Source: a virus. Taken from it: DNA of 28,714 nucleotides. The stretch lies in IMG/VR virus record IMGVR_UViG_3300017757_000097, positions 1-28,714 of that record; one strand, written 5' to 3'. This document shows positions 1 through 28,714 of the stretch, one piece after another. The position numbers and the translations under genes are program-made. The notes beneath the pieces are model-generated. The model worked only from the letters and a program-made list of their open reading frames with translations. It was not told where the DNA came from and did no database searches. How positions within the stretch are numbered: position 1 is the stretch's first letter; each line of letters opens with the position of its first letter.

Positions 1-128
1 TACCAATACTTACAAAGGCTGTCCAAGAACTGTCTGCAAAAAACGATGCACTAGAGGCACAGAACACAACCCAAGCAACACAAATAGCTGACCTCATAAC
101 GAGAGTAACGGCACTGGAGGCAGAATAA
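1..128 (+). CDS. C-terminal end of a tail-fibre chaperone domain protein (partial)
   Basis: The frame is open from the window edge to a TAA at 126-128 and encodes about 41 residues. They read as a heptad-like coiled coil (KAVQELSAKNDALEAQ, then IADLITRVTALEAE). This is the usual end of phage fibre proteins with a C-terminal intramolecular chaperone (peptidase S74-like) domain, where the last helix forms a trimeric coiled coil. The catalytic part lies before the window, so the family call rests on this tail and on the fibre gene that follows. The stop overlaps the next start (TAATG), which suggests translational coupling. Confidence 0.6.
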   Translation, partial: PILTKAVQELSAKNDALEAQNTTQATQIADLITRVTALEAE

Positions 129-1210
129 TGGCAGTATCAAGAATCAACGAAGCTGGCCTCAACGTTAACCAGTATGGGAACAGGAACATTGTTATTAATG
201 GGGCGATGAAGGTTGCTCAAAGAGGTACGCAAACTAATCAAACATCTGCATACACAGCATGTGACCGTTGGACCTTTGCGGAGGCTGGTGCAAGCGTTAT
301 CACAACAACTCAAGATTCAAACGTTCCTTCTGCTCAAGGTTTTGGTAACTCGTTAAAAATTGATGTAACTACAGCCGATACGTCTCTCGCTAACAATGAT
401 TTTGCTTTTGTAAGAACAAAGTTTGAGGGTCAGGACGTACAACAACTTTTATATGGTACAAGTAGTGCTAAACAAATCACTCTTTCTTTTTGGGTAAGCT
501 CTCCAAAAACAGGTATTCATGTAGTAGAACTCAGACACAGAGATGCCTCTGGAGGAACTGAGTATAACAATCAACAGTATACAATAACTACCGCAAACAC
601 TTGGCAAAAAGTTGAAATGACTTTTGTAGGTCAAACAACGGATGCTTTTAATGATGATAATGATGTTAGTTTAGAAATTGTTTTTTGGTTAATGGCTGGC
701 TCTACTTATAGCGGTGGCACTTTTGTAAGTAATACTTGGGCAACAACATCAAGTAATAGGGCCGCAGGGCAAGTTAATGTGATGGACAGTACCAGCAATA
801 ATTTTTATCTTACTGGCGTCCAGTTAGAAGTAGGCGACACCGCCACGGACTTCGAGCATCGAACCTTTGATGATGAGTTGGAAAAATGTCGTAGATACTT
901 TTTTAAGTATAATACAAATGGAGATGCTATGGGGGCTGGAATTTGGTATGCCAACAATCAAGTTTTAGGTTATCATAAATATCCAAAAAGAATGAGAGCT
1001 GCGCCTACTATGTCTAATAGCGGTGCGGGTTGTATGTCTTGTTACACAATTGGTAGCTCAATTCTTCAGTCTGGAGGACAGGTGCATGATAATATCCTAC
1101 TTGATTCTTGCAGATGGAATTTTACTACAGCAAGTAATGGAAACGCAGGTGATGGAACAATGATGCAATTACCCAATGGCACTTTTATTCAAGCAGATGC
1201 GGAGTTATAA
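128..1210 (+). CDS. Phage tail fibre / receptor-binding-type protein
   Basis: The protein has 360 residues. It starts at the ATG in a TAATG overlap with the preceding fibre end. Residues near the start (NRNIVINGAMKVAQRGT) and the segment VQLEVGDTATDFEHRTF followed by DELEKCRRYF (about 230-259) are hallmarks of a phage fibre family. In that family a carbohydrate-binding-like beta sandwich (about 60-235) precedes a distal tip. The central part is rich in Thr, Asn and Ser with alternating beta strands and has no enzyme motif. It probably sits at the tail tip and contacts the host surface. Its place beside a fibre chaperone and the gp10-like gene supports this. The receptor is unknown. Confidence 0.8.
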   Translation: MAVSRINEAGLNVNQYGNRNIVINGAMKVAQRGTQTNQTSAYTACDRWTFAEAGASVITTTQDSNVPSAQGFGNSLKIDVTTADTSLANNDFAFVRTKFEGQDVQQLLYGTSSAKQITLSFWVSSPKTGIHVVELRHRDASGGTEYNNQQYTITTANTWQKVEMTFVGQTTDAFNDDNDVSLEIVFWLMAGSTYSGGTFVSNTWATTSSNRAAGQVNVMDSTSNNFYLTGVQLEVGDTATDFEHRTFDDELEKCRRYFFKYNTNGDAMGAGIWYANNQVLGYHKYPKRMRAAPTMSNSGAGCMSCYTIGSSILQSGGQVHDNILLDSCRWNFTTASNGNAGDGTMMQLPNGTFIQADAEL

Positions 1211-1387
1211 ATGGATATTACATCAGCACAATATATTGTAGATTTAGATGGCACTACCAATATTTCTATTCAAGCTACAATAGATGGTGGTTCTGTAGTG
1301 GTTCCCCTTGACACAGGCAACCGCCATTACGCAGCCATCCTTGAGTGGGCAGAAGAAGACGGCAACGAGATCCAAGCAGCGGAGTAA
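1211..1387 (+). CDS. Small fibre-associated phage protein (58 aa)
   Basis: An ATG directly after the fibre stop opens a 58-residue frame ending in TAA at 1385-1387. The protein has short beta-strand-like stretches (IVDLDGTTNISIQATI) and ends with NRHYAAILEWAEEDGN plus an Ala/Glu tail. The pattern of a His-Tyr pair, a hydrophobic helix and Trp, then a Gly-Asn turn is common in tiny proteins downstream of tail fibres in phages. Their role is not established; they may be accessory subunits of the fibre or tail tip. The tight position between two structural genes and the normal start support a real gene. Confidence 0.7.
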   Translation: MDITSAQYIVDLDGTTNISIQATIDGGSVVVPLDTGNRHYAAILEWAEEDGNEIQAAE

Positions 1388-1393
1388 TGTTAC

Positions 1394-3262
1394 ATGCCAC
1401 TAAGCAAGCTCCAGTTCAAGCCGGGAATCAACCGAGAGGGCACCAACTACTCTAACGAGGGGGGTTGGTTTGACGGAGATAAGATCCGTTTTAAATCTGG
1501 CTATGTGGAGCGCATTGGTGGTTGGCAACCGATAGCAACAACTACATTCTTAGGCAGTTGTCGTAACATGCTAGACTTCGTAACACTGGCATCTGAAAAC
1601 TTTTTGTTTATGGGTACGCATGAGAAAGCCTACCTCGAAGACGGAGGTACATACTACGACATAACCCCGCTTCGCACGACCTTGACCCTCGGATCTAATC
1701 CCCTCACGACAGGAGCGGCTGGTTCTGGAACGATTACAGTAACGGCAAATTCCCATGGCGCAAAGGCTGGAAACTATGTTACTTTTGCAGGGGCAACGGC
1801 TGTAGACGGAATAACCGCCGAACAGATAAACCAGAACCTTGAGATTGCAACAGTCATAAATGCTAACAGTTTTACTGTAAATACAGGTGGAGCAGCTTCT
1901 TCTGGTTCGACAGCAGGAGGTGGTGGTTCTGTTACCGCCGCTATGGAAATAGATATTGGTCTTAACACCACTGTTCTTGGTAACGGCTGGGGTGCAGGAA
2001 CTTGGGGTCGTTTTACTTGGAGTTCTGGTGCTGGATCTTTGGCAGGTCAGAACTTACGATTATGGAAGTCAGACTCATGGGGCGAGGATTTATTGGCTAA
2101 TCTAATAGATGGTAGCCTTTATTATTGGGATGCCACAAACGGCAAGACCGCTAGAATGGTGGAGTTAGCAGGTATTTCTGGTGCTACAGGAGTTCCAACA
2201 ACAACTCGTCAAGTCATGGTATCAGATACAGATAGACATGTTTTATGCTTTGGTGCCAATCCAATTGGAAGTGCTACGTTTGATCCGTTGCTTATTCGTT
2301 GGTCAAGTCAGGAAAGTGTAACAGATTGGACACCTACTGCTACAAACACGGCTGGTAGTATACGACTGTCTCAAGGATCTGAGATTGTTTGCGCTGTTAG
2401 AACATCACGTCAGGTTCTTGTGTTTACAGAAAACAGTCTACACAGCGTTCAGTTTATTGGGCCTCCGTTTACTTTTGGCACAGCTATTCTTGGTACAAAC
2501 GTTCGTATCGCTGGTCCCAACACGGCTATTGCGGTGAACGATCTAGTGTTTTGGATGGGCCAAGAGAACTTTTATGTGTACGATGGACGGATTACAGCTA
2601 TTCCTTGCAGTGTACGTCAGTATGTATTTGATGATATAAACCGAAACCAATCGTTTAAATTCTTTGCAGGAAGCCTATCAAGCAATACAGAAGTTTGGTG
2701 GTATTATTGTTCCGAAAACAGTCAGGAAATAGATCGTTACGTTATCTACAACTACTTAGAAAAGGTTTGGTATTACGGTACTCTTACCAGAACAGCTTGG
2801 AACGACAGGGCTTCTGGTAATCGTTTGTTTCCACAAGCTGCTGGAACAGATGGTGTTTTATATAACCATGAAAACGGCCTTGATGACGGTAGCGTTAACC
2901 CACCTGTAGCGGTAAATGCTTTCGTTCAATCTTCTGATTTTGACATAGGCGATGGGCAACAGTTCATGTTGATTAACAGGATTATTCCCGACCTTAACTT
3001 TACAGACTCCGATGCTACACAGCCACAGGTTACACTAACCATGGGGGCAAGAAACTACAACGGTAGCGCAGCAGGACAGGGCACACAATCTGGAGATGTT
3101 GTTCGTAGCTCTGTGGTTTCAGGCACCGATAACTATACAGAACAAGTGCAGATGAGACTGCGTGGAAGACAAGTAAACCTAAAGGTTGAAAGTGATACTA
3201 CTGGGGTAAACTGGAGATTAGGCGCACCTAGATTAGACGCTAGAGCGGACGGGCGACGATGA
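1394..3262 (+). CDS. gp10-like stabilisation / tail hub structural protein
   Basis: The protein has 622 residues. The N-terminus (LQFKPGINREGTNYSNEGGW, then a lysine-rich strand and RIGGW) matches a conserved family in marine podovirus-like phages. Repeated beta strands with tryptophans, and segments such as VLVFTENSLHSVQFIG, FYVYDGRITAIP and YVIYNYLEKVWYYGTL, recall the propeller-like P22 gp10 packaged-DNA stabilisation protein, which closes the head-tail channel. A Gly/Ala/Ser-rich insertion lies at about 100-180. The match to gp10 is by architecture and motif style, so it is moderately sure. The stop overlaps the next gene by four bases (ATGA). Confidence 0.7.
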   Translation: MPLSKLQFKPGINREGTNYSNEGGWFDGDKIRFKSGYVERIGGWQPIATTTFLGSCRNMLDFVTLASENFLFMGTHEKAYLEDGGTYYDITPLRTTLTLGSNPLTTGAAGSGTITVTANSHGAKAGNYVTFAGATAVDGITAEQINQNLEIATVINANSFTVNTGGAASSGSTAGGGGSVTAAMEIDIGLNTTVLGNGWGAGTWGRFTWSSGAGSLAGQNLRLWKSDSWGEDLLANLIDGSLYYWDATNGKTARMVELAGISGATGVPTTTRQVMVSDTDRHVLCFGANPIGSATFDPLLIRWSSQESVTDWTPTATNTAGSIRLSQGSEIVCAVRTSRQVLVFTENSLHSVQFIGPPFTFGTAILGTNVRIAGPNTAIAVNDLVFWMGQENFYVYDGRITAIPCSVRQYVFDDINRNQSFKFFAGSLSSNTEVWWYYCSENSQEIDRYVIYNYLEKVWYYGTLTRTAWNDRASGNRLFPQAAGTDGVLYNHENGLDDGSVNPPVAVNAFVQSSDFDIGDGQQFMLINRIIPDLNFTDSDATQPQVTLTMGARNYNGSAAGQGTQSGDVVRSSVVSGTDNYTEQVQMRLRGRQVNLKVESDTTGVNWRLGAPRLDARADGRR

Positions 3263-3543
3263 CTAGAAAGATTGTTCGATCCATTATTCCAATTGCCCCT
3301 CTACAATATGACTCTGCATATGTGAATCAATTAGCTCGGTCCTTGGACAATTTTATTGACGAGCAAAGAAATCCGATTGTAAACCTTTCTAATATACCTA
3401 ACGAAAGTTTGGCTAATGGATTAATAGAGGGAGACCTATACGAAGCAAATGGGTTTCTAAAAATTGTTAGAGCTAACGAAGTATTTGGCGGAACACATTT
3501 AGGCACGACAGCAGTAGGAACAGTAACGGTGGTGATAACATGA
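3259..3543 (+). CDS. Small conserved phage structural-module protein (94 aa)
   Basis: The start overlaps the preceding stop (ATGA), and the 94-residue protein ends in another ATGA overlap. The N-terminus (IIPIAPLQYDSAYVNQLARS) followed by a helix and a Gly/Thr-rich beta end (GTTAVGTVTVVIT) is typical of short proteins found next to gp10-like and tail genes in many uncultured phages. I know of no assigned function. There is no signal peptide, membrane segment or catalytic motif. The coupling to both neighbours suggests a stoichiometric virion or assembly component. Confidence 0.75.
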   Translation: MTRKIVRSIIPIAPLQYDSAYVNQLARSLDNFIDEQRNPIVNLSNIPNESLANGLIEGDLYEANGFLKIVRANEVFGGTHLGTTAVGTVTVVIT

Positions 3544-3764
3544 CAGATATTCTTATTATGCCAGACGGTAGTAGGTGGAAACCTTCTTCAAGTTCTGATA
3601 CAGTAGAATGTGTAAACTGTAATAATGCAGTAGACACACCAGAAGAGATCGCTTCTTATCCTGATGGTAAATGCCCAGATTGTGGAGAGTCATGGACAGG
3701 AAGCGAAAAGCGCAGTACAACTATTGTAGTAACAATGCCTGAACAGATTACGGGTGGAACATAA
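3540..3764 (+). CDS. Zinc-ribbon protein (74 aa)
   Basis: This is a 74-residue protein with two CxxC knuckles (VECVNCNN near residue 22 and GKCPDCGESW near 46). They are spaced as in a zinc ribbon. The N-terminus is a short beta hairpin (ILIMPDGSRWKP) and the C-terminus is Thr/Val rich. The metal is inferred from the cysteine pattern. It overlaps both neighbours (ATGA upstream, TAATG downstream) inside the virion operon, so it may be a structural or assembly factor. A nucleic-acid-binding role cannot be excluded. Confidence 0.75.
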   Translation: MTDILIMPDGSRWKPSSSSDTVECVNCNNAVDTPEEIASYPDGKCPDCGESWTGSEKRSTTIVVTMPEQITGGT

Positions 3765-4507
3765 TGGCAGAAAAAGAAACAGAAAAGAAAAAGGGAGATT
3801 TATTCTCCTCAATTGGTTCTCTCGTTGGTTTGATTGCTGGTGGTCCAGTCGGTGGATTTATTGGTGGCGTTGGTGGCGCTCTCTTGGGTGGCGCATCACC
3901 GGACTCTGCAATGCGTTCTGGCATAGGTTCGCTTATGCCTATGATGTTTGGTGGTAAAGCTGGCGGCATAGGTAATTTATTAAGTGTTATGGGTGGAGGA
4001 ATGGGGCCTCAAGCTCGTGGCGCAGGTCTCATGAATATGTTTTCTGGCGGTCAACAAAACCCAATGTCTATGATTTCAGGAATGGCAGGACCCACAGGCG
4101 GAGCGACTAGAGCAACACAAGGTATTTTAAACCTAATGGGATCAGATGATCCCATTTTAAGTTCTATTATGAGAGAAGCGTTGTATCAACAACGACGCCC
4201 ACAATTCGAAAACATTATGAGTCCCATGGAAATGCGTCAGTATCAAACAGGAGAACGTAATCCTGATTACCGTGGAACACCCGTAATGAAAGCGCAAGGC
4301 GGTTATATCGAGGGCCCCGGAACTGGGACCAGCGATTCAATACCAGCAGCAATATATCAAGACGGTGGCAGAGTTCAGGAGGCGGCTCTTTCAGACGGAG
4401 AGTTTGTGATGACTGAAGCAGCCGTCAAAGGTGCGGGAGGCGGTGACCGGGATGCGGGGGCTGCAAGGATGTATCAAATGATGGATCAGTTTGAGAGGAG
4501 AGCCTAA
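3764..4507 (+). CDS. Glycine-rich tail/virion structural protein
   Basis: The protein has 247 residues. After a Lys/Glu-rich start, residues 13-45 form a Gly-rich hydrophobic stretch (SLVGLIAGGPVGGFIGGVGG) that could insert in a membrane or pack inside a virion. A Met/Gly-rich middle follows. The C-terminal part carries GGYIEGPGTGTSDSIPAAI and ALSDGEFVMTEAAVKGAG, a motif I recognise from phage tape-measure-like and minor tail proteins. The end is helical (RMYQMMDQFERRA). It starts in a TAATG overlap and ends in another. A role in the tail interior or DNA delivery is likely; the exact role is unknown. Confidence 0.65.
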   Translation: MAEKETEKKKGDLFSSIGSLVGLIAGGPVGGFIGGVGGALLGGASPDSAMRSGIGSLMPMMFGGKAGGIGNLLSVMGGGMGPQARGAGLMNMFSGGQQNPMSMISGMAGPTGGATRATQGILNLMGSDDPILSSIMREALYQQRRPQFENIMSPMEMRQYQTGERNPDYRGTPVMKAQGGYIEGPGTGTSDSIPAAIYQDGGRVQEAALSDGEFVMTEAAVKGAGGGDRDAGAARMYQMMDQFERRA

Positions 4508-5691
4508 TGGCAGAAGAAATTATCTCAAAACAGATGACGCTTCTTCCTGAGTATCAGGAAGATTTCTTAAAAGATCTGTTAGCAAATATATACCAAGTAG
4601 ATCCTGAAACGCAGGAAGTAACAGGTATTGCGTCTAAATCTCCGTTGTATGGAGAACCAATATTAGATGCTTCTGGCAACCAGATGTTTGTTGGTGCCGA
4701 TGGCAACCCGACATCTGATTCTACTCAAGCACAGGTAGACCAGTATGGTAATCCTGTTATGGCAACAGACGGTGGTGTAGCACAGCCAGACGTTATTCGT
4801 TTTACAGACGCACAGCAGAAAGCTCTAAATCTTCTAACCGGAGACATTGATCCTGATACTGGAGAGTACACCTACTCAGGGATTGGCGCATTCCAAGATG
4901 AGCTTGATAGGGCGAATGAGGTACAAGAGCTAGGTGTTAGTGCTGTAAAAGATTCTACAGGGCGATACGATCCTCAAGGTCAGATTGTCAGGGATGCAGA
5001 TGGCAACCCAATGATTGATCCTACCACCGGAGAGACTATGCGTGAAGGTGGATACAAAGATTTTTATGATCCGTTTGTTGAGGATGTAATTGATACGACA
5101 CTGGCTGACATACGGCGAGAAGGTGATATTGCTAAAATAGGCGAAAGAGCCGAAGCTGTAGGTGCTGGTGCATTTGGTGGATCTCGACAGGCCATAGCCG
5201 AGCAGGAACTACAAAGAAACATTGATGACCGTGCAGCTAGGACCTCGGCACAACTTAGATCTGCTGCGTATACAGGCGCACAGAATCAAGCTCAATCTGC
5301 ATTTGAAAACCAGATGAAGCGTGGACAGGGTGCAGGTCAGTTGTTCCAGAGCCTTGGTACTGGGATCGGGGCGCTTGGAGAAGCACAACAGGCACTGGAT
5401 CAGAAAGACGTAAACGCATTATTTAACGTAGGATCGTTAGAACAGAATCAATTACAATCAGAGTATGACGTTCAACGTGCAAGTCAATTAGAAGAAGCAT
5501 ACGAACCGTTTGCTCGATTTTCATATATGAGAGATATTTTATCAGGTGTACCATCAAGCGGTACGTCGTTAGCGGCATCTGCGACACCACAAGCTAGTCC
5601 TCTTGCAAATGTACTAGGTGGTGCAAGTACGCAGATATCTGCGGGTGGGGGGCAACCAATAATTGGTGGTGGTCTAGGAACTTTAAGGTAA
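4507..5691 (+). CDS. Conserved phage virion protein, internal/tail (394 aa)
   Basis: The protein has 394 residues. The N-terminal half contains repeated acidic D-x-N/D-G turns (DASGNQMFVGADGNPTSD, RDADGNPMIDPTTGETM) that resemble calcium-binding-like loops or shaft turns. Residues about 190-300 form a long Gln/Ala/Arg-rich helical region (GAFGGSRQAIAEQELQRN onward). The C-terminus is Gly/Ser-rich. The combination recurs beside Gly-rich tail proteins and large ejection proteins in marine phages. No enzymatic motif is visible. It is coupled to the gene before it (TAATG), and ten bases separate it from the next start. Structural is the safest call. Confidence 0.6.
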   Translation: MAEEIISKQMTLLPEYQEDFLKDLLANIYQVDPETQEVTGIASKSPLYGEPILDASGNQMFVGADGNPTSDSTQAQVDQYGNPVMATDGGVAQPDVIRFTDAQQKALNLLTGDIDPDTGEYTYSGIGAFQDELDRANEVQELGVSAVKDSTGRYDPQGQIVRDADGNPMIDPTTGETMREGGYKDFYDPFVEDVIDTTLADIRREGDIAKIGERAEAVGAGAFGGSRQAIAEQELQRNIDDRAARTSAQLRSAAYTGAQNQAQSAFENQMKRGQGAGQLFQSLGTGIGALGEAQQALDQKDVNALFNVGSLEQNQLQSEYDVQRASQLEEAYEPFARFSYMRDILSGVPSSGTSLAASATPQASPLANVLGGASTQISAGGGQPIIGGGLGTLR

Positions 5692-5700
5692 GGGTTAAAT

Positions 5701-6765
5701 ATGCTAGGTGGGATTAATAACGCGGCATTGTTTGGTGCAACTAAGGAGAAGCCTCGGTTTGCTCGAGATAAGATTAGGCAGATGGGTGGGATTATGTCAT
5801 CCTCTCCTGAGTTGATACAGGCCGTACAATCAAAGTCCGCTCCTCCAGCTATGACACCCAAACCCCCTCCACTTGTTCCTGCGGGTAACATGCCTGTGCA
5901 ACCTACGTTGCCAACTGCGGTTCCTCCTATGCCGCCACGACCACAGCCACAACCTCCGCAACCACAACAAGTTGCCGCTGCGGCCCCACAGCCACAGCCA
6001 CAGCCACAGCAGCCTATGCCTATGCCTATGAAAGAGGGTGGGCCTATTGATGTGGGTGAAGAACCGAAAGTAACGAAGAATCAAGTGTTATTGACATCTT
6101 TGATGCAGATTCCCAGTATTGCTGCTGTCGTACCCCGGTTAGTAAAAATGCATGGTGGTGCAGAGAAAGCAGAAGAAGAGGTAGCTAAGAAGAAAGCATC
6201 TATAGATACAGCCGTTGCTTCTGGTAACGAAGAAAACATAGCCAATACCGTAGTCGATCAAGCAGGTCTTCCTGTTAGTGACGAGGGTAAGAAAAAGTTT
6301 GCTAAGAATGCTTTCGGTATGGAAAACGTAAACGATATCGATGAGATAAACAGGCGTATAGCTAACGTTGCTATCAGTGGATCTATCGGCAAAGGAAACG
6401 ATGCATATGTTCAGGCTGTGTTACTTGGCCTTGGTCAGATGAAGAGCACAGCATCTGCTCGAGCGGAAGCTGCTGCTGACGCCGATGGTAGCGGTGGGTT
6501 CTTGGATACTACAAAAGGTGAAGCTGCTTTAGAACTATACACGTCAATGATTGCAAACAACGAAGCCCCCTCAAAGGTTGAAGCAACATTAAATAGAGAA
6601 ATGGGGGAGAACATTGGAACTAGAGTTCGCTTGGCGATTACCGGAGGCTCTGCTGCTGCACCGCAACAACAAACCACGGGCGGTCTAGAAGTAGGTAGAA
6701 CGGCTACCAATCCTGAAACTGGTGAAAAGAGACGGTGGGACGGCACTACATGGCAGAAGGTGTAG
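5701..6765 (+). CDS. Pro/Gln-rich virion-module protein (354 aa)
   Basis: The protein has 354 residues in three parts. The N-terminal 45 residues include a basic Arg/Lys segment. Residues about 48-115 form a disordered Pro/Gln tract (repeated PQ and PM dipeptides). Residues about 120-320 are helical and Ala/Glu/Lys-rich. The last residues (VGRTATNPETGEKRRWDGT then TWQKV) resemble a short beta-hairpin tag found at the ends of several phage virion proteins. The tract suggests an extended linker. Its 3' end overlaps the ejection-protein gene, which supports joint production. The function is unknown; scaffold or ejection accessory are options. Confidence 0.6.
   Translation: MLGGINNAALFGATKEKPRFARDKIRQMGGIMSSSPELIQAVQSKSAPPAMTPKPPPLVPAGNMPVQPTLPTAVPPMPPRPQPQPPQPQQVAAAAPQPQPQPQQPMPMPMKEGGPIDVGEEPKVTKNQVLLTSLMQIPSIAAVVPRLVKMHGGAEKAEEEVAKKKASIDTAVASGNEENIANTVVDQAGLPVSDEGKKKFAKNAFGMENVNDIDEINRRIANVAISGSIGKGNDAYVQAVLLGLGQMKSTASARAEAAADADGSGGFLDTTKGEAALELYTSMIANNEAPSKVEATLNREMGENIGTRVRLAITGGSAAAPQQQTTGGLEVGRTATNPETGEKRRWDGTTWQKV
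5989..6030 (+). repeat. In-frame hexamer microsatellites (CAGCCA then CCTATG)
   Basis: Four CAGCCA-type units (the last is CAGCAG) are followed by three exact CCTATG units. They encode the PQPQPQ and PMPMPM runs of the surrounding protein. Six-base units keep the frame, so copy number can vary by slippage without breaking the gene. Confidence 0.85.
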
Positions 6766-9700
6766 CACTCCCTAAAGGTTTTAGCCTAGATCCAGTTGCA
6801 TCTTCTTCTGTTCCTAAAGGTTTTAGCCTAGATCCAGTTGAGAAAAAAGGATCGTACCTATCAGGGGCACAAGGACTTGTGCCCGATGTTGCAGAAGAAA
6901 TCGGTAAAGGTATTTACTCCGGTATCGTGTCTGTCCCTCAAGGAATCGCGGAACTTGGAGCTATAGGCGTGGACGGTGTGCTTGGCACAAACACAGGCCG
7001 TGTGGTTACAGATGCATTTGAAATGATTAAACCAGAGCTCGATGGCGCAGCAGGTGAGATAACCGAGGACCTCGTAGCTTTTGGTGTTGGCTTTGTTCCT
7101 ATAGCTGGTTGGTTGGGTAAAGCAGGTCAGGCTGCTAAACTAGCCAAGGCAGGTAAGTCTATGTCTACTGCTGGTAGAGGTAAGTTTACCAAGTCTGCTA
7201 TCGAGTTTGGCACAACCAAGACAGGCCAAAAGGCCCTTGGAACTTGGTCCGGGTTAGCTGGATCTACCGCCGTGGGTGCTCTTGGTTACAGCACAGCCGT
7301 AGCTAGTGATGGTAGAGCTACGCTATCAGATAATTTTGCAGCCCTTCCTGATTTTTTAAAGACAGAACAAGATGAAGGGTTAACTGGACGACAGGAAGCT
7401 GGGCGTCGGTTTCGTAATAAATTACGGGTAGGTGTAGAAGACGGTATTTTAAGTGGCGTGTTTGACGTGGGGCTTAAAGGTTTGGCTGTAGGGTCTAAAG
7501 CTGTAGGTCAGACAGAAACAGCAGGAGTAGTAGCAAGAGCTCTTCGTGCTACACCTAGCAAAGTTGGCGGTGCGTTTATGAAAACGTTGGACACCGTAGA
7601 TAAAGCTACGTTTGATGTGGGCGCAGCACCCAAAGTTAAATCTGGTATGAGCGCAGCAACTGATCAATTTAACAAATATTTTACAGCTTCTGGTGGTGCA
7701 AAAACAGAGCTATATGAAACAATTCAAGACGGCAAAGCCAGAGCGGATCTGTACGAACGACAAGGTATACAGGCAGCGGAAGACTGGACAAAGGCCGCTG
7801 CTTCTTTTTTAAAATCTGCAAAACTAAAAGACAAAACTCCTGTAGAAGCAGAAAAATTAAGTTCTGATTTGAGCAACTATTTGTTGGGGGCAAACACTGC
7901 GCTTGATAAATATGGAAACAAATCTCTTATCAAAGCTGCGGATAAAATGATCGATATTAGATCTGACCTAGACGATAGAATCGTAACACAATTAGAAGAA
8001 GCAATTGGTTTTAAGACTCCCCTTTCTCCTGAAGATGCACGTTTGCGTGGACAATTAGAGGCCCTAGGTGTTGAGGATTTACCCGGAAGACGCACAACAG
8101 CAACTGCTGACCGCATGATAAATCAACGGTCAGGTCGGACTGAACTTCAGGATCCTGTTCTCCCCGGTCAAATAAAAGCAGCTAAAGCGTTAAAAGAAAT
8201 AAAGGACGCGCAAGAAGGTCAAAGAAAATACCTTCGTAGATTATTTAAAATGTACACAAATCCTGTTGAGTTTTATCGTAATCTAGATTTAACATCTAAA
8301 GAGTTTGATGACGCTGTTTTAGAAGTAGCTAGAAACACTGTTACGGGCAAAGGAAGAGCGCCCAACGAAAACGATTTGTTAATAGCTAAATCAACTGTAT
8401 ATAACACTTTAGGCTTAGACACTCTCGGTGGGATGCCTCCAGAAATGGCTTTAAAAGATGCCCTTAAATCTGCAATGGATGCTGGGAAAGGTAAGGGGTT
8501 TGGTCTTCTTGCAAAAGAACGTCCTGTGCTTTCTTCTGTTGATGATATTTTTGTAGAAAGAAAAGAAATTATAGACGCTAGTCCAAGTCTTCGTAAATTA
8601 ATGGAAGAAATAACGGATCCAATAGAAAGATACACAAGGACAATCTCAGACACAGCACAAGCTAACGCAGCGGCTGACATGTACGCGGGTATGAGGTCAC
8701 AAGGTTTAGTTTCTAATTTGTTTGAAGGAATAGAATCGCTTGTAAAAGGTGGTCGTCCTGCTTTGGTCGAGGTTCCTGACCCTGCAATCATGAGTCCAGA
8801 AGAATATGTTGCGGCAATGGCTCCTTACAACAAGATAGCAAAAGAACAAAACACCATTACTGGTGAAGCGAACTTTGTTCAAAATGCAAGTGGTGAGACT
8901 GTAGAAAACCCCAGATTCCTCAAAGGACAGGATGTAGTTAATGAACGCATGAATGCTTTAAGTAGAGCAGGTTATGTGCAACTCAAAGACAGCAAAGACA
9001 TAGACCATGTGTTTGGTGGTTCCTATGGAGATCTCACAGGGATGTATGCGTCGCCTGAATCTTACGGTGCGCTTACTGCGCCCTTGAGACTTGGAACAGG
9101 AGCTTTGGGTGAAGTTGCCGGGATTTTTTCAGAGCTAAGATCTTTATCGCAGAAGATGACGATTGTTCCTAACCCGGGAGCACAGGTCCGTAACATTGTA
9201 GGCAACGTAGGTATGCTTGCTGGTAACGCAAACTTTGGAAGAGACACAGATCTTATCGATATGTTTAAAATTTTTACATCAAGTTTAGATAACGTAGACG
9301 AAGCAGGTTTAGGTCGTTTGGCTAAAAAAATTGCTTTAACTGGCGTTGCTGATACCAGTTTGGTTACTAGAGCATTAAAAGAATTTAGAAAAGCTGGTAA
9401 AGATTTAACTGTTACCGGAAAACTTGCTAACAAAATAGATTTTTACGAAAAAAGAATGATTCCTTTTATGAAAACCTTTGAAAAAATTTATGGGGAATCA
9501 GATACTTTTTTCAAAGGTTTGGCTTTGCTTGGTGAGGAAAAGAAAATCCGTAATGCACTAAGCTCCGCAAAACTCGGAGACGATCCTAGAGCTTTTCAAA
9601 TAATGAAAGAAAACGGATTGGTAAAGCGAGATCCCGGCGCTACAAAACTAACCGAAGGTCTAGACTTTGTAGAGGTAATTGCGGGGGACGTTGTAAAAGA

Positions 9701-11300
9701 TACAATGCCCATTTATCCAAGGGTAGGTAAAGCTGTTAGATCCATAGACATGGTTCCTATTTTTGGTAACTTTACATCGTTTGCATCTGAAAACATTCGT
9801 AACACCGCAAACATTATGAATCGCGGTCTAAAAGAAATGGCTTTCGAGGTATCACCTCAAATGCGTAATGAGATTGGAAACGCCGCTGCGGACGAACTAA
9901 CACGTCAATTTAGAGCAATGGGTGCACAAAGATTAATGTCTTACTATGCCGTGGCTAGCATGATACCTAGAAGCATGGTCCGTGCATCTTTGATTGCCAC
10001 AGGAACTACAGACGAACAAATGGATGCGCTTCGGGAGCAGCTACCGAAATACATGGATGGACATGATGTTGTTGTTTTAAGTAATGACGGAAAAGGTAAA
10101 ATAGATTACATCGATCTGAGTTACGTTAGCCCATATGCTTTTGTTATTGATCCGGTTAGGGCTGCGCTACAAACCTATCATCAAAAAGGTAAGCTGGACA
10201 AAAGCGAAATTGAACAGATTGCCAGCGGAGCATATCGTGGATTAGAAATGTTTGTAGAACCTTTTGGTCAAGAGTCTATGATTTATGAACGTTTTCGAGA
10301 TGTGTTACCAAAAACAGATCTTCTTGGTTTTGGTGTAGGACGTGGTGGTAAAACATCTACAGGCGCTGACGTATACGCTGAAACAGACCCAATACCAGAA
10401 AAAATTGGTGAAGGTATTGGACATATTTTAAATGGTGTTATTCCAGAGTACGCTCGTCTTATAGGCACAGTAGAAAACCCTCTTAGCTTAGACCCTTTCG
10501 AACCGGGCCGTGTATATAGATCGATTACTGGATTGCCCGGAAAACGTGGCGAAGAATACAACCCGTTTAAGGAAGGTGCTCGTTTGATTACTGGATTTAC
10601 CCCTATGACGGTAGATCTTAAAAATGATTTTGCATTTAAGGGTCTTGAGTATGGTCCTAGAAGAACAGACGCGAAACAGTCCGCCTCAAAGGTAATGAAG
10701 AGAGCAGACGCTTCGATGGAAGACATGACTAAAGCATGGTCCAAGTATCTGGACAATCTGTACAGAGAGCAATCTCAGTTATACGCAGACATTCAGTCTG
10801 CCAGAGAGCTTGGGCTATCTGATTCAGAGATAAGAAAGAATTTAATAAACAAAGCAAACCTTAGTCGTAAAGAAGTTGGAGCGATTATGGATGGTCGATT
10901 TTTTCCAACAACAGCTAGTCGAGAACTAGCCAAAGACATTAACGCGATGAGAAACGCAGAAGGTCGTACTGCTGTAGAGAACAGAGTTTCTTTTGAGGAC
11001 TTTAACCGTATGTCCTCAGAAAGGATGAATGAGCCTCTTGCCAGATCTAATCCATCTGAAGAAAGACCAGTGGCTCCTTTGCCCTCGTCCTTGCCTCCGG
11101 GATTTAATCTTGATCCTGTTCAGGCACCTGCCCCTGCTCCGTCCGCACTGCCTCAAGGGTTTACTTTAGATCCTTTGAGTTCTCTCCCCGCACCACAACT
11201 TCCACAGCCAACGCAAACAGCGTCGTCCAAGGTTAGTCCGATTGTTTTAGGAAATGACCCGGCTACACAAGCGTTGGCACAGCAGCTAGGTAGAACCTAG
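6750..11300 (+). CDS. Very large internal virion / DNA-ejection-type protein (1516 aa)
   Basis: I chose the ATG at 6750 over a GTG at 6735 because GGTGGGA lies just upstream of it. The 1516-residue protein begins and ends with copies of a P-K/P/Q-G-F-x-L-D-P peptide (two at the N-terminus, two near the C-terminus). The middle is helical and Ala/Lys-rich. Around residues 800-1150 there are conserved-looking segments (KMTIVPNPGAQVRNIVGN, FTSFASENIRNTANIMNRG) like those in internal or ejection proteins of podoviruses, which leave the head and help DNA cross the envelope. I see no lysozyme or protease catalytic motif. It is the last gene of the late operon, and its stop overlaps the polymerase stop on the other strand. 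Confidence 0.65.
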   Translation: MAEGVALPKGFSLDPVASSSVPKGFSLDPVEKKGSYLSGAQGLVPDVAEEIGKGIYSGIVSVPQGIAELGAIGVDGVLGTNTGRVVTDAFEMIKPELDGAAGEITEDLVAFGVGFVPIAGWLGKAGQAAKLAKAGKSMSTAGRGKFTKSAIEFGTTKTGQKALGTWSGLAGSTAVGALGYSTAVASDGRATLSDNFAALPDFLKTEQDEGLTGRQEAGRRFRNKLRVGVEDGILSGVFDVGLKGLAVGSKAVGQTETAGVVARALRATPSKVGGAFMKTLDTVDKATFDVGAAPKVKSGMSAATDQFNKYFTASGGAKTELYETIQDGKARADLYERQGIQAAEDWTKAAASFLKSAKLKDKTPVEAEKLSSDLSNYLLGANTALDKYGNKSLIKAADKMIDIRSDLDDRIVTQLEEAIGFKTPLSPEDARLRGQLEALGVEDLPGRRTTATADRMINQRSGRTELQDPVLPGQIKAAKALKEIKDAQEGQRKYLRRLFKMYTNPVEFYRNLDLTSKEFDDAVLEVARNTVTGKGRAPNENDLLIAKSTVYNTLGLDTLGGMPPEMALKDALKSAMDAGKGKGFGLLAKERPVLSSVDDIFVERKEIIDASPSLRKLMEEITDPIERYTRTISDTAQANAAADMYAGMRSQGLVSNLFEGIESLVKGGRPALVEVPDPAIMSPEEYVAAMAPYNKIAKEQNTITGEANFVQNASGETVENPRFLKGQDVVNERMNALSRAGYVQLKDSKDIDHVFGGSYGDLTGMYASPESYGALTAPLRLGTGALGEVAGIFSELRSLSQKMTIVPNPGAQVRNIVGNVGMLAGNANFGRDTDLIDMFKIFTSSLDNVDEAGLGRLAKKIALTGVADTSLVTRALKEFRKAGKDLTVTGKLANKIDFYEKRMIPFMKTFEKIYGESDTFFKGLALLGEEKKIRNALSSAKLGDDPRAFQIMKENGLVKRDPGATKLTEGLDFVEVIAGDVVKDTMPIYPRVGKAVRSIDMVPIFGNFTSFASENIRNTANIMNRGLKEMAFEVSPQMRNEIGNAAADELTRQFRAMGAQRLMSYYAVASMIPRSMVRASLIATGTTDEQMDALREQLPKYMDGHDVVVLSNDGKGKIDYIDLSYVSPYAFVIDPVRAALQTYHQKGKLDKSEIEQIASGAYRGLEMFVEPFGQESMIYERFRDVLPKTDLLGFGVGRGGKTSTGADVYAETDPIPEKIGEGIGHILNGVIPEYARLIGTVENPLSLDPFEPGRVYRSITGLPGKRGEEYNPFKEGARLITGFTPMTVDLKNDFAFKGLEYGPRRTDAKQSASKVMKRADASMEDMTKAWSKYLDNLYREQSQLYADIQSARELGLSDSEIRKNLINKANLSRKEVGAIMDGRFFPTTASRELAKDINAMRNAEGRTAVENRVSFEDFNRMSSERMNEPLARSNPSEERPVAPLPSSLPPGFNLDPVQAPAPAPSALPQGFTLDPLSSLPAPQLPQPTQTASSKVSPIVLGNDPATQALAQQLGRT
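6771..6840 (+). repeat. Exact 28-bp direct repeat encoding PKGFSLDPV
   Basis: A 28-base unit at 6771-6798 recurs without mismatch at 6813-6840, 42 bases (14 codons) later. It duplicates the P-K-G-F-S-L-D-P-V peptide at the N-terminus of the ejection-type protein. Exact identity at third positions implies a recent duplication or active homogenisation. Confidence 0.9.
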
Positions 11301-11301
11301 C
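11285..11301. repeat. Inverted repeat at convergent stop codons
   Basis: GCTAGGT, spacer AGA, then ACCTAGC form a perfect 7-bp inverted repeat. It contains the CTAG (11297-11300) shared by the stop codons of the late plus-strand gene and the minus-strand polymerase. Neither strand has a T-run after it, so a classical intrinsic terminator is not supported. It is the only hairpin between the two converging operons. Confidence 0.6.
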
Positions 11302-13216
11302 CAACCTCACCCCAGTTATCGCCAAGTTCATCGTCTACTTTAGAGGGGACTTTCAAGACATCCGACAACCCATTTTCCATTATGTGCTTGATGTTGTGAG
11401 CTTGGTCGTCACCCTCTACTGAAAAGCATAACTCATCATGCACTGTAAGCAAAGGAATAAGTCCCTCTTTGTAACAATCAGCCATAGCTTTTTTGGTCTG
11501 GTCGGCTGCTGAACCTTGAATCAATTTGTTCAATGCCTTGTAAGTAAACGCCCTTTTCAGGTTGTTTATGTTGCCATACTCCTTCTTAGCCTCTTCCAAA
11601 CGCATTGGCTTGTTGTACCCAAACGTCTTCGGCTCCCACAAATGAAACCTGCACTTGCGTCCGAGTAACGTGCGTATCTGACCTTGGTCCTCGGCTCTCT
11701 GGCTAGCGATACTGGCTAGCTGCTTAACAAACGGAACGTTTGTCCTGTGCTGCTCGATCAAGTGTTTAGCCTCTTCTTTAGAGATATCCAACTGTGCTGC
11801 TAGCTTGCCCACGCCCATGCCGTACATAATCCCAAGGTTTACCGTCTTGGCTTCCTTACGTTTGATGTTTGCCAGATCCGCCACCATTTGGTGTAGATCC
11901 ACATCTCCCTTGTGGTATTCTTCTACGATTGTATCGACCACCGGATGACGCATACTGTCTGGCATGCTTGCTGCAAAGTGTACCAACAACCTTGGCTCTT
12001 GGCTCGAGTAGTCAAACGACCCCCACTTCTGTCCCTCTTCAGGAATAAACAAGCCACGGATCATCCGCTTGATGTCGGGATCTCGCGCAGGAATTTGCTG
12101 TAAGTTTGGGTTGGACGATGAAAATCTCCCGGTCACAGTACCACCGTCATCGGATCGAAGCTGATGAAATTCTGTGTGTATCCGTCCGTTCTTCTCGTGC
12201 CGTAAGATCGAGTCAATAAACGTGCTGTCTGCCTTGTCGAACTCGCGGAGCTTCACAATCATCTGACATATTTCGTGCGGATGGTTGTTTAGATACTGCT
12301 TGGTAAACGACGGTGCCCCGGCCTCCGTGGTTGGGTATTCTAGGTTCAAAGCCTCGAAGACCTGTAGCACAGAGGACCCGGCCCATGGTTCTATCTCCAC
12401 GCCTGTCTTGCGCTTGATCTCCTTCTTTAGTTCTTTAACCTTGGCCCTTAGTTCCCCTCGAACAATGTCTGCTTTATCCAGATCGACACGCACACCACGC
12501 TCTCTCATGTCTACCATCAACGGAATTAAACTTGTTTCTAACTCGAAAATGTGGTTCAGGTCCTGTGACGATATCTCGATGCCAAGCCTCTCCCAGAGTT
12601 TGAGCGTCATGACAGCGTCTTGCTCTGCGTAAGCACCGACAAACTTTGGAGGCAGCTTCCACATGTCTGCTTTGGGGTCGATGCCCCAATCTTTGGCTGC
12701 TGCGCGGAGCATCCTCTCGTCCTTCCGCATATCGATGTAGTCACGCCCTAGGTTGTTTAGGCTGTAGGAAAACCTGTTCTCGTCCACCAGTGGGGCTGCA
12801 ACCATCGTATCGATAATCCTGCCCTCTACTTTTACCCCCTCTGCACGGAGCCATCCTGCGTCGTAGGTTGCATTGTGCATAACCTTATCGATGTGTGGAG
12901 TAGCCATTTGTTTCCTGAGCCACTTCATTGTCATCTTAGGATCTAAGTTGTGACCGTTCTGGTGGCGGATTGGGAAGTACCCCTGATAATCCCCGGCTGC
13001 TACAGCTATACCTACGATGTTACCGTCGCCTCTTGCCCATCCCGGGCCAAGCGTTTGGATGTTTGGATCCCGAGTCTCGAGATCTACAGCTATTGTCTTG
13101 TGCTGCGTTAGATCAGGAAACTCTGTGGGGATGTTCCAATCAGGATCCAGTGACTCCCCGAGCTCCATCCTTGCCAATAGGTCAACCGTCTTCTTATCTT
13201 TTCTGTCTCTTGCCAT
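11297..13216 (-). CDS. polA: DNA polymerase I (family A) with 3'-5' exonuclease
   Basis: This 639-residue replicative polymerase carries a DEDDy exonuclease domain at about 40-205 (D45-x-E47, D119 in NATYDAGW, Y196-x3-D200). The polymerase domain spans about 230-639. Motif A is FDYSSQEPRL with D402. Motif B is RKEAKTVNLGIMYG with R453, K457 and Y465. Motif C is VHDE with H593 and D594. All catalytic residues are present. The residue matching E. coli F762 is L461. The length fits phage PolA without a 5'-nuclease domain. It is the last gene of the replication operon and starts inside the end of the DUF6378-like gene. Confidence 0.96.
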   Translation of the reverse strand: MARDRKDKKTVDLLARMELGESLDPDWNIPTEFPDLTQHKTIAVDLETRDPNIQTLGPGWARGDGNIVGIAVAAGDYQGYFPIRHQNGHNLDPKMTMKWLRKQMATPHIDKVMHNATYDAGWLRAEGVKVEGRIIDTMVAAPLVDENRFSYSLNNLGRDYIDMRKDERMLRAAAKDWGIDPKADMWKLPPKFVGAYAEQDAVMTLKLWERLGIEISSQDLNHIFELETSLIPLMVDMRERGVRVDLDKADIVRGELRAKVKELKKEIKRKTGVEIEPWAGSSVLQVFEALNLEYPTTEAGAPSFTKQYLNNHPHEICQMIVKLREFDKADSTFIDSILRHEKNGRIHTEFHQLRSDDGGTVTGRFSSSNPNLQQIPARDPDIKRMIRGLFIPEEGQKWGSFDYSSQEPRLLVHFAASMPDSMRHPVVDTIVEEYHKGDVDLHQMVADLANIKRKEAKTVNLGIMYGMGVGKLAAQLDISKEEAKHLIEQHRTNVPFVKQLASIASQRAEDQGQIRTLLGRKCRFHLWEPKTFGYNKPMRLEEAKKEYGNINNLKRAFTYKALNKLIQGSAADQTKKAMADCYKEGLIPLLTVHDELCFSVEGDDQAHNIKHIMENGLSDVLKVPSKVDDELGDNWGEVG

Positions 13217-13412
13217 TAAAAATCTCTAGCCTTTTCTTGATATCTGCCTCGTTATCACAGCACTCTGCTCCGAGTGCCGCATACCCGGCTATGTCTGTCC
13301 AACTATCCTCGCTATCGAGCGAGTTCAAAAGTCTGGCAGTCTTTAGCCAAATCATCATGAGGGCAACATGCCTTGTGGTAATGTAGCCATGGTGTTTGTG
13401 GGCTTCATTCAC
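13194..13412 (-). CDS. DUF6378-like phage protein, conservative GTG start
   Basis: The call covers 72 residues from a GTG, but the recognisable family begins further upstream in the same frame. The core (VALMMIWLKTARLLN, then DSEDSWTDIAGYAALGAE) matches the DUF6378-type phage proteins I recall. Those usually open with a helix and an R-x-E-x-Y-G-D-x-x-x-N-F motif. That motif (PRAEEYGDSFENF) is encoded at about 13444-13482 but has no ATG, GTG or TTG before it. The GTG start would therefore give a shortened protein. The family has no known function to me. It overlaps the polymerase start by 23 bases. Confidence 0.7.
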   Translation of the reverse strand: MNEAHKHHGYITTRHVALMMIWLKTARLLNSLDSEDSWTDIAGYAALGAECCDNEADIKKRLEIFNGKRQKR

Positions 13413-13553
13413 AATGATGTTCCAACCCTCGAGTATGCGAGTAAAGTTCTCGAATGAATCTCCATACTCTTCTGCTCTTGGTCCGCCAATTATTTCCTTG
13501 GCTTTATCTAATACTTCATCACGTTTCCTCTTCTTGCTCCTTTGGATAAAAAA
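13413..13553 (-). other. In-frame 5' extension of the DUF6378-like gene without a start codon
   Basis: The frame stays open up to a TAG at 13554-13556. From 13523 it encodes RDEVLDKAKEIIGGPRAEEY and then GDSFENFTRILEGWN, which completes the family's N-terminus. A well-placed ATG at 13519-13517, coupled to the preceding gene by a TGATG overlap and preceded by AGAGG, lies one base out of this frame and meets a TAG three codons later. A single missing base after that ATG would restore MEVLDKAKEIIGG. The cause could be an assembly error, a real mutation or a start I cannot recognise. Confidence 0.65.
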
Positions 13554-13674
13554 CTAAGACAAAGCTACCGCACTCCGGGCAGCTTAAATTTGTTTCCATA
13601 ACGTATTCTGAGTCGTCCTCACAATCGTGATCCCCACCCCAGATCAACTCCGCCTTACAATGCCAACAGTTCAT
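13519..13674 (-). CDS. Two-CxxC zinc-binding protein (51 aa)
   Basis: The ATG overlaps the helicase stop (ATGA) and opens a 51-residue frame ending in TGA at 13519. The sequence starts MNCWHCKAELIWGGDHDCED and later has LSCPECGSFVLVFYP. Two CxxC pairs about 27 residues apart suggest a zinc ribbon. I recognise this as a recurrent short protein in phage replication operons, without known function. The start/stop coupling on both sides and the conserved-looking cysteines make it a real gene despite its size. It may bind nucleic acid or a replisome partner. Confidence 0.85.
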   Translation of the reverse strand: MNCWHCKAELIWGGDHDCEDDSEYVMETNLSCPECGSFVLVFYPKEQEEET

Positions 13675-15200
13675 AACTTATACCTGTACCTGTTGTCTGT
13701 ATCCACGAGACACAAACGGTTTTTAGTTCTCGTCAAGCCAACGTACATGGCTCGATGCTCGTCATCAGGATACTTACTGTCCACACATGCCTTGGTCGAA
13801 CCCAAGAACACCGCACAGTTGTCATCCTCCCCTCCCTTCATTCCGTGGAATGTAGAAAGTTTAATCCGTGGATCTCCTGTTATATCTTCCCCACGTCTTT
13901 CCAATGCTTGGATGTATCGTTTCTCGCTGTCCCCGAACCTTGCCACATCCAAAGCATCACGATCAATAGCTGCTGTCATGCCAAAGTCCTTGACAAGCCT
14001 ATCGTAGGTCAGGAAACCTTCCGGGTCTGCTGCATCAAGCAGCCCTGCGGACCCACGCTTTACGACGGCCTTATCTCCTTGTTTCGGAACAAACTCATAC
14101 AAGGATCTGATCGAAGGTAGCTCAACACCTTCCCCGGCCTGTAGTCGTCTCCATATCTGCGCTGCTTCTGCTGCTTTTTGATTCACGCTGCTCTTGCCCT
14201 TTACCGCAAACAAATGTCCCTCGAGCCATAGCTGCGATGCCCACTCTCGAACAAACGAATTGGTTCGAGCCATCAGGGTCCACGATCCTTGGCTTAGATC
14301 GAGATCGTATGGATTTAGTGCCCAGTCAATCCGTCCCTCGTTATCTGTTGGGTTGAAAATCTTTTCTCTTCGCGTCGATATACGCTTCACAACTTTCTGT
14401 GACAGATCGTGAACCACCCTTGGCATGCGATAGCTTTGTGTAAGAACCCTGAAGTTATCTGATGCTCCCAGGAATCTTTTAACATCTACCCCTGTCCATC
14501 TGTGGATTGCCTGATCGTCATCCCCGGCAATCAATACACGCTTGGCATTCCTAGCAATCTCGAACACCATCTCCCATTGCAACGGTGTTAAATCCTGTGC
14601 CTCGTCAACAATAAACAGATCGAGGTGAGGCGGTTCTCCTATCTGTACATACTTTTCTATTAGATCTGCGAAATCAAATTTATTGGTGGCTGACTTATAT
14701 GCCTGTAGCTCTGCCTCTACCTTCCGTAGTTGAAAGAAATGCAGAGAGTGGTTGGCTACTTCATTGAACTCTTTCTCGATACTAATCATGCGATATCGAG
14801 CTCTGTTCTCCATCTGTAGATACACGTCTCCACTGTCCAAGGCTGTGGGTATCAACATACCATCGTCTGGGCTCACGGCACTCGCACCTCGAAACTTCAG
14901 GCCGAGCTCTCGAGATAATACGTCCCAATCCTCCGGGCCTAGCATATCTCCAGTGCCTAATCCAAGTCCATTGAAGGCCCAAGAGTGCAGCGTCCTGAAC
15001 CATGGCAGATCTTTTCGATCTACATTGAACTTAATACAGGCTCGAGACACGGCTTCTTGAATAGCTTTCCGTGTAAACGAAACATAACCAATACGGTCAG
15101 GCGGTGTGCCGAGGCGCATAGCTTCCTCGATCTCCTCCATCAACGTGTAGGTTTTTCCGCAGCCCGGGGGACCAAAGATAATTTCAGCGTTGGGTATCAT
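13671..15200 (-). CDS. UvrD/PcrA-like superfamily 1 DNA helicase
   Basis: This is a 509-residue ATP-dependent helicase. The motifs run in order: Walker A GPPGCGKT (10-17), Ia-like YVSFTRKA (39-46), Walker B IVDEAQD (197-203), motif III AGDDDQAIHRW (225-235), motif IV LTQSYRMP (253-260), then LSTFHGMKGGEDDN and YVGLTRTKNRL near the C-terminus. It is shorter than cellular UvrD (about 720), mainly because the 1B/2B subdomains are reduced. This is usual in phages. It probably unwinds DNA for replication or recombination. It overlaps the HTH gene upstream and the zinc gene downstream by four bases each. Confidence 0.93.
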   Translation of the reverse strand: MIPNAEIIFGPPGCGKTYTLMEEIEEAMRLGTPPDRIGYVSFTRKAIQEAVSRACIKFNVDRKDLPWFRTLHSWAFNGLGLGTGDMLGPEDWDVLSRELGLKFRGASAVSPDDGMLIPTALDSGDVYLQMENRARYRMISIEKEFNEVANHSLHFFQLRKVEAELQAYKSATNKFDFADLIEKYVQIGEPPHLDLFIVDEAQDLTPLQWEMVFEIARNAKRVLIAGDDDQAIHRWTGVDVKRFLGASDNFRVLTQSYRMPRVVHDLSQKVVKRISTRREKIFNPTDNEGRIDWALNPYDLDLSQGSWTLMARTNSFVREWASQLWLEGHLFAVKGKSSVNQKAAEAAQIWRRLQAGEGVELPSIRSLYEFVPKQGDKAVVKRGSAGLLDAADPEGFLTYDRLVKDFGMTAAIDRDALDVARFGDSEKRYIQALERRGEDITGDPRIKLSTFHGMKGGEDDNCAVFLGSTKACVDSKYPDDEHRAMYVGLTRTKNRLCLVDTDNRYRYKL

Positions 15201-15406
15201 TCCTGTACCCCTCGAGGTCTGCTGTCTAACCAGTCAATAACCTCGTCTTCTTTCCAACGGCTTGCGCTGCGCTTGCCGTCATCCTGTCCAAGAACGACAG
15301 GCTCGGGAAACTCTCCCTCGTGTACCCATTTATAAATGGTTGATCTCGAGACGTTCAGCCACTCTGAAACCTCTCCGACCTTTAAGAGCTTAGAACGGGA
15401 CTTCAT
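15197..15406 (-). CDS. AlpA/excisionase-type helix-turn-helix protein
   Basis: This is a 69-residue protein. Residues 8-40 read LKVGEVSEWLNVSRSTIYKW followed by a GEFPEPV wing and a basic segment ending in EDEVIDWLDSR. This is the MerR-like HTH typical of AlpA regulators and phage excisionases. It would bind DNA as a small winged HTH. It lies between primase and helicase, overlapping the former by 17 bases and the latter by four (ATGA). No integrase gene is visible in the window. A regulatory or origin-binding role is as likely as excision. Confidence 0.85.
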   Translation of the reverse strand: MKSRSKLLKVGEVSEWLNVSRSTIYKWVHEGEFPEPVVLGQDDGKRSASRWKEDEVIDWLDSRPRGVQE

Positions 15407-16922
15407 ACTTATCCTCCTTTACGTCAATCTCTATGTCAGCGTCATCAAATGCAGGAACCCACCACACACGAATCGACGTATGCTTACCGTCCTCGCGTTT
15501 GATATTCCGTGTGCCATGGCACTCCTCGTTATGATTCATTTGTTTAAGTTGATCCTGAACCTGTGCCCTCGTGTATTGTGTAAAGCTTCGGTTCTTCAGA
15601 TATTCCATGAGAGCCTCGATACGGAACTTAGTCAGCCCCTTCTCGGTCCATGGTTTTCCAAGCTCCATCTCCTCTGGAGACATAGCTCGAATACGGCTTG
15701 TACAAAAATTTCTCAGGTGCTCACGGAACTGACCAGAGTATGTGAGTTCCTCCGAGACCGGGATTTTTGTAGCTGTCTGCATCATTCCGTTGATTGTTTT
15801 CTGCCATACCGATGGCTTCGGTACTGGTGGCATTGTGTCTAACTGCTCCATACACGCACGTTGAAACAGCGTTGGATGTTGTAGTTGATCTGTTGATAGG
15901 ACCAACCGACCACCATCGACGGTCATAAAATATAATCGAGGCTCCGACTGCATGATAGTAAGTCCATCTATTTTGGCTGCATCAGGAGCGTCCTCTCCTA
16001 TGCCATACTTTCTGGTACGACAGATGTCTTTGTTGCAGTGGTCCTTCAGTGGACACACATCACACTGGTAGAAATATTCTTTGCGCTCCAGAGATTTCTG
16101 TAGCTGCATAACCTCCGAGGCCGGGAGGGGTGGCTCACATAAGATACGATTGTATTCTTCGTGGTGAGACTTCCAATCGTCTGACCACTTCATCCGACAG
16201 TATACGCCCACCGCAAACATAAAAATGTTTCTGTTTTCTGTGACCTTGCCCAAGCTCGAGATCAACTCCAAGCAATACGCCCCATCACTGAAGTGTATGC
16301 GCTCTCCACCGAAGTTCATCTCTGTCAACTCGGACATCGATACTCTGGTTTTCTCTGCTGCTTTTAAAAACTGATCCAATGTCATTGCTTCACACTTCGT
16401 ATTGAAACAATACCGCATGGTTTCTTCTGCATTGTAATACGGTAGGTTGATAAAGTTTCCTAGATCTCCCCGGTCCTCGATAATCGTATCCTGTTTTGGA
16501 AACACCTCACAACCAGAGTGCCCTATGGCTGACGCCATCTCGGACAATAACTCACGGACCAGTGCCGCAGGTTCCCAGTGTTTCAAGAATAAAAATAAAT
16601 GTGCACCGCCCGACTTCGATCTGCAATGGAGAAGGGGCAGCTTTAAATCCTGTATCTTTTTGTTCAGCGTCTTGTGATCGAGATCATAGATGTCGATATC
16701 CAAAGCACCAAACTTACACACATCACCAGAACGGATCGGTATCGAACCAATCCCTTGTTCGCCATCGATGTGGCCCTGTAGTTTTTCTGCTGTCAACGTT
16801 TCTCGAATCACGAAACTTTTGGCATCTGCCTTGCCGTTTCTACCAATGCGCCCCACGTTCGTGGCACCGTGGCCTTTCTGTGATCCTTCGAAGACCGCCA
16901 ACAATTGTTCTGCTGCTGACAT
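15390..16922 (-). CDS. Archaeo-eukaryotic-type primase (TOTE-like AEP)
   Basis: The protein has 510 residues. The N-terminal half has the AEP fold signature: GALDIDIYD with D75 and D77, then CRSKSGGAHLFLFL (100-113) with the S-G-G-x-H element, and CEVFPKQ (138-144). This resembles the primases of TOTE conflict systems and of many marine phages. A Cys cluster follows (C287, C290, C296, C301), likely metal binding. The C-terminal region is helical and ends EDKYEVPF, which resembles an SSB tail. It would make primers for the PolA of the same operon. The start is preceded by AGGAGT. Specific substrate preference is unknown. Confidence 0.85.
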   Translation of the reverse strand: MSAAEQLLAVFEGSQKGHGATNVGRIGRNGKADAKSFVIRETLTAEKLQGHIDGEQGIGSIPIRSGDVCKFGALDIDIYDLDHKTLNKKIQDLKLPLLHCRSKSGGAHLFLFLKHWEPAALVRELLSEMASAIGHSGCEVFPKQDTIIEDRGDLGNFINLPYYNAEETMRYCFNTKCEAMTLDQFLKAAEKTRVSMSELTEMNFGGERIHFSDGAYCLELISSLGKVTENRNIFMFAVGVYCRMKWSDDWKSHHEEYNRILCEPPLPASEVMQLQKSLERKEYFYQCDVCPLKDHCNKDICRTRKYGIGEDAPDAAKIDGLTIMQSEPRLYFMTVDGGRLVLSTDQLQHPTLFQRACMEQLDTMPPVPKPSVWQKTINGMMQTATKIPVSEELTYSGQFREHLRNFCTSRIRAMSPEEMELGKPWTEKGLTKFRIEALMEYLKNRSFTQYTRAQVQDQLKQMNHNEECHGTRNIKREDGKHTSIRVWWVPAFDDADIEIDVKEDKYEVPF

Positions 16923-17004
16923 AGGTTACTCCTGTTGTGAAGGGTGGGGGGTGGTGTCGGACGCGGTCTAGACTCGGCCTTCAACCTTCACCCCCCAAAG
17001 CTGC
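16923..17004 (-). other. Short spacer between SSB-like and primase genes
   Basis: This is the only non-coding gap within the replication operon. It holds the primase ribosome-binding site and a GGGGGGTG/CACCCCCC inverted repeat (8 bp, about 34-base loop). No T-run follows. I see no terminator or promoter; a role in message stability is possible. Confidence 0.4.
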
Positions 17005-17793
17005 TTAGAACGGTATTGAATCGTCCTCTTTCCGAGACTCTGAGGGAGTCTCTTCAGGAGCAGCTTTAACCTCACCCGCAGCCACGCTCTCACGGAACGC
17101 TTTGGCTTCGAGCAGCAGATCACGGTTCTTAACCAAATCTACTTTTTCAATTTGGTAGTTGGCCCATGAACCTTGATCATTGCTTTCCTCGGTTGTGGTC
17201 AACTTCCACATGGTTGCGTACACAGGCGGAGTAATCATCTGCCCGGTCTTCGGGTGTTTGATCTTCTGCATAGCGATTTGTGTCTTCCAACGACGGCTAA
17301 CTTTTAGCTGTGTTGATTTCATGTCAACGACGACAGGCTGAAACGTACCGTCCTCGTCAACAACTAGACTGTAATGCTGATCCGACTTCACCAGTTCGTT
17401 ACCGTTTGGTAAGATCTCCTTCGCGCCTTGGCGCTCAGTCTTTTGGAGAATAGGATCGTTAGCAGCAATCTCCCCATGGAAACCACCGCCCTGATCGCGA
17501 GGTGTAAACTCCAGATACTTAGTAGTCTGGTAACACGGAATCAACGTCACGCCATCTTCACCATCCCAGTACTGATTAGATACTGTGTTGAACACATCCC
17601 CAGAAGATGCACCCTCGATAAACTCAGGCTTCTTCTTATTCAACTGTGGTGACAAGGCTTGCAGAACTCGCAAGAAAGGTATTTGCATCTCCGAGCTTTC
17701 GAAGACTGCACCGTCCCCTGCAAATTCTAGTATGTCGTCCATTACATCCGTTGATACAGATGTCTCTTTCTTCTTTGCTACAGCGTTTGCCAT
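17005..17793 (-). CDS. Single-stranded DNA-binding-like protein
   Basis: This is a 262-residue acidic-tailed protein. After a basic start (MANAVAKKKE), residues about 35-60 (SEMQIPFLRVLQALSPQLNK) and the following beta-rich body (GDVFNTVSNQYWDGEDGVTL, YSLVVDEDGTFQPVVV) match a phage family that I associate with ssDNA binding. The C-terminus EDDSIPF is nearly the DDDIPF tip of bacterial SSB, which docks replication partners. It is much longer than E. coli SSB (178) and I cannot show an OB fold by eye. A GGAGG precedes the ATG, and the preceding gene overlaps it by one base (TAATG). Confidence 0.72.
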   Translation of the reverse strand: MANAVAKKKETSVSTDVMDDILEFAGDGAVFESSEMQIPFLRVLQALSPQLNKKKPEFIEGASSGDVFNTVSNQYWDGEDGVTLIPCYQTTKYLEFTPRDQGGGFHGEIAANDPILQKTERQGAKEILPNGNELVKSDQHYSLVVDEDGTFQPVVVDMKSTQLKVSRRWKTQIAMQKIKHPKTGQMITPPVYATMWKLTTTEESNDQGSWANYQIEKVDLVKNRDLLLEAKAFRESVAAGEVKAAPEETPSESRKEDDSIPF

Positions 17794-18353
17794 TATGCTT
17801 TCCTCCTGATTTGTGCTGCGTTAGCTATGAATGCCCCGAACATATCGAGGTCAATCGGTTTACCATCTGTCACACGTTCCTTAACAAACGCTTTTAGAGT
17901 AGATGGGTGTACATGAGTCTTGGTCTTCGGATCAAAACCCTTCTCTTGCAGGACACCAATTGCGTCCCCTGCCATATTGTCTTCGCCTTTGCCGAACGAA
18001 CAAGTCACGTCGTTCTTGATAATGTCGTCCAAGCCATTGTCACGCAGCCAAGCGAATGCCTCATCCTTACGGTCTTTTGGGATAGATGCATGCACCATCA
18101 TCTTTCTCTCGACAGTTAAACCATCGACATCCAGACGTTCAACGCCCATCTCATCCATAAGTGAGGGTATGTTTTCCACAGAGAGCTTGTGCTTCTCAGC
18201 TTTCAATGCTTTCATGTGGATCTCCGCATCCTCGATTTGCTTCTCGACGTTGCGAAGTGTGAGAACAAGATCACTGAGTTGCTTTCCTGTTCCCGAATCG
18301 ACTTGAGCAAGTGCCTCGCTCTCATCGAAGTAGTCTTCAAATATATCAGTCAT
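17793..18353 (-). CDS. Coiled-coil phage replication-operon protein (186 aa)
   Basis: The protein has 186 residues and is first in the minus-strand replication operon. Residues about 25-60 form a predicted coiled coil (TLRNVEKQIEDAEIHMKALK). Next comes MDEMGVERLDVDGLTVERKM, a strand-rich core that recurs in marine phage genomes beside SSB-like genes. The later half contains FAWLRDNGLDDIIKNDV and GFDPKTKTHVHPSTLKAFV. I do not know its function. Its position and coupling with the SSB-like gene suggest DNA replication or recombination. The ATG has GAGG upstream. Confidence 0.7.
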   Translation of the reverse strand: MTDIFEDYFDESEALAQVDSGTGKQLSDLVLTLRNVEKQIEDAEIHMKALKAEKHKLSVENIPSLMDEMGVERLDVDGLTVERKMMVHASIPKDRKDEAFAWLRDNGLDDIIKNDVTCSFGKGEDNMAGDAIGVLQEKGFDPKTKTHVHPSTLKAFVKERVTDGKPIDLDMFGAFIANAAQIRRKA

Positions 18354-18428
18354 GATAAGTTTTTTCCTCTTCAGGGTTGAAATTTCGAACCAAACGGTCC
18401 ATGTATTGGACTATATAGGGAGAACTAG
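18354..18428. promoter_or_regulatory. Divergent control region between replication operon and SNF2 gene
   Basis: These 75 bases separate two divergent transcription units, so promoters for both are expected here. There is an inverted repeat GTCCA-TGTAT-TGGAC at 18397-18411, a possible operator. The element CTATATAGGGAGA at 18411-18423 ends at the plus-strand ribosome-binding site. I find no well-spaced sigma70 pair for the plus strand. The exact promoter sites are unresolved. Confidence 0.45.
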
Positions 18429-19892
18429 ATGGATTACAAGTACAAATTTAAAACAAAACCGTATAAACATCAAAAGACTGCTTTGGAGCTTGGTGGACAA
18501 CGGAAGTCTTTTGGTTACTTCATGGAGATGGGGACAGGTAAATCAAAGGTCCTGATCGACAACATCGGCATGCTGCACATGCAGGGGGAGCTCGACTTTG
18601 CCCTGATCATTGCACCAAAAGGTGTGTATCGCAACTGGACCTCGAAAGAAATTCCAGAACATATGTCAGACGACGTACCTGTTCGTGTGATTCGGTGGGT
18701 CTCCGGGCCAAACAAAAAGCAGCAAGCAGAAATGCATTCGATCAAAGATAAGTTCGAGGGACTGACAGTGTTTGTTATGAACGTCGAAGCGTTTTCCTCG
18801 ATCAAAGGTAAACAAGCCGGGGAGTGGTTGGGTCGTGCGTTTGGACATCGAGGTATGATTGCAATCGACGAATCAACGACCATCAAGAACCATCAAGCCA
18901 AACGCACCAAAGCTTTGACAAAGATTGCACAGGCATTCAAGTACAAAAGATTACTGACAGGGTCTCCCATTACAAAAAGTCCGCTTGACATTTTCTCTCA
19001 AGCAGAATTCCTACAAAAAGGACTGTTGAGATACGATTCTTTCTACGCATTCCAAGCTCGATACGCTGTGTTGCAACGCAGAACGATGGGCGCTCAGTCC
19101 TTTAATCAGGTTATGGGATTTAGAAACCTCGAAGAGCTAACAAGAATGATCGATGAGTTTTCGTATCGAGTCCTGAAAAAAGATTGTCTGGATCTACCAG
19201 ATAAATCATACACGGTCAGATATGTATCGACCACCAAAGAACAACTCGAGATGTACGAAAGTCTCAGGCGTCACGCCATGGTGCTGTTCGAGGATGGAGA
19301 GATGACATCTGCCCCGGCTGTTATCACACAGCTACTACGGCTCCAACAAATTTTATCCGGGCATCTCAAGACGGACGAGGGTGAGATGGTTACCTTCCCA
19401 TCGAAGCGCATGGACGCACTGGAAGAGATCCTCGAAGAACACGACGGTAAGGCTATCATCTGGTCTAGATTTAGATACGATATTCAACAGATTGTAGAAA
19501 TGATTAACAAGAAGTTTGGCCCGGGCACGGCTGCTGCTTACTACGGTGACACCCCGGACGATGAACGGGTCAGAATCGTGCAAAACTTTCAGTCGCCCTC
19601 GAACCCTCGGTTCTTTGTTGGCAACCCGGCAACCGCAGGATACGGGCTGACATTGACGGAAGCTAATCTCGTGGTCTATTATGCTAATGACTTTAACCTC
19701 GAAACTCGGATGCAGTCTGAAGACCGGGCGCATAGGATTGGACAACACAACCCGGTGACCTATGTAGATCTGATGACCGAGGGGTCCATCGATGAGAAGA
19801 TCGTCAAGGCACTTCGGGCCAAGATCGATATCGGTGCAAAGGTATTAGGAGAAGAGGCACGTCAATGGCTGACTATGACCCCAAAGAAATAA
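18429..19892 (+). CDS. SNF2-family DNA helicase / translocase
   Basis: The protein has 487 residues and both SF2 helicase lobes. The Q-like segment is FKTKPYKHQKTALEL (7-21). Walker A is MEMGTGKSK (32-40), motif II is AIDESTTIKN (145-154), motif III is LLTGSP (175-180). Motif VI is QSEDRAHRIGQ (429-439) with arginine fingers R433 and R436. The order and the DRAHRIGQ motif are SNF2-specific. Motif II reads DEST in place of the usual DEAH/DEGH. It is a dsDNA translocase expected to act in replication, repair or chromatin-like remodelling. It is the only large plus-strand gene between the two minus-strand early blocks. Confidence 0.93.
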   Translation: MDYKYKFKTKPYKHQKTALELGGQRKSFGYFMEMGTGKSKVLIDNIGMLHMQGELDFALIIAPKGVYRNWTSKEIPEHMSDDVPVRVIRWVSGPNKKQQAEMHSIKDKFEGLTVFVMNVEAFSSIKGKQAGEWLGRAFGHRGMIAIDESTTIKNHQAKRTKALTKIAQAFKYKRLLTGSPITKSPLDIFSQAEFLQKGLLRYDSFYAFQARYAVLQRRTMGAQSFNQVMGFRNLEELTRMIDEFSYRVLKKDCLDLPDKSYTVRYVSTTKEQLEMYESLRRHAMVLFEDGEMTSAPAVITQLLRLQQILSGHLKTDEGEMVTFPSKRMDALEEILEEHDGKAIIWSRFRYDIQQIVEMINKKFGPGTAAAYYGDTPDDERVRIVQNFQSPSNPRFFVGNPATAGYGLTLTEANLVVYYANDFNLETRMQSEDRAHRIGQHNPVTYVDLMTEGSIDEKIVKALRAKIDIGAKVLGEEARQWLTMTPKK

Positions 19893-20089
19893 CCAAGCTG
19901 CTCGAAGAGCGATGCACTGGTTACGCATCTGAGAAAACAACAGCAAAAGAAATTGCAGAGTTAACCGGGCTAGACATCGATGTCGCCCGGGCATTCTCTC
20001 GAGGATGGTCGCGCATGTCCGCCATAGATATTCGAGGATATCGAAAGGGACCTGACTGGGTAAATAAAAAATTCTTGCCTGAAAATTAA
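19865..20089 (+). CDS. Small HTH-like protein coupled to SNF2 helicase (74 aa)
   Basis: The protein has 74 residues and starts 28 bases inside the helicase gene's end. Residues 22-50 (EKTTAKEIAELTGLDIDVAR then AFSRGWSRM) look like a short helix-turn-helix, with a basic C-terminal part (YRKGPDWVNKKF). I do not recognise a named family. Overlap with the helicase suggests the two act together; this could be a DNA-targeting partner or a regulator of the unit. The operon ends with the terminator downstream. Confidence 0.65.
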   Translation: MADYDPKEITKLLEERCTGYASEKTTAKEIAELTGLDIDVARAFSRGWSRMSAIDIRGYRKGPDWVNKKFLPEN

Positions 20090-20094
20090 TCTGT

Positions 20095-20141
20095 GGTAGT
20101 CTATCACTACCTTAAACTGCTTGCATTTATATATAAATGCA
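20095..20141. repeat. Two hairpins before the terminator, including a perfect 20-bp palindrome
   Basis: GGTAGT-CTATC-ACTACC at 20095-20111 is a 6-bp stem. TGCATTTATATATAAATGCA at 20122-20141 is a perfect palindrome. Both lie between the last plus-strand stop and the GC-rich terminator. The palindrome could cruciform or act as a protein site. Confidence 0.7.
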
Positions 20142-20156
20142 CCTCAATAAACTATA

Positions 20157-20190
20157 GGGCCGCAGTATTCCTGCGGCCCACTTTTATTTT
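20157..20190. terminator. Intrinsic terminator at the convergent junction
   Basis: GGGCCGCAG (20157-20165), loop TATTC, and CTGCGGCCC (20171-20179) form a perfect 9-bp GC-rich stem. It is followed on the plus strand by ACTTTTATTTT. It should stop the SNF2 transcript. On the minus strand the downstream bases are TATAGTTTATT, which may allow weaker bidirectional use against the converging early block. Confidence 0.85.
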
Positions 20191-20399
20191 AGACTCTCTA
20201 TTTCTTTCAGCAAACGATCAACTTGCTTTTGAAGAGCCTTAATTTTTCTTGAGTTGTCTGGTTTTTTGATGACAGGTGGGGCAGATCTCGTAGTCGTATC
20301 CGCTCCACCCGATACCCCCCACTTTTTCCGGGCTGCGGCGTTCTCTTTCACCGCTGACTGTTCCATCAAACGCTTTAACAGATTCTCTCGGTCCACCAC
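20184..20399 (-). CDS. Coiled-coil C-terminal reading frame, possible frameshift partner of the HTH gene
   Basis: From a GTG at 20399, preceded by GGAAGG, the frame encodes about 71 residues. They are an Ala/Lys-rich start (RENLLKRLMEQSAVKENAAA), a Ser/Thr/Pro linker, and a clear coiled coil at the end (KIKALQKQVDRLLKEIESLK). The frame is also open a little upstream to a TTG at 20417. It overlaps the HTH frame by 161 bases in the +1 register. Its composition looks protein-like, more so than the tail of the HTH frame. It may be a separate overlapping gene, or the natural C-terminus of the HTH protein reached by frameshift. Confidence 0.5.
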   Translation of the reverse strand: MVDRENLLKRLMEQSAVKENAAARKKWGVSGGADTTTRSAPPVIKKPDNSRKIKALQKQVDRLLKEIESLK

Positions 20400-20553
20400 G
20401 TTTATCCTTCCTAACAAAAACTAATTGGTGACGCTTGGCAGTATCGTATACAGCTTGCGAAGAAACACCTAAATGTTTTGCTGTCTCCGCAAGCGTGTAT
20501 CCTTCACTGGCACACTTCTTGTAATCTTTAACTGTGTACTTCCATTGCCTCAT
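20239..20553 (-). CDS. Helix-turn-helix protein (104 aa as read)
   Basis: Residues 1-50 contain a clear HTH (YTLAETAKHLGVSSQAVYDT with flanking basic residues), of the kind used by small phage regulators or terminase-like DNA binders. After about residue 50 the composition becomes Arg/Gly-rich, then CPTCHQKTRQLKKN. This part may be out-of-frame reading, because the +1 frame from 20417 looks more like protein. If so, the true product is HTH plus coiled coil. The start overlaps the upstream OB-fold gene by 26 bases. The HTH itself is a confident call; the C-terminus is not. Confidence 0.65.
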   Translation of the reverse strand: MRQWKYTVKDYKKCASEGYTLAETAKHLGVSSQAVYDTAKRHQLVFVRKDKRGGPRESVKAFDGTVSGERERRSPEKVGGIGWSGYDYEICPTCHQKTRQLKKN

Positions 20554-21121
20554 CTATTTCATTTTCCTCCATACCATAGGTGAACGCATGCAACGTGTAC
20601 GCCCACAGAGTAAGCGAAACACGCTTCTGATTTTCCGTGGACTTTATATCAGCTTTTACAATTTTACCAGACTTGTGTAACCTCGATAGTTCATCTCGAA
20701 TATCTGCGGCTACACCATAGCTACTCCCCAACTCGTCACAAATCTGACGTGTTGTTATGGGAATCCAGTCTCCATTGTCGTCACACCACCCATCGAGGAC
20801 ATCAATTATTTTTTCCTCGAGCGTTGGTTCCTTGTTGACTTGTATAATGTTTTCGGGCGTAGTCGCCTCCAGAGAACCTATGAATTTACAAGACACAGCT
20901 TTGAAATCTGTCTTGTCTCTATGATCTGGGTGGTTTGGCACAATGATTAGTTCTACTGTGTCACCCACTTCAGGCACATAACCCTCCCGATAATTCTTCG
21001 GACTGATAAAAACTTTGGTTCCGTCTTCGATGAGCCCGAACGCTGCGCCCGGACCCTCCATGTATTTAGAGTAGATTACACTTACTACTCCTGCCGTTAC
21101 TTTTTGCATTAATCCATGCAT
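20528..21121 (-). CDS. OB-fold plus winged-helix protein (197 aa)
   Basis: Residues about 6-62 (GVVSVIYSKY, then GPGAAFGLIEDGTKVFISP, and VGDTVELIIVPNHP) read like a cold-shock/S1-type OB fold that binds single-stranded nucleic acid. Residues about 100-172 (LEEKIIDVLDGW, ITTRQICDELG, IRDELSRLHKSGKIVKADI) form a winged helix. The combination suggests a nucleic-acid-binding regulator. Domain calls are by eye. No family name comes to mind. It is in the early block, between an unknown helical protein and the HTH gene. An alternative start is the ATG at 21109. Confidence 0.65.
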   Translation of the reverse strand: MHGLMQKVTAGVVSVIYSKYMEGPGAAFGLIEDGTKVFISPKNYREGYVPEVGDTVELIIVPNHPDHRDKTDFKAVSCKFIGSLEATTPENIIQVNKEPTLEEKIIDVLDGWCDDNGDWIPITTRQICDELGSSYGVAADIRDELSRLHKSGKIVKADIKSTENQKRVSLTLWAYTLHAFTYGMEENEIDEAMEVHS

Positions 21122-21122
21122 G

Positions 21123-21317
21123 TTATATCAACTTTCCAATTGTTCTAAGTTCTTCAACGTATCGCTTGAGTTCACGCCTCGCGTGAAACAAACGCTGCGC
21201 GGCATCACTATCCGCGTCTCTTTTCAGTGACTCGTCAATCCATCGGTTTACCTCTCTCTTTAAAAAATCAACCTGACCCCGTTGGAACGGGGAAAGGTAT
21301 TCAGGATTCTCGGACAT
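21123..21317 (-). CDS. Small helical early protein (64 aa)
   Basis: I chose the internal ATG at 21317 because GGAGG sits six bases upstream; a longer frame from 21362 has no such site. The 64 residues (MSENPEYLSPFQRGQVDFLK, then a long Arg/Glu/Lys helix) lack motifs. The function is unknown. The start overlaps the zinc-ribbon gene by 17 bases. Confidence 0.65.
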   Translation of the reverse strand: MSENPEYLSPFQRGQVDFLKREVNRWIDESLKRDADSDAAQRLFHARRELKRYVEELRTIGKLI

Positions 21318-21513
21318 TTGGATCCTCCACACTTGTCTCGAAAACACTGATGTTATCTCCATGACAAATAACGCATAGAGACTTGGTCAGTTGCTCCAAG
21401 GTTTCTACATCCATTGGAAACTCTGCGGCCTCCCATTCAAACTGGCAATCCTCGCAGTACAGATCCAATGTCTTCCTTCGACCTTGCGGCCCCACGCTTA
21501 TGAGCTTAGGCAT
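21301..21513 (-). CDS. Zinc-ribbon early protein (70 aa)
   Basis: The protein has 70 residues and two CxxC pairs (YCEDCQFEW around residues 19-27 and LCVICHGDN around 46-54) spaced about 24 apart, as in zinc ribbons. The N-terminus (PKLISVGPQGRRKT) includes GPQGRR, which is encoded over one copy of the dispersed 12-mer repeat. It may bind nucleic acid or host transcription machinery, but nothing proves this. It overlaps the genes on both sides by 8 and 17 bases. Confidence 0.7.
   Translation of the reverse strand: MPKLISVGPQGRRKTLDLYCEDCQFEWEAAEFPMDVETLEQLTKSLCVICHGDNISVFETSVEDPNVRES
21485..21496. repeat. Dispersed 12-mer TGCGGCCCCACG, copy 1
   Basis: Exact copy of TGCGGCCCCACG, within the N-terminal codons of the zinc-ribbon gene (read as GPQGR on the minus strand). 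Other exact copies are at 22850, 26766 and 26830, in different frames and contexts. Confidence 0.8.
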
Positions 21514-21715
21514 CCACTACCCTCCAAACATAACAGGGACTACCGATCTCATAAATGTGATCGACCTCGATCTTCCCTTCTTTGTGAAACTTCGACATGT
21601 AGTATCGAACCGTGGATATTTTAATCCCTGTTCGATCTGCCAGTTGAACAGACGTTCCTATGTCACGCCCCAGTTCATTGAGCAGTTTCTCTCCACGAGT
21701 TAGTGTACTTGACAT
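21506..21715 (-). CDS. Winged-helix DNA-binding protein (69 aa)
   Basis: The protein has 69 residues. Residues 8-52 read as helix, turn, recognition helix (GTSVQLADRTGIKISTVRYY, MSKFHKEGKIEV) and a beta wing (HIYEIGSPCYVWRV). This is a compact MarR/ArsR-like winged helix, probably a phage transcription regulator. GGAGG precedes the ATG. It overlaps the following zinc gene by eight bases. Its targets are not predictable; the early block is AT-rich only upstream of 25515. Confidence 0.75.
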   Translation of the reverse strand: MSSTLTRGEKLLNELGRDIGTSVQLADRTGIKISTVRYYMSKFHKEGKIEVDHIYEIGSPCYVWRVVDA

Positions 21716-22074
21716 TTTTCACCTCCTTGTACTTTTTCTAACCAATTTTCCTTCGATGCTTTGAGCATCAACCCCGCCGCCATTTGCATGTCTTTGCTTG
21801 TCCAATACTTCTGGGCAATATTCATGATAGTAGCCATGATCTCCGAGTCAGTCATGTCCTTCGGAAATAAAGACATCATGTTATCGAAGTATGCGGCCTT
21901 CTCGAACTTGTCATCAGGTAAATCAAAATTCTCTCGACACACCATAGACATGATCACGTTTTCCTTTGGAAGGATCGACAGATGTTTTTCCATCTCCTCC
22001 CATGTATCGAAGGTGATCCAATCTTTCTCAGTCACCTTGCCGTCTTCAGTCTTAAACCAAGATACTTGGTACAA
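21700..22074 (-). CDS. Unknown early protein (124 aa), TTG start
   Basis: The start is a TTG at 22074, chosen because GGAG lies seven bases upstream and no ATG is available in the same place. The N-terminus (MYQVSWFKTEDGKVTEKDWI then TFDTWEEMEKHL) is a beta-alpha unit seen in many small phage proteins. The rest is helical and Met-rich. No family is recognised. It overlaps the winged-helix gene by 16 bases. The function is unknown; possibly an early host-takeover protein. Confidence 0.65.
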   Translation of the reverse strand: MYQVSWFKTEDGKVTEKDWITFDTWEEMEKHLSILPKENVIMSMVCRENFDLPDDKFEKAAYFDNMMSLFPKDMTDSEIMATIMNIAQKYWTSKDMQMAAGLMLKASKENWLEKVQGGEKCQVH

Positions 22075-22075
22075 T

Positions 22076-22387
22076 TTACTTCTCCTTTTTTTCTATTTTG
22101 TTAAGCAGTGCTTCTGCTGTTTGTAATGAACCCAAAGCTTTTGGATCCATCGCTCTCATCATGCCCTCGAACAGATGCTTTGGCATGTCATCCTTGCATT
22201 CGATGTACATGTCCAACATCAACTCTTCGAGGTGCTGTCGCAAACCAACGAGCATCATCAGCTTGTTGGTTGGTGCGACATTACCTGAGTTAAGGTACTC
22301 TTCCGAGAATCTCAACACTGGTTCGAAAGGATAATCTTGATTGAGTACAAACTCCAAGATCTGTAGCTCCTTTCCAAAGGTCGTCAT
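22076..22387 (-). CDS. Unknown helical early protein (103 aa)
   Basis: This is a 103-residue all-helical protein (FGKELQILEFVLNQDYPFEP and repeated Leu/Met/Glu helices) with a Lys-rich tail. There are no cysteine clusters or catalytic motifs. Its start overlaps the preceding stop by four bases (ATGA), and a single base separates its stop from the next TTG start. The function is unknown. Confidence 0.65.
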   Translation of the reverse strand: MTTFGKELQILEFVLNQDYPFEPVLRFSEEYLNSGNVAPTNKLMMLVGLRQHLEELMLDMYIECKDDMPKHLFEGMMRAMDPKALGSLQTAEALLNKIEKKEK

Positions 22388-22728
22388 TGCATTGTCTCCT
22401 TCTCAACATCATCCTCGTCCACGTTCCACGCCAACTCAACCGTTATGTTATGGTAGTGGCAGTAGCCTATCGATGCATATGTTTTCTGAGGATCCTTCAA
22501 ATGATCCCCGATCAACGCATGACAACCACTGGTGTCATCCATCACAAGTGACAGGAAGTATCCACTCTCACCATCGGACCACGAAACAATCCGACCTCCA
22601 TCCGAAGAGGTAGTGAACTCTTCACCTATAGCACGAGTTAACCCTGATATTGCCCACACGAAATCACTTATCGTGTCAGGCATGTGATTGCTCACCATTT
22701 TATCACCATTCTTTTCGGTCTTCTTCAT
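22384..22728 (-). CDS. Unknown early protein (114 aa)
   Basis: I chose the ATG at 22728, preceded by GGATGGAGAA, over a longer frame from 22791 that runs deep into the previous gene. The product (MKKTEKNGDKMVSNHMPD, then a beta-rich body with IVSWSDGESGYFLSLVMDD, and an acidic end) matches no family I know. It overlaps its neighbours by 26 and four bases. Confidence 0.6.
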   Translation of the reverse strand: MKKTEKNGDKMVSNHMPDTISDFVWAISGLTRAIGEEFTTSSDGGRIVSWSDGESGYFLSLVMDDTSGCHALIGDHLKDPQKTYASIGYCHYHNITVELAWNVDEDDVEKETMQ

Positions 22729-22912
22729 TTCTCCATCCTTCCCAATATGCCTCGATCTCATTTTCTGACATCTCTTTTTTAGGTACAACATCCGAACCTA
22801 TGTTATCCAACCACATGTGTGGCTCTGGCTCCCGACCATAGTATCGGTCTGCGGCCCCACGGTCTGAGGCTCGATCCTCCCGATCCATCATCCAAGCTTT
22901 TACTTTACCCAT
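22703..22912 (-). CDS. Small charged early protein (69 aa)
   Basis: The protein has 69 residues with a strong GGAGG before the ATG. It is basic at first (MGKVKAWMMDREDRASDRGA) and acidic and Trp-rich at the end (NEIEAYWEGWRNEEDRKEW). The C-terminal helix resembles a common phage motif (EIEAYWEGW). No function is known. Codons for DRGAAD lie on a copy of the dispersed 12-mer. Confidence 0.65.
   Translation of the reverse strand: MGKVKAWMMDREDRASDRGAADRYYGREPEPHMWLDNIGSDVVPKKEMSENEIEAYWEGWRNEEDRKEW
22850..22861. repeat. Dispersed 12-mer TGCGGCCCCACG, copy 2
   Basis: Exact copy of the 12-mer inside the small charged early gene, read as D-R-G-A-A-D on the minus strand. This is a different peptide from copy 1. 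Confidence 0.8.
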
Positions 22913-22924
22913 TTTTTTCCTCCT

Positions 22925-23080
22925 TTAATCTGAGTTAAGATATGATTGCATTTCATAGTATGACCCATTCACTGGACCCCATTCGCATTCCTCGCAAACA
23001 CGAATGATCTTAAATGTGTCAGGATCTTCTGACGCATAAAGGTGATCAACTTTATCACCGCAATAGTCACATGTACCCAT
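22925..23080 (-). CDS. Zinc-binding early microprotein (51 aa)
   Basis: A 51-residue frame runs from the ATG at 23080 to a TAA at 22925. It begins MGTCDYCGDKVDHLY and contains RVCEECEWGP. Two CxxC pairs about 25 residues apart indicate a zinc site. AAGGAGG lies in the end of the upstream microORF as ribosome-binding site, and the start overlaps that stop (TGATG). It resembles other small phage zinc proteins; the function is unknown. Confidence 0.8.
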   Translation of the reverse strand: MGTCDYCGDKVDHLYASEDPDTFKIIRVCEECEWGPVNGSYYEMQSYLNSD

Positions 23081-23148
23081 CACCAATCCTCCTTAAATAC
23101 CTTGCGGAATATCTCATCCAACATGTCTTCCATTTCACGATCCGTCAT
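23080..23148 (-). CDS. 22-residue microORF
   Basis: MTDREMEDMLDEIFRKVFKE (plus DW) is encoded between an ATGA overlap with the previous stop (23145-23148) and a TGATG overlap with the next start (23080). It is an amphipathic acidic helix. The perfect nesting in the coupling chain argues for translation. The role could be a real peptide, or simply a bridge that delivers ribosomes to the next gene. Confidence 0.55.
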   Translation of the reverse strand: MTDREMEDMLDEIFRKVFKEDW

Positions 23149-23483
23149 TTTGACACCTGCCAGTCCTCAAGAACCGTCGCCTGATGGCACTCAATGTACA
23201 ACCCTTCAGGCTGATCGTCCTTAACAATGTCAGACAAAACCATCCAAGCATCCCAAGCCATCCTAGCAACACCATCGTAGTACCCAGTCTCTAGGTCCTT
23301 GACCAATTGCTGTAACTCACCAAACTCAGGGTCCTCTTCATCGTACTCATACCCATTGAGATACTCTCGGGCAGACTCGAGCGTCTGATCGATGTACCAA
23401 AGATTGGCAACGTGGGTGTTCTTGCAAACATAAGTGCTTACCTCACCGTCCAAAGTTTGACTCACTATTACTTGTACCTGCAT
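23145..23483 (-). CDS. Unknown acidic early protein (112 aa)
   Basis: The protein has 112 residues with GAGGAGG before the ATG. The N-terminus is beta-rich (QVQVIVSQTLDGEVSTYVCK). The middle is very acidic (YEYDEEDPEFGELQQLV), and the rest is helical with several tryptophans. I do not recognise it. Acidic small proteins in early phage blocks sometimes inhibit host nucleases or regulators, but here this is only inference. It overlaps the Api92-like gene by 16 bases. Confidence 0.65.
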   Translation of the reverse strand: MQVQVIVSQTLDGEVSTYVCKNTHVANLWYIDQTLESAREYLNGYEYDEEDPEFGELQQLVKDLETGYYDGVARMAWDAWMVLSDIVKDDQPEGLYIECHQATVLEDWQVSK

Positions 23484-23950
23484 GCTTCATCCTCCTCTAT
23501 GACCTCATCGATGTGCGGTCTCCATGCCTTGTCTATTCCGTCAATAAACGTACCCATAAAGTCCATGCCCTCGTCCTCATATTGTGCACGGACCTTGACC
23601 CCCATGTTGTGCAGCTTCTTCCATATCGGAATAGGCGGACCCCATGCCGTCCAACATTTGAACGTGAACCAAGCCTCGTTCTCATGCCTGTCAAGATCAT
23701 GGATCATCTCAACCTCGCACACATCCCACTTGGTGCCCCAAAAACCAAGACGCCAGTAATACCATGCAGGAGTCTTCGTTTCGAAACCATACTTCTCAGT
23801 CTCGTCCACATCAGGCAGTAAATATGTTTTAAGTGGCATCGGTGACACAACATCACAGAACCGACCGTTCTCCGACAGGCTGTGGTGTAAGTATTGGACC
23901 ACGTCCCTCGGACCTTCAACCTCAACAGATTGATAACAATGATTTGGCAT
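23468..23950 (-). CDS. Api92/YubB-like ferredoxin-fold protein (160 aa)
   Basis: I chose the ATG at 23950, in a TAATG overlap with the upstream stop, over one at 23962. The start MPNHCYQSVEVEGP, followed by VSPMPLKTY, WGTKWDVCEVEM and FKCWTAWGPPIPIWKKL, is characteristic of the Api92-like/YubB family. It has a ferredoxin-like fold and the xxWGTKW motif common on plasmids and phages. The cellular role of the family is not established. The length is within its usual range. Confidence 0.78.
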   Translation of the reverse strand: MPNHCYQSVEVEGPRDVVQYLHHSLSENGRFCDVVSPMPLKTYLLPDVDETEKYGFETKTPAWYYWRLGFWGTKWDVCEVEMIHDLDRHENEAWFTFKCWTAWGPPIPIWKKLHNMGVKVRAQYEDEGMDFMGTFIDGIDKAWRPHIDEVIEEDEACRYK

Positions 23951-24132
23951 TACACCCCCCAATCTAAAAATTTTTCATCACCAGTAATCGGGCAGTCAAA
24001 GTGACCATCCGCACCAATGTCTTTCTTGTAATCTTCCTTTAGAATTCTGTAGAACTCCTTCTCGTTCTTCGCCTCAATCGTACCGAACATAGCGCCGTAG
24101 TCGCTATCAAAACAAAAATGATACTCTTCCAT
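23950..24132 (-). CDS. Unknown small early protein (60 aa)
   Basis: The start at 24132 lies in a TAATG overlap with the previous gene, and the end is a TAATG overlap with the next. The 60 residues (MEEYHFCFDSDYGAMFGTIE, then KNEKEFYRILKEDY) suggest a beta-beta-alpha unit. There is no recognisable family. Confidence 0.65.
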   Translation of the reverse strand: MEEYHFCFDSDYGAMFGTIEAKNEKEFYRILKEDYKKDIGADGHFDCPITGDEKFLDWGV

Positions 24133-24314
24133 TATTCCCACTCCTCTACATTGAAATCTACGTCCTCGATGTAATCACCATCGTATTCCTTCCAGAACAA
24201 ATCACCATCGTTCTCTCGAGCAAGACGCTCGGCCTCGACTTCATCAGTAGCCAACACCTCGGCTACTCGAGTGACCGTGTACATACGCGACACATTATAA
24301 AGTTTCTTATCCAT
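24132..24314 (-). CDS. Highly acidic small early protein (60 aa)
   Basis: The protein has 60 residues. The first half is a strand plus helix (YTVTRVAEVLATDEVEAERL). The second half is strongly acidic (GDYIEDVDFNVEEWE). By my count 12 of the last 27 residues are Asp or Glu. It could be a partner-binding acidic tail or a nucleic-acid mimic; no evidence decides. It is coupled on both sides. Confidence 0.65.
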   Translation of the reverse strand: MDKKLYNVSRMYTVTRVAEVLATDEVEAERLARENDGDLFWKEYDGDYIEDVDFNVEEWE

Positions 24315-24685
24315 TATACGTCCCCCAATTCATCATGTAACCTACTGATAATCGCGCCCAGTGCTGAACCCAAATGCTTGCGGTCACAATTCAAGACCAC
24401 ATCCTTAACGTCATAGGCACTCGGATCTCGATACTCAGTGTTGGCACTGCACGACTGAGGGTGGGGCTTGGCCTCCTCTTCAGCAATCATCCGATCAATC
24501 GTCTCTTGGTTTGATCCTGACGTATCGAGGTTCGGGTCTCGCAAACAATTGTGCAAGTTTAAGAACTCAAGCATCTCCGTCTTCGAAGTAGGAACATCGA
24601 TCTCCCACCAGTCTTTACCAAAAGCTTTCTTCGCATCCGATTGGGTCCCTGCCCAACCACCTTTTTGATCATAATATAATCTCAT
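24314..24685 (-). CDS. Unknown early protein (123 aa)
   Basis: The protein has 123 residues with GGGGGAAG before the ATG. The N-terminus MRLYYDQKGGWAGTQSDAKK, then FGKDWWEIDVPTSKTEMLEF, contains a Gly-Trp-Ala turn and Trp pair typical of a widespread small phage fold of unknown role. The centre is polar and Asn/Ser-rich. The end is a helix (HLGSALGAIISRLHDELGDV). It ends in an overlap with the acidic protein's start. Confidence 0.65.
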   Translation of the reverse strand: MRLYYDQKGGWAGTQSDAKKAFGKDWWEIDVPTSKTEMLEFLNLHNCLRDPNLDTSGSNQETIDRMIAEEEAKPHPQSCSANTEYRDPSAYDVKDVVLNCDRKHLGSALGAIISRLHDELGDV

Positions 24686-24694
24686 AACTTCCCC

Positions 24695-25015
24695 CTAATC
24701 AGTAAAATGTAAATCAAAACGATAGTACGGCTCACAATAGCCCCACTTACAAAACGGCATCTGCAATGACACATGCACCGCCCACTCCCACGGCCCTGCC
24801 TCGAAAGCAACACACCAGAATTTACCATAACCTCGAGCCTCTGTTTGCTCGGGTGTGTAAATGCAAACCTCAATCTCAGGCTTCATGCCTACGTTCTTGG
24901 CCCACTTACACAATGCTTTATACAAACCTTTGGCAGCACCTGCCTTGGTCTTATACTTCTCGGGGTTCCAATCTATGACCATGGTCCCCTCTTCCATACA
25001 ATCAATCGCTAACAT
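24695..25015 (-). CDS. Unknown early protein, Trp-rich (106 aa)
   Basis: The protein has 106 residues in a TAATG overlap with its upstream gene. It has an N-terminal acidic stretch, a helix (AAKGLYKALCKWAKNV), and a beta-rich half with many aromatic residues (GYGKFWCVAFEAGPWEWAVH). No family comes to mind. An internal ATG at 24982 is an alternative start. The role is unknown. Confidence 0.65.
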   Translation of the reverse strand: MLAIDCMEEGTMVIDWNPEKYKTKAGAAKGLYKALCKWAKNVGMKPEIEVCIYTPEQTEARGYGKFWCVAFEAGPWEWAVHVSLQMPFCKWGYCEPYYRFDLHFTD

Positions 25016-25278
25016 TACACGTCCTCTCTTTGACTGTTCAGGTATCCCAATTCTTTTATAACGGTATCCTCACAGATGTTGGTGGCGGAGGTTACTCTTT
25101 CGATCCCCATTTTTTCCGCAGCTTCAGTCATCTCGAACAATGCGGACAGTGCATTCTGTAAAAATTCTTTCTTGTCCTTACGGCTGTATTCGCCTTGTTC
25201 ATTTTTCTTAGCAATTGCACCGTTGCCGATGTAAATGCCTGTTACCCAATCTGGGGTTATTTGTGGTGTCTTTACCAT
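25015..25278 (-). CDS. Unknown early protein (87 aa)
   Basis: The protein has 87 residues. The start overlaps the previous stop (TAATG), and the stop overlaps the next start. The sequence MVKTPQITPDWVTGIYIGNG and a following helix (KEFLQNALSALFEMTEAAEK) show no catalytic motif. The function is unknown. Confidence 0.65.
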   Translation of the reverse strand: MVKTPQITPDWVTGIYIGNGAIAKKNEQGEYSRKDKKEFLQNALSALFEMTEAAEKMGIERVTSATNICEDTVIKELGYLNSQREDV

Positions 25279-25514
25279 TAGTAAACTACCCTCCCTAATA
25301 AATCGTTTAAACTAATATCGTACTTTTCTTCACATCGAGTTGCCGCAAAGTTGATCGCGCAATCGTACATCAGGTCGTAATACTTATCCTGACCATAAGC
25401 AGGTTTCGCGTCTTCTGCGTGAATTGCATGATCGACCAAGTACTCCAAACCTGCTTTGTCAGCGGCTGCTTGGATCTCGTTACACAAATCCATGTAATCT
25501 TCTTCGTATTTCAT
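25278..25514 (-). CDS. First gene of the minus-strand early block (78 aa)
   Basis: The protein is 78 residues, acidic and helical (MKYEEDYMDLCNEIQAAADK, then YYDLMYDCAINFAATRCEEK). The upstream 30 bases contain GAGGAG and an A-rich leader. It is the first gene after the control region, so it is probably expressed early and strongly. No family is recognised. Confidence 0.65.
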   Translation of the reverse strand: MKYEEDYMDLCNEIQAAADKAGLEYLVDHAIHAEDAKPAYGQDKYYDLMYDCAINFAATRCEEKYDISLNDLLGRVVY

Positions 25515-25908
25515 TTTTTAAATGCTCCTCTTGCGTTTTATATAGATGGGGACTTGTCAAAGGTTTGTCAAGTTGATTTGATAAAATAAATAAAAAAACT
25601 TTCTATATAATACTTTTTGACCCCCCCTTACATAAAAAAAAGTTTTTGAAAAACGTGTGAAAAGCGTATTAAACGTATTACAGATCGATAAAGTATTTAT
25701 ATACAGAGAGTTAACCCCCAACTCTCATCCGTATTACGAGCGTATTATAATACGTTACAGGTGTATTAGATCTTCTAATATGCCCTGAGTCGATTTTCGG
25801 AATTGGTTTTTTTCTGGTGTTGGGTGTAAAAATCGTAATATAACAAGTCAGAATAATACGGTACTAATACGGTACTAATACGGTAAATAACATTAGGAGA
25901 CTAATGCG
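25515..25908. promoter_or_regulatory. AT-rich divergent control region (early promoter, possible origin or pac site)
   Basis: These 394 bases contain no gene. For the minus strand, TATATAA (25538-25544) and two TTGACA boxes (25555-25560, 25566-25571) lie upstream of the early block, but their spacing (10 and 21 bases) is not ideal. A/T tracts fill 25570-25660. From 25665 to 25911 there are many CGTATTA/TAATACG sites. A 7-bp hairpin (GAGAGTT/AACTCTC) lies at 25706-25726. The region separates early genes from terS. It could hold promoters, an origin or the packaging site. Confidence 0.6.
25665..25754. repeat. CGTATTA cluster with a 14-bp palindrome
   Basis: CGTATTA occurs at 25665, 25674, 25730 and 25741. 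Its complement TAATACG occurs at 25748. The last two form the perfect palindrome CGTATTATAATACG (25741-25754). The density of a 7-mer in both orientations suggests a protein-binding array. Confidence 0.8.
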
Positions 25909-25911
25909 GTG
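25854..25911 (+). repeat. Three 11-bp iterons (TAATACGGTAC) plus a degenerate fourth
   Basis: TAATACGGT starts at 25854, 25865 and 25876, an exact 11-bp period close to one helical turn. A degenerate copy, ACTAATGCGGT (25900-25910), overlaps the GTG start codon of terS. The phased spacing implies cooperative binding by one protein on one DNA face. Confidence 0.85.
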
Positions 25912-26475
25912 ACAAAAAAAGATATAGAAGAAAAGCACGAAAGAAAGCTTACCAATAGACAGCTAACTTTTGCAAGGCACATAGTCGAGGGCATCTATTC
26001 GAATGCTGAAAGTGCGAGGCAAGCAGGGTACTCACCAGAACTGGCAAACGAAAGAGCATCTGTTTTGTTGAATGGTCGAGACTATCCACATGTTGTCGAT
26101 CACATCAAAGAGCTTCGAGAAGAGCGAGAACGAAGGTATGGGGTGACCACAATTGGTCAACTCGAGCGACTGCATCAATTGTCTCGAGGAGCCGAGGATG
26201 CAGGGCATTTTTCAGCAGCCATCAACGCAGAGAAAATAAGATCTGCCTTGGGTGGTTTGACCATCGATAGGCGCGAGAACATTAACACCGTTGACCAGAT
26301 GACCAGAGACCAGATTGTGGCGCGGCTCGATGCACTTAGAAAACAATACCCACAGGTTTTTGAAATTGAGACAGAATACAAGGATATTACACCAAATGAG
26401 CAAGGGACCAGAAGCGAACTTTTGGAACACGATAAGGCAGAACTTGCCGAAGAAGTGCTTCGCAACGAGGATTGA
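25909..26475 (+). CDS. terS: Terminase small subunit (TerS)
   Basis: The 188-residue protein starts with GTG at 25909 and AGGAG upstream. Residues about 14-56 (LTNRQLTFARHIVEGIYSNA, then ESARQAGYSPELANERASVL) are the N-terminal HTH of the terminase small subunit family, which recognises packaging sites. The middle is helical and suits oligomerisation. The C-terminus is acidic and would contact the large subunit. The large subunit gene is not in this window. The iterons directly upstream, one overlapping the start, could be its target. The last 80 bases overlap the nuclease gene. Confidence 0.85.
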   Translation: MTKKDIEEKHERKLTNRQLTFARHIVEGIYSNAESARQAGYSPELANERASVLLNGRDYPHVVDHIKELREERERRYGVTTIGQLERLHQLSRGAEDAGHFSAAINAEKIRSALGGLTIDRRENINTVDQMTRDQIVARLDALRKQYPQVFEIETEYKDITPNEQGTRSELLEHDKAELAEEVLRNED

Positions 26476-26812
26476 AAACAAACATGGGGGCGGTGTTCCT
26501 GATGTTCACATGGTTTGGGACCACATACCTTTATGGCTCGAACTTAAAACAGTGAAAAACAACGCAATTAAAATTTCTGCCCATCAGATAGCGTGGCATA
26601 TGGCGTATTACGCTCGAGGCGGTGCATCCTTTTTCTTGGTCAAGCACCTCCCGACAAGGCATCTATATTTGTTTGAAGGGTGCCAAGGACCTGATTTGCT
26701 ATCTAAAGGTTTAAGCAGCACCGTGGGCCAACGGTTCGAGGACATAGGTTCGATGTTCGATGCCCTGCGGCCCCACGCGGCTGATATATTATCGGGCTCG
26801 AGGGACCAATGA
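26396..26812 (+). CDS. PD-(D/E)XK nuclease, VRR-NUC / resolvase-like (138 aa)
   Basis: I chose the ATG at 26396, with AAGGAT about 11 bases upstream; longer starts at 26315 or 26330 lie far inside terS. Residues 23-52 read ATRIENKHGGGVPDVHMVW then LWLELK, giving E27, D36 and E49-x-K51, the PD-(D/E)XK set. HQ at 63-64 follows, as in VRR-NUC-type enzymes. It may resolve branched DNA before packaging. The C-terminal part is variable, and its LRPHAAD is read from a copy of the dispersed 12-mer. The overlap with terS is 80 bases. Confidence 0.83.
   Translation: MSKGPEANFWNTIRQNLPKKCFATRIENKHGGGVPDVHMVWDHIPLWLELKTVKNNAIKISAHQIAWHMAYYARGGASFFLVKHLPTRHLYLFEGCQGPDLLSKGLSSTVGQRFEDIGSMFDALRPHAADILSGSRDQ
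26766..26777. repeat. Dispersed 12-mer TGCGGCCCCACG, copy 3
   Basis: Exact copy within the C-terminal codons of the nuclease, read as L-R-P-H-A on the plus strand. It is followed by CGG as in copy 4. Confidence 0.8.
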
Positions 26813-26821
26813 TCGAGGCTC

Positions 26822-26841
26822 TGCGGCCCTGCGGCCCCACG
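26822..26841. repeat. Dispersed 12-mer copy 4, with partial duplication
   Basis: A partial unit TGCGGCCC (26822-26829) is followed directly by a full TGCGGCCCCACG (26830-26841). It lies just after the nuclease stop, in non-coding DNA. Confidence 0.8.
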
Positions 26842-26897
26842 CGGCCAAATTCCTTGGGCGAGGCGACGAGGTACGAGGAGCCGAGATCCATGAACAT

Positions 26898-26921
26898 GTG
26901 TCCGAGGAACGAGGACTCCAT
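26898..26921 (+). repeat. 24-bp direct repeat, left copy
   Basis: It begins GTGTCCGAGGAACGAGG and ends ACTCCAT. It matches 27056-27079 at 22 of 24 positions; the offset is 158 bases. Confidence 0.8.
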
Positions 26922-27055
26922 TTCTTTAGCGCGGGTACGCCGCGCAAGTGACCGCGTTTAGCGGCACACTATAAACTTTAGCGAGGAACGAGCGACCGGA
27001 TTGGGGGGAGGAGCGACGAAGGAGTGACGGGGGGCTGCGGGGGCTAATGGATAAA

Positions 27056-27079
27056 GTGTCCGACGAAGGAGGACTCCAT
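27056..27079 (+). repeat. 24-bp direct repeat, right copy
   Basis: It begins GTGTCCGACGAAGGAGG and ends ACTCCAT. It contains AAGGAGG ahead of a short ATG frame, but the short frame runs into the minus-strand gene and is probably not coding. Confidence 0.8.
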
Positions 27080-27089
27080 CTATGATAGT

Positions 27090-27115
27090 AGTAGAAAAGG
27101 GACCGAAGCCCCTTT
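27090..27115 (-). terminator. UUCG-capped terminator after the 230-aa gene
   Basis: On the minus strand AAAGGGGC, loop TTCG, GTCCCTTT (27115-27096) forms an 8-bp stem with one G-U pair and a stable UUCG tetraloop, followed by TCTACTAC. It starts two bases after the TAA at 27118. On the plus strand one pair is lost, so it favours minus-strand transcripts. The trailing U-tract is short (CCCTTTTC). Confidence 0.75.
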
Positions 27116-27117
27116 CC

Positions 27118-27810
27118 TTAGTGCTTAACGATAGCAATTGACTTAGCCTGTTTGTATCCAGCGCAAAGTTTACATGCGGTGCACTGTACTCGATGTCCCG
27201 CTTCCTTTGATGCTGGACAGATTGCCTCGAACTTGAAGTCAATGTCCTCTACCTTTGAGACAACTCTGAAGGTACGTTGGTTAGCGGCCCAGTGTTGTTG
27301 AGCCTTTTTGTAAGTATCAGCAGACTGCATTGCGATGTCGGGTCGCCAACCTGATTGATGACTGTATGCTGTCCATTCATCACATTCGGATAACAACTGT
27401 TCCCAAACGTGCGGCGGTACAGCGGCAGGGTCTCCGTAAGTACCAACTCTTATGAAGCGTCTGATACCAAGTCCAACTCTGTCCGTCCGATTGGTAGCGT
27501 CAGGATATACACCGCGTTGGAATGCCCTCCAAACGATTAGAACTCCCTGACCAAGGTTGACGTAACAGTCACGACCTTTGGCTTGCTTGCGATTCGGATC
27601 GGTAGTGACCTCGCCTCGCATGATACAGTCGCCACAGATAGCAAAGTCTAGACCTGTCTTACTAGATTCGAGAGGGTTAGTGTCTCGAACAAGTATGTAG
27701 GTTTGTACGACTGTGCCTGTCTTACGGTTACGGTTGGACAACGTTGCGATTACAACGATTGGCGTACCATCCAAGAGACTGGGTCCATTGTAGATAATAC
27801 CTGATTTCAT
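27118..27810 (-). CDS. Conserved Cys-containing phage protein of unknown function (230 aa)
   Basis: The protein has 230 residues. The start MKSGIIYNGPSLLDGTPIVV, the segment LDFAICGDCIMRGEV, ARNRK-like basic residues, RDCYVNLGQGVLIVWRAF, IRVGTYGDPAAVP and the end with AICPASKEAG and CTACKLCAG mark a family found in very many phages and mobile elements (I recall it as DUF7227, from memory). At least five cysteines in CxxC-like pairs suggest a metal site. The function is unknown. GAAGGA precedes the ATG. Terminator-like hairpins bound it on both sides, so it can be expressed as its own unit. Confidence 0.8.
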   Translation of the reverse strand: MKSGIIYNGPSLLDGTPIVVIATLSNRNRKTGTVVQTYILVRDTNPLESSKTGLDFAICGDCIMRGEVTTDPNRKQAKGRDCYVNLGQGVLIVWRAFQRGVYPDATNRTDRVGLGIRRFIRVGTYGDPAAVPPHVWEQLLSECDEWTAYSHQSGWRPDIAMQSADTYKKAQQHWAANQRTFRVVSKVEDIDFKFEAICPASKEAGHRVQCTACKLCAGYKQAKSIAIVKH

Positions 27811-27833
27811 AATTACGTTCCTTCTGTTTGAAA

Positions 27834-27865
27834 ACCGGGGGCAAAGAATGCCGCCCCCGGTAGGT
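27834..27865 (-). terminator. Strong GC-rich hairpin between two early genes
   Basis: ACCGGGGGC (27834-27842) and GCCCCCGGT (27853-27861) form a perfect 9-bp stem with a 10-base loop. On the minus strand it is followed by TTTTC. It lies 10 bases after the stop at 27871 and 24 bases before the next start, so it can end or attenuate the upstream message. Confidence 0.75.
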
Positions 27866-27870
27866 TTGAA

Positions 27871-28167
27871 TTATTTGAAAGTGATGGTTGCCTCCATTTC
27901 TTTACCGTCAAGATGATTGCTGACCATCTCCTCGATCTGATACTCATGACCAGACATGTCATACTCTTCCAATGCGGCGTTGATCCACTCGTCAACTTGC
28001 CATCTGTGATCCTCGATCTCAAACTCAGAGTCGTTATGACCCATGTCCGCGAGGCGCTTGTCGATCTCAGTGGCTAGTTTGTCTTGCAACAGTAGCCATA
28101 TTGATTTGCTTAGAGCCTCGAAGAACTCGTCTTTGGATTCGGAAGTGATAAGATTTAGATCAGTCAT
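27871..28167 (-). CDS. Unknown acidic phage protein (98 aa)
   Basis: I chose the ATG at 28167, preceded by AGGAGGATCCAA; a longer frame from 28263 lies inside the previous gene. The 98 residues (MTDLNLITSESKDEFFEALS, then LATEIDKRLADMGHNDSEFE, and a strand-rich end ATITFK) are acidic and mostly helical. I do not recognise a family. It overlaps the previous stop by eight bases. Confidence 0.65.
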   Translation of the reverse strand: MTDLNLITSESKDEFFEALSKSIWLLLQDKLATEIDKRLADMGHNDSEFEIEDHRWQVDEWINAALEEYDMSGHEYQIEEMVSNHLDGKEMEATITFK

Positions 28168-28321
28168 TTGGATCCTCCTGTTTTGACTGTTGTACCGCAA
28201 GGTTGAAACCCATGGCGGCGGCTGTGATGAGATGAGGTCGATCATCACGATTGTGACGATCAACCCAATCCATCAATTCATCCCACGACATTGGGGTATG
28301 AAATAGATTCAAAGTGTCCAA
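28160..28321 (-). CDS. Small unknown protein with probable TTG start (53 aa)
   Basis: A TTG at 28321, one base after the previous stop, has AAGGAG about ten bases upstream. The ATG at 28291 has no ribosome-binding site. The product MDTLNLFHTPMSWDELMDWV, then DRHNRDDRPHLITAAAMGFN, is a short helical protein with a Trp-Asp motif. No family is known to me. Confidence 0.6.
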   Translation of the reverse strand: MDTLNLFHTPMSWDELMDWVDRHNRDDRPHLITAAAMGFNLAVQQSKQEDPND

Positions 28322-28322
28322 G

Positions 28323-28574
28323 TTACGCTGTCTCCTTGTACTCGATAGGTTTGTCGATGGTGGTCTTGTCCCAACCAACACTGCTCTCAATTTCTCGAAC
28401 AGCATTCTGAAGAAGGGCGGTCCACTCACGATGAGCGGTACGTTCCGTCGAGTACTTTGACGTTGCGTTGTCTCCTGCTTCTTGCAAGATCCGAACCAGT
28501 TCCTTGACCTCACCGACAGTTACTTCGATAGATAAAGGAATGTTTTGATACTGAGAGTAATTATACTTTGGCAT
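28323..28574 (-). CDS. Unknown small helical protein (83 aa)
   Basis: The protein has 83 residues with AGGAGG before the ATG. After a Tyr/Asn-rich start (MPKYNYSQYQNIPLSIEVTV) come two helices (GEVKELVRILQEAGDNATSK and EWTALLQNAVREIESSVG). No function is predicted. It is the first gene of this small minus-strand unit within the window. Confidence 0.65.
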   Translation of the reverse strand: MPKYNYSQYQNIPLSIEVTVGEVKELVRILQEAGDNATSKYSTERTAHREWTALLQNAVREIESSVGWDKTTIDKPIEYKETA

Positions 28575-28714
28575 GATAGCCTCCTATAAAGTTAACAAAC
28601 ACACACGATTCTTCGTGCGATGGCTCTTATCTCGCTACTCAAATGATCGTGCCGAGTCCCAGTTTACGCAGGACGAGGGAATCGTAAAGGAAGCCGAGCG
28701 TCCCCGCGAGGGCA
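28575..28714. other. Upstream region of the last minus-strand unit
   Basis: These 140 bases to the window edge hold the ribosome-binding site of the 83-aa gene and a CACGA-TTCT-TCGTG hairpin (about 28602-28615). GC-rich words resemble those at 26.9 kb (GACGAGG, CCGAGCG). No gene or clear promoter is seen. Confidence 0.4.

Follow-up and report, generated by a model that had tools for sequence, protein, structure and literature searches.

A phased iteron array beside terS is a probable replication origin read by the phage's own primase

The DNA analysed here is a 28,714 bp fragment of an IMG/VR virus record (the window), for which a megablast against named phages gave no match. Between the leftward genes on one side and the rightward terS on the other lies an array of the word CGTATTA, which occurs 11 times in the window against an expectation of 2.22 (sd 1.45), a count reached by 0 of 100 shuffles. 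Eight exact copies fall inside 218 bp, in agreement with an earlier note on this DNA, which had reported at least eight copies of the word or its complement in about 220 bases; the 14-bp palindrome and the flanking AT-rich tracts that it described are also there (Table 1), the window's lowest-GC 120 nt (23%) being 25581-25700. Copies start at 25665, 25674, 25730 and 25741 on the plus strand and at 25748, 25854, 25865 and 25876 on the minus strand, every left-hand copy pointing rightward and every right-hand copy leftward. The start-to-start distances are 9, 56, 11, 7, 106, 11 and 11 bp; spacing within clusters is thus about one helical turn, the phased short repeats of an iteron origin. Three exact 11-bp repeats had also been claimed, and two are indeed identical (TAATACGGTAC at 25854 and 25865), but the third differs (TAATACGGTAA). 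The number of units in this right-hand tandem varies, with three in the window vs two in the near-identical relative L001. Over the terS start, TAATGCGGTGA had been taken for a fourth copy, but L010, which diverges most among the close relatives, has TGATGCAGATG there and retains no such site, and this copy was left uncounted; the autoregulation proposed from this overlap falls with it, since the overlap is not conserved. A further half-site, CGTAATA, lies near 25834. The array region also contains the element ATGCCCTGA at 25780-25788, and 9 of 30 dereplicated relatives have ATGCCCT somewhere in this region, at varying positions, where shuffling predicts 0.4. The single-strand folding z of the array region is -2.8; the folds include the inverted iterons as well as small hairpins that L010 has not retained. 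Directly after terS, a small ORF (26480-26812) matches PHROG 2165, annotated as DNA helicase, at 41 bits; on visual inspection, it resembles a fragment of a VRR-NUC-type nuclease.

Table 1. Positions of the array, its parts and the genes discussed in the text (window coordinates; a dot marks features without strand)
Feature	Position	Strand	Basis or remark
Iteron array, eight exact CGTATTA in inverted halves; proposed origin core	25665..25882	.	Word counts; same place in relatives
Left iteron pair, 9 bp spacing	25665..25680	+	Adjoins A/T tract
Central iterons, including palindrome CGTATTATAATACG at 25741-25754	25730..25754	.	
Weaker half-site GTGTATTA	25761..25768	+	Invariant in nine close relatives
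ATGCCCTGA element within array region	25780..25788	+	
Right tandem, three 11-bp iterons	25854..25886	-	
AT-rich tract, candidate DNA-unwinding element	25560..25664	.	Base composition
terS (Terminase_2, PF03592)	25909..26475	+	Adjoins array
AEP primase (PF22548 AEP-TOTE), 510 aa; proposed origin-binding initiator	15390..16922	-	
Predicted winged-helix part of primase C-terminus, residues 430-490	15453..15635	-	AlphaFold2 models
Codons of primase residues 471-473	15504..15512	-	471 tracks base 2, 473 base 3
Codon of primase residue 483	15474..15476	-	Loosely tracks base 1; weak
AlpA-like HTH protein, encoded between the primase and the UvrD-like helicase	15197..15406	-	

The earlier note had proposed a comparison of the array among related phages. 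Starting from 80 TerS relatives from IMG/VR, to which further contigs were added later, we found at least six copies of one GTnnnn word at the same place in 153 of 161 terS-upstream regions, vs 0 of 478 control segments. Within the words, 48 of 56 columns are invariant across nine close relatives, compared to 95 of 199 outside them (Fisher p = 2e-7). The word itself differs by lineage, at constant position and with similar spacing. GTATTA is found in the window and its nearest kin, GTATGC in L011-L016, GTCATC in L013/L018, GTAATC in L021-L034, GTAAAT in L035, GTAAAC in many relatives, GTCTTC in L048/L056, GTCCTC in L157 and L297, GTACTC in L300/L303 and L446, GTAATA in L284 and L420, GTTCTC in L471 and GTCCCC in L403. 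Given that the place is conserved while the word changes, this is the pattern expected of a binding site that coevolves with its reader. Two terS-upstream arrays are mixed: L162 combines GTACTC, GTAATC and GTCCTC, and L209 has GTAAAC on the left and GTAATC on the right. Judged by their words, it is as if these arrays stood at the mid-point of a specificity switch.

A search for the reader was made by ranking every variable column in a set of ten proteins (primase, DNA polymerase, UvrD-like and SNF2-like helicases, TerS, AlpA-like, gp34-like, 186-aa, 197-aa and 230-aa proteins) against the word, in 20 and then 28 contigs holding both array and primase. In the set of 28, with 1,792 such columns, primase residue 471 ranks first for word base 2, where A is accompanied by 15 H, 1 I and 1 R, C by 5 K and 3 R, and T by 3 T. 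Residue 473 ranks first for base 3 when this is scored as A vs not A, a recasting made after the blind test described below, so that this ranking is not itself blind; A goes with 4 A, 4 S and 1 K, and not A with 18 N and 1 Y, with no overlap. The divergent lineage L158 has I at 471 and K at 473. For base 1, residue 483 ranks fifth, and we regard this rule as weak. The pattern can be read directly in the motif CHGHK-x-I at the primase C-terminus, which carries N in phages with the word GTAATC, and S or A in those with GTAAAC or GTAAAT. It is also seen in two sister contigs, G007 and G008, which are 97-99% identical in most replication genes and have GTAATC vs GTAAAT words and N473 vs A473. The two differ mostly at the end of the primase and within the UvrD-like helicase; in the AlpA-like protein that lies in between, there is one change. 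The UvrD-like helicase was rejected as a reader: its differences between the sisters run along its whole length, and for neither base 2 nor base 3 does any of its columns outrank the primase.

The columns had been picked after inspection, and predictions were therefore written down ahead of obtaining further contigs. Base 2 was called correctly in 4 of 4 contigs with an already observed residue, and base 1, through residue 483, in 4 of 6. The blind cases are few, and the frequent states, A at base 2 and A at base 1, would often be guessed correctly in any event. Base 3 is the informative test, its two states being near balance, and it was right in 6 of 7 cases, the miss being L403, with C where T was predicted. 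A rule by which R471 would specify G was refuted in the blind contigs; R occurs with C three times and with A once. When the tree is made from primase residues 1-430 alone, word and residue changes share the same paths, with six or more changes at base 3. Independent pairs of word and residue changes number 4-5 for base 3, 3 for base 2 and 2-3 for base 1, with none discordant; per base, these are too few for significance alone. Scanning further genome contigs gave primases 29-60% identical over the matched part, and no array usable for pairing. A DNA-binding protein encoded outside the window, that is, in half of the genome, could covary too.

The primase is encoded 9 kb from the array. Its AlphaFold2 model (mean pLDDT 85, pTM 0.57) has an AEP domain that matches the CAPP PrimPol 7nqd (E 3e-10), and also RepB' (3h20) and the S-2L PrimPol, and there is a Zn-finger-like CxxC...C...C at residues 287-301 (C287-C301). 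We looked in the primase for the P-loop motif GxxxxGK[ST] and found none, and a structure search with the model gave no significant helicase match. The C-terminus is modelled as H-B-H-H-B-B, the order of a winged helix, with predicted elements B1 (430-433), H2 (435-444), H3 (452-462), B2 (469-475) and B3 (481-490). Modelled separately, the last 126 residues show the same element order; compared with the PDB, this second model gave no significant fold match (best E 0.2). Judged by the element order in the models, the C-terminus is therefore a predicted winged helix, in which residues 471 and 473 would lie on the first wing strand, B2, and residue 483 on the second, B3.

The earlier note had left three options for the array: a packaging site bound by TerS, a replication origin or an operator. 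The origin is favoured here, given that the word covaries with the primase, in its predicted C-terminal winged helix, and not with TerS. We consider it likely that the array is the replication origin and that the phage's own AEP primase binds the CGTATTA iterons through this predicted domain, and the two appear, from their sequences, to have evolved as lock and key. Recognition of a duplex array by a primase points to an origin, as this would be its one obvious use. The AT-rich element that adjoins the iterons is, at the level of sequence, what is expected of an origin, and A/T tracts of at least 12 nt accompany 19 of 29 dereplicated arrays vs 0 of 120 controls. The cumulative GC skew of the window has its minimum at 25730, and when genes of equal coding strand are compared, GC skew is higher on the terS side in 7 of 7 contigs, which are related to each other and differ in gene content. 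The switch of GC skew at the array agrees with a replication start there, as supportive evidence only.

What the sequences show is a conserved array, a word that switches and its covariation with primase residues 471 and 473. From this we infer direct binding, origin activity, melting and priming, as well as a selective reason for the switching, and initiation could be pictured as follows. Several primases would sit side by side on the phased iterons, and the AT-rich tract beside the bound iterons would melt. The bound primase, together with the neighbouring helicases, would then provide the DNA polymerase of the phage with its first primers, and forks would leave both ways from between the leftward replication genes and the rightward terS. 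Lineages keep the layout but have repeatedly switched the inner letters of the iterons jointly with the predicted wing residues of the primase, which would give each a private initiator-origin pair.

A comparable arrangement is found in isolated phages. Siphophages with a related primase (DMU1, Bhz9, PMBT28, K21lambda1 and Kokobel2) have similar arrays just upstream of the primase gene. Iterons immediately upstream of an initiator gene are a classic arrangement, and these arrays therefore support the origin. The array word differs between these phages along with the primase C-terminal motif: GCAACCG and GHGAL in DMU1, GGAACC and GHGSI in Bhz9, TGGAACG and EHTKL in PMBT28 and K21lambda1, and TGGAACC and DHTKL in Kokobel2. 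Two arrays each are present in the Acinetobacter phage DMU1 (L360; 20894-21064 and 43113-43344) and in PMBT28 (L359; 20886-20984 and 43644-43873). In both, one array is directly upstream of the primase gene; the second array of DMU1 is upstream of terS.

Among the alternatives, the one that survives best, though we consider it unlikely, is that the words are templates for primer starts, read by the primase on single-stranded DNA rather than as double-stranded iterons, a mode reported for some PrimPols. The reader would after all be a primase, and NrS-1 PrimPol is reportedly sequence-specific on a template word. RepB' of RSF1010 is sequence-specific on exposed stem-loops (PMC4234260). However, the covarying residues belong to the C-terminal domain, which is distant in sequence from the catalytic AEP part, and words in both orientations with 9-11 bp phasing suit duplex binding.

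Slightly less probable still is that the array is an operator through which a phage regulator controls divergent early and late blocks, with no role in initiation. The array does divide the leftward genes from the rightward terS, its paired and inverted sites fit a repressor, and the window encodes three small HTH proteins. Yet the word does not follow the recognition helix of the AlpA-like protein, which is identical across contigs with different words, and no column of this protein is top-ranking, whereas the protein that does covary is the primase. Another HTH gene (104 aa, 20239-20553) could be found in the records of just 2 relatives out of 18. Moreover, a search covering terminators and, among promoters, those of the sigma-70 type only found none within the array. 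A secondary role as an operator may stand, as the array separates divergent genes.

Finally, a packaging (pac) site bound by TerS, which would fit the position of the array directly upstream of a terS of the Terminase_2 family, as pac sites lie there in some phages, is probably not what the array is, and we give this very little credence, given that one TerS N-terminal sequence accompanies GTAATC, GTAAAC and GTAAAT arrays (L023, L027, L034 and L035), that no TerS column is among the best 7 for base 2 in the 28-contig ranking and the best one for base 3 explains 36% vs 100% for primase 473, so that specificity does not follow TerS, and that DMU1 and PMBT28 each have one of their two arrays beside the primase gene, far from terS.

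With the array as a probable origin and the primase as its probable reader, a candidate origin and initiator are at hand for a common, mostly uncultured phage group, and likewise for the isolated Acinetobacter and enterobacterial siphophages. In the open-access literature, we found no description of an origin or repeats for this phage group, or of an origin or initiator for these siphophages. It is an open question in what way initiator-origin pairs escape a lethal mismatch when their specificity changes. Natural material comes in the form of at least ten word classes with their cognate primases, near-identical sister phages and mixed intermediate arrays. Because the sisters differ little in words and wing residues and intermediates exist, the question becomes testable with natural sequences. 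A wider proposal, which we hold only tentatively and at somewhat less than even chances, is that in a large marine phage family the C-terminal wing of the primase reads the iterons by a nearly one-residue-per-base code, in which residue 471 would specify base 2 and residue 473 base 3. Specificity would be switched base by base through mixed arrays like those of L162 and L209, resulting in private replication-compatibility groups. Such groups may allow phages in a co-infection to keep clear of one another's initiators, or to get away from attackers that target the origin, much as PLE satellites do from Odn.

Of cultured phages, the pelagiphages of the HTVC023P type are isolates with related primase, helicase, DNA polymerase and TerS, although the TerS identity is only 30-37%. 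HTVC023P itself (L361, Pelagibacter phage) has five copies of TAGGAAA on one strand at 11681-11771, upstream of terS. The main text of a survey of these pelagiphages contains neither 'origin of replication' nor 'terminase small' (PMC9599517). Among characterized systems, the alpha protein of P4 is a phage primase whose winged-helix domain binds short origin repeats (PMC4234260). The likeness lies in a primase with a predicted winged-helix domain and in short origin repeats, with binding in our case suggested by covariation. In contrast, P4 alpha is a Toprim-type primase that also unwinds DNA, whereas the primase described here is of the AEP type, shows no P-loop motif and has its helicases in separate genes; with no helicase domain found in the same protein, we do not class it as a P4 alpha member. 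ORF904 of pRN1 is an AEP primase with a C-terminal winged helix that acts at the origin (PMC4234260), but there a SF3 helicase is fused and the origin is a stem-loop without iterons. RSF1010 also has an AEP primase at an iteron origin, and its RepB' (3h20) is a structural match of our model. Unlike what we propose, it is a separate protein, RepC, that binds the iterons, and RepB' reads stem-loops (PMC4234260). A precedent for covariation is the V. cholerae PLE, in which the DNA-binding domain of RepA and the ori iterons covary and are exchanged together; the phage nuclease Odn is considered the likely selective force behind this switch of initiator and origin (PMC8263062). As with primase and words here, initiator and iterons covary between relatives. 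PLE, however, is a satellite with a RepA_N initiator, semi-palindromic iterons of ~30 bp and two groups, compared to a primase, words of 7-8 bp and at least ten classes differing by single bases in the phage group of the window. The present case would combine an AEP primase, a predicted winged helix and iterons, without a fused helicase.
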